Shown in pieces: positions 1-64,000 of a DNA stretch of 64,000 bases. Position numbers and translations under genes: made by a program. The stretch is from Bacteroidia bacterium. Its GTDB lineage: Bacteria; Bacteroidota; Bacteroidia; J057. How positions within the stretch are numbered: position 1 is the stretch's first letter; each line of letters opens with the position of its first letter. The DNA lies in assembly GCA_033391075.1 (NCBI GenBank), contig JAWPMV010000001.1, forward strand, positions 4,836,001 to 4,900,000, read 5' to 3'. Under the pieces are notes generated by a model. The model did no database searches. It was given only the letters and a program-made list of their open reading frames with translations, and was not told the origin of the DNA.

Positions 1-908
1 ATGAACTCGTCTATCACGAAGCTTTTGGGGTATCTAATTCGGAGACCCGGGTTCCCCTGAATAAAGAAAGCATATTTGAGGCCGCTTCTTTATCTAAACC
101 CATCTTCGCATACTTCGCCCTGAAACTGGTGGAAACAGGAAAGCTGGATTTGGATAAACCCCTTTACGAATACTTTCCCCATCCAGCTATAGAAGAAAAA
201 GACCAGGAAAACTATAAACTCATTACGCCTCGAATGGTCCTTTCTCACAGCACAGGTTTTCCCAATCACAGCAATGGGGCCAAGATTCAACTGGCTTTTG
301 AACCGGGTAAAGGATTCTCCTATTCTGGTGAGGCCTATCAATACCTGGCAGCCATTATCGGTATGCAACATGGCGTGGGTTGGAAAGCGGGCCTCAATGA
401 TATTTTTCGCAAAAATGTAAGCCTAGCCTTGAAAATGGAGCACAGCTCTTTCCTTTGGACCGACTACCTCGCCCAACACAAAGTCTATGGCCATAATGCA
501 GAAGGTAAACCTACTCACAATGATACAGGTGGATGGAGCGGAGAGACATTCAATGCCTTTTCCAGTCTGCATAGTGAGGCCGCAGAATACGCAAAGTTTA
601 TCATCGCCATGCTCAAACAGGAAGGTCTCACTAAGAATTCCTTTAAAGAAATGCTGGCCGAACAAAACCATTTTCAGGAAAGCGAACAGCTTTATCTGGA
701 TACTGGACAAACGGGCTGGGGACTGGGATTTGCTCAAAAACCTACTCCATATGGCCTGATGCACCTACATACCGGAAACAATCACACATTTCAAGCCTAT
801 ACCATGTTCATCCCTGAGCAAAAATATGGCCTGGTTGTCTTTACAAATAGTGACAAACTTCTCGACTTTTTAGCTGAGTTGGGGTCTGTAATAGGAGAAC
901 AATTTTAA
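1..908 (+). CDS. Serine hydrolase, class C beta-lactamase-like (5' end missing)
   Basis: The gene runs in from before the window; the open frame is read from base 3 and ends at the TAA at 906-908. The ATG at base 1 is in another frame that stops at base 60. The visible part holds the family's three active-site elements: SxxK as S-L-S-K (bases 87-98), a Tyr motif in FSYSGEAYQYLA, and an HTG box in LHTGNNHTF near the C-terminus, equivalent to KTG. Proteins of this family (beta-lactamase/D-aminopeptidase/esterase fold) hydrolyse amides or esters with the SxxK serine. The substrate cannot be read from the sequence, and true beta-lactamase activity is not implied. An in-frame ATG at 129 lies after the SxxK box, so it cannot be the real start. 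The next gene begins 9 nt downstream, which suggests cotranscription with the sigma-factor genes. Confidence 0.9.
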   Translation, partial: ELVYHEAFGVSNSETRVPLNKESIFEAASLSKPIFAYFALKLVETGKLDLDKPLYEYFPHPAIEEKDQENYKLITPRMVLSHSTGFPNHSNGAKIQLAFEPGKGFSYSGEAYQYLAAIIGMQHGVGWKAGLNDIFRKNVSLALKMEHSSFLWTDYLAQHKVYGHNAEGKPTHNDTGGWSGETFNAFSSLHSEAAEYAKFIIAMLKQEGLTKNSFKEMLAEQNHFQESEQLYLDTGQTGWGLGFAQKPTPYGLMHLHTGNNHTFQAYTMFIPEQKYGLVVFTNSDKLLDFLAELGSVIGEQF

Positions 909-917
909 GAAAGAGAT

Positions 918-1247
918 ATGGAAGCATTAAATGAAACCTTAGGAGGACTCATCATCATGGCTGGAATGATAGCCATCGTGTACATCCTCGCCAAATACAA
1001 TTATCTGATCCGAAAGATGCTGATTGAAAAAGGGATTCCTGCCCCTAGCCTGTTTAGTAAAAACAGACTGATCGATTTCGCCTGCATTTTCCTCTTCCTT
1101 GGGATCGGCGTTCTCATCTCGGCTTTCTATACAAGCTTACAATTAGAAGAAGATACGATGGATCTCCTCATTTGGGGAACCATCCTGATCGTTGGAAGCT
1201 TTGGGCCGGCATTGGCATATACAATTCGAAGAAAGAGTGGGGAATAA
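918..1247 (+). CDS. Small integral membrane protein, DUF6249-like
   Basis: 109 residues with three hydrophobic segments (about 8-27, 50-71 and 81-100) and a short charged tail ending KSGE. The gene sits between the serine hydrolase and an ECF sigma factor; its stop codon overlaps the probable start of the sigma gene. Small three-helix proteins of this type (often labelled DUF6249) commonly sit next to ECF sigma genes in Bacteroidota. I infer, without direct evidence, that it belongs to the same signalling unit. No catalytic motif is visible. Confidence 0.75.
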   Translation: MEALNETLGGLIIMAGMIAIVYILAKYNYLIRKMLIEKGIPAPSLFSKNRLIDFACIFLFLGIGVLISAFYTSLQLEEDTMDLLIWGTILIVGSFGPALAYTIRRKSGE

Positions 1248-1812
1248 GCCATCAGCAAAAGAATCGGATTACCTAAAAAAAATAAAGGATGGAGATCTCC
1301 ATGCCTTCCGATTTCTGGTGGATGAAAATAAAGACATTTTATTGAGTCTGGCTCAATCCATTCTCAAAGACAAAAGTTGGGCGGAAGATGTATTGCAGGA
1401 TGCTTTGATAAAGGTATTTCACAAAATTGGGAGCTTTCGGGAGAACTCTTCTTTCAAAACCTGGCTATATCGGATCGTCATCAATACCGCCTATAACGAA
1501 TTGAAAAAGCGGAAAAGTTATCAGACACATAAATTGGCGGCCCAGGAAAATCAGCCGGAAAACATAGAGCGTAAACATCCCCTCAGAGCAGAAGAACGAA
1601 AATTATTCATTCAATCGACTCTGGATAAATTGAAAGCAGATGAGGCCCTGCTATTGCGCCTTTACTATTTATGCGAAATGAATATTGCCGAGATTTCAGC
1701 CAGTACCGGATTTAAAAAAGCCAAGATCAAAACTGCCCTTTACAGAGGGAGGATCAATTTTAAAATAGAATTAGAAAGAATATTGGGAACTGAAATAAAA
1801 GAGATTTTATGA
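1237..1812 (+). CDS. RNA polymerase sigma factor, ECF (sigma-70) family
   Basis: About 191 residues with the standard two-domain plan. Region 2 covers FRFLVDENKDIL through the DVLQDALIKVF and FKTWLYRIVINTAYNELKK segments. Region 4 has a C-terminal helix-turn-helix (EISASTGFKKAKIKTALYRGR). It should direct RNA polymerase to a small regulon. I prefer the GTG at 1237: it follows a purine-rich GAAGAAAGAG stretch and overlaps the previous stop codon (GTGGGGAATAA). A TTG at 1192 would add 15 residues inside the upstream gene and is less likely. The stop overlaps the next ATG as ATGA at 1809-1812, so the two products are probably translationally coupled. Confidence 0.88.
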   Translation: MGNKPSAKESDYLKKIKDGDLHAFRFLVDENKDILLSLAQSILKDKSWAEDVLQDALIKVFHKIGSFRENSSFKTWLYRIVINTAYNELKKRKSYQTHKLAAQENQPENIERKHPLRAEERKLFIQSTLDKLKADEALLLRLYYLCEMNIAEISASTGFKKAKIKTALYRGRINFKIELERILGTEIKEIL

Positions 1813-2117
1813 CAGAAAAAGAGATAAAACAGCTAATTCAGCATAGCGGCCTGCAGACCTCCCAGGACTTCACGGAGCGCTTGATGGAAAATATTGAAGT
1901 TGTAGACCTGGAAAAACAAAAAGATATCAAGCTACAGTTAAGTCGGCCAGTCTGGCTCATTCTAAGTTTGACTGTACTACTTAGCTTTTGCTTTGCCTTA
2001 TTCTTTCTGGAAATAATGCCCCTGTTTATATTTGCTATGGGCTTCCTGATGTTTGCCTTGAATCGGATGCTTCAGTTAAAACTGCAATATGAACAGCTAA
2101 AAAGCATGAATTATTGA
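1809..2117 (+). CDS. Small membrane protein, putative sigma-factor partner
   Basis: 102 residues: a soluble, charged N-terminal half (about 1-45), then two closely spaced hydrophobic segments (about 47-67 and 70-86), and a short C-terminal tail. The start overlaps the sigma-factor stop as ATGA. Position and topology (cytoplasmic N-terminus followed by membrane helices) suit an anti-sigma-like or membrane-sensing partner, but no known anti-sigma domain or zinc motif is visible. That role is inferred from the neighbourhood only. Confidence 0.7.
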   Translation: MTEKEIKQLIQHSGLQTSQDFTERLMENIEVVDLEKQKDIKLQLSRPVWLILSLTVLLSFCFALFFLEIMPLFIFAMGFLMFALNRMLQLKLQYEQLKSMNY

Positions 2118-2133
2118 AGGCCTTTCATCACAC

Positions 2134-2889
2134 TTATTCCCTACGCCCATACCAAAAGCTGAATAAGCTACTTTTCGCTTTAGGCCTCAGGGATCTTGGG
2201 AGAATTATGTGCAGAAGTAAAAAAATCACCGCCAGGCTATGGGAGAAGAATAGCTGCAAAATCGCCTTCAGGCTCAATTCATCTTTTCTACCTGCCGTAA
2301 AGAGTGGAGTCTTTAGCATGTAAAATTTTAATCCCTTTTTTCGAGCTGCCTTTTTCAATCTTCTCACGAATTCGATTTCTTCCAGAGCAAAAAGATCTTC
2401 GCTAAAGCCTCCTATTTCTTCGAAAATATCTCTTCGACACAAAACAAAAGCTCCCCAGGTATAAGAAAACAAACGCATGAAGGGATTCAGTCGCTCCATC
2501 TGCAATTTACTCCACAGCCTTCCTCCCTGAACATCAATTGTTGTTCCAGCTCCCACAGAATTTTTCAGTGTTATATTTTCTTTCACTTCTAAAAGAAGTT
2601 CCTTTTGAGGATAAGAATCGGCATCTACAAATAAGAAATATGTTCCCTGGGCTATGCTAGCTCCCCGATTTCTGACTCGCGAGATTTGGTGGATAGGTTC
2701 CAGGACTACTTTCGCTCCCAAAGCTTTCGCGATTTTAGCACTATCATCGGTAGAAGCATTATCTGCAAGAATCAATTCCCAGTCAAAATTCTCTTCAAAT
2801 ACTTCCTGCATTCCAGACTGAATCCGCTCGATCGTGTCAGCGATCAGTTTTTCCTCATTAAAGGCAGGTATGATGATGGATAGGTCCAT
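2134..2889 (-). CDS. Glycosyltransferase family 2
   Basis: 251 residues with a GT-A fold signature. It opens MDLSIIIPAFNEE, has a nucleotide-binding DNASTDD segment at 43-49, a metal-binding DxD (D89-A-D91) in LFVDADSYP, and an acceptor-side GGFSEDLFALEEIEF segment. The C-terminus is hydrophobic (about 215-235), suggesting membrane attachment. GT2 enzymes transfer a sugar from a nucleotide donor to lipid, polysaccharide or protein acceptors; the acceptor here is unknown. The gene converges on the upstream operon with only 16 nt between the ends and is divergent from the Nif3-like gene. The ATG at 2889 is the first good start. Confidence 0.88.
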   Translation of the reverse strand: MDLSIIIPAFNEEKLIADTIERIQSGMQEVFEENFDWELILADNASTDDSAKIAKALGAKVVLEPIHQISRVRNRGASIAQGTYFLFVDADSYPQKELLLEVKENITLKNSVGAGTTIDVQGGRLWSKLQMERLNPFMRLFSYTWGAFVLCRRDIFEEIGGFSEDLFALEEIEFVRRLKKAARKKGLKFYMLKTPLFTAGRKDELSLKAILQLFFSHSLAVIFLLLHIILPRSLRPKAKSSLFSFWYGRRE

Positions 2890-2963
2890 CCTTGAATTTA
2901 CAGAAAGTCTATTTCTTTCAGGCTTTTTCCGTAGCTTTTATCTCTAAAGCATTAAACCCCTTT

Positions 2964-3857
2964 ATGGAACCTACTACACCCAACCGCCGCGCCTTTATCA
3001 AACAAACAGGCATCACCCTTTCAGCAACTGCTTTCCTGGGGCTTTCCCCCTTAGCTTGCCAATCTCAGGAAGAACTCAGCGTGCAGGGAGCCATCGACCT
3101 TATCATGGCCCAGGTACCCGGAGAACGTAACCCTGATACTGTTGATACAATCAAATCCAGTTCGGGCGATCAGAAACTGACGGGCATTGTTAGCACCTTT
3201 CTGGCAACTGTTGAAGTTATCCGTGAAGCCATCGATAAAAATGCCAACCTTATCATCACCCATGAACCTACTTATTACAATCACAGAGATGAAGTAGACT
3301 GGTTGAAAGAGGATGCGGTTTACGAATACAAGCGGAAGCTGCTGGAGGAACATAATATCGTTGTCTGGCGTTTTCATGATTATTGGCATCAAGTTGAGCC
3401 GGATGGAATTTTGCAAGGCTTCATCAATGCGCTCGGATGGCAGGGTTTTCTCAATACCAAAATTGAAAATGCCTGCTTTATCCCCAAAACAACTATGAAG
3501 GAATTGGCCGCCTTCCTGAAAAGACAATTGAAACTGGACCGCTGTTTCTTTGTGGGCGATGGAGATTTGGAATGCTCCAGTGTAGGCTTGCTGCCCGGAG
3601 CCTGGGGCAAAGACAAACACATAGATTTACTCCGAGAGGATATCGAAGTACTGATTATCGGCGAAGCAGCCGAATGGGAAACGGTAGAATATGTTCGGGA
3701 TGCCTCTCTGGCCGGCATGAAAAAGGGCCTGATCATCCTCGGCCATGCCATGAGTGAAGAACCGGGCATGCTCTATCTGGTCGAATGGCTGGGTCGCTTT
3801 TTGCCTCAGGTTCCGACTTTTCATGTGCCTGCGAAAGATCCTTTTACTCCGGTATAG
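2964..3857 (+). CDS. Nif3-like dinuclear metal-centre protein, exported
   Basis: 297 residues from the ATG at 2964. A TTG 72 nt upstream is open but would push the export signal inward. The N-terminus has a twin-arginine motif (RRAFIKQTG, residues 8-16) followed by a hydrophobic stretch ending SPLAC, so it is probably Tat-exported and possibly lipid-anchored at Cys32. The body matches the Nif3/YbgI family: IITHEPTYYNH at 97-107 supplies metal-ligand histidines, and HAMSEEPGM near the C-terminus supplies the second His/Glu cluster. Family members bind two metals as hexamers, and their reaction is poorly defined. Export of a Nif3-like protein is less usual than the cytoplasmic form. Confidence 0.82.
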   Translation: MEPTTPNRRAFIKQTGITLSATAFLGLSPLACQSQEELSVQGAIDLIMAQVPGERNPDTVDTIKSSSGDQKLTGIVSTFLATVEVIREAIDKNANLIITHEPTYYNHRDEVDWLKEDAVYEYKRKLLEEHNIVVWRFHDYWHQVEPDGILQGFINALGWQGFLNTKIENACFIPKTTMKELAAFLKRQLKLDRCFFVGDGDLECSSVGLLPGAWGKDKHIDLLREDIEVLIIGEAAEWETVEYVRDASLAGMKKGLIILGHAMSEEPGMLYLVEWLGRFLPQVPTFHVPAKDPFTPV

Positions 3858-3865
3858 GGAGAGGG

Positions 3866-3922
3866 AGTGTTCTGGTGTTCATGTGTTCTGGTTTTTGAAA
3901 TCTACAAGAACACAAGAACACT
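3866..3922. terminator. Long hairpin between convergent genes
   Basis: AGTGTTCTGGTGTTC at 3866-3880 pairs with GAACACAAGAACACT at 3908-3922 with one mismatch, leaving a 27-nt loop. It lies between the ends of two convergent genes (3857 and 3932), so it could stop transcription from both sides. There is no strong T-run, so the terminator role is inferred from position. Confidence 0.5.
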
Positions 3923-3931
3923 TGAGCACGT

Positions 3932-4507
3932 CTACTTTTCTTCCCCCGTCTCGAATCCAACGATCAATTTTTGGATGGCCATTTCGAGACGCTCTATTCG
4001 CTTGTCGATTTTTCCTATAAGTCGGGTTTCTGCAACACCCTTCCAGAGTTTGCGTTCCTGAATGCTGGAGGCAAATAACAGGTCAATGCTGGCAATGATG
4101 TTGCTTTCGGTTACAAAGCGTTCCTGACGCAGGTCATAATAATTGTATCGCCCATAGAAGGTCCGGGAATAAGGCCCATTGTTATACGGACCATTATTGT
4201 AGCGGGAACGATTGCGATCGGTACGTATGTAATTGATGCGTAGGTCCAGCAAAAGATCCGGATCTTCTGCAGAATATACGTATCCCGCATCTTCCATTTC
4301 CTTTACTACGGCCTGTTCCAGTACTGCTCGGGTCTTTTCGGTATCCACCCGATTTACTTTTACCTTTTTCTCAATCTCTGCAAAAGCAAAGGTTTCAAAG
4401 TCATTTTTGTTGCTTCTATTTATCTGATCTGCGGAAACCAATACAACACTTTTACAAGCACCCAATAAGAGGGCCATTCCACATACCATCCAGAGTATAT
4501 TCCTCAT
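3932..4507 (-). CDS. DUF4136-family lipoprotein
   Basis: 191 residues from the ATG at 4507; a TTG six bases upstream is the only extension. A signal peptide ends in a lipobox, LLGAC, so the mature protein should be lipid-anchored in the envelope. The rest fits DUF4136: a FETFAF strand near the start, a conserved DPDLLLDLRINYI segment, a Tyr/Asn/Gly-rich middle (YNNGPYNNGPY) and a C-terminal IDLLFASSIQERKLWKGVAE segment. Family function is unknown. It stands alone on the minus strand. Confidence 0.82.
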   Translation of the reverse strand: MRNILWMVCGMALLLGACKSVVLVSADQINRSNKNDFETFAFAEIEKKVKVNRVDTEKTRAVLEQAVVKEMEDAGYVYSAEDPDLLLDLRINYIRTDRNRSRYNNGPYNNGPYSRTFYGRYNYYDLRQERFVTESNIIASIDLLFASSIQERKLWKGVAETRLIGKIDKRIERLEMAIQKLIVGFETGEEK

Positions 4508-4646
4508 ATTCAATTTGTTATTTTCTACTTAGAGGAGGAACTTATAGTCCTTCTCCCTAATCAAGTATAAAAATTTTTTGGCATCCATTCCATGAGAAAG
4601 GGAAATTTTGCATATTCATTTATAATCCCTTCCAACTTTAAGCTAT

Positions 4647-5600
4647 ATGAACTACTACAAAAAAGCCTCTCAATTAAACAGACGTAAATTTTTACAAAAA
4701 GCCTCTGCCCTGGGCATAATTTCTATGTTGCCCGGCAGTATGTATAGCAGCAATACGACACTTAGCAAAAAACTGGGTGTCAATCTTGGCGTGATCACCT
4801 ACAGTTTCAGGAGCATGCCGGGAAGTGCTGAAGAACTCCTTGCGTATATGGCTGAATTAGGCTTGAATAGTACGGAATTGATGGGAGATCCTGCAGAAGC
4901 TTTTGCCGGTGCTCCTATTCGCCCCAAAGTCAAAAACTGGCGTAAGCAGACTGATAAAGAGAAGGAGTCCATGCAAGCCTGGCAGAAAGCCCTCCACAAC
5001 TGGCGCATGAACGCTCCTATGGAAAAATTCAAGGACTTAAGAAAGATGTATACGAAAGAAGGGGTTGCCATAGACATCGTTAAGTTCAATTTGGCGCGTA
5101 TGGATGATGATGAGGTAAATTACGCTTTCAAAGCCGCGAAGGCCCTGGGAGCAAAAGGAATCACCCTGGAAAGAAGTGATGCTGCTATGCAAAGACTCGC
5201 TCCTTTCGCCAGTGAACACAAACTCAATATTGGCTACCACAATCATGCGAAAGTCGATTTTGAAAGCTGGGACAAAGGCCTGGAGTTATCTGACTTCAAT
5301 GCAGTCAATCTGGACATTGGCCATTATGTAGCTGGAACCAATGAATCTCCCATTCCTTTAATCAAAAAATATCATAATCGAATTACCAATCTTCACCTCA
5401 AGGATCGCAAAAAAGATAATGGGCCCAATATGCCCTGGGGAGAAGGAGATACGCCGATTGGAGAGGTGATGAGGCTACTACGAGATGAAAAGTATGATTT
5501 TCTCGCTGCCATTGAACTCGAATACAAAATTCCCAAAGGTTCGGATGCGGTGAAAGAAGTCAAAAATTGCATCGACTTTGTCAAGGATGCTTTGGCTTAA
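4647..5600 (+). CDS. Sugar phosphate isomerase/epimerase-like TIM-barrel protein, Tat-exported
   Basis: 317 residues with a twin-arginine signal (NRRKFLQKAS, residues 11-20). The body is an AP-endonuclease-2/xylose-isomerase-like TIM barrel. Metal-binding candidates are YHNHAKVDFE, VNLDIGHYV, NLHLKDRKKD and the late IELEY segment. Enzymes of this superfamily isomerise or epimerise sugars or their derivatives. The downstream DUF1080 lipoprotein is on the same strand, but a probable hairpin lies between them. The pairing resembles Bacteroidota loci that handle 3-keto sugars (inference). Residues about 95-130 form a Lys/Met/Trp-rich insertion (KNWRKQTDKEKESMQ onward). Confidence 0.85.
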   Translation: MNYYKKASQLNRRKFLQKASALGIISMLPGSMYSSNTTLSKKLGVNLGVITYSFRSMPGSAEELLAYMAELGLNSTELMGDPAEAFAGAPIRPKVKNWRKQTDKEKESMQAWQKALHNWRMNAPMEKFKDLRKMYTKEGVAIDIVKFNLARMDDDEVNYAFKAAKALGAKGITLERSDAAMQRLAPFASEHKLNIGYHNHAKVDFESWDKGLELSDFNAVNLDIGHYVAGTNESPIPLIKKYHNRITNLHLKDRKKDNGPNMPWGEGDTPIGEVMRLLRDEKYDFLAAIELEYKIPKGSDAVKEVKNCIDFVKDALA

Positions 5601-5663
5601 ATGAGTAATCAAGCATTCGTTTAATTCTCAGTCTTACTCTCATTGGGAGCCGGAAGTTCCGGC

Positions 5664-5701
5664 AAAGCAATCTCCTTGACTAAGAATTAGGGGATTGCTT
5701 T
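5664..5701 (+). terminator. Candidate hairpin terminator
   Basis: AAAGCAATC at 5664-5672 pairs with GATTGCTTT at 5693-5701, just after a smaller GCCGGAAGTTCCGGC hairpin (about 5649-5663). It lies downstream of the TIM-barrel gene. The following sequence is not T-rich, so this could be an attenuator or only a structured spacer. Confidence 0.4.
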
Positions 5702-5744
5702 CAGCATTAGTAAACAGCATGACAAACTCTATAATACCTAAGCA

Positions 5745-6644
5745 ATGATTCGCACTTTACTCCTACTTCCTCTCAGCCTCTTCCTTTGGAGCTGCAATCC
5801 TACATCTCAAACAACTACTCAAGTAGAAAAAGAGGAGTGGATATCCCTTTTCAATGGCAAGGACCTAAGCGGTTGGGACATAAAGATCGCCGGAAAGGAA
5901 TTGAATGATAATTACCTCAATACCTTTGTGGTTGAAGAGGATATGCTTCGAATCAAGTATGATGAATACGATGAGTTCGGAACTTTTTTTGGCCATTTGT
6001 ATTATGAGAAGCCTTATTCTTATTATAAGTTTCGTTTTGAATACCGCTTTCTGGGGGAGCAAACCAAAGGCGGCGCTTCCTGGAATGTTCGCAATAGTGG
6101 GGTGATGTTTCATTCCCAATCCGCACAAAGCCTCAGTTTCAACCAGCATTTTCCGGTTTCCATCGAATTACAGACCCTGGGAGGCCTAAACAAAGGAGAT
6201 CGAACTACGGCCAATCTGTGTACGCCCGGAACTATGGTCGAGTATAAAGGAAAATTGGATCAAACGCATTGTATCAGTTCTTCCTCACAGACTTATCACG
6301 GAGATCAATGGGTGGCTGTTGAAGCAGTGGTATTGGGGGATTCTGTCGTTCACCATATCATAGAGACCGACACGGTTTTGACCTTTATGAAACCCATGAT
6401 AGATAGCAGTTTTATCGCGCCGGGAAATGGGAGTTGGGAATCTTTCGGAATAGATAATGGAGATTACTGGCGAAAAAAGCATGGAGAGCTATTGGCTTCT
6501 GGTCATATCGCTTTGCAGGCAGAAAGTCATCCTATTGATTTTCGCAATATTGAATTATTGGATTTGGAAGGCTGCATGGATAAAAAGGCGAAGAATTATC
6601 GCAGCTATTATGTGAAGCATAAGGAGGAGGATTGTAAATATTAA
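5745..6644 (+). CDS. DUF1080 (3-keto-disaccharide hydrolase-like) lipoprotein
   Basis: 299 residues. The signal peptide ends in a lipobox at Cys17 (FLWSC). The body has the concanavalin-like DUF1080 hallmarks: WISLFNGKDLSGWDIK at the start, then FGHLYYEKPYSYYKFRFEYRF, RNSGVMFHSQ, FPVSIELQTLGG and GHIALQAESHPIDFRNIELLDL. The family binds or cleaves modified glycans; characterised Bacteroides members act on 3-keto-glucosides. The C-terminal 25 residues carry an extra cysteine module, GCMDKKAKNY with a second Cys at 297, resembling the short GC-D-x-A-x-NY motif often found at the ends of Bacteroidota secreted proteins. The preceding TIM-barrel gene may act on the same substrate. Confidence 0.88.
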   Translation: MIRTLLLLPLSLFLWSCNPTSQTTTQVEKEEWISLFNGKDLSGWDIKIAGKELNDNYLNTFVVEEDMLRIKYDEYDEFGTFFGHLYYEKPYSYYKFRFEYRFLGEQTKGGASWNVRNSGVMFHSQSAQSLSFNQHFPVSIELQTLGGLNKGDRTTANLCTPGTMVEYKGKLDQTHCISSSSQTYHGDQWVAVEAVVLGDSVVHHIIETDTVLTFMKPMIDSSFIAPGNGSWESFGIDNGDYWRKKHGELLASGHIALQAESHPIDFRNIELLDLEGCMDKKAKNYRSYYVKHKEEDCKY

Positions 6645-6678
6645 GGATTAAACCTCTTTCATCAGAATAAAAACAGTC

Positions 6679-6771
6679 TGTCATCCCGGAATCCATAAGA
6701 TATCCGGGATCTCTAGCTACTTAATTGAGCTTGCAAGAGATCCCGGCTCTTGGGATTAGGCCGGGATGACA
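6679..6771. repeat. Nested palindrome, GTCATCCCGG type
   Basis: Two perfect 11-bp stems lie one inside the other. TGTCATCCCGG (6679-6689) pairs with CCGGGATGACA (6761-6771), and CCGGGATCTCT (6704-6714) pairs with AGAGATCCCGG (6736-6746). The structure sits between convergent genes and may act as a bidirectional terminator. It resembles REP-like elements; a related one is at 8161-8273. Confidence 0.75.
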
Positions 6772-6792
6772 ATTTTAGTAATGGTAAAATCC

Positions 6793-8121
6793 TCACTTCT
6801 CCATCCGCTCCACCACATTCAAGAGCGAACGAGCCGTATGATAGGCCCCTTTCCAAATCCCACTTTTATTCCCTTCCTTCCGTTCAGGCTCCTTATCCAA
6901 TCCACCCGCATAAAAGCCTCCCTGTTCATGGTCAATGAGATAGGTATCGATGTAGTCCCATTGTTTCAGGAACTTATCTCCATATTTCATGGAATCATTC
7001 GGATAAAGACCCTCCATAAGTTGCAAAGTATTCAAGGTCTCCACCTGCGCCCACCAATTTTTAGAATCACGAACAATTTCAAGTGGGGCATCCTCTTCCA
7101 AATAATAGCCTCCATCATAGAGTCCTCCCAAAGAATCATCAAAGCCAAACCTTAAAGCATGATCCACCATTTTTTTTGCGACCTCATGGGTGCGCTCACT
7201 TTCTTCCCCTATCACCTCCTCAGCTTCTAATAATAAATAAGCCGTTTCGATATCATGCCCAAAGGAAACATGATCCAGGTAGTGATTATTTTCACGGCTC
7301 TCTTGCGTTGAATCGCGATAAGAAAGCGGTGTCCAATCTTCCCAAAAATGCAGGCGCATATATCCTTTCTCATGGGTGATGGTATCTCTAATGATGCTAA
7401 TGAGTTCTTCAATACGACTTTTCAACAAATCATCCCGCCAGACACCATACAACTCACTGAAAGCCTCCAATAAATGAATGCTGCTATTTTGATCTTTGGG
7501 AGGAGTCCGACCTGATCCTTGCCTAAGCAGCCTGCCGTCCCTTTCCATAAACTGAAAATATCCTCCCAAGTCAGAATCATGGCTATACTCTTCCAACCAA
7601 TAGAATCCGGACTTGGCATAGTCCAGGGCTTTTTCCTCATCAGAAATCTTTGAAAAGGCTGCTAAGGCATAAATCGCAAAGGCATTTCCATAGGCTTCTT
7701 TGATGATTCGTTTTTCCTGGCTGTTGTCCAGAACTTCCCCCTCTTGATTCACCAAATTGAGAAAACCCCCATATTCCGCATCCCACATGACATCCTTGAG
7801 AAATTTCACGCCATGCCTGGCCATTGCTTTGTATCCCTCATCCCCGCTTCGATTGTAAGCTTTTGAAGTGGTCCAAACATGTCGTGCCTGGGTAACGATC
7901 ATCTTGTTTTGCTTGCCCGTCCTTTCCCATGCATAATCAAAGTCACTTAGATAACCTCCATGCAGACTATCAATCACCCGAGGATACCAGGGTTCCAGCA
8001 CCTTTTTCATCAGGACTTGCTCTACAGTTGAACTAAGGAGCATTTCCTCGGGTGGCTCTTCTTTGCAGCCAAAAAGGAGGGCGATGAGGAGAAATGGGAA
8101 AAGAATGCTAAGATTTTTCAT
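6793..8121 (-). CDS. AGE-family epimerase/isomerase, lipoprotein
   Basis: 442 residues. An N-terminal signal with lipobox (LLFGC, Cys19) predicts a lipid-anchored envelope protein. The body is the alpha/alpha barrel of N-acylglucosamine 2-epimerase/cellobiose 2-epimerase-like enzymes. Typical landmarks are QARHVWTTSKAYNRSG, GGFLNLVNQEG, NSSIHLLEAFSELY, VSFGHDIETAYLLLEA, WWAQVETLNTLQLM and GIWKGAYHTARSL. The conserved histidines in VSFGHD and GAYHTAR are expected to catalyse epimerisation or isomerisation of a sugar. The substrate is unknown. Family members are often cytoplasmic, so the lipobox is notable. Confidence 0.87.
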   Translation of the reverse strand: MKNLSILFPFLLIALLFGCKEEPPEEMLLSSTVEQVLMKKVLEPWYPRVIDSLHGGYLSDFDYAWERTGKQNKMIVTQARHVWTTSKAYNRSGDEGYKAMARHGVKFLKDVMWDAEYGGFLNLVNQEGEVLDNSQEKRIIKEAYGNAFAIYALAAFSKISDEEKALDYAKSGFYWLEEYSHDSDLGGYFQFMERDGRLLRQGSGRTPPKDQNSSIHLLEAFSELYGVWRDDLLKSRIEELISIIRDTITHEKGYMRLHFWEDWTPLSYRDSTQESRENNHYLDHVSFGHDIETAYLLLEAEEVIGEESERTHEVAKKMVDHALRFGFDDSLGGLYDGGYYLEEDAPLEIVRDSKNWWAQVETLNTLQLMEGLYPNDSMKYGDKFLKQWDYIDTYLIDHEQGGFYAGGLDKEPERKEGNKSGIWKGAYHTARSLLNVVERMEK

Positions 8122-8160
8122 AGCGGAATACCTTGTTTCAGATAAAAGAGAAATACAAAA

Positions 8161-8273
8161 AAATTGTCATCCCGACCCAAGCGAAGGGACCTAAATCTGG
8201 CCCCTTAATCTCTAATGAATTAAGTAAATTCAATTCATATGAGATGCTTCGACTCCGCTCAGCATGACAATTT
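8161..8273. repeat. GTCATCCCGA-type intergenic palindrome
   Basis: AAATTGTCAT (8161-8170) pairs exactly with ATGACAATTT (8264-8273). The arms continue with CCCGACCCAAGCGAAGG on one side and CTTCGACTCCGCTCAGC on the other. It occupies most of the spacer between two minus-strand genes. This is the same class of element as 6679-6771. Confidence 0.65.
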
Positions 8274-8289
8274 CTGTAAAGCTGTGTTT

Positions 8290-10497
8290 CTACAAAGTCT
8301 TCATGATCTCTTCCAGCCCTGCTGTATATTCATTCAGAATATCTGCCAGCAAATCAATCTGCTCCTGGGCCAATTCATAATTTCTTTGCTCAATGGCTTC
8401 ACGCACTCCCGGCAAAGTCTTTACACCATAACCTGTATAGAATCCCGGTGCATAAATATGATGGCGGAACCATGAACGACCCGGCAAACCTTTCTCACGA
8501 GTCAAAGCTCTCTCCATGCGAAACAGTTGATCATTTACCTTTTCAGTTATTGCTTTATTACTACTCCCTTTTATCAGGGCTTTATCAATTTCTGCTGATT
8601 TCATTTTTAGTTGGGAAACGGCATTTTGCAAGGGAGCAAAATTGAGGAAAGGCACTTCTGCTTTGGTTTCCGGCACCACCCAATTTTCACGAGGGTCCGC
8701 TGTCATTTTATACATCCCTTTTTCAATCAGCATATTTTCATGACGGGTATCCTTCCGCATTTTTTCTGTGCCTTTCATGATATCACTTAGGTAGCCATCG
8801 ATGGTTTTGGATAAAGCAGTAAATCGGAAAGGAAGAATATCTGCTTCTGAAAAACGAAGACTAGCCCTACCACATACTTCTGTCAAGGTTTGGAGATAGT
8901 GGAAACCCGGATTTTTGAATCGCTTGTAATGGTAATAGGTATCATAAATGGTGTGGTATTCTCCCCCCCCATTTTCTCCTCCAAAACCCAGATTCATGGC
9001 TGGTATACCCAAATGCTGAATAAAAGGCGTATAATCCGACCCTGATCCTAAAGCAGATAAGGGAAATTCTCCAAAATTTGTATTGCCTTGCACAGCTGCC
9101 AAAGCTTTTCTTCGATCATAAACCGACTGCTGAGTTTGCGGATCGATCACATCTCGTGTGATCTGATCAAACCAGCTCTGCAAGCTATGCGAACCACCCC
9201 CGAAGAGAAAACCTCTTCCGCTTCCATCGGTATTGATGTAGATAACTGCTTTTTGCTTCAGCTCCTCTGCATGATCTTCTACCCATTCCGTCGATCCCAA
9301 GAGTCCGGGTTCTTCAGCATCCCACCCACAATAGACCAGGGTGCGTTTGGGTCTCCAGCCCGTTTTCGCCAGTTCTCCTACCGCTCTTGCCTCCTCCATC
9401 AAGGCGATCATACCACTGATAGGATCATTCGCTCCATGTACCCAGGCATCATGATGATTCCCACGGATTACCCACTGATCGGGATAGGTACTTCCTTTCA
9501 TTTTGGCAATGACATTGTATGCAGGCTTAAGCTCCCAATTGAATTCGAGCTTCAGGCGAACCTTTGCTGGCCCAGGACCAATATGGTAAGTGATAGGCAA
9601 TCCACCTCGCCAATTCCCGGGAGCGACGGGTCCTTCCAGAGCTTCCAGCAAAGGTTGAGCATCTGAATAAGAAATCGGAAGAACAGGAATCTGTGTCAGG
9701 GTAGGTGCATCTTCCTTATCAATGCGTTTGGCATCTTTGGTAGCTCCATATCCGGGAGTAAGGGGATCACCGGGATAAAGCGGCATATCCAGTACGGAAC
9801 CTCTCTGCACCCCAAATTCGCTTTTATAGGCCCCCTTTGGATACACATCTCCCTGTACAAAACCATCATCTTTGGGATCGGAATAAATGATACATCCTAT
9901 CGCTCCTTTTTCAGCTGCGACTTTGGGTTTGATTCCCCGCCAGCTACCGTAATATTTGGCAATGACAATTTTCCCTTTCACATCTATCCCCCGCTTTTCC
10001 AGTTCTTCATAATCCGCGGGTACTCCATAGTTCACATATACCAGTTCGGCCGTAACATCTCCATCCACAGAAAAGCAATTATAAGAGGGCAGTATTTCTT
10101 TGGCCTGATCAGAAGAAGGATCCCCTTCTACCGGAGGTTCAGTGAGTCCGGCTTTGTAGGTTCCGGGAGAAAGTAACTCCAGCAATCTCACTTTGGGTGT
10201 AGGAAAGAGTACCTGATATTCTTCCAATTCTGCCTCAAAGCCCCAGCTTCGAAATTTGTCCACCATAAAATCTGCCACTTTTTTTCCATAAGGCGAACCT
10301 ACATGGTGAGGTCGGGCAGACATGTATTTCATCCACTCATCATAATTCTCAATATTGATGTTAGCATCAAAGTCCTTTTCCAGTTGTTTTTGGCTTTTGG
10401 CATTCTCTGCGGTGAAGCCTATGAGATTTTGTGCAGAAAGTTGAGAAAAGAGGAATCCACTCAGGAGAAAGATTCCCAGTAGCGTAGTTTTATGCAT
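8290..10497 (-). CDS. M28-family peptidase with PA and transferrin-receptor-like dimerisation domains
   Basis: 735 residues with a Sec signal (MHKTTLLGIF, cleavage after SAQ). Domain order matches glutamate carboxypeptidase II/transferrin-receptor-like enzymes: a PA domain inserted early (about 110-320, including GKIVIAKYYGSWRG), an M28 zinc-peptidase core, and a C-terminal helical dimerisation domain (about 600-735). The dizinc ligands and catalytic pair are visible in order: HHDAW, GANDP, WDAEEPG, NTDGS and EYHTIYD. It probably trims peptides outside the inner membrane. It stands alone on the minus strand and is divergent from the BCCT transporter gene. Confidence 0.92.
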   Translation of the reverse strand: MHKTTLLGIFLLSGFLFSQLSAQNLIGFTAENAKSQKQLEKDFDANINIENYDEWMKYMSARPHHVGSPYGKKVADFMVDKFRSWGFEAELEEYQVLFPTPKVRLLELLSPGTYKAGLTEPPVEGDPSSDQAKEILPSYNCFSVDGDVTAELVYVNYGVPADYEELEKRGIDVKGKIVIAKYYGSWRGIKPKVAAEKGAIGCIIYSDPKDDGFVQGDVYPKGAYKSEFGVQRGSVLDMPLYPGDPLTPGYGATKDAKRIDKEDAPTLTQIPVLPISYSDAQPLLEALEGPVAPGNWRGGLPITYHIGPGPAKVRLKLEFNWELKPAYNVIAKMKGSTYPDQWVIRGNHHDAWVHGANDPISGMIALMEEARAVGELAKTGWRPKRTLVYCGWDAEEPGLLGSTEWVEDHAEELKQKAVIYINTDGSGRGFLFGGGSHSLQSWFDQITRDVIDPQTQQSVYDRRKALAAVQGNTNFGEFPLSALGSGSDYTPFIQHLGIPAMNLGFGGENGGGEYHTIYDTYYHYKRFKNPGFHYLQTLTEVCGRASLRFSEADILPFRFTALSKTIDGYLSDIMKGTEKMRKDTRHENMLIEKGMYKMTADPRENWVVPETKAEVPFLNFAPLQNAVSQLKMKSAEIDKALIKGSSNKAITEKVNDQLFRMERALTREKGLPGRSWFRHHIYAPGFYTGYGVKTLPGVREAIEQRNYELAQEQIDLLADILNEYTAGLEEIMKTL

Positions 10498-10554
10498 TGT
10501 TCGGATTTTTGATTAGGTTAATTTCTATCTGAATATAATCAATCGTTGAGATTC

Positions 10555-12054
10555 ATGTGGAAAAGCTCGGACATAGATCCGAAAATATTTTATCCCTCTA
10601 TACTACTACTCTTTCTGGTTTCTATTCCCTTGTTGATCTGGCCTGAGCAAAGTTTTGTATACCTGGATTCGCTAAAAGTCTGGATCGAGAATTACTTCGG
10701 CCTAGGCTATATCTGGCTGGCCATAGCGGTTTTAATCTTTGTGGCCTATCTGTCTTATGGAGAAAAGGGAAAACTCAGATTAGGGAAAATGAAACCTCGT
10801 TATTCTGATTACAGTTGGGCATCTATGCTCTTTTGTGCGGGAGTAGCTACGGGTATTCTTTATTGGGGGATTATCGAATGGGCCTATTACTATGACTTAC
10901 CTCCTTTGGGGGTGGAAGCCAGGTCTACAAAAGCTATTGAATGGGCGGCAACTTATGGCATGTTTCATTGGGGAGTTTTGGGCTGGGCATTTTATGCATT
11001 GCCGGGAGTCGCGATTGGCTATTTCTATTATGTTCGAAAGATTCCTCGCTTGAGGATGAGTACCGCTTGCGCTGAGGTATTGGGAGATAAAAGAGAAGGC
11101 TGGCTGGGAAAAAGCATGGATACCTTTTTTATGATAGGGCTTTTGGGGGCTTCCGGGACTTCTCTCGGGCTGGGAACGCCTATGGTCGCTTCAGGTTTGG
11201 CAGAAATCCTGGGCATGGAGGAAAGTTTCTTTTTTCAGGTCATTGTTATCTGTTTTTGCACCCTCATTTTTGCTACTTCAGTATCTCTGGGTTTGGATAA
11301 AGGGATCAAAAGATTGAGCAATTTCAATACAGCTTTTGCCTTCATCTTCCTCACCTTCATTCTCATTGCTGGTCCTGGTGCTTTTATTCTGAAAATGACG
11401 ACCAATAGTGTCGGGCTCATGCTCCAAAATTTCATCCGTATGAGTACCTGGACCGAGCCCCTGGCAAATACAAGATTTGTGGAAGATTGGTCAATATTCT
11501 ATTGGGCCTGGTGGACAGCAGTCGGGCCTTTTATGGGGATTTTTATAGCCCGTATATCTGAAGGGAGAAGTATTCGGCAGATTATAGGAGGGACGATTCT
11601 CTTCGGTAGTCTGGGCTCTATCCTCTTTTTCGGGATTTTGGGGAATTATTCCTTGCATCAGGAATTGTCGGGGGGTGTTTCTTTGACGGAATACATAGCA
11701 GCTGGTCAGGCACCCCAGGGAATTATAGCCATTATTCAATCCCTCCCTTTTGGTAAATTTGTTTTGGTCTTGTTTTGCTTTATGGCTGTCGTTTTCATGG
11801 CGACCTCTTTTGATTCGACCTCCTATATCCTGGCCAGCAATTCCAGTCCTGATTTGAGCGAAAATGAGGAACCAGCCCGCTGGCATAGACTCTTTTGGGC
11901 AATTGCCCTGGTTTTGCTTCCCATAGCCCTGATGTGGGTAGGAGGATTGGATGCCCTGAAAACCATCGTTCTGATTTCGGCTTTGCCTTTGGTTCTTGTC
12001 TATGTCCTGATGATGATTTCTTTGCTTCGTGCGCTGAAAAAGTCGGAGCCTTAA
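10555..12054 (+). CDS. BCCT-family transporter (betaine/choline/carnitine type)
   Basis: 499 residues and about 12 membrane spans, starting at the ATG at 10555; a TTG nine bases upstream is also open. The family signature is present: SWASMLFCAGVATGILYWGIIEWAYYY early, then FYWAWWTAVGPFMGIFIARISEGRSIRQ. BCCT carriers move quaternary ammonium compounds such as glycine betaine, usually with Na+ or H+. The exact substrate cannot be told by eye. Its stop overlaps the stop of the convergent sulfatase gene within a shared TTAA at 12051-12054, leaving no room for a terminator. Confidence 0.92.
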   Translation: MWKSSDIDPKIFYPSILLLFLVSIPLLIWPEQSFVYLDSLKVWIENYFGLGYIWLAIAVLIFVAYLSYGEKGKLRLGKMKPRYSDYSWASMLFCAGVATGILYWGIIEWAYYYDLPPLGVEARSTKAIEWAATYGMFHWGVLGWAFYALPGVAIGYFYYVRKIPRLRMSTACAEVLGDKREGWLGKSMDTFFMIGLLGASGTSLGLGTPMVASGLAEILGMEESFFFQVIVICFCTLIFATSVSLGLDKGIKRLSNFNTAFAFIFLTFILIAGPGAFILKMTTNSVGLMLQNFIRMSTWTEPLANTRFVEDWSIFYWAWWTAVGPFMGIFIARISEGRSIRQIIGGTILFGSLGSILFFGILGNYSLHQELSGGVSLTEYIAAGQAPQGIIAIIQSLPFGKFVLVLFCFMAVVFMATSFDSTSYILASNSSPDLSENEEPARWHRLFWAIALVLLPIALMWVGGLDALKTIVLISALPLVLVYVLMMISLLRALKKSEP

Positions 12055-13460
12055 TTTCGATAAGGAACCGTTTCCCATTCATTCAATTCCGGGTATCCAT
12101 ATTGTTTCACATAGCTAAGACCAGGGAGAAATTCATCTCTGTACGCTTTTAGTTTTTGGCTGAGCAAATCATCCAATTTATCGACCAGCTCCTGATGCTC
12201 ACTTTCGCCTACCAAATTGTGAAGCTGATAGGGATCTTCATGATTGTCAAATAACAACCAGGGGCCTTCCAAATCACGGGCAAACGTATATCTTAGGGTT
12301 CTCAATCCTCGATACTCCCTTCCTCCGTATTTTTGTCGGTTCCATTGGCCGAAAGGTTGTATGCAACTAATGACCGTAGCCGTATCAATCGGCCCTTCGC
12401 CACCTTTCATCAAATCCCCATAGTTATAGCCCTCCACGAAGTCCGGCACATCAACTCCAGCCAGGCCCAAAAGGCTAGGCATAATATCCTCCGAATTGAA
12501 CAATGCTTTATACTCCCCTACTTCTATTCCGGGTCCAGCAATCAACATTGGAACTCGTATAGATTCCTCATAGGCTTGTTGTTTTTTATAGGCATCCTGA
12601 GAACCAATCAGATCTCCATGATCTGAAGTAAAAAGTACATAGGTATCTTTATCCAGTCCGTTTTCTTTGAGGGTTTGCAGAATCTCCTGAAGCATATCAT
12701 CGATGGCCGTACAATGGGCATAATATCCAGCAAGGTCTTTGCGCGCCTTTCCCTGGCGAGATTCCGGGACATTGGGACGTAGGATGATTTCTGCTGAATC
12801 ATACAAAGCTCTGTAGGACTCTGGAGCAGTATGATAAGGCGCATGCGGAGTTCCCCAGGAAAGCATCAGAAAGAAGGGGACTTCTGAATGAGCCTGGTCT
12901 TTTAAAAATGCTTGAGCATCCTTTGTTTGGGAAAAAGTGTCGTAACCTTCCCAAAATTTCTTTTCAGGATCATCTCCCTCATAGTAGGCCGATTTATTAT
13001 AGTTGTGGGTGCATTCCAATGCCTTCCAGTACTGGAATCCTTGTCGTCGGGCTCCAGGTGGGATAAAATCACTTCTACCCATTCCATCCAGATGCCATTT
13101 GCCGATGTATCCGGTTTTGTATCCTTCCTTTGCCAATACTTCAGCCAGGCTTACAGCATTGGTATCGAGTTGCACATCATTCATAAAAATGCCATTGGTG
13201 AGGGAGCGCTGACCCGTGAGGAGAGATGCCCGATGAGGCGTACAAACCGGCATACCAGAAACGGCCAGGGGGAAATTTGCACTCCGAGCAGCAAAAGCAT
13301 CAAAATTGGGGGTTTTGACATTGGGATCACCCGCATAGCCAAAAGCCTGTGCCCTCCATTGATCTGCATGAAGAATCAGAATATTGGGCGCTTTCTTTTG
13401 GGGAGCTTGCTGGCATGCAAACATTCCCAGAATTAGGAAAAGGAAAGACAGCTTTTTCAT
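12051..13460 (-). CDS. Sulfatase (formylglycine type), lipoprotein
   Basis: 469 residues from the ATG at 13460; the open frame extends further but the signal peptide starts here. The lipobox is GMFAC (Cys16). The alkaline-phosphatase-like fold begins PNILILHADQWRAQ, with the metal-binding Asp. The C-x-P-x-R motif is CTPHR at 73-77, whose Cys73 would be converted to formylglycine by a maturase not found in this window. Also present are GKWHLDGMG, TSDHGDLIGS and a C-terminal NHEDPYQLHNL segment. It should hydrolyse sulfate esters, plausibly of algal polysaccharides or glycans. A hairpin-bearing spacer separates it from the lactate permease gene upstream. Confidence 0.9.
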   Translation of the reverse strand: MKKLSFLFLILGMFACQQAPQKKAPNILILHADQWRAQAFGYAGDPNVKTPNFDAFAARSANFPLAVSGMPVCTPHRASLLTGQRSLTNGIFMNDVQLDTNAVSLAEVLAKEGYKTGYIGKWHLDGMGRSDFIPPGARRQGFQYWKALECTHNYNKSAYYEGDDPEKKFWEGYDTFSQTKDAQAFLKDQAHSEVPFFLMLSWGTPHAPYHTAPESYRALYDSAEIILRPNVPESRQGKARKDLAGYYAHCTAIDDMLQEILQTLKENGLDKDTYVLFTSDHGDLIGSQDAYKKQQAYEESIRVPMLIAGPGIEVGEYKALFNSEDIMPSLLGLAGVDVPDFVEGYNYGDLMKGGEGPIDTATVISCIQPFGQWNRQKYGGREYRGLRTLRYTFARDLEGPWLLFDNHEDPYQLHNLVGESEHQELVDKLDDLLSQKLKAYRDEFLPGLSYVKQYGYPELNEWETVPYRN

Positions 13461-13634
13461 AGTGTATAATTGAGCGGACCATTTTCTTAAGCAAAAACAA
13501 AGGTCATTTCGAGCCTTGGATGCGAGCTGGATGCTGCGCCGTGAAAGCTTGTATTGAGCCAAGCATAAGTACAAGGTCTCTCAGTACTGCAAGCCATACA
13601 CTAGCCAAACTTCGAGATGACGGGGAGATTGAAC

Positions 13635-15305
13635 TCAGCTGAATTGAAGGAAAACCAATCCCATCAAGCCAACAAAGAGCACATAGTAGAGCGTAGGAAT
13701 GATGGTTTTGCGCAGAATATTCCCTTCCTGCCCCAGCAGACCCACAGTTGCAGAAGCCGCTACCACATTGTGTATGGCAATCATATTTCCCGCAGCCGCT
13801 CCTACTGCTTGCATCGCAACAATAATATTACTTGGCATAGCCAGCCTTTCGGCTACCCCAAACTGAAACAAACTAAACATGAGATTACTGACGGTATTAC
13901 TTCCCGCTATAAAAGCTCCCAAGGCACCAATTGAAGGAGCAAATAGGGGATAAATAGCCCCTACACTAGCCGCAACCCATTCTGCCATTGCTATCGGCAT
14001 GGCGGGTAGCTCTGAAGCATTGAGGCCGGAGTTTATATAAATCCGAACCATAGGCACGGTAAATACAAGGACAAATCCTGCTCCCAGCAACATCTTTGCA
14101 CTTTCGCCCAAAGCCTTCTTGAAATCCTCTGCAGACATCTTATGCAGGTAATAGGTAATAATACAGACGACCACCAAAATGGCCCCTGGCAGGTAAAGCG
14201 GAGCCGTAGCAGCATTTATTCCTGTTCCCAATATGCCTTCCCAGCTAATTTTGAGATTGGAGAGGAAAGCTTTGATCGGCAATTGCGAAAGCCGAGTTAA
14301 AACCAGCAATAGACCTACCAGCACATAGGGAATCCAGGCCTGGAGCAAAGTCGGATCCTTTCCCTGATTTTCATTTCCCAAACTGATGTCAATTTTTCCA
14401 AACCAATCCCCAGCCCAATCCTGTTTGGGAGGAAAATCCCAACTTTCTTTCGGCAATAAAAATCCTCGTCTGGCTGCGAAGGTTACAATCAATAAGCCAA
14501 TAGGTGCGCCAAGTAAGGAGGGGAATTCGGGTCCCAGGAAGAGCCCATTTAGCAAATAAGGAATGGTGAAAGCCAAGCCTCCGAACAGGGCAAAAGGAAA
14601 AATCTGTAGGCCTTCTTTCCAGGATTTATTGGCCCCGAAAAAACGGGTCATAACTGATACCATAAATAATGGCATCAGCGTTCCGGCTATGGCGTGGAAG
14701 ATGGCAATATTTCCAGTTATGAGTTGGAGATATTCGGGGAAAGAAGAACCGGCTGCTACTAAATCAGCTTCCAGGCCTTCACTAAACAAACCTCCTCTCA
14801 ATCCAACCAATACCGGAGTTCCAACAGCTCCAAATGTTACAGCTGTACTTTGAACCATCATACCCATTACTACAGCAGCTAAAGCGGGAAAGCCTAAAGC
14901 GACCATTAAAGGAGCTACGATAGCCGCAGGTGTTCCAAATCCGGCGGCCCCTTCAATAAAGGAACCAAATAGCCAGGCGATGATTACGACTTGTACCCTT
15001 CTATCCGGACTGATGTCAGTAAATCCCTGTCGGATCACGCGTACAGCTCCCGAGTATTTGAGCACATTGAGCAGAAGGATAGCTCCAAAGATGATGAAGA
15101 GAATGTCGAAAGTGATGAAAAGTCCCTGTATGGTCGAGGCAGCTATATCTGTAAAGGAAAGTTCCCAGCCGAAAAAGGCAATGATTGCAGTCAGAACAAA
15201 GGCCAGGGGCATAACGGTTTTGGCAGGCATGCGAAATCCAACCAATAAGATGGCTGCAGCCAAAATGGGAAGTACGGCCAATAAGGCCAGCAAGGAGAGG
15301 CTCAT
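13635..15305 (-). CDS. lctP: L-lactate permease (LctP family)
   Basis: 556 residues, the normal size for LctP/GlcA permeases, with about 12-14 membrane spans. Landmarks are [52 protein letters not shown], and the late [24 protein letters not shown] segment. Family members import L- or D-lactate or glycolate with protons. No lactate dehydrogenase or regulator is nearby, so substrate range is assigned only from the family. The start is the ATG at 15305. The 230-bp spacer to the divergent GT39 gene holds a partial GTCATCCCGA-type palindrome. Confidence 0.92.
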
Positions 15306-15498
15306 GAGTAGTAGTTTGAATAAGAAGCTTGTGCTTCTTTTTTAAGGTATTGGAAAAATGGGAGATTTAAAAGTGATGCGATTCCCATCCCGAGCCAGGA
15401 TAGAGGTCTGCCTGCTGAACTGAAGGATCTTCTAGCTTAGCCGAATCCAAATCGAGATGACAAACCTTTTATATTATCTCATCTATTTTCCCTCCTCT

Positions 15499-15531
15499 TT
15501 GAAAAAAACACCTGAGCATTCCTATCTTTGC
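15499..15531 (+). promoter_or_regulatory. Bacteroidota-type promoter for the GT39 gene
   Basis: TTTG at 15499-15502 and TATCTTTG at 15524-15531 fit the -33 and -7 boxes (TTTG and TAnnTTTG) with 21 nt between them. The ATG at 15536 begins only 4 nt after the -7 box, so transcription would start at or beside the start codon and the message may be leaderless. Confidence 0.6.
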
Positions 15532-15535
15532 AGCT

Positions 15536-17209
15536 ATGTTAAAACAGAAGATCGATAGAGGAGAAGCATTGTTCTTTGCAGGCATAGCAGCTGTGGCCTT
15601 TATCCTCTTTTTGGGGGCACCTCCCCTTTTTGATTGGGATGAGATCAATTTTGCTGAGTCGGCCCGTGAAATGATCGTTACCGGCGATTACTTTCAGGTG
15701 CAGATCAATTATCAGCCCTTTTGGGAAAAGCCGCCTTTATTCTTCTGGCTGCAAGTACTTTCCATGAAGCTTTTTGGCATCAATGAATTTGCTGCACGTT
15801 TCCCCAATGCGCTTATAGGAATCATTACCATTGTCGCACTTTATTATCATGGAACCAAACTCAAAGATCGACTATTTGGTAAGCTCCTGACCGGCTTTTA
15901 TCTGGCCACTCTTCTACCAGTAGCGTATTTCAAATCGGGAATCATCGATCCCACCTTCAATTTTCTGATCTTTTTGGGACTGATACAGATCTTCTATTTT
16001 GAACAAATCAGAAAAAGCGATCCCGATAATGAAGACAATAAACAAAGACCCTGGGGAGCAGGATTCTGGATTGGATTGGCGACTTTGACAAAAGGGCCAG
16101 TTGCACTGCTGGTTGCAGGGCTCGCTTATGGCGTATACAAAGCCATTTTCGATAAGTTTCGCATTCCGCTAATGGCGAGTCTCAAATTTTTTGCAGCCTG
16201 GTTGATTCTGGTTTTAGGTTGGTATGGATTGGAAACCTTTGTTCACGGCCCCAACTTTATAACCGAATTCATTGAATATCAAATCGAGCTTTTTAGTCAG
16301 GACGTAGCGGGCCATGCACAGCCATTCTATTACCATTTCCTCGTCTTTTGTTTGGGTTGCTTCCCTATGTCAGCTTTTGCTTTCAGGGGTATGTTTATCA
16401 AACAGCAAACAGAATCAGACAAAGACCTTTGGGCCTTTATGTTGGTCTGGTTCTGGGTGGTCATGGTTCTCTTCTCAGTCGTTACTACCAAGATCGTTCA
16501 CTATTCTTCCCTTCTTTATTTCCCTGGATCCTTTCTGGCAGCTTTTTGTTTGCTAAGCTTTATCAAGGGGGAACAAAAACCCAAATGGGATACCTATCTT
16601 CTCTTAGGGATAGGAATAATTATTTGGGGCTTGATCCCAAGTATGATCAATTGGATCGAACGGAATCTGGACGCATGGGCAGCTGATGCAGACGAATTTA
16701 CGGCAGCGCTGATGCGAGCAGACGTCTCCTGGACCGGTTGGGAATGGATGATAGGAGCCTTCTTCCTATTGGGATCCTTATTCGGGATAAGTCTCTTAAT
16801 CCGTCAAAAATATATGCCTTTCCTGTGGACACAGGTTTTGGTCAGCCTCTTATTTATCAATCTCTTTTATAAAGTTGTAGTGCCCAAAATAAGCCTTTAT
16901 TCACAGGGAGCCCCTCAGGAATTTTTTGAAGAGCGTGCGGGTGAGGATGCCTATTATATTACAGCTGGATATAAAAGCTATTTACCCTATTTTTATGGAG
17001 AGGTAAAACCGATCAGTAGAGAAGAGGCCCATGAGAAAGAATGGTTGATCAGTGGACCGGTCGATAAAACCGTCTATTTATCTGTCAAAAAGTCGCGCAT
17101 TAACGATGCCTTCCATGAGAGATTCCGTAATTTCGAACTCCTGTATAGCAAGGGCGGCTTTTCTTTTTACCGGAGAAAGCCCAGTACTCCTTTACGAGCA
17201 GGAAAATAA
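15536..17209 (+). CDS. Glycosyltransferase family 39 (ArnT/PMT-like), membrane
   Basis: 557 residues and many membrane spans. The periplasmic DE motif of GT-C enzymes is seen in PLFDWDEINFAESAREM, followed by PFWEKPPLFFWLQ, a strongly conserved feature of the PMT/ArnT group. Such enzymes move a sugar from a polyprenyl-phosphate donor onto lipid A, protein or glycan outside the inner membrane. The acceptor is unknown. The following flippase-like gene, 88 nt downstream on the same strand, may be part of the same envelope function. Confidence 0.87.
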   Translation: MLKQKIDRGEALFFAGIAAVAFILFLGAPPLFDWDEINFAESAREMIVTGDYFQVQINYQPFWEKPPLFFWLQVLSMKLFGINEFAARFPNALIGIITIVALYYHGTKLKDRLFGKLLTGFYLATLLPVAYFKSGIIDPTFNFLIFLGLIQIFYFEQIRKSDPDNEDNKQRPWGAGFWIGLATLTKGPVALLVAGLAYGVYKAIFDKFRIPLMASLKFFAAWLILVLGWYGLETFVHGPNFITEFIEYQIELFSQDVAGHAQPFYYHFLVFCLGCFPMSAFAFRGMFIKQQTESDKDLWAFMLVWFWVVMVLFSVVTTKIVHYSSLLYFPGSFLAAFCLLSFIKGEQKPKWDTYLLLGIGIIIWGLIPSMINWIERNLDAWAADADEFTAALMRADVSWTGWEWMIGAFFLLGSLFGISLLIRQKYMPFLWTQVLVSLLFINLFYKVVVPKISLYSQGAPQEFFEERAGEDAYYITAGYKSYLPYFYGEVKPISREEAHEKEWLISGPVDKTVYLSVKKSRINDAFHERFRNFELLYSKGGFSFYRRKPSTPLRAGK

Positions 17210-17297
17210 TTCCTACGTAGAAAAATATTGCGGATGAATTAATATTTTTACAATAGTTGCGACCCATATGAAATAAGGGTCTATCCAATAATAATAC

Positions 17298-18380
17298 ATG
17301 AGTTCCTCCCCAGACACAAGTCCTTCCAATGAACGCGACGAAGTCCTCCAGCGATTTCAGATGAGGCGTATCATTTGGCCTGTTCTCATTGGTGTCCTTG
17401 TTCTGATTTATACGATATACCGAATATCTAAAGAAGAAGTCAGTATTTCGGATCTGATGGCTCATACCACAGCCGGAAATGTTGCCGTTTGGATGCTGGC
17501 AGGTTTTGCCTGTATGGTGATGCGAGATTTGGGCTATATCATTCGGCTCTACCTGCTCTGTGATGGAAAGCTGACTTTTCGGGCAGCAATAGAAGTTACC
17601 CTGCTTTGGGAGTTTGTATCCGCACTTTCGCCCTCAGTAGTTGGAGGATCTCCCGTTGCTATATGGATGTTGATGAAAGAAAAAATATCTGTAGGTCGTG
17701 GCACGGCAATCATTTTCATCACCATTTTCCTTGACGAGATTTTCTATTTACTCATGCTCCCTACCGTTCTGTTAAGTGTAGGTTCTGAAGTGGTTTTCAG
17801 GCCTGTCATAGAAGGGAGTGGTGCTATAGGGACCGGTTTCTATACCAGTTTTTGGATCGCTTACGTAGTCATATTCCTCTATACCGTATTTCTCGCCTTC
17901 GCTATTTTCATTCGTCCACAAGGAACCAAAAAGGTTTTCAAAAAACTCTTTAAGACCAAACTCTTGAAAAGATGGGAAGAGAAAGGGAATAAGATGGCCG
18001 ATGATTTGGAGGTGGCTTCCAGGGAATTCAGGCATAAAGGGATCGTATATTGGCTGAAAGCGAGTGCAGCGACCATTATGTCCTGGACGGGAAGATATCT
18101 CGTCCTCAATTGTGTCCTGTCAGCCTTTACCAATCTAAGTCTTTATGAGCATACAGTAGCTTTCGCCCGACAAGCCATCATGTTTGTCCTTATGCTGGTT
18201 TCCCCTACTCCCGGGAGTGCTGGCATAGCAGAAACAGCCTTTGAAGTACTCTTCTCAGAGTTCACCCCTGTCGGACTGGCACTTGCCTTGGCGATCGTCT
18301 GGCGCTTTATCACCTATTATCCCTATGTCTTTATCGGGATCCCCTTGTTACCTCGTTGGGTTTCCAGAGTCTTCAAATAA
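17298..18380 (+). CDS. Lysylphosphatidylglycerol synthase transmembrane (flippase-like) domain protein
   Basis: 360 residues with about eight membrane helices. It matches the MprF flippase-like/UPF0104 family: LLWEFVSALSPSVVGGSPVAIWML and the C-terminal LMLVSPTPGSAGIAETAFE segment are the two conserved blocks. The aminoacyl-transferase domain of full MprF is absent, so this is the stand-alone membrane form, thought to move lipids or lipid-linked substrates. The gene follows GT39 on the same strand. Confidence 0.87.
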   Translation: MSSSPDTSPSNERDEVLQRFQMRRIIWPVLIGVLVLIYTIYRISKEEVSISDLMAHTTAGNVAVWMLAGFACMVMRDLGYIIRLYLLCDGKLTFRAAIEVTLLWEFVSALSPSVVGGSPVAIWMLMKEKISVGRGTAIIFITIFLDEIFYLLMLPTVLLSVGSEVVFRPVIEGSGAIGTGFYTSFWIAYVVIFLYTVFLAFAIFIRPQGTKKVFKKLFKTKLLKRWEEKGNKMADDLEVASREFRHKGIVYWLKASAATIMSWTGRYLVLNCVLSAFTNLSLYEHTVAFARQAIMFVLMLVSPTPGSAGIAETAFEVLFSEFTPVGLALALAIVWRFITYYPYVFIGIPLLPRWVSRVFK

Positions 18381-18481
18381 AACGTATGGAAGTATTGGTC
18401 TATTGAGCCTGGAGCTTTGTTAGCTGGACGACGGATTATATGCATAGTAAAAAGTCATTTTTAAAAACCTCGATCGGCACG

Positions 18482-18489
18482 TAAATTTG
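18482..18489 (+). promoter_or_regulatory. Candidate -7 box for the carboxyltransferase gene
   Basis: TAAATTTG matches the Bacteroidota -7 consensus TAnnTTTG. The ATG lies 34 nt downstream, a normal leader length. A clear -33 TTTG is not seen, so this is only a moderate call. Confidence 0.45.
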
Positions 18490-18523
18490 CGAGCCACTTA
18501 CAAACAAAACACAAGTAAATATT

Positions 18524-20170
18524 ATGTCCGCATACGCAAAGGATGACCTTGTATTTAATAGCAATGAAGATCACAACCTCGAACTCCTGAGAAAGCTTAA
18601 TGGAAAGCTTCAGAAAATTGCTCAGGGAGGAGGCGAACGTTCTGTTGCCAAACATAAGGCCAGAGGAAAAATGACTGCCCGTGAGCGTATTCAGGCACTG
18701 CTTGATGACAAGGAAGCTTTTCTCGAAATAGGAGCTTTAGCTGCAGATGGTATGTATGAGGAATACGGAGGTTGTCCATCTGCCGGAGTGGTAACGGGTA
18801 TAGGCAGAGTGTCCGGAAAATTGTGCATGATCGTAGCCAATGATGCTACTGTAAAGGCCGGAGCCTGGTTTCCCATGGCTGGCAAAAAGAATCTTCGTGC
18901 CCAGGAAATTTCCATTGAGAATCATCTCCCCATCATTTATCTCGTAGATAGTGCTGGTGTTTTCCTACCCATGCAAGATGAGATTTTTCCAGATAAGGAA
19001 AACTTTGGAAGGATCTTCCGAAACAATGCTGTCATGAGCAGTATGGGAATCCCTCAAATAGCTGCAATCATGGGACCATGTGTTGCTGGAGGAGCCTATC
19101 TGCCAATCATGAGTGATGAAGCCCTGATCGTAGATGGAACGGGCTCTGTATTTCTGGCGGGTCCTTTCCTCGTAAAATCAGCCATTGGAGAAGATGTAGA
19201 TATAGAAACCCTGGGAGGGGCAACCACCCATAGCGAAATCTCAGGAGTTACAGATTATAAAATGCCTGATGATGCGACTTGTCTGGAAACCATCCGTTCG
19301 CTGATTGCCAAACAAGGAGAAAAGCCCAGAGCAGGTTATAATCGGGTAAAGCCTATTTCCCCTAAATACCCAGAAAAAGAATTACTCGGTATCCTTCCCT
19401 CCGACCGCGCCAAACCCTATGATATGCGCAAACTGATAGAGCGTATGGTGGATAAGGATAGTATGGATGAATACAAAACCGATTATGGTCAGTCCATCAT
19501 TTGTACCTATGCCCGAATTGATGGCTGGGCTGTAGGAATTGTCGCAAATCAGAGAAAAGTACTCAAATCTGCCAAAGGAGAAATGAAGTTTGGGGGGGTA
19601 ATATATTCTGATTCGGCAGATAAGGCTGCCCGCTTTATCATGAACTGCAATCAGAAATTGATTCCTCTGGTTTTTCTACAAGATGTAACTGGTTTTATGG
19701 TAGGTTCCAGGTCCGAACATGGAGGGATCATCAAAGACGGGGCTAAAATGGTGAATGCTGTCTCTAATTCTGTTGTACCCAAGTTCACCTTCATAATAGG
19801 TAATTCCTATGGAGCTGGAAATTATGCCATGTGTGGAAAAGCGTATGATCCTCGCCTGATTTTTGCATGGCCATCAGCAAGGATCGCCGTAATGGGAGGG
19901 GCACAGGCAGCAAAAACACTCTTACAGATAGAAAAAGCATCAGCCAAGAAAAAAGGAGAAGAAATTTCGGCTGAAAAGGAAGCAGAGATGCTCAAAGTCA
20001 TAACAGATAAGTATGATGCACAAACTTCCCCCTATTATGGTGCAGCCCGATTATGGGTGGATGGAATCATAGATCCCAGACGGACGAGAGAGATCATTTC
20101 GACCGGAATTGAGATGGCAAGTCTAAATCCTGACATTCCCGCATTTAATCCGGGAGTAATTCAAACTTGA
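18524..20170 (+). CDS. Acyl-CoA carboxylase, carboxyltransferase subunit (methylcrotonyl-/propionyl-CoA type)
   Basis: 548 residues spanning both crotonase-like halves of a carboxyltransferase beta subunit. Landmarks are KHKARGKMTARERIQALLD near the start, ADGMYEEYGGCPSAGVVTGIGR, the oxyanion-hole MGPCVAGGAYLPIM, TGSVFLAGPFLVKSAIGE, and the second-half GNSYGAGNYAMCGKAYDPRLIFAWP with ARIAVMGG. It moves a carboxyl group from carboxybiotin to an acyl-CoA. Overall it looks most like methylcrotonyl-CoA carboxylase beta (leucine breakdown), but propionyl-CoA cannot be excluded. The biotin carboxylase partner is not in this window. Confidence 0.9.
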   Translation: MSAYAKDDLVFNSNEDHNLELLRKLNGKLQKIAQGGGERSVAKHKARGKMTARERIQALLDDKEAFLEIGALAADGMYEEYGGCPSAGVVTGIGRVSGKLCMIVANDATVKAGAWFPMAGKKNLRAQEISIENHLPIIYLVDSAGVFLPMQDEIFPDKENFGRIFRNNAVMSSMGIPQIAAIMGPCVAGGAYLPIMSDEALIVDGTGSVFLAGPFLVKSAIGEDVDIETLGGATTHSEISGVTDYKMPDDATCLETIRSLIAKQGEKPRAGYNRVKPISPKYPEKELLGILPSDRAKPYDMRKLIERMVDKDSMDEYKTDYGQSIICTYARIDGWAVGIVANQRKVLKSAKGEMKFGGVIYSDSADKAARFIMNCNQKLIPLVFLQDVTGFMVGSRSEHGGIIKDGAKMVNAVSNSVVPKFTFIIGNSYGAGNYAMCGKAYDPRLIFAWPSARIAVMGGAQAAKTLLQIEKASAKKKGEEISAEKEAEMLKVITDKYDAQTSPYYGAARLWVDGIIDPRRTREIISTGIEMASLNPDIPAFNPGVIQT

Positions 20171-20265
20171 TTTGCAATTTTACGTTTAACACTTTTAGGG
20201 TTAATCCGGTTAATTTATGAGGGATGACCCAATGTTCTTGATGAAAAATGTGCGGGTAAACCCAT

Positions 20266-20273
20266 TAATTTTG
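20266..20273 (+). promoter_or_regulatory. Candidate -7 box for the SirB1-like gene
   Basis: TAATTTTG fits TAnnTTTG. A TTG at 20238-20240 could be the -33 element, although the 25-nt spacing is long. The ATG at 20284 is only 10 nt downstream, giving a very short leader. Confidence 0.4.
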
Positions 20274-20283
20274 CAGTGAAGAA

Positions 20284-21120
20284 ATGAAGGAAACGGAATT
20301 TAAGGCACTCATAAGCTTACTTGAAGACGACGATCCGACTATCGGAAAACATATAGAGGGGAAATTGTTGTCTTTGGGGGAAGGTATTATCCCTCGGCTA
20401 GAAGCAGCCTGGGAGGAAGAAGCAGACACAGATATCCAGCAAAGGCTGGAAGACATTATATACCTGATCCAGAGTAAAGGAACCATTGAAGAATTACAGG
20501 CATGGATGGAAGAAGATGATCCTTCCCTTTTGAAAGCCTGGTTCCTTATTTCCCAATACCAATATCCGGAACTCGACTATGAAGAGTTTCGTCATCATAT
20601 CAGCAGACTCAGCAATCGGATTTGGTTGCGGATCAGGACGCAAATGAATATTCCTGAGAAACTTGTATTGGTGAAAAACATGCTTTTTAAAGATGAAGCC
20701 TATGTTCCCAATCGCAAGCGGGTCTATGATATCCAAAACTATCTCATCAATGGTTTCTTCGAAACCAAAAAAGGAGGTCCCATCTCTTTGGGAATCCTTT
20801 ACCTGATCTTATGTGAAGAATTGGAGATTCCTATCAATGGAATCATCCTTCCCGGATACTTTGTACTAAGATATAAAGATGAGAAAAATGAATTCTTTGT
20901 AGATGTCTTTAATAAAGGGGCTTTCTTTAAAAGGGAAGACCTCAAGCGCTTTCTCAAGGAAGTAAATGCTGATGACTCCAGTAAATACTATGAGCCCAGC
21001 ACCAAAAAGGACATCATCCTGAATTTAATCAAAACGCTAACAGAGATTTCAAAAAGGAAAAAGAAATCTGAACAGGCAGAAGCCTGGAACAGTCTCCTGA
21101 GAAATCTCCAGATTGATTAG
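20284..21120 (+). CDS. SirB1-like transglutaminase-like protein
   Basis: 278 residues. The first 75 are acidic and helical. The core fits the SirB1_N transglutaminase-like domain: VKNMLFKDEAYVPNRKRVYDIQNYLINGFFETKKGGPISLGILYLILCEELEIPINGIILPGYFVLRY. Family members adopt a papain-like fold, but the catalytic Cys is often replaced; here the position before the IPISL-type block reads GGPISLG, so no nucleophile is evident and the function is unknown. It follows the carboxyltransferase by 113 nt with its own probable promoter. Confidence 0.78.
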   Translation: MKETEFKALISLLEDDDPTIGKHIEGKLLSLGEGIIPRLEAAWEEEADTDIQQRLEDIIYLIQSKGTIEELQAWMEEDDPSLLKAWFLISQYQYPELDYEEFRHHISRLSNRIWLRIRTQMNIPEKLVLVKNMLFKDEAYVPNRKRVYDIQNYLINGFFETKKGGPISLGILYLILCEELEIPINGIILPGYFVLRYKDEKNEFFVDVFNKGAFFKREDLKRFLKEVNADDSSKYYEPSTKKDIILNLIKTLTEISKRKKKSEQAEAWNSLLRNLQID

Positions 21121-21226
21121 CCTAAACATTCTTTCTCTTGAGCTCGCAGTAGAAAACATACAGCTCATAAAAACTACCTTGTATCTCTTATAGAATAAGG
21201 AGATATTGGTATGCCGAATCAGGATT

Positions 21227-21230
21227 AGGA
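21227..21230 (+). promoter_or_regulatory. Ribosome binding site deciding the start of the FG-GAP gene
   Basis: AGGA lies 7 nt before the ATG at 21238 but only 1 nt before the upstream ATG at 21232, so 21238 is the likely start. Confidence 0.6.
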
Positions 21231-21237
21231 CATGTGC

Positions 21238-23244
21238 ATGAAGAACTCCCTGCTTATTGTTTCCTTGCTGCTATTTTCCTCTTTTGTTTCTGCTCAAATT
21301 GGCTTTGGGGATTCGACCCATCTTTTGCCTAGTGCTCCCAATTACAGTGGCGTTTGTATAGGTATAGCAGACATGAATGCAGATCGTAAAGACGATATCA
21401 TTCACCTGCAAAACGGCACCATCCTCTACATAGAGTATCAGAACAAAAAAAATGAAGAATTTATCAGCGAACGCATTGATACAGTCAGTGAGGAAAGTGA
21501 GTGGGCCCTCTGTATTGCGGACGTAGATAACAATGGATTCAATGACATCCTGGTAGGTGGGCAGTATGATGGTTTGAAATTGTACAAAGGCAATGTGGCC
21601 AAATCATTCGAAAAGTCTCTGCTTCCCCTCGATTTACTGGAACTCTTCGCACAAGGAACAAATTTCGCAGACATAAATAATGACGGTTGGTTGGATGTCT
21701 TTTCTTGCCATGATGAGGCAGACAATCAAAAGTTTCGAAACCTCGGAAATGGCAGCTTTATACATGATAATAGCTTAGTCAATACAGTTACTGCCATCCC
21801 CAGTGATAATTCCGGTAATTATTCTTCGATCTGGACCGACTATGACAACGATGGTGATCTGGATATGTACCTCTCTAAATGTCGCCAGGGAGTAACTTCT
21901 GATACAGACCCTCGGAGGGTAAATATGCTCTTGCAAAATGATGGCAATAATAACTTTACGGAAGTAGCTGCTGCTGCTGGATTAGCAATAGGTGCCCAAA
22001 GTTGGGCTGCTGATTTCGCGGATATAGATAATGATGGCGACCTCGATGTTTTTGTCATCAATCATTTTGATGATAGCCAGCTCCTTGAAAACAATGGGGA
22101 CGGAACCTTTACTGATATCAGTAGTTCTTCCGGTTTTTTCCCGACACTCAGAGGAGTATTTGGTGTGCAGGCTATTTTTCGAGACTTTGATAATGACGGT
22201 TTTGTTGATCTTCTATTCTCCGGGAATCAACATCATCTCTTCCTCAATAATGGAGACAAAAGCTTTGCTCATCAGGACAATCCTTTCACCGATACACAAA
22301 TTGAATCTTTTGCTATTGGAGACCTGAATCAGGATGGTTTTCTGGATGTATATGCCGGCTATGCTTATTTCTTCACCGATCCCAGTCAAAGACCAGACAA
22401 GCTCTTTCTCAATGATGGCAACAACAATCACTTTCTCAATGTGATACTGGAAGGAGATAGCAGCAATAGAAGTGCAGTAGGCGCTCGGCTTTCTCTCTAT
22501 GGCTCCTGGGGCGTACAAGTTCGCGAGTTGCGATCAGGGGAAGGCTATGGAATCATGAACAGCCTGACGCAGCATTTTGGTTTGGGACAAGCGACTAGTA
22601 TCGATTCTCTGGTAGTAAACTGGCCTTCGGGGATAAAGGATAAAGTTAGCTTTCCAGCAATAGATCAAAGCTTAAGAGTGCTTGAAAACTCAACCAAGCC
22701 GATCAGTTACGACTTCTTTGTGGTACAAGAAAGTTTGGGGAATGCCAACGTTCTCTGGCAAACTTTCGATGAAAAGGATATCGATTTCTTTACAGTTCAA
22801 AGAAGCCGAGACAAAATCAGTTGGCAATCTCTCATAGATATCGGTGCCAAAGGAAATGCGAATAATCGAGCGAATTATTTCTTTCTGGATAAAGCCTCGC
22901 TTTCGGGCACTAGCTATTATCGCCTCAAACAAACCAATGAGAATGGCAATTTCTATTTCTCTGATACCCGTGAAATCACCCTGGATCCCAGAGAAAACGC
23001 CTGGATACTCGCACCTAATCCCGCTTCAACCCTTACAGAAGCCTATTCTCTCAATGGAGAATTATCAGATTTTCGATGGGAACTCTTGAGTCCGGATAGT
23101 AGGATTCTGGATGAAGGGGAAATTGGAGAAGCGGTAGATAGAGTAGAAATTGAACTAACAGGATTGAGTCCCGGTTATTATTTCGTGAGGATATATGCCC
23201 TGGATGAAAGTTGGACTCAGACTTTGATTCTTGTTAAGCCCTAA
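21238..23244 (+). CDS. Secreted FG-GAP/VCBS repeat protein with ASPIC/UnbV and T9SS sorting domains
   Basis: 668 residues from the ATG at 21238, with a Sec signal cleaved after VSAQ. The body is a beta-propeller of FG-GAP/VCBS repeats with calcium-binding loops of the D-x-D/N-x-D-G type (DVDNNGFND, DYDNDGDLD, DIDNDGDLD, DFDNDGFVD, DLNQDGFLD). An ASPIC/UnbV (CRTAC1-like) domain follows, with GARLSLYGSWGVQVRELRSGEGY and VVNWPSG. The last 80 residues look like a type A T9SS sorting domain (LAPNPAST through GYYFVRIYA). It should be exported by T9SS and held on or released from the surface; carbohydrate or protein binding is likely, but no enzyme site is seen. Confidence 0.88.
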   Translation: MKNSLLIVSLLLFSSFVSAQIGFGDSTHLLPSAPNYSGVCIGIADMNADRKDDIIHLQNGTILYIEYQNKKNEEFISERIDTVSEESEWALCIADVDNNGFNDILVGGQYDGLKLYKGNVAKSFEKSLLPLDLLELFAQGTNFADINNDGWLDVFSCHDEADNQKFRNLGNGSFIHDNSLVNTVTAIPSDNSGNYSSIWTDYDNDGDLDMYLSKCRQGVTSDTDPRRVNMLLQNDGNNNFTEVAAAAGLAIGAQSWAADFADIDNDGDLDVFVINHFDDSQLLENNGDGTFTDISSSSGFFPTLRGVFGVQAIFRDFDNDGFVDLLFSGNQHHLFLNNGDKSFAHQDNPFTDTQIESFAIGDLNQDGFLDVYAGYAYFFTDPSQRPDKLFLNDGNNNHFLNVILEGDSSNRSAVGARLSLYGSWGVQVRELRSGEGYGIMNSLTQHFGLGQATSIDSLVVNWPSGIKDKVSFPAIDQSLRVLENSTKPISYDFFVVQESLGNANVLWQTFDEKDIDFFTVQRSRDKISWQSLIDIGAKGNANNRANYFFLDKASLSGTSYYRLKQTNENGNFYFSDTREITLDPRENAWILAPNPASTLTEAYSLNGELSDFRWELLSPDSRILDEGEIGEAVDRVEIELTGLSPGYYFVRIYALDESWTQTLILVKP

Positions 23245-23621
23245 GGCATAGCCTATATTCTGATTTCCTTTTTTCCATATATGGTTTTGGCATTTTCTTC
23301 TTTTCCTTAGATAAATCCTTCATAAATTATTCAGGACGGGCATCGCAAAAATCAAGCTACTGCAAAGCCTTGGAGTGTTAGGGTGTTAGGGTGTTGGCGT
23401 TTGATCAAAATATAGACTCCATCCAACTACCAACTCCTACCCAAGCGCGATGGCCTGGCAGAGCCCATCGGGAGACGGGGCGGCTTGTGAGGCTGGATTT
23501 GGGCTCTGCGATTTTGGCTCCACCTTTTTAAAAAAGGTGGAAAAACAAGCCAAAACATAAAAAGAAAAAACCGAACTCTTTTCAGAGTCCGGCTTCTCAT
23601 TTGGTTCAATTCTAATTATTC
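23245..23621. repeat. Intergenic region with dispersed 104-bp element (copy 1)
   Basis: This 377-bp gap lies between convergent genes and holds no credible gene. Bases 23440-23543 align without gaps to 61346-61449; I count about 80 identities in 104. The 20-mer at 23351-23370 (ATCAAGCTACTGCAAAGCCT) recurs with one change at 61179-61198. A perfect CCACCTTTTT/AAAAAGGTGG palindrome lies at 23520-23540, and GTGTTAGGGTGTTAGGGTGTTGG direct repeats lie near 23376-23398. It could be a bidirectional terminator or an old mobile or repeat element. Confidence 0.75.
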
Positions 23622-24590
23622 TTAACCCTGAACTCCCAAAGACTGTAGCGTCTGTAGGTTCAGGTTTCCTTGAGGTAGTTCTTTGTCTTTTTGGTACTGA
23701 CGAAGAGCAGCCTGAGTTTGAACACCCATTACTCCGTCAACAGGACCAGGATTGTATCCTTTTCCCTGAAGAGCACGCTGAACGTCTCTTACGATAGTGG
23801 TGGTAGTTTTGGCAGCACAGAGAATCTCTGTCCACTCAGTATACCCACCTTTGGAGATCAATCTTTTTTCTTTTGAAGTTTTGTAAACCGCAGGGATTAC
23901 AATTTCGCGCTTCTGAGCCGGAGTAACCAATACACGCTTCGATACTGTTTTGTACTCAGCAGGAATTTCTTCCGTTCTCACCGAAGCAGGAGTCTTAAGC
24001 ACGCGCTTGGTGATAGTTTTGTAATCCGCAGGAATGTCAACGGTCTGTGTTTCTGCCGCTTTCACCAGTACTTGCTTTTGAACCGTGCGATAAACAGCAG
24101 GCTTTTCTTCCCAACAAAGGATGTAGCAATCTTCTGGATTATCAGAAAAACAGTTTTGGTCTTTCTTTTTGCGAACCCACTCACCACGGGGAGCTTCTAC
24201 CATTTCACGATTCGAAGCTGTACGATATACTGCAGGAACTTCTACTACTTTGGTTGAGGCTTCTTTAACTACTACTTGTTCAGTCACGGTTTCATATACT
24301 GCAGGGACAGGAATCTGGCGAGTCGAGGCCTCTTTCACCAATACTCTTTCGGTGCGAGTCTCATAAACTGCAGGAATAATCTCATATTTTGAAGAGGCTT
24401 CCTTTACCAGTTCTTGTTTGTCTACGTATTCGTAGCGATCAGGCATCTTACATTTGGCAAAACACTTACCAAATTCTGGAGTTGGAGGAAGATCGTCAAA
24501 TGGAATCTCCTCACTGGAGTTTTGTGCGAAGGAAAAGTTCATGACGCCCAAAACCATGATCAAGGTGTAAAAATATTTCACTGCTTTCAT
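23622..24590 (-). CDS. Secreted protein with seven 23-residue VPAVYET repeats and a peptidoglycan-binding domain
   Basis: 322 residues from the ATG at 24590; the frame is open upstream, but the signal peptide (MKAVKYFYTL to FSFAQ) fixes the start. Residues about 55-250 hold seven tandem units of the form RTERVLVKEASTRQIPVPAVYET; the fourth is enlarged by a Cys-containing insertion (QNCFSDNPEDCYILCWEE). The C-terminal 60 residues are a PF01471-type peptidoglycan-binding domain (VQRALQGKGYNPGPVDGVMGVQTQAALRQYQ). It is probably an envelope protein that grips peptidoglycan and presents the repeats. The repeat function is unknown to me. Confidence 0.82.
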   Translation of the reverse strand: MKAVKYFYTLIMVLGVMNFSFAQNSSEEIPFDDLPPTPEFGKCFAKCKMPDRYEYVDKQELVKEASSKYEIIPAVYETRTERVLVKEASTRQIPVPAVYETVTEQVVVKEASTKVVEVPAVYRTASNREMVEAPRGEWVRKKKDQNCFSDNPEDCYILCWEEKPAVYRTVQKQVLVKAAETQTVDIPADYKTITKRVLKTPASVRTEEIPAEYKTVSKRVLVTPAQKREIVIPAVYKTSKEKRLISKGGYTEWTEILCAAKTTTTIVRDVQRALQGKGYNPGPVDGVMGVQTQAALRQYQKDKELPQGNLNLQTLQSLGVQG

Positions 24591-24879
24591 AAATGAATAA
24601 TGCGTTAGTGATTTTTGGATTTGATGATATATAATTGAGATATTAAATACTTGCCAAAACAGTCCTCGTCCCTCTCCCGTAGGAGTTTGGAATAACCTTG
24701 GACTCATAAGCAAGGGCGTTAATCTGGAAATTAGCTGTGATTTGCCTTTAGGACATGAATTCCTAATTGAAGTCACAAGGCAAATCAGAAAAGTGACTTT
24801 TAGCGATTATTATCTCTAATATATACACACAAATAAATCTGCAATTCCTGTTATATTGCAACGAACTAGAAGCTTTTTT

Positions 24880-25536
24880 ATGAAAAATATCAATATCAGC
24901 CTGATAATCACCGCAATTCTTTTGCCAAGCTTGCTTTTTGTAGGCTGTAAAGGCAAATCTCCTGAAGACCTTCCCAAGTATAAAAAACGTTTTCGGACAC
25001 AAATTGCCAGTTTCGAAAACCAAAAAGAGAAAGCTGACGAAAGGGTGGAAGATGGAGTAAGTACCCTGACCGGAATCCAAAAAGCACTCGAAAATGCCAA
25101 GAATGTGGATGCCGAATTTGCCAAAGTCTATGGAAAATGGGAAAAGGTGGATAAAGAGGTAGAAGATCTCAATAAGGAATACGAAAAACTAAAATCTGAT
25201 GCGGAAAACCTCTTCGCAGCCATGGAGCGACAAACCGCCAGTCTCAATGACGAGAAGGCGAGAACGGAATTAAACAGAGGAATAAAAACCAATAAGGATA
25301 CCTATAATCAGACCCTGTCCAAGACTTCTGAAGCTATCGGAAAACTCCGGACCCTCCATGATGAGGCCAAGGATGTGATTAAGGCGCTGGAAGTAGCAGT
25401 AGCTTTGGGAGAGATTTCCGGAGTAAATGAAGGATTGAAAAGTATCCAGGACAAAGTCACAGTCATCATGGCTGACCTCAACGAAAGTATCAAAGAGAGT
25501 AAAGAAATGTATGAGCAAAAGATGGGCGGCGTCTAA
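24880..25536 (+). CDS. Coiled-coil lipoprotein of unknown function
   Basis: 218 residues from the ATG at 24880. The signal peptide ends in a lipobox (LLFVGC, Cys23). Nearly all of the mature protein is charged and helical, with heptad-like spacing (for example KVDKEVEDLNKEYEKLKSDAENL), so a long coiled coil is expected, anchored in the envelope. I do not recognise a family. The 289-bp gap upstream separates it from the divergent peptidoglycan-binding gene. A strong terminator follows at 25562. Confidence 0.7.
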   Translation: MKNINISLIITAILLPSLLFVGCKGKSPEDLPKYKKRFRTQIASFENQKEKADERVEDGVSTLTGIQKALENAKNVDAEFAKVYGKWEKVDKEVEDLNKEYEKLKSDAENLFAAMERQTASLNDEKARTELNRGIKTNKDTYNQTLSKTSEAIGKLRTLHDEAKDVIKALEVAVALGEISGVNEGLKSIQDKVTVIMADLNESIKESKEMYEQKMGGV

Positions 25537-25561
25537 TTAAGCTCCATTTTTGCCAATAATT

Positions 25562-25605
25562 AGGGCAGCGGAATCTATCAAAGGTTCCTCTGCCCTTTGT
25601 TTTTT
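25562..25605 (+). terminator. Rho-independent terminator
   Basis: AGGGCAG (25562-25568) pairs with CTGCCCT (25590-25596), with an inner GGAA/TTCC pairing, followed by TTGTTTTTT. It lies 25 nt after the coiled-coil lipoprotein gene. Confidence 0.8.
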
Positions 25606-25730
25606 CCCACGTTTGCTAGAGAAAGATAGACGCTTATTCAAGGCAGGCAAACAAATACTATGAGTGGAACCGTAATTGAAGAGACCATTGTGAAGACAAA
25701 CTCCCAATGTTTAACTCAAATACAGAAATT

Positions 25731-26114
25731 ATGAAATTATCGAAGCTTTTATACTTATCCATTCTTCCCTTCCTGATCACTCCTTCACTGAATGCAAGTA
25801 AGGATAGTCAGGTCGAAACCAATGTTCAGTCTGTTTTCTTTGAAGAGTCTTTTGACCATGACAAAAACAAGAAACGCTCAAGAGCCTTGAGGGAATGTGA
25901 ATCAGCAAACAGATATCTTGAAAAAGAGCTCTATGTCATGGAAGACAATTTGACCAGAACTCAAAGAAGGATGAAACGCATGCAAGCCAAAATCAGAGAT
26001 TATGAGGCGCAGCTGGAATATTACCAGAAAAGAGCTCCCCGCCGACCAAGAGCTGCCGGTTATGGAGACGGTAGAAACAGAAGCCGAAACGGATATAAAT
26101 ACAGAAATTATTAG
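25731..26114 (+). CDS. Small secreted basic coiled-coil protein
   Basis: 127 residues from the ATG at 25731, which begins a Sec signal (MKLSKLLYLSILPFLITPSLNAS); eight more residues upstream are open but precede the signal. The centre (about 50-95) is a charged helix with coiled-coil character (LEKELYVMEDNLTRTQRRMKRMQAKIRDYEAQLEYYQ broken into heptads). The tail is rich in Arg, Gly, Asn and Tyr (RAPRRPRAAGYGDGRNRSRNGYKYRNY in short pieces). No family is recognised. The gene lies 49 nt before mqnB on the same strand. Confidence 0.65.
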   Translation: MKLSKLLYLSILPFLITPSLNASKDSQVETNVQSVFFEESFDHDKNKKRSRALRECESANRYLEKELYVMEDNLTRTQRRMKRMQAKIRDYEAQLEYYQKRAPRRPRAAGYGDGRNRSRNGYKYRNY

Positions 26115-26162
26115 CATCCGTCCCTGAATTTGTGCAAAGCCCCACTTTCGCTAACTTGAAGT

Positions 26163-26837
26163 ATGAAAATACTCCTGGTTGCAGCCACACCACCTGAGAC
26201 AGCACAAATTCGAGAGCAATTAGGGATCGAAATGAAGCAGAGCCATATCGGGTCTGCTCATTTCGATCCTTATTTTATTGAAGTTTTGCACACAGGTATC
26301 GGTATGGTAAATACCGCCTTTCATCTCGGAAAATACTTCAGCCAGGAAAAACCGGATCTCGCTATAAACCTGGGGATCGCTGGAAGCTTTAGCAGAGATT
26401 TTGCGCTGGGAGAAGTAGTAGAAGTCGTAAGGGATCAATTCAGTGAACTAGGTGCAGAAGATGGAGAGGACTTTCTCGATCTGAAAGCCATGGGATTCCC
26501 TCTGTTTGAAAAAGGAGGCAAAAAATACTACAACAGCCTTTCCAATCCTCATAATTCTTCTTTGGGATTGAAAAAAGTTTCGGGAATTACCATCAATACT
26601 GTCCACGGCAATGAACAGTCCATAAAAAAATTACTCAAGCGCTATGAAGTAGTGGTAGAAAGCATGGAAGGCGCTGCTTTTTTTCAGGCCTGCCTGCAGG
26701 AAGAAGTGAAATTTTATGCCATTAGAAGCATTTCAAACTACGTTGAACGCAGGGATCGATCAAAATGGAATATTCCCCTCGCCTTATCTACGGTACAGAA
26801 CTTGCTGTTTCAGATGTTCAGGGAATCAGTCCTTTAA
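26163..26837 (+). CDS. mqnB: Futalosine hydrolase
   Basis: 224 residues of the nucleoside-phosphorylase/MTA-SAH-nucleosidase fold: MKILLVAATPPE at the start, HTGIGMVNTAFHLG, NLGIAGSF, and the base/ribose-binding VESMEGAAFFQAC. MqnB hydrolyses futalosine to dehypoxanthine futalosine, a step in the alternative menaquinone pathway. The fold is shared with MTA/SAH nucleosidase, but the short N-terminal VAATPPE and the EGAAFFQAC form are typical of MqnB. No other mqn gene is in the window, which is common because these genes are often scattered. Confidence 0.87.
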   Translation: MKILLVAATPPETAQIREQLGIEMKQSHIGSAHFDPYFIEVLHTGIGMVNTAFHLGKYFSQEKPDLAINLGIAGSFSRDFALGEVVEVVRDQFSELGAEDGEDFLDLKAMGFPLFEKGGKKYYNSLSNPHNSSLGLKKVSGITINTVHGNEQSIKKLLKRYEVVVESMEGAAFFQACLQEEVKFYAIRSISNYVERRDRSKWNIPLALSTVQNLLFQMFRESVL

Positions 26838-26896
26838 TTGGTTTATTCAGACAAATCGTATAGATTAGTAAAAAAACGACAACTTTTTATAAAGCA

Positions 26897-27847
26897 ATGG
26901 CTTCCAATAAAAATTCCTCCAACATGAGAAACAGATTGATTCTTGTGGTCGCCGGTATGTTGGTTTTATCAGCACTTGCGTATTTTTCCATAAAGTATTT
27001 TTCAGAAAAAAGTGAGAACGAGAAGAAAGAGAATCGGATCGCAGAGCTAAGCACAGAGATTCTGGATCTGGAAGAAGATATCTTCGAGCTCAACAATGAT
27101 CTGGAAGAAAAAGACATGGATCTGGCAGAGAAGGAAAAGAAGATTGATGAGAACAAAGCTCAGATCAAAGACCTCTTAGCCCGATTAAATACGGCCAAGC
27201 AAAAGGATAAAACTCAAACCGATAAAATCAGGGGTTATGAAACCCGATTGAAAGAGTTAGAAGGTTTATTGGAGAACTACGAGAACCAAATTGCCTTCTT
27301 GAAAGACCAGAATATGCTCCTGACGGGGCAAGTAGATAGCCTGCAGGTTACCCAAATCAAAATGCAGGAAGAATACCTTACCCTCAAAGCCAGCAATGAC
27401 GATAACTTGGCTCAGTTGGAAGAGACGGTAAAGAAAGCCTCGGTACTTAAGGCAGCAAATTATCAATACTACAGCATCAGTAAAAAAGGCAAAGCAAAAC
27501 TGGAAGCAGAGTTCAGAAGACGCTCTCTCAAGGATTTGCGCGTATGCGTAACCATCCTGGAAAACCAGGTAGCTGAGTCTGGTAGAAAAGACCTTTATCT
27601 GGTATTGGAAAATCCGGACGGTAGTCCGCTAACGAATTTCGGAGACGGATTTAGCGGTACATTTTTAGCCGAAGGAAGAGAAATTTCCTATAGCGCAAAA
27701 ACCCTCATCGATTATAACAAAAGTTCCGCTCTGGCCTGTATAGACTTTAGCCCGGAAGTCAATATCAAATGGCAGAAAGGAGTTCAGAATGTCTACGTCT
27801 ATACCGAAGGTAGAATGATTGGAAAGAGTAGCTTTTTGGTGAAATAG
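26897..27847 (+). CDS. Membrane-anchored coiled-coil protein
   Basis: 316 residues. One membrane helix near the N-terminus (about 13-33, LILVVAGMLVLSALAYFSI) is followed by a long coiled coil (about 38-185, E/K/L-rich with LEEDIFELNNDLEEKDMDLAEKEKKID-like heptads) and a compact C-terminal domain (about 190-316) beginning YYSISKKGKAKLEAEFRRRSLKDLRVCVTI. The C-terminal domain should lie outside the inner membrane. I do not recognise a named family, though this plan recurs in Bacteroidota. A hairpin shared with the convergent rng gene follows. Confidence 0.72.
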   Translation: MASNKNSSNMRNRLILVVAGMLVLSALAYFSIKYFSEKSENEKKENRIAELSTEILDLEEDIFELNNDLEEKDMDLAEKEKKIDENKAQIKDLLARLNTAKQKDKTQTDKIRGYETRLKELEGLLENYENQIAFLKDQNMLLTGQVDSLQVTQIKMQEEYLTLKASNDDNLAQLEETVKKASVLKAANYQYYSISKKGKAKLEAEFRRRSLKDLRVCVTILENQVAESGRKDLYLVLENPDGSPLTNFGDGFSGTFLAEGREISYSAKTLIDYNKSSALACIDFSPEVNIKWQKGVQNVYVYTEGRMIGKSSFLVK

Positions 27848-27870
27848 GAGATGTGTTATAGTGCGCCAGG

Positions 27871-27919
27871 GTTGTAGTGTTATTGTTCCTTATTAAAAAT
27901 CCAACTATAACACTACAAC
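27871..27919. terminator. Perfect 13-bp hairpin between convergent genes
   Basis: GTTGTAGTGTTAT (27871-27883) pairs exactly with ATAACACTACAAC (27907-27919) around a 23-nt loop. It lies between the ends of the coiled-coil gene and rng, so a bidirectional terminator role is likely. Confidence 0.6.
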
Positions 27920-27940
27920 ACCATAATAGCTGCGCACTTC

Positions 27941-29515
27941 TTATAACTTAATCTCCTCCCCCTGGGAGTTATAATACTTCACCTCAGTGAAAGGCATGGA
28001 ATGATCTTCCTTGATTTTGATCCATTTCCAGTAGGTATGGAACCAGGAAAAGATAATGCTTTTCAAGCCCCCTTTTTTCAAATAGGCAGCTACATAAGGA
28101 TTGACCTTGATGGTCAGCTTTGATTCTTTATTCTGACGAATGAGGAAATCGATATTATTGGAAATATCGTCTGCGATCAGGATAGAAGCCTGAATTTTAC
28201 CGCTGCCATTACAACTAGGACAAACTTCTGAGGTCTGGATATCGATCTGTGGTCTGACTCGCTGACGAGTGATTTGAACCAATCCAAATTTGCTTATCGG
28301 CAAAATAGAATGCTTGGCCCTATCAGCTTTCATAACCTTTTTCAGATGATCGTTCAGGATTTTGCGATTTTCCGACTTTTTCAAATCGATGAAATCAACT
28401 ACAATAATCCCTCCCATATCTCTCAACCTCAATTGACGGGCAATCTCATTGGCTGCCTCCATATTGGTTTTGAGTGCTGTTTCCTCCAGGGTGGCATTGT
28501 TGAGGTTCTTGCTTCCACTGTTTACATCAATGACATGCATGGCCTCGGTATGCTCAATGACCAGATAAGCGCCATTGGGCATAGAAGCGATCTTCCCAAA
28601 GGAAGCTTTGATCTGCTTCTCAATTCCCAAAGACTGAAAAAGCGGAATCTTCCGTTTGTGCATTTTGAGCACTTTCAGAAAATCAGGCTGATGTTCTTTC
28701 AGGTAACTGGATATGTCATTATAGGCCTGCTTGTCATCTGTATAGATGGCATCAAAGCCCTGACTCAACATATCCCGCAAAATGCTGGTTGTGCGATTAT
28801 TCTCGCTCAGCACTTTCATAGGAGCTTTTCCTTTACCCAGAGAACGAGCCATGTCCCACCATTTGCTGAGAATATCAGAGATATCCTTGCTTAGGGTAGC
28901 AGCATCTTTCCCATCAGCCGCGGTCCGTACAATTACTCCAAAGTTTTGCGGACAGAGGCTTTCAGCCAAGACTTTGAGTCTACGGCGCTCTTCGGCACTC
29001 CTTACTTTTTTAGAGACAGAGATGACTTTGGAGAAAGGTACCAGTACCACATACTGGCCGGGCAGGGATAATTCACTGGAAAGTCTGGGACCTTTGGTAG
29101 AAATAGGTTCTTTGACTACCTGCACCAGAACTTCCTGATTGGGTTTAAGTACCTCACCCATTTTGCCGTGTTTATTGATGTCCGGCAGGGTTTTGAGGTT
29201 GACCAAATGGTCTATCTTCCCATTCCTGCTGGAACGGGCCGATTTAATAAATTTTAAAAGTGATCTGACCTGAGGCCCCAGGTCGAAATAGTGTAAAAAA
29301 GCATCCCTTGGATGGCCCACATCTACAAATGCGGCATTTAATCCTGGAACAATTTTCCGTACTTTTCCCAGTACAAGGTCTCCTACAGCAAATCCTTCAT
29401 CTAACTTCTCGTGATGAAGTTCGACAATTTTTTTGTCCTGTAAAATACCAATTCTGAGGCCGTCATCACTCTTGCTGACGATTAGTTCATTCACTTGCTT
29501 TCGATTGTTGCTCAC
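27941..29515 (-). CDS. rng: Ribonuclease G (Rne/Rng family)
   Basis: 524 residues. An S1-like RNA-binding segment lies near the start (GDLVLGKVRKIVPGLNAAFVDVGHPRDAFLHYFDL). The DNase-I-like catalytic domain follows, with metal-binding aspartates in HVIDVNSG and GIIVVDFIDLKKSENR. The zinc-link CPSCNGSG motif near the C-terminus makes the dimer interface. It lacks the long degradosome scaffold of RNase E, so RNase G is the better name. The enzyme cuts single-stranded RNA, maturing rRNA and starting mRNA decay. It is the last gene of a minus-strand group HU - TPR protein - 31-residue protein - rng, an arrangement common in Bacteroidota. Confidence 0.93.
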   Translation of the reverse strand: MSNNRKQVNELIVSKSDDGLRIGILQDKKIVELHHEKLDEGFAVGDLVLGKVRKIVPGLNAAFVDVGHPRDAFLHYFDLGPQVRSLLKFIKSARSSRNGKIDHLVNLKTLPDINKHGKMGEVLKPNQEVLVQVVKEPISTKGPRLSSELSLPGQYVVLVPFSKVISVSKKVRSAEERRRLKVLAESLCPQNFGVIVRTAADGKDAATLSKDISDILSKWWDMARSLGKGKAPMKVLSENNRTTSILRDMLSQGFDAIYTDDKQAYNDISSYLKEHQPDFLKVLKMHKRKIPLFQSLGIEKQIKASFGKIASMPNGAYLVIEHTEAMHVIDVNSGSKNLNNATLEETALKTNMEAANEIARQLRLRDMGGIIVVDFIDLKKSENRKILNDHLKKVMKADRAKHSILPISKFGLVQITRQRVRPQIDIQTSEVCPSCNGSGKIQASILIADDISNNIDFLIRQNKESKLTIKVNPYVAAYLKKGGLKSIIFSWFHTYWKWIKIKEDHSMPFTEVKYYNSQGEEIKL

Positions 29516-29648
29516 TTCCCCTTAGGGGATATAGAAGCTGAAGAAGGACTGGCTGGTACCAAGGTGTAGCAAGCAGGTGATAGACAAAATGTTTAGCTGG
29601 CTCAAAAGAGCCAGCTCTGAATCGCATTAAGTTAGTAAGAACAAAAAT

Positions 29649-29744
29649 TTATTTGTTCTTCTTCTTATGACGGTTTTTTCTCAGACGTTTCTTACGCTTA
29701 TGCGTAGCGATTTTGTGTCTTTTTCTCTTTTTTCCACAAGGCAT
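29649..29744 (-). CDS. 31-residue highly basic protein, AURKAIP1/COX24-like
   Basis: A complete small gene, read on the minus strand from the ATG at 29744 to TAA at 29649. It encodes 31 residues beginning MPCGKKRKRHKIATHKR; about two thirds of the residues are Lys, Arg or His. A good ribosome binding site (AGAGGA) lies just upstream. The MPCGKKRKRHK-ATHKRKKR sequence is a very conserved small protein of Bacteroidota that I associate with the AURKAIP1/COX24 C-terminal domain, whose relatives are small-subunit ribosomal proteins in mitochondria and actinobacteria. Ribosome association here is inference. It lies between the TPR gene and rng. Confidence 0.85.
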   Translation of the reverse strand: MPCGKKRKRHKIATHKRKKRLRKNRHKKKNK

Positions 29745-29764
29745 AAAAATATCCTCTTATTATT

Positions 29765-30613
29765 TTATAATGATCTCTTAAGCGAGTTTGCCAGGTTCAC
29801 CATCTGCGCATTTGCATTTCTATTGATGATTTCATCCAGCAGGCGTCTCGCCTTTTCTTTTTCTCCAATTTGTGCGGAAGCATATGCCAATTGATATCGG
29901 GCATTGTCATTATCTTCTTCCAGGCTTAATACCTTTTCAAAGCGTTGGACTGCCCGGGCAAATTGACCGGTTTGTAAAGAAAACAATCCCAGTTGATAGC
30001 TGGCATCTACATTATCCGGATTAATCTCAAGGATTTTTCGGATTGTAAGAATTCCCTGCATACTGTTCTGTCCTTTTTGGGATTCGATGAGAGCCATACC
30101 CAAATTCATCAGGACTTCCTGATTTTCGGGCTCCACAAGGGAAGCTCGTCTCAGCATATCTACCCTGCGATCTGCGTGTCTCCTAAAAAGACTGGTATCC
30201 TGCTGCACCTTTTCCATTTTCACCGCCTCTGTACTCAGATCGGCTATTTTCCGCAAACTTGATAAAGAACTGTCAGATTCAATCCGCTGAATAGCATAAT
30301 CAGAAGCTAAAGCGAACTTTTTTCTGGCTTGCAAATTTACAACAATTGAATCTAAATATGGTAATTTTTCTTTGCCTTTTCTCAAATTCAAAGAATCTAC
30401 CCAGGGCTGTATGATAGAATCTTTCTCTAATTCAGCCGAAGCAGCCACTTGAGTAGCATTTCCTCCGGCACTTACAGCCAGTTCATCCTTATTATTCAGA
30501 TTTGTCTTGTCAGCAAAGAAAACCCCTGCAAAAACCAGTAATCCCAGTACGACAACTATAATTTGTAAGCTAGAGTTGGAGATTTTTTGGGGGCGTTTTG
30601 CTTCTTCGCTCAT
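29765..30613 (-). CDS. Membrane-anchored TPR protein
   Basis: 282 residues. One membrane helix near the N-terminus (about 13-31, LQIIVVVLGLLVFAGVFFA) is followed by three to four tetratricopeptide repeats in the C-terminal half: EVLMNLGMALIESQKGQNSMQGILTIRKILEINPDN, VDASYQLGLFSLQTGQFARAVQRFEKVLSLEEDN and DNARYQLAYASAQIGEKEKARRLLDEII. TPRs bind protein partners; which ones is unknown. It starts 29 nt after the HU gene ends, so it is probably in the same transcript. Confidence 0.85.
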   Translation of the reverse strand: MSEEAKRPQKISNSSLQIIVVVLGLLVFAGVFFADKTNLNNKDELAVSAGGNATQVAASAELEKDSIIQPWVDSLNLRKGKEKLPYLDSIVVNLQARKKFALASDYAIQRIESDSSLSSLRKIADLSTEAVKMEKVQQDTSLFRRHADRRVDMLRRASLVEPENQEVLMNLGMALIESQKGQNSMQGILTIRKILEINPDNVDASYQLGLFSLQTGQFARAVQRFEKVLSLEEDNDNARYQLAYASAQIGEKEKARRLLDEIINRNANAQMVNLANSLKRSL

Positions 30614-30642
30614 GTATTTAGATTATCCTTGGCAGGCCTTAT

Positions 30643-30927
30643 CTACATGGAAGAGTTTTTCACCTTCTCTACAAATACTTTTGCTGGTTTAAAGCTAGGT
30701 ACATTGTGAGCAGGAATTACGATGGACTTGTTCTGAGAGATAATTCGACCAATTTTTTCTTTACGATGCTTCACTATAAAGCTACCGAATCCTCTTACAT
30801 AGACATTTTCTCCACTGGCGAGGGCGTGCTTTACCACAGTAAAAAATCCCTCAAGGGATGCAGATACATCTGCCTTGTCTATACCCGTCTTTTGAGAGAT
30901 CTCAACAATTACGTCTGCCTTAGTCAC
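30643..30927 (-). CDS. HU/IHF-family DNA-binding protein
   Basis: 94 residues, standard for the family. It starts at GTG (30927), because a stop lies five codons upstream in frame with no ATG between. Landmarks are the N-terminal MTKADVIVEISQKTG helix pair, the GFGSFIVKHRKEKIGR core, and the beta-arm IIPAHNVPSFKPAKVF equivalent (here IVIPAHNVPSFKPAKVF). It bends and compacts DNA as a dimer. In Bacteroidota this gene often lies next to mutY, as here (divergent, 227-bp spacer). Confidence 0.92.
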   Translation of the reverse strand: MTKADVIVEISQKTGIDKADVSASLEGFFTVVKHALASGENVYVRGFGSFIVKHRKEKIGRIISQNKSIVIPAHNVPSFKPAKVFVEKVKNSSM

Positions 30928-30977
30928 GTTTATCTAAATTACTTGTTCCGAAATACTTAGCTTAAAAAGCTGATTGG

Positions 30978-31007
30978 CAAATTTAGCACAATCGTTTAAA
31001 TCACAAA
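30978..31007 (-). promoter_or_regulatory. Promoter for the HU operon
   Basis: On the minus strand, TTTG (31004-31007) and TAAATTTG (30978-30985) are spaced by 18 nt, matching the Bacteroidota -33/-7 pair. The HU start codon lies about 50 nt downstream. Confidence 0.65.
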
Positions 31008-31154
31008 ACTTTTATCCTAAAAACCCTATGAATTTTTTCTGCCAATAATGCTTTTTCTTTTAGTCCTACAAATGAACTACAATTTTGTTGCGAAAATCCC
31101 AACAAAATCCCTCTTTAGCTCTTAATAAAAGAGAAAAATTAACCCAAGCTAATA

Positions 31155-32159
31155 TTGAAACTCGGAGAAAAAGTAATTGACTGGTATAAGGAGCAAGGTA
31201 GAAAAATGGCCTGGCGAGACACTTTTGATCCTTATAAAATCTGGATCGCAGAGATCATTTTGCAGCAAACCCGAATCGCCCAGGGGGAAGCGTATTTTTA
31301 TCGTTTCATCGAGCGTTTTCCAAATGCGAAGGCATTGGCGGAGGCTGAGCAGGATGAAGTTCTCAAGTATTGGGAAGGACTAGGCTATTATAGCCGCGCG
31401 AGAAATCTCCACGCTGCCGCTCACCAATTACAGGAAAATTTTGGAGGAACTTTCCCCGAAGATCATGAGACGCTGCTTTCCTTAAAAGGCATTGGTCCTT
31501 ATACTGCCCGGGCCATTGCATCTTTTGCTTTCGGAGAAAGAGTAGCCGTTCTGGATGGCAATGTTTTACGGGTATTGAGTAGAGTGCTGGGGGATTTTTC
31601 ACCCATTGACCAACAAAAATCCCGAAAAAACTACCAAAAGATCATCGATAGCTGGGTAAAAGATCTGGATTCCCGCTCTTTCAATCATGGCATGATGGAC
31701 ATTGGTTCTGTCATTTGCACTCCCAGCAAACCCGGCTGCCTCATTTGCCCTTTACAGGATCACTGTAAAGCGTATCAAGAAGGCATCACACATTTACTTC
31801 CCGTTAAAGCAGGCAAACTCAAACGCAAAATCAGACACTTCAATTTTCTCCTTATATATAATGAAGCGGGGGAAGTCCTCGTTAGACAAAGGCCTGAGAA
31901 TGTCTTTTGGGGCGGGCTGTGGGAAATCCCCAATGAGGAGATCAAAGCGGAAGACTGGATCCAAAAGAAAAGAGAGAAGGATAGCTATCTCGGAGAAATG
32001 AAACACGTTTTCACACATTTCGACATGCTGATTCACATCTTCAAAGTCTCCCCTGAAAGCAGGGAGGAAAGGGCTGTGGGTCAATTCATTCCTATAGAGA
32101 AAATTCCTATATTTGCTTTTTCACGCGCAGTTTTAAACATATTTGATCGTTATATCTGA
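31155..32159 (+). CDS. mutY: A/G-specific adenine glycosylase
   Basis: 334 residues from a TTG at 31155; no ATG is available because a stop lies at 31140-31142. The HhH-GPD core shows the catalytic Glu in EIILQQTR (E33), the GIGPYTARAIASFAFG hairpin, and the Asp-bearing VLDGNVLRVLSR. The iron-sulfur loop has Cys-x6-Cys-x2-Cys-x5-Cys (CTPSKPGCLICPLQDHC). A C-terminal NUDIX-like domain (about 225-334) recognises 8-oxoG. The enzyme removes adenine opposite 8-oxoguanine. Its stop overlaps the ssb start by one base (TGATG), so the two are coupled. Confidence 0.94.
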   Translation: MKLGEKVIDWYKEQGRKMAWRDTFDPYKIWIAEIILQQTRIAQGEAYFYRFIERFPNAKALAEAEQDEVLKYWEGLGYYSRARNLHAAAHQLQENFGGTFPEDHETLLSLKGIGPYTARAIASFAFGERVAVLDGNVLRVLSRVLGDFSPIDQQKSRKNYQKIIDSWVKDLDSRSFNHGMMDIGSVICTPSKPGCLICPLQDHCKAYQEGITHLLPVKAGKLKRKIRHFNFLLIYNEAGEVLVRQRPENVFWGGLWEIPNEEIKAEDWIQKKREKDSYLGEMKHVFTHFDMLIHIFKVSPESREERAVGQFIPIEKIPIFAFSRAVLNIFDRYI

Positions 32160-32662
32160 TGGCAAAATACGGCCTTAATAAAGTTACCTTAATTGGAAAT
32201 TTGGGAAGGGATCCAGAACTTAAATACCTGGATCAGGGTGTGGCTTTAACCAATTTATGGATGGCCTGTACAGAGTCTTATCGAGATAAAAATGGTCAGA
32301 ATGTTGACCGCACAGAATGGGTAAGTGTAAACCTCTGGCGGTCTCAGGCAGAAATCGCAGCTAAATATTGTCGAAAGGGATCAACGGTTTGTATAGAAGG
32401 TCGCCTGAGTTCTCGTTCCTGGGAAACTCCCCAGGGAGAAAAAAGAAGAGTGATGGAAGTTGAAGGTCGAAGAATCATTCTCCTCGACAGCCGTCCCGCC
32501 GATCCCGCTACTGCCGTTCCCGTAGTAGAGACCCAATCGACAACAAATCCACCTGCAAGTAATCCCATTAGTAGCAATCCTACTGCATCGCCAGTCTCAC
32601 CTGATACCACATCTGAAAAAGCTGCCGATGCTGACAACGAGCTGGACGATTTGCCGTTCTAA
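32159..32662 (+). CDS. ssb: Single-stranded DNA-binding protein
   Basis: 167 residues. The OB fold covers about 1-110 (NKVTLIGNLGRDPELKYLDQG, TEWVSVNLW, GSTVCIEGRLSSRSWE). A Pro/Ser/Thr/Asn-rich linker follows, then the acidic tip DDLPF that recruits replication and repair proteins. It coats single-stranded DNA during replication and repair. It is translationally coupled to mutY and 34 nt before gldE. Confidence 0.95.
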   Translation: MAKYGLNKVTLIGNLGRDPELKYLDQGVALTNLWMACTESYRDKNGQNVDRTEWVSVNLWRSQAEIAAKYCRKGSTVCIEGRLSSRSWETPQGEKRRVMEVEGRRIILLDSRPADPATAVPVVETQSTTNPPASNPISSNPTASPVSPDTTSEKAADADNELDDLPF

Positions 32663-32696
32663 TAATTACTTCAATCGTTAACTTAATTCCCTCCAC

Positions 32697-34067
32697 GTGG
32701 ATCCTGATCCTGAGCTTAGTCAAACCTCTGTCCTCCTTCTGGAGCAATTGGTCTGGTGGCCGGATTTGACCTTACAGTTTTTTCTGTTCGTTATTTTGAT
32801 CTTTATTTCCTTTTTGGCTTCGGGTTCAGAAATCGCATTTTTCTCCCTGACAAAAAAGGATTTGGATAAACTGGAGGAGGAAGATACGCCCTCCGGCAGA
32901 CGAATTTTACGTTTACTTTCCCATCCGGATAAGATCAGTGCCTCAAAAAAACTGCTGGCAACGATCCTTATTACCAATAATTTCATGAATGTCGCTGCCA
33001 TTTTGGTAGCCTCTCAAATACTCAAAGAGTTTCAGCAGGTATATCTGTGGAATGATACCGTCAATTTCTTACTCAATGTAGTAGTGATTACCAGTGTCCT
33101 TCTATTTTTTGGCGAAATCATTCCCAAAGTTTATGCTTCTAAGTACAGCAAAACCCTGGTCCATTTACTTGCCGGACCATTTGAAGGGCTCAAATACTTC
33201 CTCTCCCCTTTCTCCAGACTCCTTATAAAAGGGACACGATTCATTGATAACCGAATCAAACTAAAAGAAACACATACCTCTTTGGAAGACCTCAAACATG
33301 CCATCGAATTGACGACAGATGATGTGGCAGATAAAGAGGAAAAAGGGATTCTGAAAAGTATTGTCAATTTCAGCAACATCCCGGTCAAAAGTATCATGCG
33401 AGCAAGGGTAGATGTCATTGCTTTTGAGCTCAATGAACCTCTGGATGAAATCCTGAATTTAATCAATAAGAACACCTACTCTCGGCTTCCGGTCTATGAG
33501 GAAAATCTGGATAATATAAAAGGAATCCTTCACATCAAGGATCTCTTACCCTACATAAAACAAGACAGCAAAAAACTGGTCCTCAAGGATATTTTACGAG
33601 AAGTCTATTATGTTCCGGAAAGCAAAAAAATTGATGATTTGCTGGAAGATTTCAAGACCAATTATCTCCATATGGCAGTAATTGTTGATGAGTTTGGAGG
33701 AACGGCAGGGATTGTTACCCTGGAGGATGTGATAGAAGAGATTTTTGGAGAAATCAATGACGAATTTGACAGCATGGATTGGGTGTACACCAAAAAATCG
33801 GAAGACACCTATATCTTCGAAGGCCGCATTTCTCTGATAGACGTTAGAAAGATTCTCAACCTTGACGATCAGATTTTTGAAGACGCCCGGGGGGATAGTG
33901 ATAGCCTCGGTGGTCTTATATTGGAGCTGCATGGTAAGATTCCTGAAAAAGGCGATTTGATCTCTTACCAAAATTTCGACTTTATTATCGAAGCTATTAG
34001 CAGGAATCGGATTTCTCAGATCAAAATGGTCATCAAAGAGGAAGAAGAACTGGAAGAAAAATCATGA
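32697..34067 (+). CDS. gldE: Gliding motility-associated protein GldE (DUF21/CBS/CorC family)
   Basis: 456 residues from a GTG at 32697. Three to four N-terminal membrane helices form a DUF21/CNNM domain (about 20-200, ASGSEIAFFSLTKKDLDKL). A CBS pair follows (about 205-340, PVKSIMRARVDVIAF and YSRLPVYEENLDNIKGILHIKDLL; VIVDEFGGTAGIVTLEDVIEEIFGEI) and then a CorC/HlyC C-terminal domain (RISLIDVRKILNL onward). The family is known from metal-efflux proteins. In gliding Bacteroidota the gene directly before gldD is called gldE and supports motility and T9SS function. The stop overlaps the gldD start as ATGA. Confidence 0.92.
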   Translation: MDPDPELSQTSVLLLEQLVWWPDLTLQFFLFVILIFISFLASGSEIAFFSLTKKDLDKLEEEDTPSGRRILRLLSHPDKISASKKLLATILITNNFMNVAAILVASQILKEFQQVYLWNDTVNFLLNVVVITSVLLFFGEIIPKVYASKYSKTLVHLLAGPFEGLKYFLSPFSRLLIKGTRFIDNRIKLKETHTSLEDLKHAIELTTDDVADKEEKGILKSIVNFSNIPVKSIMRARVDVIAFELNEPLDEILNLINKNTYSRLPVYEENLDNIKGILHIKDLLPYIKQDSKKLVLKDILREVYYVPESKKIDDLLEDFKTNYLHMAVIVDEFGGTAGIVTLEDVIEEIFGEINDEFDSMDWVYTKKSEDTYIFEGRISLIDVRKILNLDDQIFEDARGDSDSLGGLILELHGKIPEKGDLISYQNFDFIIEAISRNRISQIKMVIKEEEELEEKS

Positions 34068-34660
34068 AAAAAACCACCCATCTGATACCAGGCTTTATTT
34101 TCGTCTTGCTTGGACTTTCCATTTTTATCACTTCTTGCGAAGAACCGATCAATCAACCTCGTAAATATGGTTTTCCTCGTATGGAACTCCCCGAAGGATT
34201 TGGCTATAAGACTTTCAGGAATGAAAGTTGTCCCTTTACCTTCGAATATCCGGACTATGGAGAGGTAAGCAGAGATATGGGAGATTCCTGTTGGGTAGAT
34301 ATCAACTTCCCATCCTATGATCTTACCTGGCATTTCACCTATCGCAATACAGAAGAAAGCAACAAAAGTCGCGGGCAACATTTTGAAGAGTACCGAAGAC
34401 TGATATATAAACATTCCTCCAAAGCCTCCCATATAGAAGCCAATCCCATGGAAACTCCTTCAGGAAAAGGGACCTTATTTGAGATATATGGCGAAGTGGG
34501 TACCCCTCAACAAATCTTTCTATACGATCCGGCAGAAACAGACATCATGATGATGTCCTTCTATTACCAAACCGCCACAGAAAATGATTCCCTGGCCCCT
34601 CTCACCATTTATATGAAAGAAGAGGTGCAAAAGATGTTGAATACGTTTAGATGGAAATAG
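34064..34660 (+). CDS. gldD: Gliding motility lipoprotein GldD
   Basis: 198 residues. The signal peptide ends in a lipobox (FITSC). The mature part carries the GldD pattern: PRKYGFPRMELPEGFGYKTF, CPFTFEYPDYGEV, CWVDINFP, and a C-terminal MMSFYYQTATENDSLAP segment. GldD is essential for gliding and for T9SS-dependent secretion in Flavobacterium. Here it is translationally coupled to gldE at the end of mutY-ssb-gldE-gldD, matching the classical order. Confidence 0.93.
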   Translation: MKKTTHLIPGFIFVLLGLSIFITSCEEPINQPRKYGFPRMELPEGFGYKTFRNESCPFTFEYPDYGEVSRDMGDSCWVDINFPSYDLTWHFTYRNTEESNKSRGQHFEEYRRLIYKHSSKASHIEANPMETPSGKGTLFEIYGEVGTPQQIFLYDPAETDIMMMSFYYQTATENDSLAPLTIYMKEEVQKMLNTFRWK

Positions 34661-34663
34661 GTA

Positions 34664-34740
34664 CGTGTTCTGGTGTTTAAGTATTCTGGTGTTCTTGTAT
34701 AATTTTCGAGAGCACAAGAACACTGGCGAACGAGAACACG
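34664..34740. terminator. Nested hairpin after gldD
   Basis: The outer stem is CGTGTTCT (34664-34671) with AGAACACG (34733-34740). The inner stem is GTGTTCTTGT (34689-34698) with ACAAGAACAC (34714-34723). It closely resembles the hairpin at 3866-3922 and begins 4 nt after the gldD stop. Confidence 0.55.
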
Positions 34741-34750
34741 CAGCAGTTAC

Positions 34751-34924
34751 CTACGGTAACAATGGATTTGAAATTTCCGGTAGTTTGTCGATATCCACCT
34801 CAGCGATATCTCCGATAGAAGTTTGAAGCTCATTTAAAAACTCAAAGTCTACCAAAGCATCCACTGTCAGTACAATTAGTACTAGAGAGATCAGGATGAC
34901 TAGTATGTTTCGTAGACGTTTCAT
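34751..34924 (-). CDS. 57-residue single-span membrane peptide (hypothetical)
   Basis: A small open frame with an ATG at 34924 and a TAG at 34751. It has a basic start (MKRLRN), one hydrophobic segment of about 17 residues (ILVILISLVLIVLTVDA) and an acidic C-terminal half (DIAEVDIDKLPE). The positive-inside charge pattern is that of a real membrane peptide. Its 3' end faces gldD across a hairpin of the kind seen between other convergent genes in this window, which supports it. There is no strong ribosome binding site and I know no family. Confidence 0.45.
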   Translation of the reverse strand: MKRLRNILVILISLVLIVLTVDALVDFEFLNELQTSIGDIAEVDIDKLPEISNPLLP

Positions 34925-35338
34925 GGTCAGATCAGATCATTCGTTTGTTGTAATAGTGTCTAAAAGATAATTGAGCGTTGGTTTGTGTTTGTTAGTAAGA
35001 CAATCTAATTGCCGTTTTCCATACTTCCCCTCAAAGAAAAAGAAAATTAAAATCAATCGCTCTAAGGGTTTTCCGGTAATTATTTCTCTTATGACGATTC
35101 ACAAAGGCAAATTGCTGCAAGGAAGTATAAAAAATATCACAAAAGTATAATCAAGTGTAATAATTCTATCCCTTCTAAATGATATAAAAACCACAATACC
35201 ATTAAAATGGTTTAAACATGGCATTTTTTGCATATAAAAAATGTAAGCCTTTTGTGATATTCGATCATCCTTTTGTGATCATCTTGTGATCTCCCAAATC
35301 GAAATTCGTCTTGATACTTAACACATTTAGCATTTAAG
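34925..35338. other. AT-rich promoter region with TTGTGAT direct repeats
   Basis: About 410 bp without a credible gene. It is very A+T-rich. Three TTGTGAT repeats occur at 35252-35258, 35273-35279 and 35284-35290; the first two extend to CCTTTTGTGAT. Spacings are 21 and 11 bp, about two turns and one turn of the helix, so they face the same side of the DNA. They are a candidate operator for the repeat-protein gene that begins 48 nt downstream. Confidence 0.5.
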
Positions 35339-38300
35339 ATGAATAGACGAATTCTACCAACTGTATTTCTACTGAACCTATTGCTCTTAACCAACCTCTC
35401 ATGGGGCCAATCCTGTGATGGAGGAACGGTGACTACAGCTTCAGGAAACACAAGCGCCTACACCTGTCCGGGTGATGGCAATGCCGATGCCATTGATTTC
35501 GCAGTAAGCGGAAACTCTGCCGACAATTTTATTTATGTAGTAACAGATGCCAGTGGCATCATTTTAGGTTTGCCACCTGGCAATACCGTAAACTTCGAAG
35601 GAGCAGGCGTAGGAAACTGCCTTGTTTGGGGGCTTTCCTATACCGGAAACCTCACCGCTCAAATGGGAGACAATGCTTTGACTACTGCCTTGAGTGATGA
35701 TTGCTTTGATCTTTCAGACAATTCGGTAAGTGTGCAAAGAGACAATCCGGATGGAGGTCATGTAACTACCGTTGATGGTGCAACAACTGCTTATACTTGC
35801 CCTGGAGATGGAAATGCGGATGAAATTTCTTTCGCAGTTACAGGAAACTCCAATTCTAACTTCCAGTGGGTAGTTACCGATGATCAGGGTACGATCCTTG
35901 GACTGCCTCCTGGCAATACTGTAAACTTCGAAGGAGCAGGTGTAGGAAACTGTCTCGTTTGGGGACTGGCTTATACCGGAAACCTTACCGCTCAAATGGG
36001 AGACAATGCCTTGCAGATTGCCCTGAGTGACGATTGCTTTGATCTCTCGGATGTGCCTGTTAGCGTACAAAGAGATAATCCAGATGGAGGAGTAGTAACC
36101 ACTGTTGATGGTGCGACTACTGCCTACACTTGCCCTGGAGATGGAAATGCGGATGAAATTTCTTTCGCAGTTAGCGGAAATTCTAATTCTAACTTCCAGT
36201 GGGTAGTTACTGATGATCAAGGTACGATCCTTGGACTGCCTCCTGGCAATACTGTAAACTTCGAAGGAGCAGGTGTAGGAAACTGTCTCGTTTGGGGACT
36301 GGCTTATACCGGAAACCTTACCGCTCAAATGGGAGACAATGCCTTGCAGATTGCCCTGAGTGACGATTGCTTTGATCTCTCGGATGTGCCTGTTAGCGTA
36401 CAAAGAGATAATCCGGATGGAGGAGTAGTAACCACTGTTGATGGTGCAACAACTGCTTATACTTGCCCTGGAGATGGAAATGCGGATGAGATTTCTTTCG
36501 CAGTTAGCGGAAATTCTAATTCTAACTTCCAGTGGGTAGTTACTGATGATCAAGGTACGATCCTTGGACTGCCTCCTGGCAATACTGTAAACTTCGAAGG
36601 AGCAGGTGTAGGGAATTGCCTCGTTTGGGGACTTTCTTATACCGGAAACCTTACCGCTCAAATGGGAGACAATGCTTTACAAATTGCCTTGAGTGATGAT
36701 TGCTTTGATCTCTCGGATGTGCCTGTTAGCGTACAAAGAGATAATCCCGATGGAGGAGTAGTAACCACTGTTGATGGTGCGACTACTGCCTACACTTGCC
36801 CTGGAGATGGAAATGCGGATGAAATTTCTTTCGCAGTTACAGGAAATTCAAATTCTAACTTCCAGTGGGTAGTTACCGATGATCAGGGAACTATCCTTGG
36901 ACTGCCTCCTGGCAATACTGTAAACTTCGAAGGAGCAGGCGTAGGAAACTGCCTCGTTTGGGGACTGGCTTATACTGGAAACCTCACGGCACAAATGGGA
37001 GACAATGCTTTACAAATTGCGTTGAGTGATGATTGCTTTGATCTTTCTGATACACCTGTAAGTGTGCAAAGAGACAATCCGGATGGAGGCCATGTAGCAA
37101 CTGTAGATGGAGATTCAAGAGTTTATACTTGCCCAGGAGATGGAATTGCAGATGAAATTTCTTTCGCAGTAAGTGGACAATCCAATTCCAACTTCCAATG
37201 GGTAGTTACTGATGATCAGGGAACCATCCTCGGTTTGCCTCCCGGCAACACTGTGAATTTTGAAGGAGCTGGCGTAGGAAATTGCCTCGTTTGGGGACTT
37301 TCTTATACCGGAAACCTTACTGCTCAAATGGGAGACAATGCATTACAAATTGCGTTGAGCGATGATTGCTTCGATCTTTCTGACAACTATGTAGAAGTGG
37401 TGAGAAGTTCAAATTGTGTGAATGGCTTTACCCTTATCAATGCTCGCACTGATTCAGACATCCAACCGATAAATGACGGAGATGTGATTGTATTGAATCA
37501 ACTCCCAACGAGTCGTATCAATATCAGAGCTGACGTATTTGGAAACGGAATCGGTAGCGTAGTATTCAAATTAAATGGATACAGAGTACGTACCGAAAAC
37601 TATGCTCCTTATGCATTAGCAGGAGACAGAAATGGAGATTACTTCCACATTCCAGTCGTTCGTCCTGGTACCTATACGCTCATGGCGACTCCTTACAGCC
37701 AAAGAAATGGCAGAGGAATGATGGGGTCTCCCTATATGGTTACCTTCACCATCGTGAGATCCATGAATAGAGTTACCGGCTTCACCCTGATTGATGCAGA
37801 TACGGATCAGGATATAGGGCCATTGAATGATGGAGATGTGGTAGATCCTGCCGCTCTGGGAGTAAGAAGACTGAGCGTGAGAGCCAATACAAATCCTGGC
37901 GTAGTCGGTAGTCTGGTGTTTAGCATAAATGGAAGACGTCGTACAGAAAATTTTGCTCCTTATGCTTTAGGCGGGGACAGAAATGGAAATTACTATCCGG
38001 TAAACTTCCGTCCCGGCAGTATTACCCTTTCAGCTACACCCTATGACAAGAGAAATGCAATGGGAGATGTCGGTCCTACCGAAACGATCACTTTTACCTA
38101 TGTGCGCCCAAGTGGGTACAAAGAATTTGAGCAGGAAGTAGCGCTGAATGTGTATCCAAATCCTGGCCAGGGAAAAATCAATCTGGAGATCACAGAAGTA
38201 GAAGCAGGAAATGTACAAATCGAAGTATTGAGCCTTCAGGGAGCCCGTGTATTTAGCGAAAGTCTGGAAAGCAATGGTGGTCCATTCCTTCATAAACTCA

Positions 38301-38386
38301 ATCTGGAGCAACTACCGGCAGGTACATATCTTCTCAATTTGAAAGCTGGCGGACAAGTTTTCAGAGAAAAGATCATTAAACAGTAG
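35339..38386 (+). CDS. Large secreted repeat protein, T9SS type A cargo
   Basis: 1015 residues with a Sec signal (MNRRILPTVF, cleavage after SWGQ). Residues 27-692 are six tandem 111-residue units, nearly identical at both protein and DNA level. Each has a conserved Cys triplet (YTCPGDG, GNCLVWGL, DDCFDL) and the block ILGLPPGNTVNF. Two further related domains of about 115 residues follow (GFTLI-A-TD-DI-P-NDGD, with RTENYAPYALAGDRNG and RTENFAPYALGGDRNG), resembling beta-sandwich modules of Bacteroidota surface proteins. The last 80 residues are a type A T9SS sorting domain (LNVYPNPGQGKINLEI to GTYLLNLKAGGQVFREKI). It is likely surface-attached or released and adhesive; no catalytic site is seen. 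Confidence 0.9.
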   Translation: MNRRILPTVFLLNLLLLTNLSWGQSCDGGTVTTASGNTSAYTCPGDGNADAIDFAVSGNSADNFIYVVTDASGIILGLPPGNTVNFEGAGVGNCLVWGLSYTGNLTAQMGDNALTTALSDDCFDLSDNSVSVQRDNPDGGHVTTVDGATTAYTCPGDGNADEISFAVTGNSNSNFQWVVTDDQGTILGLPPGNTVNFEGAGVGNCLVWGLAYTGNLTAQMGDNALQIALSDDCFDLSDVPVSVQRDNPDGGVVTTVDGATTAYTCPGDGNADEISFAVSGNSNSNFQWVVTDDQGTILGLPPGNTVNFEGAGVGNCLVWGLAYTGNLTAQMGDNALQIALSDDCFDLSDVPVSVQRDNPDGGVVTTVDGATTAYTCPGDGNADEISFAVSGNSNSNFQWVVTDDQGTILGLPPGNTVNFEGAGVGNCLVWGLSYTGNLTAQMGDNALQIALSDDCFDLSDVPVSVQRDNPDGGVVTTVDGATTAYTCPGDGNADEISFAVTGNSNSNFQWVVTDDQGTILGLPPGNTVNFEGAGVGNCLVWGLAYTGNLTAQMGDNALQIALSDDCFDLSDTPVSVQRDNPDGGHVATVDGDSRVYTCPGDGIADEISFAVSGQSNSNFQWVVTDDQGTILGLPPGNTVNFEGAGVGNCLVWGLSYTGNLTAQMGDNALQIALSDDCFDLSDNYVEVVRSSNCVNGFTLINARTDSDIQPINDGDVIVLNQLPTSRINIRADVFGNGIGSVVFKLNGYRVRTENYAPYALAGDRNGDYFHIPVVRPGTYTLMATPYSQRNGRGMMGSPYMVTFTIVRSMNRVTGFTLIDADTDQDIGPLNDGDVVDPAALGVRRLSVRANTNPGVVGSLVFSINGRRRTENFAPYALGGDRNGNYYPVNFRPGSITLSATPYDKRNAMGDVGPTETITFTYVRPSGYKEFEQEVALNVYPNPGQGKINLEITEVEAGNVQIEVLSLQGARVFSESLESNGGPFLHKLNLEQLPAGTYLLNLKAGGQVFREKIIKQ
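35417..37414 (+). repeat. Six tandem 333-bp coding repeats
   Basis: Six units of 111 codons, each beginning GATGGAGG, run from 35417 with an exact 333-bp period; the sixth starts at 37082. Units 2-5 are the most alike, unit 1 the most diverged, and unit 6 is intermediate. There are no insertions or deletions between units. Confidence 0.92.
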
Positions 38387-38713
38387 TTCTTTTATGAAAC
38401 AACACTCAGTTTCATAATCTTTTATAATTCAGATGAACCCTCTGGCCCTGGTCAGAGGGTTTGCTTTTGGGAGAACAAAAGATCAAGTGCAAGTCTCAAG
38501 TCAAATTTACACTTGAACTTGAACTTGCACTTGATACTTGATACTTGATACTTGATACTTGAACGTTATATTCAATTCTTTCTACAAAAATCTGGAGCTT
38601 CTAATTGCTTCTAACTACTATTTTCTTTTCCACAAACTGTGGATATGATCTTCCCTTTTGCCCCCAAATCTTTTGTAATTTTAGGCTTGAGGTAATAGAA
38701 TTAGAAGTAGACC
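38387..38713. other. Intergenic region before dnaE with inverted and tandem repeats
   Basis: 327 bp without a gene. After the terminator at 38436, ATCAAGTGCAAGT (38482-38494) pairs exactly with ACTTGCACTTGAT (38523-38535). The right arm runs into four tandem copies of ACTTGAT/TACTTGA (about 38529-38562). The final part is AT-rich and should hold the dnaE promoter, though I see no clear TAnnTTTG box. Confidence 0.6.
38436..38468 (+). terminator. Rho-independent terminator
   Basis: AACCCTCTG (38436-38444) pairs with CAGAGGGTT (38453-38461) around GCCCTGGT, followed by TGCTTTT. It ends the message of the secreted repeat protein. Confidence 0.75.
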
Positions 38714-41700
38714 ATGCCGGATTTCGTACACTTACACAATCACACCGAATTTTCTCTTCTTGATGGAGCTGCCAAAATCAATGATATGGTAGCCAAAGCT
38801 GCAGATTGCGGAATGTCCCATATCGCCATTACAGACCATGGCAATATGTACGGGATTCCCAAATTTGTCCTTGCAGCTAGAAAAAAAGGGGTCAAACCTA
38901 TTGTCGGATGTGAATTTTACATCGTAGCTGGCAATGCTACTGAACGGATCAAGGGGACCAAGCGCTATCATCAGATCATGTGGGCCAAAGACAAAACCGG
39001 ATACGACAATCTGGTTAAGCTTTGCTCGTATGGCTACACCGATGGCTACTATTACAAACCTCGGATCGATAAACAGATACTCGCTCAACATGTAGAGGGT
39101 TTGATGGCTTCTACTTGTTGCCTGGCGGGAGAAGTAAATCGCACCCTCATCGACAAAGGGGAGGAAGAAGCTGAGCAAAAGCTCATCGAGTATATCGATC
39201 TTTTTGGTAAGGAAAACTATTATGTAGAAATCCAGCGCCATACGCTGGGGGATATGGAAAAGTGCAATGAGTGGTTGATTCGCATGGCGAAAAAACATGA
39301 GCTCATTGTCATTGCCACCAATGATGTTCACTATGTAAATGAGGAGGATAGCGAGGCACATGACCTGCTTTTGGCACTTCAAACCCAATCCGATTATAGT
39401 GATCCCAATCGCTTTCGCTTTACCGATGATAAAGGCCGGCTGAATCCTCGTTTCTACTTCAAGACCCAGGATGAAATGCTGGAACTTTTCCAGGATATTC
39501 CGGAGTCATTGGACAATACCCTTCACCTCGCCGATCGCTGCAACTTTGAGCTCAACCTGGCTGGAGATATGATCCTCCCGCAATACCAGGTTCCTGAGCA
39601 ATACAAGGATATGGATGATTTCCTGGCAGCGATGGTCTGGGAACGAGCTCCCAAGCGCTATCCGGACATGACCACGGAGATTCGGGAGCGTATTGAACAT
39701 GAGCTCAAGATCATGAAGAAAATGGGCTATGCCGGGTACTTCCTCATTGTACAGTCCTTTACAACCGAGGCTAGAAATCGAGGGGTATATGTCGGTCCGG
39801 GTCGTGGATCTGCCGCAGGATCAGTGGTGGCCTATGTATTGGGGATCATAGATATAGATCCCTTGCAGTATGATCTGCTGTTTGAGAGATTTCTCAATCC
39901 GGAGCGTGTTTCTCCTCCGGATATTGATATAGATTTTGATGATGAAGGTCGCCAGGAGGTGATCGATTATGTAGTAGGTGAATATGGGCGAAAGTCCGTT
40001 TCACAGGTGATCACCTATGGAACGATGGGAGCCAAGACAGCTCTCAGAGATGTAGGTCGTACCCTGAATATTTCCCTTCAGGAAGTAAACCGCATTGCCA
40101 AACTGGTTCCGGATCGTCCGGGCATTAACTTTAAAAAAGCCCTTGACCCCGATCACAATCCTGATAGCTATGAAGAATTGGGCAAACTCTTCGAGAGCAA
40201 AGATCCGCTGATCAATAAGATGATGCGCTTTGCCAAAACCCTCGAAGGAACTGCTCGCCATACCGGAGTACATGCCTGTGCAGTAATTATAGCACCGGGA
40301 GATGTCTCCAATTATGCTCCCGTCGCAACTGCCAAGGACAATACCCTGATCACCCAATACGATGGGCCTATGGCAGAGATGTGTGGATTGCTGAAAATGG
40401 ACTTCCTCGGATTGAGGACTCTCTCCATTCTCAAAACAGCCATCAAACTCACCAAACAAAATCATGGAGTCGTGATCGATCCGGATACGATTGACCTTAC
40501 CGACACCAAAACCTACGAACTTTACCAGAGGGGAGATACGGTAGCTACCTTCCAGTTTGAGTCCGATGGTATGCGTAAATACCTCCGCCAACTCAAACCC
40601 ACCAATATAGAGGACCTCATCGCGATGAACGCCCTGTATCGTCCGGGACCGATGGATAATATCCCTTCTTTCGTCAATAGAAAGCATGGAAGAGAGCCCA
40701 TCCACTATCCCCACGATATGTTGGAACCCATTCTCCAAAACACCTATGGGATCATGGTTTACCAGGAGCAGATCATGCAGGTAGCCCGAACGATGGGTGG
40801 ATATACCATGGGAGGTGCGGATTTGCTGAGACGTGCCATGGGTAAAAAGAAGATGGAGATCATGGCCAAAGAAAAGGTCAACTTCATCAAAGGTGCGGAG
40901 GAAAAGGGGGTTGATACAAAAGTATCTGAAGAGGTATTCGCCCTTATGGAGAAATTTGCCTCTTATGGCTTCAACAAAAGCCATAGTGCAGCCTATTCGG
41001 TGCTTGCTTTTAAAACGGCCTTCATGAAGGCACATTACCCTGCCGAATATATGGCTGCCGTTTTAACCCACAACATCAACGACATTAAAAAGATCACCTT
41101 CTTCATTGAAGAATGTAGAAGGATGGGCATAGACGTTTTACCTCCGGATATAAATGAGTCTCAGGCTTTATTTAGTGTAGATAAGCAGGGACAAATCCGA
41201 TTTGGAATGGCAGCAATCAAGGGAGTGGGACATGCGGTAGTAGAATCCATCATTAGCCAAAGAGATAAAGAAGGACCCTTTTCCAGTCTATTCGATATGA
41301 CCACGCGCATGCCAGCCCGATCTATCAATAGAAAAACCCTGGAATCTCTTGCCTATGCAGGAGCCCTGGATGGTTTTGGGCTGCAACGCTGGCAGTATTT
41401 CCTTTCTCCTACAGAAAAAGAAAACGGACACCTGCTGGATCGGGCATTGAGTTATGGAGTTAAAGTTCAGATGGAAAGAAACTCTCCACAGGTCAGTCTG
41501 TTTGGAGACGCCAATGGAAATGGTAGTTCTCATCAGGAACCTCCCATTCCTATGGGAACCAATAAGGAGGGAAAGATTCTCGAAGCCTGGACAGAGCTCG
41601 AAAAACTTAATTATGAAAAAGAAGTAATTGGTTTCTTCCTGTCTGGCCATCCCCTGGATAAATATAAATGGCAACTTGATGCTTTCACCAATACAAAATT

Positions 41701-42232
41701 CTCCGAACTTGAAGAAGGAAGTAATAGAAAGGACATCAAATGTGCAGGGATCGTTACGAGTGTTAGAGAAAGAGTCTCCCGCCGGGGCAATAGATTTCTC
41801 TCCTTTACCATAGAAGATTTTTCAGACTCCTATGAAATTGCGTTATTTGGAGAACATTACGAAAAATATCGGGGACTGATCCGCCAGGATGAAATGTTAT
41901 TTATCATGGCGGGATTCCAACCCAGACGCTATGATCCGACGCTCACGGATTTCAGAATCAAGGAAATGCGATTATTGAGTAACGAATTATTTGATAAAAT
42001 GATTCGCCATCTTTGCGTTGAGATACACAATAGCGAGCTGACTGAAGAATTGCTGGAAGAATTGCAGCGATTGTTCAACGAACACAAAGGAAGCAAGGAC
42101 CTGAAATTTAAGTTGAAAGATGATTCTATTGCCGCTAATATTCAGATGATTAGCTCTGAATGGCAAATAGATCCGAACGGGGAATTAGTGAATCAGTTGA
42201 GTGAACTAGGGCTTACATATAGTCTGACCTAA
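38714..42232 (+). CDS. dnaE: DNA polymerase III alpha subunit
   Basis: 1172 residues. The PHP domain is at the N-terminus (FVHLHNHTEFSLLDGA and AITDHGNMYG, with its metal-binding histidines). The polymerase core has the catalytic aspartates in PDIDIDFDDEGRQEVIDYV and the GPGRGSAAGS, RHTGVHACAVII and GADLLRRAMGKK segments. A helix-hairpin-helix region and an OB fold (about 1000-1085, IKCAGIVTSVRERVSRRGNRFLSFTIEDF) follow. It is the replicative polymerase of DnaE type. No other replisome gene is adjacent except the more distant ssb. Confidence 0.96.
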   Translation: MPDFVHLHNHTEFSLLDGAAKINDMVAKAADCGMSHIAITDHGNMYGIPKFVLAARKKGVKPIVGCEFYIVAGNATERIKGTKRYHQIMWAKDKTGYDNLVKLCSYGYTDGYYYKPRIDKQILAQHVEGLMASTCCLAGEVNRTLIDKGEEEAEQKLIEYIDLFGKENYYVEIQRHTLGDMEKCNEWLIRMAKKHELIVIATNDVHYVNEEDSEAHDLLLALQTQSDYSDPNRFRFTDDKGRLNPRFYFKTQDEMLELFQDIPESLDNTLHLADRCNFELNLAGDMILPQYQVPEQYKDMDDFLAAMVWERAPKRYPDMTTEIRERIEHELKIMKKMGYAGYFLIVQSFTTEARNRGVYVGPGRGSAAGSVVAYVLGIIDIDPLQYDLLFERFLNPERVSPPDIDIDFDDEGRQEVIDYVVGEYGRKSVSQVITYGTMGAKTALRDVGRTLNISLQEVNRIAKLVPDRPGINFKKALDPDHNPDSYEELGKLFESKDPLINKMMRFAKTLEGTARHTGVHACAVIIAPGDVSNYAPVATAKDNTLITQYDGPMAEMCGLLKMDFLGLRTLSILKTAIKLTKQNHGVVIDPDTIDLTDTKTYELYQRGDTVATFQFESDGMRKYLRQLKPTNIEDLIAMNALYRPGPMDNIPSFVNRKHGREPIHYPHDMLEPILQNTYGIMVYQEQIMQVARTMGGYTMGGADLLRRAMGKKKMEIMAKEKVNFIKGAEEKGVDTKVSEEVFALMEKFASYGFNKSHSAAYSVLAFKTAFMKAHYPAEYMAAVLTHNINDIKKITFFIEECRRMGIDVLPPDINESQALFSVDKQGQIRFGMAAIKGVGHAVVESIISQRDKEGPFSSLFDMTTRMPARSINRKTLESLAYAGALDGFGLQRWQYFLSPTEKENGHLLDRALSYGVKVQMERNSPQVSLFGDANGNGSSHQEPPIPMGTNKEGKILEAWTELEKLNYEKEVIGFFLSGHPLDKYKWQLDAFTNTKFSELEEGSNRKDIKCAGIVTSVRERVSRRGNRFLSFTIEDFSDSYEIALFGEHYEKYRGLIRQDEMLFIMAGFQPRRYDPTLTDFRIKEMRLLSNELFDKMIRHLCVEIHNSELTEELLEELQRLFNEHKGSKDLKFKLKDDSIAANIQMISSEWQIDPNGELVNQLSELGLTYSLT

Positions 42233-42342
42233 GAAAATTGCTCAATTAAATACGTAAAGTCTAACCTGAAAAAAGCTTTGTTTCAAGGCGGTTTTGAGGT
42301 CTTATATATTTTATACTTCTGCTACCTCTCATATCAAGCAAC

Positions 42343-43422
42343 ATGCCCGAATTAAGTCAAGACCAAGCCGTACCCATCAGAAAAGGAGAAGAATTGGATA
42401 TACAGAAACTGGAAGGCTATCTCCAGGAAAAGCTCGGTTCTACGGGTAATTTGGAGGTCCAACAATTCCCCGGTGGATATTCCAATCTCACCTATCTGCT
42501 CAAGATGGGAGATCGGGAAATGGTCTTGCGAAGACCCCCTTTCGGCGCCAACATTAAAAGCGGTCATGATATGTCCAGGGAATATAAAATCCTTTCAAAA
42601 CTCCAGGGACATTATGATAAAGTTCCTGAAGCTTTGGCCTTTGATGAAGCGGGCGATTTACTTGGGGCTCCTTTTTATGTAATGGAAAGGGTAAATGGTA
42701 TCATCATTCGTCCGAAAATGTCTTTGGAAGATGCGCCGAGTGAAGCTCAGATGAAAAAGATTTCAACGGCTCTTGTAGATACCTTTGTGGAGTTGCACAA
42801 TGTTGATTACGAAGCGGCAGACTTGAATGATCTGGGAAGGCCAGCGGGCTATAATGAGCGTCAGATTACGGGCTGGATCAAGCGTTATAACAATGCCCAA
42901 ACCGATGAGATCCCGGAAATGGAAAAAACGGCTTCCTGGCTGATGAAAAACATTCCGGCTGAAAGTAAACATGCCCTCATTCACAATGATTTCAAATACG
43001 ACAACATGATCCTGGATCCACAGGATTTGGGTAAAGTAAAAGCTATCCTCGACTGGGAAATGGCTACTCTCGGTGATCCCCTCATGGATTTGGGCACCTC
43101 TATTGGGTATTGGGTAAATCAGGATGATCCCGATTTCATGAAACAATTGCAACTTAGCCCTACTACCCTGCCCGGCAATCCTTCCCGTGGAGAATTTGTC
43201 AACCTGTATGCAGAAAAAAGTGGGCTGGAAGTAGGAGACTTTGTTTTCTATTTCGTGTATGGCTTATTCAAGATTGCTGTCATTGTCCAGCAGATTTATT
43301 ACCGTTACAAAAAAGGACATACGCAAGATGAAAGATTCGCTTCTCTGGGGATGGCTGTAAAAGGTTGTGGAATGGTAGCTCAGCAAGCTATCCAACGTAA
43401 AAAAATTGACAATTTGTTTTAA
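42343..43422 (+). CDS. Phosphotransferase family protein (APH/ACAD10-like kinase fold)
   Basis: 359 residues with an aminoglycoside-phosphotransferase/choline-kinase fold. It has a nucleotide-binding FPGGYSNLTYLLKMGDREMVLRRPPFG at about 43-69, the catalytic loop LIHNDFKYDNMILD, and the metal-binding DWEMATLGDPLMDLG. The RRPPFG and early GGYSNLTY motifs are typical of the ACAD10/11-associated group, thought to phosphorylate hydroxyacyl-CoAs so that acyl-CoA dehydrogenase partners can act. It is not an antibiotic-resistance enzyme on this evidence. No acyl-CoA dehydrogenase is adjacent. Confidence 0.85.
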   Translation: MPELSQDQAVPIRKGEELDIQKLEGYLQEKLGSTGNLEVQQFPGGYSNLTYLLKMGDREMVLRRPPFGANIKSGHDMSREYKILSKLQGHYDKVPEALAFDEAGDLLGAPFYVMERVNGIIIRPKMSLEDAPSEAQMKKISTALVDTFVELHNVDYEAADLNDLGRPAGYNERQITGWIKRYNNAQTDEIPEMEKTASWLMKNIPAESKHALIHNDFKYDNMILDPQDLGKVKAILDWEMATLGDPLMDLGTSIGYWVNQDDPDFMKQLQLSPTTLPGNPSRGEFVNLYAEKSGLEVGDFVFYFVYGLFKIAVIVQQIYYRYKKGHTQDERFASLGMAVKGCGMVAQQAIQRKKIDNLF

Positions 43423-43486
43423 ATCCTGATTTTCCTGTCAGCAGGAGTCCGATTTTTGTATCCGTAATCGCTGAAATATGTCTATT

Positions 43487-43503
43487 TTGTGATCACAATC
43501 ACA
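43487..43503. promoter_or_regulatory. Crp/Fnr-type operator upstream of the BamA-like gene
   Basis: TGTGATCACAATCACA at 43488-43503 fits TGTGA-N6-TCACA exactly. It overlaps a perfect 12-bp palindrome, TTGTGATCACAA (43487-43498). It lies 70 bp before the start at 43573, and a TATAAT-like stretch follows near 43523. Binding by a Crp/Fnr-family regulator is inferred from the motif alone. Confidence 0.5.
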
Positions 43504-43572
43504 GAAGGGGAAAAATGTTTGCTATAATTTTAGTTAGCATTTTGACAGTTAGTTAAAGAAGGTACAAACTGA

Positions 43573-44883
43573 ATGACTCACATAGGGCCTGAAGACATAC
43601 GGGCAAGACTGGTTTTTACACAATTACCAAAGTTCCTCACTTTGGTGCTTCTTCTTTGTATCCCCTTCTTAAGCTTTAGTCAATCTCGCATCCTTTCTCT
43701 CGAAATCCAGGGACTCAAAAAGACCAAGCCTGCCTACCTTAAATATTTTATAGATACCGAAGAAGGCATGGAACTGGATTCAGCCAGGCTCCAACAGGAC
43801 ATGCAGCGGCTTAAAAACCTCAATTCCATCGCCAATGCCTGGAGTAGCATTGATACCCTGGAAGAGGGATACAAAGTTAACGTCCAGCTCGAAGAAGCCT
43901 TGACTTTTTTTCCCATCATCAATTTCGGAGGCGTTCAGGGTAATTTCTGGTATCAGCTAGGTTTTACGGATACCAATTGGCTGGGTCGGGGAAAACAGCT
44001 TTCAATGTACTACCAGAACAATGACCGCAGAAGCAATTTCAACATCTATTATCGCGATCCTTTTCTGAATGGAAGCAAATGGGGCTATTCTGTTGGAGCT
44101 TTTCGTTTCGCTTCTGTAGAACCGCTATTTTTTGATGATGATGTCGTTTTTTATGACTATACAAACTGGAGTTTCGGAGCAACAGGGATTTATAATATTG
44201 ATCGCACCCAATATGTGGAAGCGGGGCTGACCTATTTCATCGAGGATTATGAAAAGAATTCCCGACACAGAGAAGAGATCACTCCGGGACCGGATGCATT
44301 GCGGGAGCCCAAAACCTTAGCCAAATTTTTCTACCAGACCAATAAGGTCAATTACCACTTTTTCTATCGAGGAGGAATCCAGTTTACGGCCAATTTCCAG
44401 ACAGTTTACTCCTTTGAAACCCATAGCTGGTTCAATATTTTTCTGGGAGATTATCGATTGTATAGACGAGTGGGCCAAAAGGGAAACTTTGCTTCCCGAT
44501 TCAGACTCGGTATAGCTACCAACAGAGATAGTCCTTTTGCTCCTTTCGTAGTAGACAGTTATGTCAATATCCGAGGTTCAGGAAACCGCATCGATAGAGG
44601 AACGGGCCAATTGATTCTAAATCTTGAATATCTGCATACCTTTTATGAAAGAGAAAAGTTTGCAGCACAGATAGTGGGTTTTTCTGATATTGGTACCTGG
44701 CGAAATCCCGGAGGAACCTTCGCTGATCTATGGAACCCGGACAACTTTCGTCATTTTGCAGGTGGAGGATTTCGCCTGATATACAAAAAGGCCTATAATG
44801 CCATTTTGAGAATTGATTACGGAATCGACATTTACAATACCCAGCAAAGAGGATTTGTATTAGGTTTGGGACAATATTTTTAA
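43573..44883 (+). CDS. BamA/TamA-like outer-membrane beta-barrel protein with one POTRA-like domain
   Basis: 436 residues from the ATG at 43573, 10 nt after an AAAGAAGG ribosome binding site. A hydrophobic segment with a cleavage-like SFSQ end follows about 20 charged residues, so a downstream start is possible. Residues about 40-115 look like a POTRA domain (ILSLEIQGLKKTKPAYLKYFIDTEEGMELDSARLQQDMQRLKNL). The rest alternates aromatic and polar residues as a 16-strand barrel, including DTNWLGRGKQLSMYYQNND and a C-terminal GIDIYNTQQRGFVLGLGQYF ending in Phe. It may insert or move outer-membrane proteins or lipids. It is much shorter than housekeeping BamA. Confidence 0.82.
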   Translation: MTHIGPEDIRARLVFTQLPKFLTLVLLLCIPFLSFSQSRILSLEIQGLKKTKPAYLKYFIDTEEGMELDSARLQQDMQRLKNLNSIANAWSSIDTLEEGYKVNVQLEEALTFFPIINFGGVQGNFWYQLGFTDTNWLGRGKQLSMYYQNNDRRSNFNIYYRDPFLNGSKWGYSVGAFRFASVEPLFFDDDVVFYDYTNWSFGATGIYNIDRTQYVEAGLTYFIEDYEKNSRHREEITPGPDALREPKTLAKFFYQTNKVNYHFFYRGGIQFTANFQTVYSFETHSWFNIFLGDYRLYRRVGQKGNFASRFRLGIATNRDSPFAPFVVDSYVNIRGSGNRIDRGTGQLILNLEYLHTFYEREKFAAQIVGFSDIGTWRNPGGTFADLWNPDNFRHFAGGGFRLIYKKAYNAILRIDYGIDIYNTQQRGFVLGLGQYF

Positions 44884-44887
44884 GCAA

Positions 44888-45142
44888 ATGAAACCACCTG
44901 AAAATCTACCTCCTATAGGCGATCGTCAAATTCTGATTGATTTGGTGACAAAGAAAATGCCATTTGGGAAATATAGCGGACGTCTTCTTTGCGATTTGCC
45001 TGTACATTATTTGGAGTGGTTTCAGCGGAAAGGTTTTCCTGAAGGAAAATTGGGGATGCAGCTTTCGACCCTGTATGAAATCAAGATCAATGGCCTGGGA
45101 GAAATCCTTTATAAACTTAAAGCTATAATGCGCAGGTCCTGA
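44888..45142 (+). CDS. DUF3820 family protein
   Basis: 84 residues. It matches the small DUF3820 family: MPFGKYSGRLLCDLPVHYLEWFQRKGFPEGKLG is the conserved core. Function is unknown; related segments occur beside exonucleases. The start is only 4 nt after the BamA-like stop, suggesting a shared transcript. It converges on arfB with 2 nt between the ends. Confidence 0.85.
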   Translation: MKPPENLPPIGDRQILIDLVTKKMPFGKYSGRLLCDLPVHYLEWFQRKGFPEGKLGMQLSTLYEIKINGLGEILYKLKAIMRRS

Positions 45143-45144
45143 TC

Positions 45145-45558
45145 TTAATAGCTAATTTTTTTGCGATTCTTTTTGACCTCGCTTCTCTTCTTCTTATTCT
45201 TTTTAATCTTTTCTTTGGCAGATCTGCTCATTTTGGTGGGAATGCGTTTCTTCTTCTTTTTTGTCGCTTTTTCGATGAGTTCATGCAATCTCTCCACAGC
45301 TTCCTCTCGATTTCTGGATTGACTTCTGTTCGAAGCAACCAGGAGCATGATTACTCCATCTTTGCCGATACGCTTATCTCTGTAATTTTTGAGCTTGTGC
45401 TTCTGGTAGGCATTCAGGCTAGTGCTTTTCTCTATGTCAAAACTCAATCGAACCGCAGAGGAAACTTTATTCACATGCTGACCTCCCGGCCCTGAAGCTA
45501 GTTGGAATTTGATCTCATATTCATTGGCAGGGATCGATATGTTTTCTGCTTTTGCCAT
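45145..45558 (-). CDS. arfB: Alternative ribosome-rescue peptidyl-tRNA hydrolase ArfB
   Basis: 137 residues, the usual length. It has the release-factor catalytic motif GGQ at 25-27 in ASGPGGQHVNKVSSAVRLSFD and a very basic C-terminal tail (KKKKKRIPTKMSRSAKEKIKKNKKKR region) that enters the empty mRNA channel. It frees stalled ribosomes that lack a stop codon. The short length and basic tail separate it from full release factors. Confidence 0.93.
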   Translation of the reverse strand: MAKAENISIPANEYEIKFQLASGPGGQHVNKVSSAVRLSFDIEKSTSLNAYQKHKLKNYRDKRIGKDGVIMLLVASNRSQSRNREEAVERLHELIEKATKKKKKRIPTKMSRSAKEKIKKNKKKRSEVKKNRKKISY

Positions 45559-45657
45559 AGATGACTGAGATACGCAAATAACGGGAATTTGTTTTTCTTT
45601 AATATTTGGATTGGCTCATAGCCGGGGAAAGAATTATCTTCATAAGAAAATATCCCT

Positions 45658-46299
45658 ATGGATACTTGCTGTAATACATCCTATCAGGCTACCTTTGATC
45701 ATAAAAGAGCTCAAAAGGAACTCAAAGCCTATGAGAAATCAGGAGTGAAGGCAAATTCACGTCCCTTGATGGAACTGATTAGTTCTTTGGACCTGAATGA
45801 AGCTTCCATGTTGGAAATTGGTGGCGGAATTGGTTCCCTGATTTTCGAATCATTTAAACTGGGTTTGTCAAAAGCCAATTATGTAGATATCTCTCAGGCC
45901 TACTCAGACACTTTTATTGCTGCATTGGAAGAGAAAGGCCTATCGGAGAAAGTAGAGCCAAGGCGCGGAGATTTTGTAGACTTATCCCAGGAAATTTCTC
46001 AGGTAGATCTGGTGGTATTGGATAAGGTGATTTGTTGCTATGAGAACTATGCAGAATTGATCAGAGCCTCTACATCGAAAAGCAGAAAGTGGTATGCCAT
46101 TACCATCCCCAGAGATAAGTGGTGGGTAAAAATGGTCCATGGCTTTGACAATATCCTCCGCAATCTCAAAAAGAATCCCTTTCAAAGTTTCATCCATGAT
46201 CATGAGGATATATTTGAGGTATTGGAAAAAGAAGGCTTTAGCATTCGAAAAGAAACAAAACGACGGGAGTGGCAAAGCTTCCTCCTGGAAAGAATATAA
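45658..46299 (+). CDS. Class I SAM-dependent methyltransferase
   Basis: 213 residues. Motif I is MLEIGGGIGSLIFE (51-64), followed by ANYVDISQAYSDT as the acidic motif II, and VDLVVLDKVICCYENY as the post-motif segment. The N-terminal CC pair (MDTCCNTSYQ) is unusual. It resembles the Mg-protoporphyrin methyltransferase/UbiE-like fold but is short and the substrate is unknown. The C-terminal LKKNPFQSFIHDHEDIFEVLEKEGF matches helices and the last strand of the fold. Confidence 0.8.
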   Translation: MDTCCNTSYQATFDHKRAQKELKAYEKSGVKANSRPLMELISSLDLNEASMLEIGGGIGSLIFESFKLGLSKANYVDISQAYSDTFIAALEEKGLSEKVEPRRGDFVDLSQEISQVDLVVLDKVICCYENYAELIRASTSKSRKWYAITIPRDKWWVKMVHGFDNILRNLKKNPFQSFIHDHEDIFEVLEKEGFSIRKETKRREWQSFLLERI

Positions 46300-46318
46300 T
46301 GTTTAACTCTATTCACAC

Positions 46319-47614
46319 ATGAGATTTTTACTACTACTATTACTAATCCTGGGGCCTTATAGCCTGGGGGCTCAAACTTCCACCCTTCAGGATCCCTCTT
46401 CCCTGCTCAATGCGAGAAATCCAGAAGCTGAAGGTATGTCTTCAGAACGCCTCGCCAGACTGGATAAGATGTTTGAGGAAGCTATCGAAAAGCAGGAAAT
46501 TCCAGGTGCAGTTGCGCTCATCGCAAGAAATGGGAAGATCGTTTATCACAAATCTTTTGGGATGGTGGATAATGAAGCCGGAAGGAAAGCAAAAAATAAT
46601 GACATCTTTCGCATTGCCTCTCAAACAAAAGCCATTACCTCAACTGCCGTTATGATGTTGTGGGAAGAAGGCCACTTCCGTTTGGACGATCCCATTTCAA
46701 AATGGATTCCAGAGTTTAAAAATCCCAAAGTCCTCAAAAACTACAATTACACCAATAAGAGCTACACCACCGAGCCCGCTAAAAGCGAGATTACGATTCG
46801 CCAATTGCTCAACCATACCTCAGGCATTGGATATGGAGTCATCGATGCGGACGAGAGGATAAAACTTATTTATGAGAAAGCAGGAATTACTGACCTCTAC
46901 ACAACAGAAGATATTAGCATTGAGCAAAGCGTAAAGAAGTTGGCAAAACTTCCTTTACATCATCATCCGGGTGAAAACTTTGTCTACAGTGAAGGCCTGG
47001 ATGTACTGGGTTATTTCATTGAGATTGTATCCGGCATGAGTTTCTCTGAATTCCTCGAAAGCAGATTATTCAAACCTTTGGGAATGAATGACACCTATTT
47101 TTATCTCCCCGATAGCAAAGCCGATCGTTTGGTAAAAGTTCAGCATAAGCGAGAAGGCCAATGGAAAAACTTCCCGGTTACCTTTTATGATCCGGCCTAT
47201 CCTATCAAAGGTGCCAAACGATTTTATTCGGGAGGTGCAGGCCTGAGTAGTACGGCAAAGGATTATGCAAGCTTCCTCCAAATGTACCTCAATGGGGGCC
47301 ATCTCAATGGAGTCCGCATTCTCAGCAGAACCACCGTCAATTCCATTATGGGAAATTCTCTGGGAGACTTAAAAGTATGGGGAGGCAATGGTTCGCATTA
47401 TGGATTGGCATTTGGAGTTGTCAATAAGATTGGAGAGACACAAGGAGGCAATGGAAGTGAAGGCACCTTTAGTTGGGGCGGCTATTTCAACACCCAATAC
47501 TTTGCTGATCCTAAAGAGAATGTTATCGGTGTGCTGATGAAGCAAACCCAACAAAGCGTAGATAATACCGGCTGGAAATTCAGGCAAATGGTATTTACGG
47601 CCATAGATGACTGA
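46319..47614 (+). CDS. Secreted serine hydrolase, class C beta-lactamase-like
   Basis: 431 residues with a Sec signal (MRFLLLLLLI, cleavage after LGAQ). SxxK is S101-Q-T-K104 in IASQTKAITSTAVMML. The second motif is YSE in FVYSEGLDVLGYF, where many relatives have YxN. The third region is near GNGSEGTFSWGGYFNTQYFADP. The family includes D-aminopeptidases, esterases and beta-lactamases. It is followed, after a hairpin, by an amidohydrolase and a gamma-glutamyltransferase, so a peptide- or amide-catabolising group is plausible. Confidence 0.9.
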   Translation: MRFLLLLLLILGPYSLGAQTSTLQDPSSLLNARNPEAEGMSSERLARLDKMFEEAIEKQEIPGAVALIARNGKIVYHKSFGMVDNEAGRKAKNNDIFRIASQTKAITSTAVMMLWEEGHFRLDDPISKWIPEFKNPKVLKNYNYTNKSYTTEPAKSEITIRQLLNHTSGIGYGVIDADERIKLIYEKAGITDLYTTEDISIEQSVKKLAKLPLHHHPGENFVYSEGLDVLGYFIEIVSGMSFSEFLESRLFKPLGMNDTYFYLPDSKADRLVKVQHKREGQWKNFPVTFYDPAYPIKGAKRFYSGGAGLSSTAKDYASFLQMYLNGGHLNGVRILSRTTVNSIMGNSLGDLKVWGGNGSHYGLAFGVVNKIGETQGGNGSEGTFSWGGYFNTQYFADPKENVIGVLMKQTQQSVDNTGWKFRQMVFTAIDD

Positions 47615-47623
47615 GCTTCCTGG

Positions 47624-47690
47624 AACTCACCCCCAGCTTAATAAGCCTTTCCCATCTCTTTAAAAGAGAGGGGGACCGAGGGGGTGAGTT
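47624..47690. repeat. Intergenic palindrome, ACTCACCCCC type
   Basis: AACTCACCCCC (47624-47634) pairs exactly with GGGGGTGAGTT (47680-47690). An inner CTCTTT/AAAGAG pairing lies at about 47655-47668. It fills the spacer between the serine hydrolase and amidohydrolase genes; both are on the plus strand. Confidence 0.7.
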
Positions 47691-47727
47691 GACCAAACAC
47701 AAATGATTCATTTATGACTTTACTCTT

Positions 47728-48951
47728 ATGAAAGCAAACATCAAATACATAATCATCAGCCTTCTACTCTTAGGAGGGCAGAATCTTTTAGCCCAAAACC
47801 TCATTTTTAATAATGTCTCACTAGTAGACGGACTTTCTTCAACTGCTCAACCCAATATGAGCCTCAAAGTGCAGGATGGGAAAATAGTTTCTATCCAGTC
47901 CGGAAAAATGGATGATGAAGAGGGATTTACCCTCATTGATCTGAGAGGCAAATATATGATGCCCGGCATGATAGATTCCCATGTCCATTTGAGAAATTTC
48001 TCGGCTGCAAAGACAGCTCTATATTCCGGCGTTACTACCGTTCGTAGTATGGGCGTATCTCATTTTATGGATGTAGGGATGCGGGAGTTGGCGAAAGAAG
48101 GTGCGATAGAATCGCCGGAAGTTTTGGCTGCAGGCTATCATGTAAGGCCCACAATGGCAGATGGATTTTATATGGATAGACCTGATTTGGCATATTTGAA
48201 AAAAGACGGCATACATGGAATCAAAGTTATCAGTTTGACAGGACAGGCCATGATCGATAGAAAGGTGGATTGGATCAAGACCAATGCCACAGCCCGTGCA
48301 GGTCTCCCTAATACAGATCCACGTGAGCCCTATTTTGATGTGGATGAATTGAAAGCTTTGGTAGAGACCGGCCAAAAAGCAGGTGTACCTGTTGCCGCTC
48401 ATGCTCATGGAGATGAAGGGGGTTTTGCGGCGGTTGCAGCTGGAGTAAAAAGCATAGAACATGGAACCTATCTAAGTCCCAAAACGCTGGATTTAATGAA
48501 AGAAAAAGGGACCTATCTGGTTCCTACCATTGCCATTGTTTCTGACCTCAAAGAACCGGGAGGAGACTATGATATCCCCTTGCTGGCTGTCAGAGGCCGT
48601 CATATGCTACCACGAATCAGAGAGACAGCTAAAATGGCCTATGAGAAAGGAGTAAAGATCATTGCGGCTACGGATACGGGATATGATCCCAATAGTGTTA
48701 TGAGGCTGGGGCTTGAACTGGAAGAATTTGTAGCCCTGGGAATGAGTCCTTTCGAAGCAATCCAGGCAGCAACTTCTAAAGCCGCTAAATTTCTCGAAGT
48801 CGATGACCATACAGGTAGTATCCAAAAAGGCCTGGAGGCAGATCTTTTAATCATGGAAAACAATCCACTGGAAAATATTGGAGCCATTCATGACCCCTTG
48901 ATGGTGGTGAACAATGGCAAGATCGTTGTAGACCGAATTTTTACTAAATAA
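47728..48951 (+). CDS. Secreted metal-dependent amidohydrolase
   Basis: 407 residues with a Sec signal (MKANIKYIIISLLLLGG, cleavage after LLAQ). The TIM-barrel amidohydrolase pattern is clear: HxH in IDSHVHLRN, a Lys at the carbamate position in GIKVISLTGQ, AAHAHGDEG, SIEHGTYLS and the catalytic Asp in IIAATDTGYDPN. Members of this imidazolonepropionase/prolidase-like group cleave cyclic amides or dipeptides. The next gene starts 14 nt downstream. Confidence 0.9.
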   Translation: MKANIKYIIISLLLLGGQNLLAQNLIFNNVSLVDGLSSTAQPNMSLKVQDGKIVSIQSGKMDDEEGFTLIDLRGKYMMPGMIDSHVHLRNFSAAKTALYSGVTTVRSMGVSHFMDVGMRELAKEGAIESPEVLAAGYHVRPTMADGFYMDRPDLAYLKKDGIHGIKVISLTGQAMIDRKVDWIKTNATARAGLPNTDPREPYFDVDELKALVETGQKAGVPVAAHAHGDEGGFAAVAAGVKSIEHGTYLSPKTLDLMKEKGTYLVPTIAIVSDLKEPGGDYDIPLLAVRGRHMLPRIRETAKMAYEKGVKIIAATDTGYDPNSVMRLGLELEEFVALGMSPFEAIQAATSKAAKFLEVDDHTGSIQKGLEADLLIMENNPLENIGAIHDPLMVVNNGKIVVDRIFTK

Positions 48952-48965
48952 AGAACCTATATCCA

Positions 48966-50816
48966 ATGAGAGCTATTCTAATCACGCTATTAGTTTCATT
49001 GCTCCTTCCCGGGAGTCTTTTCAGCCAAAGAACTCAAAAACCCGTTCTCCATGCGAAGCATTGGTTAGCCATTACAGGAAAGCCTTTAGGAGCCAGTGCG
49101 GGAGCCAAAATATTCAATGATGGCGGAAATGCTGTCGATGCAGCCTGTGCCATGCTAGGAGCGACAGCGACTATGTGGGATGTATTGAGTTGGGGAGGAG
49201 AAACCCAGGCCCTGATTTATAATCCGAAAACCAAAAAGGTAATAGGAATAAATGCTTTGGGAGTTGCTCCTTCAGGTGCTACTCCTGAGTTTTTCCTGGA
49301 AAAGGATATGAAGTATCCTCCGGCCTTTGGTCCGCTTGCAGCAGTAACCCCCGGAACGCCCGGAGGCCTGATGACTATGTTGGCCGAGTATGGTACGATG
49401 AGCCTGAAAGAAATTCTGGCACCGGCCATGGAAATGGCAGAAGGCTATCCCATCGAAGGGCAAACGGCCGACAATATCGAAAGGAACAAGGAGCGCATCA
49501 AAGAGTGGCCCTATTCAAAAAAGGTATTTCTTACGCATTTGGGAGAAGAAAGAGAAGCTCCGAATGCTGGAGAAATTTTCGTCCAAAAAGATCTACTAAA
49601 TACTTTGCAAAAACTGGTAGATGCGGAAGCAGATGCACTCAAAAAAGGTAAATCTCGCAAAGAAGCCATCTATGCAGCTTACAATCGTTTTTACAAGGGA
49701 GATATAGCGGAGGAATTGGTGAGGGGGACACAAGAACAAGGTGGGCTTATCACAAAAGAAGATCTTGCAAATTGGAAGGTATATATCGAAGAGCCGGATA
49801 TGACGACTTATAAGGGAATCGAAGTATATAAGCTCACCTCCTGGGTGCAAGGCCCTGTATTGCTCCAGGCCCTAAATATGGTTGAGCAACTGGATATGTC
49901 TTGTATGGACTATAATACAGCTCGCTATGTACATGCCTTGTATCAGGTCATGAATATGAGTTTTGCGGATAGAGATTTTTATTATGGAGATCCTTACTAC
50001 GCTCCGGCAGAACCGATGAAAGGACTTTTGTCGAAAGAATATGCAAAAGAACGGGTGGAGCAGATCAATTGGGAGAAAAATGAGAAAGATGTAAAGCCCG
50101 GTGATCCTTATAAATTTCAGGAAGGTGAGAATCCTTATCTCGATTACCTCAAAGATTGGAACAATGACATTTCCGATTTGGGTCCCATCCGTTTTCAGGA
50201 AAATCAGGAATTCCCGCAGGATGAATCCTTTTATTATGGCACAACTTCGATTCAGGCTGCCGATGAAGAAGGCTGGGTCGTTTCGATTACGCCGAGTGGA
50301 GGCTGGGTTCCTGCTACCATTGCCGGAAATACGGGAGTCGGTTTGAGTCAGCGTATGCAAAGCTTTGTGTTGAAGAAAGAAGAGAATCCCTATAATGTAG
50401 TTGAGCCCGGCAAAAGACCGCGAGCTACTCTTACCCCCAGTATGGCTTTGAAAGACGGCAAGCCGTATATCTCATTTGCGGTACAGGGCGGAGATAGCCA
50501 GGATCAAAACCAATTGCAATTCTTTCTCAATATGGTGGAGTTCGATATGAATGTACAGGAAGCTGTAGAAGCCGCCAATATCAACAGCTTTCAAATGCGA
50601 GGATCATTTGGTGCGCATCCGATCCGACCCGGCGTGATGCTTATTCACGAATCTACTCCTCCCTGGACAAGAAAAAAGCTTAGAGAAATGGGCTACAAAC
50701 TTGAAGTCCAGCCCAGAACTTCTGGCCCTATCAATGCCATCTTTTTCGACTGGCTGAATGGATCGATGTGGGGTGGCTCCAGCAATCATGGTGAGGATTA
50801 TGGGATTGGGTGGTAG
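48966..50816 (+). CDS. Gamma-glutamyltransferase family protein
   Basis: 616 residues with a Sec signal (MRAILITLLVSLLLPGSLFSQ). The Ntn-hydrolase precursor layout is present: a large-subunit part with GGNAVDAACAMLGATATMWDVLSWGGE and PAFGPLAAVTPGTPGGL, and a small subunit beginning at the nucleophile Thr in YYGTTSIQAADEEGW (Thr426 or Thr427), then GNTGVGLSQRMQSF and PRATLTPSMALKDGKP. The protein self-cleaves before the Thr and transfers or hydrolyses gamma-glutamyl or related acyl groups outside the cell. It is co-directional and nearly adjacent to the amidohydrolase. Confidence 0.9.
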   Translation: MRAILITLLVSLLLPGSLFSQRTQKPVLHAKHWLAITGKPLGASAGAKIFNDGGNAVDAACAMLGATATMWDVLSWGGETQALIYNPKTKKVIGINALGVAPSGATPEFFLEKDMKYPPAFGPLAAVTPGTPGGLMTMLAEYGTMSLKEILAPAMEMAEGYPIEGQTADNIERNKERIKEWPYSKKVFLTHLGEEREAPNAGEIFVQKDLLNTLQKLVDAEADALKKGKSRKEAIYAAYNRFYKGDIAEELVRGTQEQGGLITKEDLANWKVYIEEPDMTTYKGIEVYKLTSWVQGPVLLQALNMVEQLDMSCMDYNTARYVHALYQVMNMSFADRDFYYGDPYYAPAEPMKGLLSKEYAKERVEQINWEKNEKDVKPGDPYKFQEGENPYLDYLKDWNNDISDLGPIRFQENQEFPQDESFYYGTTSIQAADEEGWVVSITPSGGWVPATIAGNTGVGLSQRMQSFVLKKEENPYNVVEPGKRPRATLTPSMALKDGKPYISFAVQGGDSQDQNQLQFFLNMVEFDMNVQEAVEAANINSFQMRGSFGAHPIRPGVMLIHESTPPWTRKKLREMGYKLEVQPRTSGPINAIFFDWLNGSMWGGSSNHGEDYGIGW

Positions 50817-50843
50817 TGGCAAACAGGTGTTATGATTTATTGA

Positions 50844-50867
50844 GGGGCAGCTTATAAGCTGCCCCTA
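50844..50867 (+). terminator. Perfect 24-bp palindrome after the gamma-glutamyltransferase gene
   Basis: AGGGGCAGCTTATAAGCTGCCCCT is a perfect palindrome 27 nt after the stop, followed by ACTGTTTTC. It is a likely terminator, although the T-run is weak. Confidence 0.55.
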
Positions 50868-50913
50868 CTGTTTTCTTCACAGAAAATTATCTATAACACT
50901 ATCACTCCAACAC

Positions 50914-50949
50914 TTTTATTAGCCTTTCTTTTGAGAAAGGCTAATAAAA
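50914..50949. terminator. Strong bidirectional terminator
   Basis: A 16-bp perfect stem (50914-50929 with 50934-50949) around the loop TTTG, with A/T-rich ends on both sides. It lies between convergent genes and can serve both. Confidence 0.75.
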
Positions 50950-50978
50950 AAAGCCCGGACAAATCGCCCGAGCTTTTA
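50950..50978 (-). terminator. Terminator of the M43 protease operon
   Basis: Read on the minus strand, AGCTCGGG pairs with CCGGGCT around an 8-nt loop and runs directly into a T-run. It lies 21 nt after the M43 protease stop. Confidence 0.75.
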
Positions 50979-50998
50979 TTTAGTGAATATAGCAATGC

Positions 50999-52447
50999 CT
51001 ACTCAATAGGCTTATTCGTCTCAATCAGTCTATTCGGATCCATCACCTTCTTTTTCCCTTTGAGGATATTGCTAGGAGTTGGAATAAAGAGTCCGTGTTC
51101 AATCACCAGACGTATCCTTTCTCTTTGTCCATATGTATAAACACGCTCGCTGCCTCCGTAATCCATCAAATTATCCTTGGAAAAGGAATTACCCAGGCAA
51201 TCTTCCGTAACATTCAGGAAGGCTCCATTGGGATTGTTGTAGGCATAGGTATCAGTAACATAATCCCCGTCCAGACTACAACCTACTTCAAACATATGAT
51301 GCAGCCCCAAAAGGTGTCCCAATTCATGTGCAAGCGTTCCCACTGACATTCCTCCTCCATTTGGATTTAGGAAGACCCGATTATAAATAGGATCATTAGG
51401 TTCTGTATCTACAGAAGGAGCTCCCGGTAAATCTACCCCTAATAAAGTTGCCAGTTGAGCATTACCTGCAAAAGACCATCCATTGCCCGATCCCACAAAA
51501 ATGTTGATGTATTTATTGGGATTCCAGTAATTTTCTCTGGCCAATTGTTCCATGCGGCCGAGGGTTATGGTTCCATTTCCTGCCTCAATCACGTGAATAC
51601 CAGGTCCATCCAGGTTTTCTCCTGCCGGTGCAGTAGAAGCCATAGAGAATTTCACATAGGTATTGACCTTATTGGCATTATCTCCTGCTCTTAATACATC
51701 ATCCGGTGAAATACCTGTATTGGAAAATAGGCGGTTGGTAGCCGAAATGAGGCTGGGAGCCAAAGACTTGAAATTATCGGTATTGATGAAGTGGAAAACT
51801 ACAGGGAGATCAACTTCATCGAATTGTTTCTTCTCACGTACATACAATTTCTCGATGTTACTGGTCAGGCTTCCAAGTTTGAAGCTGAAATCGTATTCTC
51901 CTGCCTGATCAAACTGAAATCCTTCTTTTTTATCCTGAGCCACTCCGTCCAGCAACAACTTGATATCTTCATTCTGGGTCAGTTCAAACTCCTTCCCGTC
52001 AATAACCACCAACTGGCGAAAATCACCCGAGTAGGACCATGCATTATTGGTCAGGTAATTCACTCCATTATGTTGAAGCTTCAAACGTTCAACATCACTC
52101 TCATCAAAAGCCTCTACACGAAGAATGTTTGAGATAACTCCATTAGGAAGTACTCCTTTGATGGTATATCGCCCTTTATTAGCTGGGGCAAATATATTGT
52201 CTGCAAGGGTATCATTATTGGCGATATAGGTTACCGGCACATAACGAAGGGTATCAAAGAAGGTAGTTAATACTTCACTGCTCAATGAGATGGGCGCATC
52301 ATTGGCGACATAGAAATCCTTGTCAGCATAGATATTGAGATAGCGGGCAGAAAGATTCTCGTAGATGTCTTCCATTCCACGAGGATTTTGATTGTTGCAC
52401 GCAGCCAGCAGGAAAAGCGAGACGACTAGACTAAAATATTTTTTCAT
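50999..52447 (-). CDS. M43 (pappalysin-type) zinc metalloprotease, lipoprotein
   Basis: 482 residues. A signal with lipobox (LLAAC) predicts lipid anchoring. Residues about 20-210 are two or more beta-rich, Ig-like segments. The metzincin site HELGHLLGLHH starts at His374 and fits HExxHxxGxxH, and the MDYGG of the Met-turn lies near residue 440. Cys pairs typical of M43 (VGCSLDG, EDCLGNS) are present. It should cleave proteins or peptides at the cell surface. The gene starts 2 nt after the beta-barrel gene, so they form an operon. Confidence 0.9.
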   Translation of the reverse strand: MKKYFSLVVSLFLLAACNNQNPRGMEDIYENLSARYLNIYADKDFYVANDAPISLSSEVLTTFFDTLRYVPVTYIANNDTLADNIFAPANKGRYTIKGVLPNGVISNILRVEAFDESDVERLKLQHNGVNYLTNNAWSYSGDFRQLVVIDGKEFELTQNEDIKLLLDGVAQDKKEGFQFDQAGEYDFSFKLGSLTSNIEKLYVREKKQFDEVDLPVVFHFINTDNFKSLAPSLISATNRLFSNTGISPDDVLRAGDNANKVNTYVKFSMASTAPAGENLDGPGIHVIEAGNGTITLGRMEQLARENYWNPNKYINIFVGSGNGWSFAGNAQLATLLGVDLPGAPSVDTEPNDPIYNRVFLNPNGGGMSVGTLAHELGHLLGLHHMFEVGCSLDGDYVTDTYAYNNPNGAFLNVTEDCLGNSFSKDNLMDYGGSERVYTYGQRERIRLVIEHGLFIPTPSNILKGKKKVMDPNRLIETNKPIE

Positions 52448-52449
52448 CT

Positions 52450-53076
52450 TTAGAACATATAAGAGACTGTCAGAGAACTTCCTTTAGACTTGATTACTGC
52501 AGGTCCAATGAAGGCTTCAGCGACATTGTTTAGGGAATTGTAGAGATTTAGGTTGAGAATGTAGCGCTGGTACCGAAGGCCCAGCTGCAATTGCAAGCCA
52601 TAATTCAGGCTACTGAAAAGATCTTCTTCAAAAAATACATCATCTGGTGTCGAAGATACGCTTTCATTCAAATTATAAGCAGCATATCCTCCAATACCCG
52701 CTGAGACTTTAAATTTGTCAACATCAAAAGTATAAATGGCTGGAATGGCTGCCAGACGAAGGGCGTTGAAGCTCACTTTGGTTTCAACGCTTTGGGCATC
52801 ATCAGCAAAGGTTTCATTTGCTCCATAAATGCTGTATCCCAGATACAGACGGGACTCAAAGTTTCCATTTTGAACAAGAGGAAAATCAATGCCTGCTTCA
52901 AAGCCAAAAAGGGAACCAGAATCAAAAGGGAGGGAGGGAAATCCAGTGCGATAGAATGTAGACTGTGTGAGACCGGCATAAACACCGATCTTTGATACTT
53001 TTTCCTGTTCTTGATCTTGAGAGAAACTTAGGGAAACCAAAGACAGGAAAAGCACCGATAGGATTACTTTTTTCAT
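52450..53076 (-). CDS. Outer-membrane beta-barrel protein (porin-like family)
   Basis: 208 residues from the ATG at 53076; the open frame extends 12 codons upstream, but the signal peptide (MKKVILSVLFLSLVSLSFSQ) begins here. The mature part alternates hydrophobic and polar residues as an eight-stranded barrel (IGVYAGLTQSTFYRTGF, FGFEAGIDFPL, SRLYLGYSIYG, KVSAGIGGYAAYNL, LQLGLRYQRYILNLNLY), ending in the aromatic signature SLTVSYMF. This is the OmpA-like/PorT-like barrel type common in Bacteroidota. Its role is unknown; it shares an operon with the M43 protease. Confidence 0.85.
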   Translation of the reverse strand: MKKVILSVLFLSLVSLSFSQDQEQEKVSKIGVYAGLTQSTFYRTGFPSLPFDSGSLFGFEAGIDFPLVQNGNFESRLYLGYSIYGANETFADDAQSVETKVSFNALRLAAIPAIYTFDVDKFKVSAGIGGYAAYNLNESVSSTPDDVFFEEDLFSSLNYGLQLQLGLRYQRYILNLNLYNSLNNVAEAFIGPAVIKSKGSSLTVSYMF

Positions 53077-53385
53077 TCTTCGAAGATAATTGCTAGTTAG
53101 ATTAAGTTGCAAAAAAATTGTACGAATTTTCGTCCCTTAGGGGACAATCCAACATATAAATCAGGTTTTAGCGGGGAGTGCTTACTTAATAACTTTATGT
53201 AGTAGACAATGTTCTTTATGAATACCCGAACACTCGTTAGCCTAAATTTACGACCTTCAGTAATTCTTATCAATTTTTTAGCAATAAAGCATTCATTTTT
53301 TAGGGTTTCCAGACCAAAAAAAAGCCCCTCTTTGTTAAGAAAGGGACCAGTAAGTTTTTTCGCAACTGCCTTAAAAAGGCTGGAA
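53077..53385. other. Intergenic region with two hairpins
   Basis: 309 bp without a credible gene. A GTCCC-TTAG-GGGAC hairpin lies at 53132-53145, upstream of the beta-barrel operon. The terminator of the preceding minus-strand operon is at 53316-53346. The rest is AT-rich and should carry the beta-barrel promoter. Confidence 0.55.
53316..53346 (-). terminator. Terminator of the sigma-factor operon
   Basis: On the minus strand, TCCCTTTCTT and AAAGAGGGGC form an imperfect stem followed by eight Ts. It lies about 40 nt after the stop of the membrane protein gene. Confidence 0.55.
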
Positions 53386-53997
53386 TTATCCTTTTTCTAA
53401 TTCTTTAATCTCGGAAAGGAGTATTTCTGTATTTCCCATCTTTCTTCGGTAAAATCTCCCATACCATATCCCAACAGGAATGCCAATCAGGGCACATGCC
53501 CCCACCGTAATCCCCAGTAGCCAGCTACTCTCATACAAATCTACTCCAAATCCCGTCCATAGAATGATGGGCCAAATAGCGAGTAACAGAATCGCTCCCA
53601 ATACAATCTCCCATCTTCCAACCAGGCTGCGATAGTGTTGGAGTGCATAAAAACGTTTCTGGAGTTCCAGTACGGAGGCGCTTCTTTCGTCCAAGCGCTT
53701 GATCTTGCTGATCCTAAGCACCGCAAAATATATCAGGAAAGCTGCACTTCCAGCTGCGATAAATCCAGGCAAGCTAAACCTGAATTCATCAAGCAAAGCA
53801 AAAGATACTGCCCCTAAGTATATAACAAACATTGCAGTCAATATGCTACTTAATATTTCTGAGAAAAGGGGTCTGCTTAACTCCCTTTTTGCCTGGGTCA
53901 ATTTCAGTTCACGGAGCAGTTCTTCCTGCAACTTGAGGTTCTGCTCTAATTTTGTATTGTGTTGAGCCCAAAGGCTTTCCATTTTTTCTAAATCCAT
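53386..53997 (-). CDS. Membrane protein, putative sigma-factor partner
   Basis: 203 residues from the ATG at 53997. A GTG at 54006 overlaps the sigma-factor stop as GTGA and is the alternative start. The first 45 residues are charged and helical (MDLEKMESLWAQHNTKLEQNLKL), followed by two hydrophobic pairs (about 50-92 and 128-175). The layout, soluble N-terminus then membrane helices directly after an ECF sigma gene, suggests an anti-sigma-like partner, as with 1809-2117, but no known anti-sigma domain is seen. Confidence 0.78.
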   Translation of the reverse strand: MDLEKMESLWAQHNTKLEQNLKLQEELLRELKLTQAKRELSRPLFSEILSSILTAMFVIYLGAVSFALLDEFRFSLPGFIAAGSAAFLIYFAVLRISKIKRLDERSASVLELQKRFYALQHYRSLVGRWEIVLGAILLLAIWPIILWTGFGVDLYESSWLLGITVGACALIGIPVGIWYGRFYRRKMGNTEILLSEIKELEKG

Positions 53998-54002
53998 GAT
54001 CT

Positions 54003-54497
54003 TCACTTGAATAATTTTACACGATCTTTCAATTTCTTTTTGATACGGCTAATCTTGCTGGACACATTGGTTTCTGTAATGCCCAGAATCTCGGCGATCT
54101 CTTTTTGTTTGATCCCATCCAGATACAATAAGATCAAGGCCTTCTCATTGTCATTTAGCTGATTGATAAATCTATATAAGAGGCTTATTTGCTCTTCATA
54201 TGCTTCATCTTTCTCCTCGTTCTGAATGGATAAGAGCGAATGATCCCAAAAGCTCCGGTTTACTCTATGACGGGAATGGTTTCGGTAAAACATAATCGCT
54301 GTATTCAAAGCCACCTTATACATCCAGGTCGAAATCTTTACCCGCCCATCAAAACGCCCCATCGACTTCCACAGTTGCAAGAAGATTTCCTGCTCAAGGT
54401 CCTTTCTATCTGTTGGGTCCGAACAGTAGGAATGGCAGATCTTATAAATCAGGCTTCGATGCTGCTTAATGATTTCTATGAACGTTTCCTTTTCCAA
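54003..54497 (-). CDS. RNA polymerase sigma factor, ECF (sigma-70) family
   Basis: 164 residues. Region 2 runs from LIYKICHSYCSDPTDRKDLEQEIFLQLWKSM to ISTWMYKVALNTAIMFYRNHSR. Region 4 is a clear helix-turn-helix (LLYLDGIKQKEIAEILGITETNVSSKISRIKKKLKD). The start is the ATG at 54497. It is coupled to the downstream membrane protein gene and divergent from the giant repeat gene, with a 245-bp spacer. Confidence 0.92.
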   Translation of the reverse strand: MEKETFIEIIKQHRSLIYKICHSYCSDPTDRKDLEQEIFLQLWKSMGRFDGRVKISTWMYKVALNTAIMFYRNHSRHRVNRSFWDHSLLSIQNEEKDEAYEEQISLLYRFINQLNDNEKALILLYLDGIKQKEIAEILGITETNVSSKISRIKKKLKDRVKLFK

Positions 54498-54742
54498 ATC
54501 TTAGAATAAGTCTTTTGCTTCATTATTAGAGAAATTAGAGATTTCCTCACAGGCAAAGAGGATTTTTTTTCTTTCTATGACCAACTACTGAAATAAGTCC
54601 TTAATTTTCTTGTTATATTAGCATATAAGCTATATGCTGCTCTTCCCTAATCAGGCAGATATTTTGAAACATTCTTTTGAGTTCCTATTCTTTTATGTTT
54701 AGGGGTACTCTTCATGGCTTTATAAGATCATAAGGAATAGTA

Positions 54743-57700
54743 ATGAGCGGAAGAAAGCGAAAATCAAAAAAAAGAAGAAAAACTCGTCATAAAGGGAAAA
54801 AAGGGGTCCAACATCCCGAGATTCTGGAAAGCCAAGATTCGAACAAAGTCAACTTTGCCAAACCGAATGGCGATAGAAATACCATAATTCAAGATGTTGA
54901 AGATTCAGAAATTCACATTTCTGAAAATACCTACAATTACAATGCTCCTATTTCTTTTCGAGCAGATGCGATTCAGGCAGAAATTCTTCAGTATCAACAA
55001 AAAATCGAGATAAAATACGATACTGGGGCGGTAGTTCAAGTACCTAACATTAGCGAATTTTTTGCTGCTAGATTTACCAAGGACAAATCCAAAAGAAGGT
55101 ACCAGGATTATCTGGATCATAGAATTCTAAAATATGTATCTCGGGTAGAATTTAAGAAAAGAGATATGACTCCTGAATCTTTTATAGATGAGGAAAATAT
55201 TTACTCAGGATTAGAAAAAAAGTTAGGCAGTATCATAATAGGTAAAGGAGGAACCGGAAAAACAAGGACGATGTATGAAGTAGGTTTGTATGCCGAACGA
55301 AAAGGCTGGACTACTTTAGCTATTAAGTCAGACTTTAAACATATAGAAGCTTTATTGGCTTCTTTAAGTCCAGACCCCCAAAAGAAGTATCTGCTGGTGT
55401 TTGATTATATCGAAGAAAGTGAATGCTTTGAGAAAGCAGTGAAACATATAATCGAAGAAAAAAGAGACGACTCTATAAAAATTTTAGCGAACTGCAGAAA
55501 ATCTTTTGAAACTACTCTAAGATCAATTTTCTACTCTGGTCGACAATTATTTGATTTCTTCGACTTTACGGATCCCCAAAACAAAGAAAGCGAATATTAT
55601 TACCATCGCTATGTCGCAAGCCGGATTACTTACCCGGTAATAAATAAACTTAACCTAAATCATACAAACGAGAAGAAAAAGCTTTTTTATAAACTTAGAC
55701 CCTCCTTCGCGGTATTTTTGAGATTCTTATCTGATATTGGGAGTGACGAAATAAATCTTACTGAATTTAATAGTTTTGAAGACTGGCTGATTAAAAGATT
55801 CAGATTAACTGCAAAAAACCAAGATTATTCTGTAGATAGTTTGACCCGTCAGTTATCTTTGCTTCCGGTCTTTGAGGAGAACATTGATAGTTTTTTAGAC
55901 CGATTTTCAGTAAGCGAAAAATTTTTGACTGATGGTTGGTTACAAGAAATCAAATTATATGGAAAAGACCGTCTCGATGCCGTTCATGATACGGTTAAAG
56001 ATGTCTTACTATTACATTTTCTAAAATCAAATACCAATCAGGAAAGAGCACTTGTTAGAAAAATAAGTCATCATCTAGATTTCTCTCTAGAAAATGGCGG
56101 AATTAAAAACTGGTTCAGATCATATGAAAGAATTTTAGATGACCCTATCTGGGAAAACTATTCCAATTTCTTTCACTCTTTTTTTAGCAAGTATTTAAAA
56201 AAATCTGGTTCTGACTTATTAAATCCTTATTACCTTATAAATTCAGCCTTATTAAACGAACAAGAGAAATTCGAACTAATAACAAATAATGAAAAATTCT
56301 TTTCTGACTATGTTCTTACTGAGTCGTTCGGGATGCAACTTCAGTTTGCATTAAATTATTATAGCAAATCGACAAATAAAGAAAGGACTCCTACAAATTT
56401 GCAGGATATAGCGCAAAATTGGGTACAGCAAAACACTCACATTCTTAAATCAGGTATACTGGCTGACAAAATTATTTCAACCTATTTAAACAAGTTTGGG
56501 ATTGATGAATTTATTCTTCCAATATTTCAAGATTTTATAACTAATGGGGACCATGAATTTGGAAACTTTACCATAAACTCGTGGTTAAGACATGGAGGAG
56601 AGCCCGATTCAATAAAAACATTTCTATTTAAGTACTTGGAATTACATGACAAAGAAGAAGGTGCCAATTATGTGATAGGTTCGTGGATTAAATATGGCGG
56701 AGATTCTTTAAAAATTAAGCGCCATATTGAGAATCATTTCTTAGAGAATATCCAAAAACCAAACAGCAAATTCATTTTATTTGCATGGCTAGAAAAAAAA
56801 TATGCCCCTGAATTCATCAACACTTTTTTAGGGCAGTATTTTGAATCAAATAAAGCTGAGTCCGGGATCATTCAGCTCTTACAAAAATCAGAACATCCAC
56901 AAAAAAACGACTGGATCTCAAATGTAAAACAAGAGCTAGGGCACAGCCTTGAAAAGGTAGACCAAGTAGATTCATTTTATATCCAAAGTTACCTTGGTCA
57001 AGGAGGGGATATAGCCAAAATTCGAGAGTTCGTTATTGCTTACCTCGAGAAAAACGCTCAGGAAAAAGAAGCTCAATTTGTTTTTAAAGCGTGGCTGGAT
57101 AATGGGGGTGATACACAAAGCATTCGAGCATTCCTCATTGCTTACCTCGAGAAAAACGCTCAGGAAAAAGAAGCTCAATTTGTTTTTAAAGCGTGGCTGG
57201 ATAATGGGGGTGATACACAAAGCATTCGAGCATTCCTCATCGCTTACCTCGAGAAAAACGCTCAGGAAAAAGAAGCTCAATTTGCTATCAATGCATGGTT
57301 GAATAATGGAGGGGATACGGCCGGAATTCAAGAGTTCGTCATTACTTACCTCGAGAAAAACGCTCAGGAAAAAGAAGCTCAATTTGTTTTTAAAGCGTGG
57401 CTGGATAATGGGGGTGATACACAAAGCATTCGAGCATTCCTCATTGCTTACCTCGAGAAAAACGCTCAGGAAAAAGAAGCTCCCTTTGTTATCCAACCTT
57501 GGTTAGATAATGGGGGTGATACACAAAGCATTCGAGCATTCCTCATTGCTTACCTCGAGAAAAACGCTCAGGAAAAAGAAGCTCAATTTGTTTTTAAAGC
57601 GTGGCTGGATAATGGGGGTGATACACAAAGCATTCGAGCATTTCTCATTGCTTACCTCGAGAAAAACGCTCAGGAAAAAGAAGCTCAATTTGTTTTTAAA

Positions 57701-60280
57701 GCGTGGCTGGATAATGGGGGTAATACACAAAGCATTCGAGCATTCCTCATTGCTTACCTCGAGAAAAACGCTCAGGAAAAAGAAGCTCAATTTGTTTTTA
57801 AAGCGTGGCTGGATAATGGGGGTAATACACAAAGCATTCGAGCATTCCTCATTGCTTACCTCGAGAAATACGCTCAGGAAAAAGAAGCTCCCTTTGTTAT
57901 ACAACCTTGGTTGAATAATGGAGGAGATATTGAAAGCATTCGAGCATTCCTCATTGCTTACCTCGAGAAAAACGCTCAGGAAAAAGAAGCTCAATTTGTT
58001 TTTAAAGCGTGGCTGGATAATGGGGGTGATACACAAAGCATTCGAGCATTCCTCATTGCTTACCTCAAGAAAAACGCTCAGGAAAAAGAAGCTCAATTTG
58101 CTATCAATGCATGGTTGAATAATGGAGGGGATACGGCCGGAATTCAAGAGTTCCTCATTGCTTACCTCGAGAAAAACGCTCAGGAAAAAGAAGCTCAATT
58201 TGTTTTTAAAGCGTGGCTGGATAATGAGGGTGATACACAAAGCATTCGAGCATTTCTTATTTCTTACCTCGAGAAAAACGCTCAGGAAAAAGAAGCTCAA
58301 TTTGTTTTTAAAGCGTGGCTGGATAATGGGGGTAATACACAAAGCATTCGAGCATTCCTCATTGCTTACCTCGAGAAATACGCTCAGGAAAAAGAAGCTC
58401 CCTTTGTTATACAACCTTGGTTGAATAATGGAGGAGATATTGAAAGCATTCGAGCATTCCTCATTGCTTACCTCGAGAAATACGCTCAGGAAAAAGAAGC
58501 TCGATTTGTTATACAACCTTGGTTGAATAATGGAGGAGATATTGAAAGCATTCGAGCATTCCTCATTGCTTACCTCGAGAAAAACGCTCAGGAAAAAGAA
58601 GCTCGATTTGTTTTTAAAGCGTGGCTGGATAATGGGGGTGATACACAAAGCATTCGAGCATTCCTCATTGCTTACCTCGAGAAAAACGCTCAGGAAAAAG
58701 AAGCTCCCTTTGTTATACAACCTTGGTTAGATAATGGGGGTGATACACAAAGCATTCGAGCATTCCTCATTGCTTACCTCGAGAAAAACGCTCAGGAAAA
58801 AGAAGCTCAATTTGTTTTTAAAGCGTGGCTGGATAATGGGGGTGATACACAAAGCATTCGAGCATTCCTCATTGCTTACCTCGAGAAAAACGCTCAGGAA
58901 AAAGAAGCTCAATTTGTTTTTAAAGCGTGGCTGGATAATGGGGGTAATACACAAAGCATTCGAGCATTCCTCATTGCTTACCTCGAGAAAAACGCTCAGG
59001 AAAAAGAAGCTCAATTTGTTTTTAAAGCGTGGCTGGATAATGGGGGTAATACACAAAGCATTCGAGCATTCCTCATTGCTTACCTCGAGAAAAACGCTCA
59101 GGAAAAAGAAGCTCAATTTGTTTTTAAAGCGTGGCTGGATAATGGGGGTAATACACAAAGCATTCGAGCATTCCTCATTGCTTACCTCGAGAAAAACGCT
59201 CAGGAAAAAGAAGCTCAATTTGCTATCAATGCATGGTTGAATAATGGAGGGGATACGGCCGGAATTCAAGAGTTCGTCATTACTTACCTCGAGAAAAACG
59301 CTCAGGAAAAAGAAGCTCCCTTTGTTATACAACCTTGGTTGAATAATGGGGGTGATACACAAAGCATTCGAGCATTCCTCATTGCTTACCTCGAGAAAAA
59401 CGCTCAGGAAAAAGAAGCTCAATTTGTTTTTAAAGCGTGGCTGGATAATGGGGGTGATACACAAAGCATTCGAGCATTCCTCATTGCTTACCTCGAGAAA
59501 AACGCTCAGGAAAAAGAAGCTCAATTTGCTATCAATGCATGGTTGAATAATGGAGGGGATACGGCCGGAATTCAAGAGTTCGTCATTACTTACCTCGAGA
59601 AAAACGCTCAGGAAAAAGAAGCTCAATTTGCTATCAATGCATGGTTGAATAATGGAGGGGATACGGCCGGAATTCAAGAGTTCGTCATTACTTACCTCGA
59701 GAAAAACGCTCAGGAAAAAGAAGCTCAATTTGTTTTTAAAGCGTGGCTGGATAATGGGGGTAATATACAAAGCATTCGAGCATTCCTCATTGCTTACCTC
59801 GAGAAAAACGCTCAGGAAAAAGAAGCTCAATTTGTTTTTAAAGCGTGGCTGGATAATGGGGGTAATATACAAAGCATTCGAGCATTCCTCATTGCTTACC
59901 TCGAGAAAAACGCTCAGGAAAAAGAAGCTCCCTTTGTTATACAACCTTGGTTAGATAATGGGGGTGATACACAAAGCATTCGAGCATTCCTCATTGCTTA
60001 CCTCGAGAAAAACGCTCAGGAAAAAGAAGCTCAATTCGCTATTAATGCATGGCTGAATCAGAGTGGGGATAAAGAATGTATCCAGGAGTTTCTCATTCAA
60101 TACCTCGAGAATTACGCTCAGGAAAAAGAAGCACAATTTGTTTTTAAGGCATGGTTAGGAGCAGGTGGTTCATCCGAAATTATTTATCCATTTATTAAGA
60201 TTCATTTAGAAATGAATTCCCTTGACTATATAGATTCTAAATACAGAGATTGGATTCTGGCAATTTATGATAGTCAATAG
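54743..60280 (+). CDS. Giant P-loop NTPase with 36 helical 34-residue repeats (STAND-like, unrecognised family)
   Basis: 1845 residues, ATG at 54743 after an AAGGA site. In order: a very basic start (2-20); a short NTIIQDVEDSEIHIS motif (46-60), similar in style to adaptor strands of bacterial conflict NTPases; a P-loop NTPase with Walker A GKGGTGKT (167-174), Walker B KYLLVFDYIEES (215-226) and a sensor-like ILANCRKSF (247-255); a helical middle (about 300-590); five degenerate 34-residue repeats (591-760); 31 near-identical 34-residue repeats (761-1814); and a 31-residue cap. No signal peptide or membrane helix is seen, so it is probably cytoplasmic. Each repeat predicts two helices, giving a long solenoid. 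It is visibly more A+T-rich than its neighbours. The STAND/NLR-like sensing role is inference; no enzymatic effector domain is recognised. Existence of the gene is certain; its function is not. Confidence 0.9.
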   Translation: MSGRKRKSKKRRKTRHKGKKGVQHPEILESQDSNKVNFAKPNGDRNTIIQDVEDSEIHISENTYNYNAPISFRADAIQAEILQYQQKIEIKYDTGAVVQVPNISEFFAARFTKDKSKRRYQDYLDHRILKYVSRVEFKKRDMTPESFIDEENIYSGLEKKLGSIIIGKGGTGKTRTMYEVGLYAERKGWTTLAIKSDFKHIEALLASLSPDPQKKYLLVFDYIEESECFEKAVKHIIEEKRDDSIKILANCRKSFETTLRSIFYSGRQLFDFFDFTDPQNKESEYYYHRYVASRITYPVINKLNLNHTNEKKKLFYKLRPSFAVFLRFLSDIGSDEINLTEFNSFEDWLIKRFRLTAKNQDYSVDSLTRQLSLLPVFEENIDSFLDRFSVSEKFLTDGWLQEIKLYGKDRLDAVHDTVKDVLLLHFLKSNTNQERALVRKISHHLDFSLENGGIKNWFRSYERILDDPIWENYSNFFHSFFSKYLKKSGSDLLNPYYLINSALLNEQEKFELITNNEKFFSDYVLTESFGMQLQFALNYYSKSTNKERTPTNLQDIAQNWVQQNTHILKSGILADKIISTYLNKFGIDEFILPIFQDFITNGDHEFGNFTINSWLRHGGEPDSIKTFLFKYLELHDKEEGANYVIGSWIKYGGDSLKIKRHIENHFLENIQKPNSKFILFAWLEKKYAPEFINTFLGQYFESNKAESGIIQLLQKSEHPQKNDWISNVKQELGHSLEKVDQVDSFYIQSYLGQGGDIAKIREFVIAYLEKNAQEKEAQFVFKAWLDNGGDTQSIRAFLIAYLEKNAQEKEAQFVFKAWLDNGGDTQSIRAFLIAYLEKNAQEKEAQFAINAWLNNGGDTAGIQEFVITYLEKNAQEKEAQFVFKAWLDNGGDTQSIRAFLIAYLEKNAQEKEAPFVIQPWLDNGGDTQSIRAFLIAYLEKNAQEKEAQFVFKAWLDNGGDTQSIRAFLIAYLEKNAQEKEAQFVFKAWLDNGGNTQSIRAFLIAYLEKNAQEKEAQFVFKAWLDNGGNTQSIRAFLIAYLEKYAQEKEAPFVIQPWLNNGGDIESIRAFLIAYLEKNAQEKEAQFVFKAWLDNGGDTQSIRAFLIAYLKKNAQEKEAQFAINAWLNNGGDTAGIQEFLIAYLEKNAQEKEAQFVFKAWLDNEGDTQSIRAFLISYLEKNAQEKEAQFVFKAWLDNGGNTQSIRAFLIAYLEKYAQEKEAPFVIQPWLNNGGDIESIRAFLIAYLEKYAQEKEARFVIQPWLNNGGDIESIRAFLIAYLEKNAQEKEARFVFKAWLDNGGDTQSIRAFLIAYLEKNAQEKEAPFVIQPWLDNGGDTQSIRAFLIAYLEKNAQEKEAQFVFKAWLDNGGDTQSIRAFLIAYLEKNAQEKEAQFVFKAWLDNGGNTQSIRAFLIAYLEKNAQEKEAQFVFKAWLDNGGNTQSIRAFLIAYLEKNAQEKEAQFVFKAWLDNGGNTQSIRAFLIAYLEKNAQEKEAQFAINAWLNNGGDTAGIQEFVITYLEKNAQEKEAPFVIQPWLNNGGDTQSIRAFLIAYLEKNAQEKEAQFVFKAWLDNGGDTQSIRAFLIAYLEKNAQEKEAQFAINAWLNNGGDTAGIQEFVITYLEKNAQEKEAQFAINAWLNNGGDTAGIQEFVITYLEKNAQEKEAQFVFKAWLDNGGNIQSIRAFLIAYLEKNAQEKEAQFVFKAWLDNGGNIQSIRAFLIAYLEKNAQEKEAPFVIQPWLDNGGDTQSIRAFLIAYLEKNAQEKEAQFAINAWLNQSGDKECIQEFLIQYLENYAQEKEAQFVFKAWLGAGGSSEIIYPFIKIHLEMNSLDYIDSKYRDWILAIYDSQ
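56513..57022 (+). repeat. Five degenerate 34-codon repeats
   Basis: Residues 591-760 divide into five in-phase 34-residue units, directly before the homogenised array. They keep the pattern (F-I/L-x-x-Y/F-L near the start, S/A-W-I/L near position 24, GG-D near 28-30) but share little DNA identity. Units 2 and 3 begin KTFLFKYLEL and KRHIENHFLE. Confidence 0.75.
57023..60184 (+). repeat. 31 tandem 102-bp coding repeats, nearly identical
   Basis: The array has an exact 102-bp period with no indels; the first unit starts at 57023 and the last at 60083. The consensus unit begins RAFLIAYLEKNAQEKEA. Positions 18-23 fall into three cassettes: QFVFKA (18 units), QFAINA (6 units) and PFVIQP (7 units, one with R first, as also in one QFVFKA unit). 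Other variable positions are 1, 2, 4, 6, 11, 26 and 30-33. Multi-unit blocks recur (units 8-9 and 13-14 match), which indicates unequal recombination. Confidence 0.95.
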
Positions 60281-60318
60281 AGGTATTATTGAACAAGATT
60301 ATCTACTAGGTTAATCTT

Positions 60319-61110
60319 ATGAAAAACCGTAGAAAAGTAGCTCTCATCGGCATAGGAAATCTGGCGCATAGCCTTCTCCCGGCTCTCAGAAACTCAACTT
60401 GTGAGCTTCTCCAGCTTATCTCCAGAGATGAAGAGAAGCTCAAACGCTACCAAAAAGAGTATGATGTCCCGGAGATTACTAGCAAGCTTTCAGAGCTTCA
60501 TCCTAATGCCGAATTGGTTTTTCTTTGCCTGCCTGACTCTCTCATTGAGCCTACAGCAATAGAACTGGCAAAGCTCAATAGGAAGCACAGTATCTTCCTC
60601 CACACATCGGGCAGTATTTCCCTACAAGCTTTGGAGAGTTTGGGCGAAAGAAGAGGGGTTTTCTATCCCATGCAGATCTTTACCAAAGACCGCATTACCC
60701 CTTTTGATGACTTGCCTTTATTTTTAGAAGGGAATGAGGAAGTTTTTCCAGTCATAGATGCCCTGGCGAAAACTATGTCACGCAAAGTCTTTCCCCTGGA
60801 CTCGGAAGATCGACTCCGTCTCCACATGGGAGCCGTCATGGTCTGCAATTTCACCAATTACCTCTATCGCATGGCTGAGGAAAATTTACCGAAAAAGGAA
60901 GGCGTTCATTTTAATATCTACGAGCCCCTCATCAAAGAACATATCGATAAGGTCTTCAACTTTGGTCCCCAAAAAACACAAACCGGTCCTGCCATTAGAA
61001 AAGACCTTCCTACTATTCTTAAACATTTACAGCTATTAGAGGAAAAGGAATTTCAGCAGGATTTGTATTGGGAGATGAGTAAGTTGATTAGGCCTGATCT
61101 TGAGATCTAA
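60319..61110 (+). CDS. Rossmann-fold and DUF2520 domain protein
   Basis: 263 residues. An N-terminal Rossmann domain with VALIGIGNLAHSLLPAL (GxGxxA dinucleotide loop) is followed by the DUF2520 C-terminal helical domain (about 125-263, HMGAVMVCNFTNYLYRMAEE, GPAIRKDLPTILKHLQLL). It resembles pyrroline-5-carboxylate reductase/F420-dependent NADP reductase-like dehydrogenases, but the substrate is not known. The gene starts 38 nt after the giant gene on the same strand. It is widely conserved housekeeping-like Bacteroidota sequence, so a functional tie to the giant gene is unlikely. Confidence 0.88.
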   Translation: MKNRRKVALIGIGNLAHSLLPALRNSTCELLQLISRDEEKLKRYQKEYDVPEITSKLSELHPNAELVFLCLPDSLIEPTAIELAKLNRKHSIFLHTSGSISLQALESLGERRGVFYPMQIFTKDRITPFDDLPLFLEGNEEVFPVIDALAKTMSRKVFPLDSEDRLRLHMGAVMVCNFTNYLYRMAEENLPKKEGVHFNIYEPLIKEHIDKVFNFGPQKTQTGPAIRKDLPTILKHLQLLEEKEFQQDLYWEMSKLIRPDLEI

Positions 61111-61455
61111 TTTTAGATTTTCTTTTTCTTTAGATGGTGTTTCTTCTTCTTTTCCCTTAGATGGAAAAGAAGCAAAAGATCAAGCTGCTGCAAAGCCTCC
61201 CGCATTCCAGCCCCCGCACCCGATGCAGCAGCCTGGCCCCGTCGCGCTCGGGTAGTTGGTTGGGATTGAGCTTGAGTTTAGGGGAATTCAGACAATAACG
61301 ATCGCTAACACCCTGACACACTAATCCCCAAACACCTTTGCTTCTCCCAAGCGCGCCAGCTCGGAAGTGCCGATCGGGAAATGACGCGGCTATTGCGGCT
61401 GGACCCTGGCGCTGCGATTTTGGCTCTACCTTTTCTAAAAAGCTGGAAAGAAGCC
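61111..61455. repeat. Intergenic region with dispersed element (copy 2, inverted pair)
   Basis: 345 bp between convergent genes, without a credible gene. Bases 61346-61449 match 23440-23543 without gaps (about 80 of 104). Bases 61219-61259 are a partial copy of the same element in reverse orientation (shared core GAGCGCGACGGGGCCAGGCT on the minus strand). The 20-mer at 61179-61198 also recurs at 23351-23370. Confidence 0.75.
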
Positions 61456-62445
61456 CTAAGACCCCGCAAAATTCCGATCCTTCTTAACTACAAACTTCCC
61501 AAAATCAGCCAACTCAGCAGCTCCATTTAATTTACCTACAATCATGTCTCCTACTTTTGCCCGAAAATGCACCTGCTCAAACCAGTATTGCCGTTCGTCA
61601 ATGATCGGTCGCACCTCACTAAAGTCCCAATAGTCTGTAATCTCAGCAAGCCGGGATTTGTATTCCTCAAACTTATTGGTCCTGACATCGGCGAGCTTCT
61701 TATGGTAGACAGGTAGATAAACGACTTGCAGCTCAATCCCTTGTTCCTCACAAAACTGTTTAATTTCCTTGATCGCGTAGAGAGATTCATCCATGCGAGG
61801 GAGTTTGAGCGGCCAGTCGATATCAAATTTCCAATCCGTCAGGTGGAGGTCCAGATTTTCCTCCACATAGTTTTCTCTTTCTGTTTTAAAGGGTATGCCT
61901 GTACCCTGGATGTCGTAGTTGACTAGAAAAGCTTTGTCTTTGTTGAGCGGATACCAGGCTTTCTTCAAGACGGAAAAATTGGGCATACGTAAGAGATATT
62001 TCGCCTGAAACTCTGTTCTTTTCAGCCAGGATTCTGAATAGGGTTTCCGTAAAAAGGAACTGTTCTGGTCATGGGTGCGGGTATAGCTAAATTCATCGAG
62101 ACAGATGACTATGTTTTTGATCCGGTATCCCGTATTCGCTAATTGTTTCATGTCCTCCATCCACTCATAAGGCAAGCCCATAGAATAGGTCATATTGTAA
62201 TACTTCCCGCTACGCATCTTTCGGCTATCTATATTCCCTACTTTCGAAGAACCAAAAATGAAGGAATCAAAGTCCCGCTTCTCTTCACTCAACCATTTCA
62301 TTTTTGTAAAACGTTGATTGGGCTCTATTACCTGTTGGCTAAAGTCTTCCCGGAATATTCCAAAGGGATCAACCACATAGATCATCACAGGCATCAGCAG
62401 TAATGGCAGGGTGAACAACAATATGGATCGGAGAAATGCTTTCAT
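61456..62445 (-). CDS. SGNH-like periplasmic partner of an MBOAT acyltransferase (hypothetical)
   Basis: 329 residues from the ATG at 62445, which overlaps the MBOAT stop as TAATG. One N-terminal membrane helix (MKAFLRSILLFTLPLLLMPVMIYVV) anchors an external domain. FIFGSSKVGNID carries a candidate nucleophile Ser in a G-S-S context (about residue 66), and QVHFRAKVGDMIV near the C-terminus supplies the expected His. This matches the DltD/AlgX-like SGNH proteins that work with MBOAT transporters to acylate a polymer. The family fit is by pattern and context, not by overall similarity I can confirm. Confidence 0.72.
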   Translation of the reverse strand: MKAFLRSILLFTLPLLLMPVMIYVVDPFGIFREDFSQQVIEPNQRFTKMKWLSEEKRDFDSFIFGSSKVGNIDSRKMRSGKYYNMTYSMGLPYEWMEDMKQLANTGYRIKNIVICLDEFSYTRTHDQNSSFLRKPYSESWLKRTEFQAKYLLRMPNFSVLKKAWYPLNKDKAFLVNYDIQGTGIPFKTERENYVEENLDLHLTDWKFDIDWPLKLPRMDESLYAIKEIKQFCEEQGIELQVVYLPVYHKKLADVRTNKFEEYKSRLAEITDYWDFSEVRPIIDERQYWFEQVHFRAKVGDMIVGKLNGAAELADFGKFVVKKDRNFAGS

Positions 62446-63965
62446 TAGAATTGGAAATAGATAAAGGATTGTGGACTGGCGCCGTAGTTGAAAATGAGGT
62501 AAATCACCGTATAATAGAACATCCACCTACCCAGCCTCGGCAAGAAACTGAGTTCGAGAATGTATGCTCGATTTCGTTGTAACCATTCAAATACAAAGAA
62601 TGCCAATACCCAGGGCATAAATTTGGCCTGAGCCAAAGGATCGGGTAAAGCAAATAGATCAGCACTGAACATGGCCCCGATGTATTGAGCGGCATGGCCA
62701 ATAGATTCTGCCCGGAAAAATATATCTGTCAGTACGACAAAAGCGAATGTGATACAACCGCTGACTCCTGTCCACAGCAAAGGATGAAATTTCTTCTTCA
62801 ACTTCCTCCGCCTTTTCTTTGTCAGGGTCTCGTAAGCCAGTGCAAGCGCATGTAAGAAGCCCCACATGACAAAGGTATAATTAGCTCCATGCCACAATCC
62901 ACTGGTCGTAAAGGTGAATAGAATCGCAAAGAGGATCCCATAAGTGCCCCAGTTACGTCTCTTCAAAGCGATAGGAGTATAGATGTAGTCGATAAACCAG
63001 GTATTGAGAGAGATGTGCCAACGTCTCCAGAATTCGGAGATGGAAGAAGAGAAATAAGGCAACTTAAAATTATCAAGCAGCTTAAAGCCCAAGAGCCTCG
63101 CAGTACCTATGGCTATATCCGAATAGCCACTGAAGTCACCATATACCTGTACAGCAAAATAGATTCCTCCCAGCAACAATACACTCCCGGATAGTTCTTC
63201 ACTGGAGCCAAAGATCTGATTGGCATAAATCGCACAATTGTCTGCGATTACGATCTTTTTGAATAAGCCCCATAAGATTTGTTTCAAAGCTCCGCGTGAA
63301 GCTTCATAATCAAATTTCCTTCTTTTGGAAAATTGAGGAAGCAGATTGGACGCCCGTTCGATAGGCCCGGCCACCAATTGCGGAAAGAAACTCACGAAGG
63401 TGAAAAAGGAAACCGGATCTTTGGAGGGTTCCAATTTTCTCCGGTAAATATCCAGGGTATAGGAAAGGGTCTGAAAAGTATAAAAACTGATCCCTACCGG
63501 AAGGATCAATTGCAAGCTGCTGTAATGCAGATTTAATCCAAAAACAGAGAAAGCATCAATAAAAGACTCGATGAAAAAATTGAAATATTTGAAGAGTCCC
63601 AACATGCCGAGGTTCAGCCCCAGACTTATATATAGCAAACTCTTTCTCCGCTTCGCCTCTTCTGTCTTTCCCAATTGCAGGCCGACCCAATAGTCTGTAA
63701 TACTGCTCAATGCGATCAGGCCCAGAAAGCGCCAATCCCACCAACCATAAAAAGTATAGCTGGCAATGAGTAATAGGATATTCTGGCTTTGGATGCTTCG
63801 GCTCCCTTCAAATGGGCTCGAAACAGCTCCAGATAGCTTCTGGCCTGTATCAGCCGCTATGAGCTGTTTGCCTGTAAACCAAAGACGGACATCTTTCCAG
63901 GTAAACCAATAGAGCAGAAAGACTATTGGGAAAAATATGGCAAAGGTTAGTGAATTGAATAACAT
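62445..63965 (-). CDS. MBOAT-family membrane O-acyltransferase (AlgI-like)
   Basis: 506 residues and about 11-12 membrane spans. It opens MLFNSLTFAIFFPIVFLLYW, a hallmark of AlgI-like MBOATs. LPVGISFYTFQTLSYTLDIYR, FPQLVAGPIERASNLLPQF and the catalytic His in SGLWHGANYTFVMWGFLHAL follow. These proteins pass acetyl groups across the membrane to an external transferase that modifies a polysaccharide. The downstream SGNH-like gene overlaps its stop, making the two a likely functional pair. The acceptor polymer is unknown. Confidence 0.93.
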   Translation of the reverse strand: MLFNSLTFAIFFPIVFLLYWFTWKDVRLWFTGKQLIAADTGQKLSGAVSSPFEGSRSIQSQNILLLIASYTFYGWWDWRFLGLIALSSITDYWVGLQLGKTEEAKRRKSLLYISLGLNLGMLGLFKYFNFFIESFIDAFSVFGLNLHYSSLQLILPVGISFYTFQTLSYTLDIYRRKLEPSKDPVSFFTFVSFFPQLVAGPIERASNLLPQFSKRRKFDYEASRGALKQILWGLFKKIVIADNCAIYANQIFGSSEELSGSVLLLGGIYFAVQVYGDFSGYSDIAIGTARLLGFKLLDNFKLPYFSSSISEFWRRWHISLNTWFIDYIYTPIALKRRNWGTYGILFAILFTFTTSGLWHGANYTFVMWGFLHALALAYETLTKKRRRKLKKKFHPLLWTGVSGCITFAFVVLTDIFFRAESIGHAAQYIGAMFSADLFALPDPLAQAKFMPWVLAFFVFEWLQRNRAYILELSFLPRLGRWMFYYTVIYLIFNYGASPQSFIYFQF

Positions 63966-64000
63966 AAATTCAGTTTGGCTGAATATTCATACCAGACTCA

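Follow-up and report, generated by a model that had tools for sequence, protein, structure and literature searches.

A predicted type IX secretion cargo of a Bacteroidia bacterium carries predicted Ig-like units that are probably disulfide-stapled from one to the next

The Locus and the Layout of the Array

The window analysed here is a stretch of 64,000 nucleotides from a Bacteroidia bacterium (assembly GCA_033391075.1, contig JAWPMV010000001.1, positions 4,836,001 to 4,900,000 of the forward strand). It holds a gene for a predicted cargo of the type IX secretion system (T9SS), in which six units of exactly 111 residues each run from residue 26 to residue 691; TRF describes the array as a period of 333 with 5.4 copies, 90% matches and a score of 2702. 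The first-pass annotation of this DNA had reported six 111-residue modules with three cysteines each, and both points are confirmed, the cysteines lying at unit positions 18 (Cys1), 69 (Cys2) and 97 (Cys3). The features, in window positions, are as follows.

32697-34067, + strand: gldE (TIGR03520, 457.6 bits, cut-off 376.05), upstream context outside the array
34064-34660, + strand: gldD (TIGR03512, 122.8 bits, cut-off 120), upstream context outside the array
35339-38386, + strand: repeat-protein gene, 1015 aa, predicted T9SS cargo
35339-35413, + strand: signal-peptide-like N-terminus, aa 1-25, hydrophobic by eye; read from the sequence itself
35414-35416, + strand: codon of the N-terminal cap, cysteine C26 (C0), predicted to pair with C122 (Cys3 of unit 1)
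35414-35746, + strand: unit 1 (divergent); codons of Cys1 at 35465, Cys2 at 35618, Cys3 at 35702
35747-36079, + strand: unit 2; codons of Cys1 at 35798, Cys2 at 35951, Cys3 at 36035
36080-36412, + strand: unit 3; codons of Cys1 at 36131, Cys2 at 36284, Cys3 at 36368
36413-36745, + strand: unit 4; codons of Cys1 at 36464, Cys2 at 36617, Cys3 at 36701
36746-37078, + strand: unit 5; codons of Cys1 at 36797, Cys2 at 36950, Cys3 at 37034
37079-37411, + strand: unit 6 (divergent); codons of Cys1 at 37130, Cys2 at 37283, Cys3 at 37367
37415-37417, + strand: codon of the C-terminal cap, cysteine C693 (Cend), predicted to pair with C598 (Cys1 of unit 6)
37421-38107, + strand: two domains of about 110 aa, aa 695-923, mutually related and weakly Big_7-like
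38150-38383, + strand: T9SS type A C-terminal sorting domain, aa 938-1015 (PF18962, TIGR04183)

The sorting domain scores 43.8 bits against TIGR04183 (cut-off 23) and 45.3 bits against PF18962 (cut-off 27), which supports the earlier designation of the protein as a T9SS cargo. The pair of domains that precedes it also occurs downstream of a unit in G007 and G001; its single-sequence structure model is poor (pLDDT 61.6), and the Big_7 profile (PF17957) reaches 11.9 bits on the window protein, below the cut-off of 24.1, and 29.5 bits on the relative L068, where no single stretch passes. As for conserved gene order, the six neighbour proteins from the window were found only in loci of its own genome, within flanks of at most 6 kb and often 1.5 kb. 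A whole-protein match to GldD_lipo (32 bits, cut-off 27) was rejected as a link to the neighbouring gldD; because a single unit has no such match and no stretch is significant alone, it is read as chance scores summed over the repeats.

Fold of the Unit and Family Searches

An AlphaFold2 model of two units (pLDDT 96.0, pTM 0.82) predicts, with high model confidence, that each is an Ig-like β-sandwich of two sheets and about seven strands, and the PDB fold neighbours of the unit model are Ig and Fn3 domains. The only strong one, 3pdd, a cellulosomal Fn3-like pair, was returned by Foldseek at E 6.7e-6, and kinship with it is not claimed. The best Z in the VIA fold search is 7.6, and none of the 992 chains reaches Z 8, below which we take a match to indicate a common fold only; the rows for SiiE (Z 6.7-7.2) are level with many other entries, and beyond these no entry specific to SprB or RTX proteins was decisive. 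A PDB profile sequence search gave weak matches that were set aside, the best at E 0.0043 without a significant stretch and a mistletoe lectin at about E 0.01.

In Pfam, unit 3 of the window taken alone matches no family at E ≤ 1, and no family matches more than two of 58 units scanned. The module is thus without a curated family, in keeping with the first-pass annotation, which did not recognise it; the suggestion there of a new domain does not extend to the predicted fold, which is that of an ordinary Ig-like sandwich. Two known families come close in setting. The SprB repeats (PF13573) of T9SS gliding adhesins are likewise surface repeats of Bacteroidota, but this profile matched one of the 58 units, at E 0.72, short of membership. 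L063, a protein that has SprB repeats together with CHU_C, includes one single distant unit. Big_7 domains such as CelAly B1 resemble the unit in being Ig-like, in their occurrence in T9SS-exported proteins and as fold neighbours; they differ in that none of the 58 units matched Big_7 among the matches listed and that the window protein stays below the cut-off.

Such neighbours raise the question as to whether the module binds a polysaccharide or a surface and is repeated for avidity and not as a spacer, a reading that we consider possible but rather doubtful. An Aquimarina GH9-GH48 protein that also has CBM_3 and PKD domains contains two Cys-poor units (L058), units adjoin galactose-binding-like domains in L113, L114 and L120, and the Big_7-like domain CelAly B1, a fold neighbour at Z 7.2 over 84 residues, is reported to bind alginate gel (PMC13235733). 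Against this, many long arrays carry nothing between the signal-like N-terminus and the sorting region. Fold neighbours at Z under 8, moreover, show a common fold only. The adhesive or matrix function proposed earlier for the module may likewise be entertained as an inference. Binding is compatible with the stapling discussed below.

Likeness of the Units and Length of the Array

In DNA, units 2-5 share 89-95% identity, and in protein 97-99%; against the other units, the DNA and protein figures are 70-75% and 76-83% for unit 1 and 70-81% and 76-87% for unit 6. The middle units are therefore alike and the end units divergent, as had been stated, while the description of six near-identical modules is true of four. 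Agreement almost base for base in the middle of the array holds in stretches, with long identical runs of 192 bases between units 2 and 3 and of 122 between units 3 and 4, and not overall, dS among units 2-5 being 0.18-0.55. Over all unit pairs dN/dS is 0.02-0.14; selection, too, therefore keeps the unit proteins alike.

The recombination within the array that the first-pass annotation invoked is supported by several observations. Each of the six window units has another unit of its own array as nearest relative, and the mean within-array identity of 0.90 is the highest among 46 arrays compared. The variable sites form a mosaic: units 2 and 4 agree, as do units 3 and 5, over unit bases 38-74; units 2 and 3 agree over bases 260-296, where a single base separates units 4 and 5; and units 2, 3 and 4 agree over bases 297-333. 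This pattern fits exchange between units. Among relatives an ORF holds from 1 to 23 units, so copy number varies overall, as had been suggested; yet Phaeodactylibacter luteus and P. xiamenensis, like one further MAG, all have 18 units in register, and another Phaeodactylibacter MAG (L024) has 17.

Pairing of Cysteines Across Unit Junctions

The cysteines were followed through a discovery set of 68 ORFs with 550 units and a further set of 20 regions. Adjacent units are joined by linkers of mostly 3-6 residues (375 pairs). Earlier taken as equivalent, the three cysteines are not: Cys2 is optional, present in 303 of 550 units, and changes in Cys1 and Cys3 track the adjacent unit and not each other, which makes the unit a link in a chain. 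At strict columns, 447 of 454 adjacent pairs have both Cys1 of unit n and Cys3 of unit n+1, five have neither, none has Cys1(n) alone and two have Cys3(n+1) alone; both of the latter belong to L019, where a linker cysteine substitutes.

Counting Cys1(n), Cys3(n+1) and linker cysteines together, the number is even in 461 of 463 complete junctions of the discovery set (473 in all, 10 being cut by ends or masked bases), including 17 of the 19 that depart from the plain state; the true exceptions are junction 2 of L035 and junction 1 of L047. All 66 complete junctions of the further set (two of 68 are cut) are even, including all 30 that depart from the plain state. In 5000 shuffles the even count reached at most 450 of 473 in the discovery set, where 462 were observed, and 64 of 68 in the further set, where 66 were observed. 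These figures belong to a rule worded after inspection of L019 and of the further set, and most junctions carry no information because they are invariant; the informative ones are 19 of 463 and 30 of 66, all in related proteins. Where a junction has two linker cysteines (6 cases in the discovery set, 25 in the further set), two separate bonds may replace the staple.

Other pairings fare worse at strict columns and were rejected: Cys1 with Cys3 of one unit leaves 58 discordant of 533, Cys3(n) with Cys1(n+1) leaves 40 of 459, and Cys2 leaves 223 of 457 as partner of Cys3(n+1) and 266 of 537 as partner of Cys1 of its own unit. Disulfides within a domain are the usual case, and 472 of 537 complete units do have both Cys1 and Cys3, as expected of an ordinary Ig-like stalk with a conserved pair bonded inside each unit and incidental cap cysteines. 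We regard such a stalk as unlikely, given that 61 of the 537 have just one of the two, that Cys1 and any downstream cysteine are missing from 40 of 73 block ends although the other units of the array have both Cys1 and Cys3, and that a cysteine ahead of the first unit is left unexplained.

The ends of the chain follow the same bookkeeping. In the discovery set, a cysteine ahead of the first unit accompanies Cys3 of that unit in 64 of 67 block starts, and at the block ends one after the last unit accompanies Cys1 of that unit in 60 of 73 cases (exceptions occur in L058, L060, L032, L041, L063, L023 and L144); in the further set, 30 of 32 starts and 32 of 32 ends are concordant. The usual closure is an extra cysteine before unit 1 and, at the end, either an extra cysteine or loss of the last Cys1. 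The window protein carries both caps, C26 and C693.

In a mean-field coupling analysis of 451 adjacent pairs, the column pair 17/96' ranks first of 11,664 inter-unit pairs; it drops to rank 13 once the five ORFs with internal cysteine losses are removed. In that subset, loop-to-loop couplings around it make up 6 of the top 50, barely above the 3-4 obtained with shuffled partners, and a coupling signal beyond the cysteines is thus unconvincing.

Cysteines that meet at a junction could also form a metal site or stay as thiols, stiffening being achieved otherwise, for instance by calcium. No VKOR or DsbB match was found in the window's genome, and the Asp-rich GDG..D motif after Cys1 is conserved (D20 in 0.83 and D24 in 0.74 of 487 units). 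A precedent is given by RTX adhesins, in whose extender regions the β-sandwich linkers are stiffened by calcium (PMC7493085). The one-to-one tally with cap and linker cysteines is, however, what disulfides need. Two cysteines alone, in addition, make a poor metal site, and we hold this alternative to be improbable.

Proposed Mechanism

The window protein is probably, on the pattern of its cysteines, a T9SS-exported Ig-like stalk, disulfide-stapled at the unit junctions and closed at its ends by C26 and C693, that serves as a stiff spacer. As a T9SS cargo, the secreted stalk would consist of six Ig-like β-sandwich units. At each junction one disulfide would run from Cys1(n), just past the second strand, to Cys3(n+1), just ahead of a short strand near the C-terminal end, giving the predicted bonds C26-C122, C43-C233, C154-C344, C265-C455, C376-C566, C487-C677 and C598-C693, while the six Cys2 residues would stay free. 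The array would work as a stiff spacer because the staples fix the angle between units, holding the end domains away from the cell. As the staple would join unit n to unit n+1, no cysteine would lose its partner when recombination adds or removes whole 333-bp units; length could therefore change with the staples kept.

For the wider family the balance tips slightly towards the same scheme: a Bacteroidota Ig-like unit family, absent from Pfam and NCBIfam and stapled unit to unit, in which Cys3 would take its partner from the previous unit, from its own N-terminal stub (C0) or from a linker cysteine, junctions could be switched one by one between stiff and free, and recombination could alter the length with no cysteine left unpaired.

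Comparison with Known Systems and Significance

Like the window array, the extenders of the RTX adhesins MpIBP, SiiE, MhLap and AhLap are tandem β-sandwich repeats with short linkers and junction stiffening (PMC7493085); theirs is due to calcium, whereas in the array cysteines would pair across the junctions. The array also differs in its predicted export by the T9SS, and the word "disulfide" has 0 occurrences in the available text of that paper. Long Ig-like arrays with covalent cross-links, a disulfide included, are also described for adhesins of Mobiluncus and other Gram-positive bacteria (PMC10619420). By comparison, those cross-links lie inside single domains and the interdomain linker is described as flexible, as far as the available text of that source goes (PMC10619420), whereas the bond proposed here would join two domains. 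Among the literature matches listed, none was recognised as reporting a disulfide between the domains of an Ig-like array, whether in bacteria generally or in T9SS cargo.

Tandem Ig-like stalks are widespread, and the stiffening of their junctions sets the reach of a surface protein. A cysteine staple between domains would, if true, be another answer to the stiffening problem beside the calcium of RTX adhesins (PMC7493085). It also raises the question as to what oxidises such proteins where VKOR is not found, which is the case in 11 of 12 array-bearing genomes, the remaining one having it. Finally, the staple would, if true, explain how array length can change by unequal exchange without a stranded cysteine.

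Organization of the Repeat Protein and Its Surroundings

The ORF at 35339-38386 (+) encodes a predicted T9SS cargo of 1015 aa, in which the following features succeed one another:

Ahead of aa 26 (+): signal-like N-terminus
aa 26-691 (+): six 111-aa units
aa 695-923 (+): two ~110-aa domains, weakly Big_7-like
C-terminal, after the two ~110-aa domains (+): type A T9SS sorting domain

The units recur with a 333-bp period in the DNA (TRF). Units 2-5 share 89-95% DNA identity; unit 1 matches the other units at 70-75% of bases and unit 6 matches the others at 70-81%. The variable sites among units 2-5 form a mosaic pattern and dN/dS is low (0.02-0.14 over all unit pairs) with a dS of 0.18-0.55 among units 2-5, which points to exchange between units combined with strong purifying selection. 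An antisense ORF of 315 aa (35714-36661) overlies the repeats and is taken as their shadow. Upstream lie gldE and gldD; the other neighboring genes are, in our own reading, putative MutY and DnaE. The whole protein scores above the Pfam cut-off for GldD_lipo, the true gldD being the next gene upstream; a unit taken alone gives no match, so this score is probably a sum of chance scores over the repeats.

A 7-bp tandem repeat (ACTTGAT, 7.9 copies, 38511-38562) occupies the intergenic space between this gene and the next. Elsewhere in the window, an 1845-aa ORF (54743-60280, +) carries ~30.7 copies of a 102-bp (34-aa) repeat at 57020-60154, with 88% matches, and has no NCBIfam match at E<=0.001.

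Predicted Fold of the Unit

Structure prediction from a two-unit alignment of 91 sequences yields an all-beta model (pLDDT 96.0, pTM 0.82). At E<=0.001, Foldseek returns only 3pdd (E 6.7e-6), the Fn3-like modules of Clostridium thermocellum CbhA, and 7biz_B (E 5.2e-5). The best VIA-align match is 3shs (Z 7.6, rmsd 4.3 over 173 residues); most rows are Ig or Fn3 domains, and none of the 992 chains reaches Z 8 or more. The model thus fits a common Ig-like sandwich, with closer kinship shown to none. Three cysteines recur in the unit: Cys1 (model residue 18) comes right after strand 14-17, Cys2 (residue 69) lies within strand 67-76 and Cys3 (residue 97) comes right before strand 98-100. By the strand order of Ig domains, Cys1 would lie close to the junction with the following unit, and Cys3 close to that with the preceding unit.

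Proposed Cysteine Pairing Across Unit Junctions

Of the 487 complete units, 90% carry Cys1, 53% Cys2 and 99% Cys3. Array-final units often lack Cys1 and extra cysteines stand ahead of first units, which suggested that Cys1 of one unit pairs with Cys3 of the next. Counted in strict columns, 447 of 454 adjacent pairs have both cysteines, five neither, two Cys3 only and none Cys1 only. The five pairs with neither fall in L021 (one), L055 (two) and the Aquimarina proteins L058 and L060, which are related, so that about three lineages are involved; both discordant pairs belong to L019, where a cysteine occupies the linker ahead of each following unit. Two other arrangements were tried and rejected, namely Cys1-Cys3 pairing within the same unit (58/533 discordant) and pairing of Cys3 with Cys1 of the next unit (40/459 discordant).

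A junction is called even when Cys1, the following Cys3 and any linker cysteines sum to an even number. After removal of 10 of 473 discovery junctions that an end or masked bases interrupt, 461 of the 463 complete ones are even, the exceptions being L035 junction 2 and L047 junction 1; 19 depart from the plain state of both cysteines and an empty linker, and 17 of these are even. A further set of 20 regions from 19 genomes, chosen by hand from profile-search listings for holding at least two units, gives 66 even junctions out of 66 once the two cut ones out of 68 are set aside. Of these, 30 are informative: two linker cysteines occur in 25, a linker cysteine replaces Cys1 in one, and four have none. 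Since the set includes relatives of discovery genomes (G545 of G217, G352 of G303) and the even-number rule took its final wording only after these sequences had been seen, it constitutes a strong check, not a blind one. Over 5000 shuffles within each set, the maximum is 450/473 even for the discovery set (462 observed) and 64/68 for the further set (66 observed). In a coupling analysis of 11,664 inter-unit column pairs, 17/96' ranks first; leaving out the five ORFs that show internal losses lowers it to rank 13, and the loop couplings around it make up 6 of the top 50, hardly more than the 3-4 of 50 obtained with shuffled partners. The main evidence is therefore the cysteine accounting.

The ends of the arrays can be accounted for in the same way. 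At discovery block starts, an upstream cysteine and the first unit's Cys3 agree in 64/67 cases (61 both, 3 neither; exceptions L058, L060 and L023), and at block ends a downstream cysteine and the last unit's Cys1 agree in 60/73 (20 both, 40 neither). Three of the 13 block-end exceptions are cut units (L065, L068, L077), five (L039, L044, L050, L047, L053) have a cysteine that in our own reading resembles the start of a further unit, and five are real (L058, L060, L032, L041, L063). In the further set, agreement is found at 30/32 starts (exceptions L144 and L153, the latter masked upstream) and 32/32 ends. The 20 cysteines of the window protein comprise the cap C26, six times three and the cap C693; judging from the sequence, 14 can form seven cross-junction bonds, leaving the six Cys2 over.

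L058 and L060 hold two Cys-poor units each. At four loci (L138, L139, L142, L119), a few junctions in otherwise plain arrays have an extended linker whose two cysteines lie two residues apart, e.g., GDDCNC; such linkers may set a single junction free in a chain that is otherwise stapled.

Neither VKOR nor DsbB was found in the window's genome, and VKOR was found in only 1/12 array-bearing genomes. No description of an inter-domain disulfide in such Ig-like arrays was recognized in the literature, most subscription journals being outside the scope.

Distribution and Domain Company

A single window unit used as query finds 16 places in its own genome: the window's six units, nine in an array at C1:7390800 and a single divergent one at C1:2090763. 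The nine-unit paralogue (L062, G000:C1:7388800-7396300), also a T9SS array, consists of two alternating kinds of unit, with identity of 0.84-0.93 within a kind (except units 1, 6 and 9) and about 0.6-0.7 between kinds; it looks as if a two-unit block was the unit of duplication. Searching genome contigs gives 45 loci, most of which carry the label Saprospiraceae or Saprospirales. Units are present in 6/60 relatives of a whole-genome sample, and the profile search matches 15/295 genomes of the class and 11/395 of the phylum, the window's own included each time; in one family (f58), 98/114 genomes match, many with two matches, and the two-unit protein of its members G081 and G303 also contains LTD and PKD domains.

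The units keep varied company: LTD and PKD domains (L116, L117), SprB and CHU_C (L063), lactonase-like propellers (L049, L023), GH9, GH48, CBM_3 and PKD (L058), GBD_T9SS_assoc (L113, L114, L120) and HYR_4C (L115). The window protein's pair of C-terminal domains also comes after an incomplete unit in G007 and G001 (L068, L077); there the open frame starts within a unit, as would happen at a contig end.

Copy Number and Homogenization

ORFs hold 1 to 23 units, and contig ends or masked bases interrupt some of these ORFs. Mean within-array identity is highest in the window array (0.90) among the 46 arrays that have at least three complete units. The nearest relative lies inside the same array for 6/6 window units and 9/9 units of the paralogue; in at least 22 of the listed arrays, few units or none have their nearest relative at home, and home-array homogenization is not the rule in the repeat family. 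Three arrays of 18 units, from Phaeodactylibacter luteus (L032), P. xiamenensis (L037) and a MAG (L034), correspond position by position: L034 and L037 are in register at 18/18 positions (mean identity 0.96), and L032 at 17/18 with each of them (0.65). Another Phaeodactylibacter MAG (L024) has 17 units. The home-clustered units and the in-register arrays together indicate that arrays can stay stable for long or be homogenized recently.

Proposed Working of the Stalk

Type A cargo is anchored through its sorting domain. Once exported and anchored in this way, the window protein would project from the cell as a string of Ig-like units joined by short linkers, which measure 3-6 residues in 375 unit pairs. 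Its two C-terminal domains bear a weak likeness to Big_7; CelAly B1, of that class, binds alginate gel (PMC13235733). Staples between neighboring units would set their relative orientation. In RTX adhesins, it is calcium at the junctions that fixes the orientation of neighboring repeats (PMC7493085), a role that cysteine staples would fill in the window stalk. Gain or loss of whole units would leave every cysteine paired.
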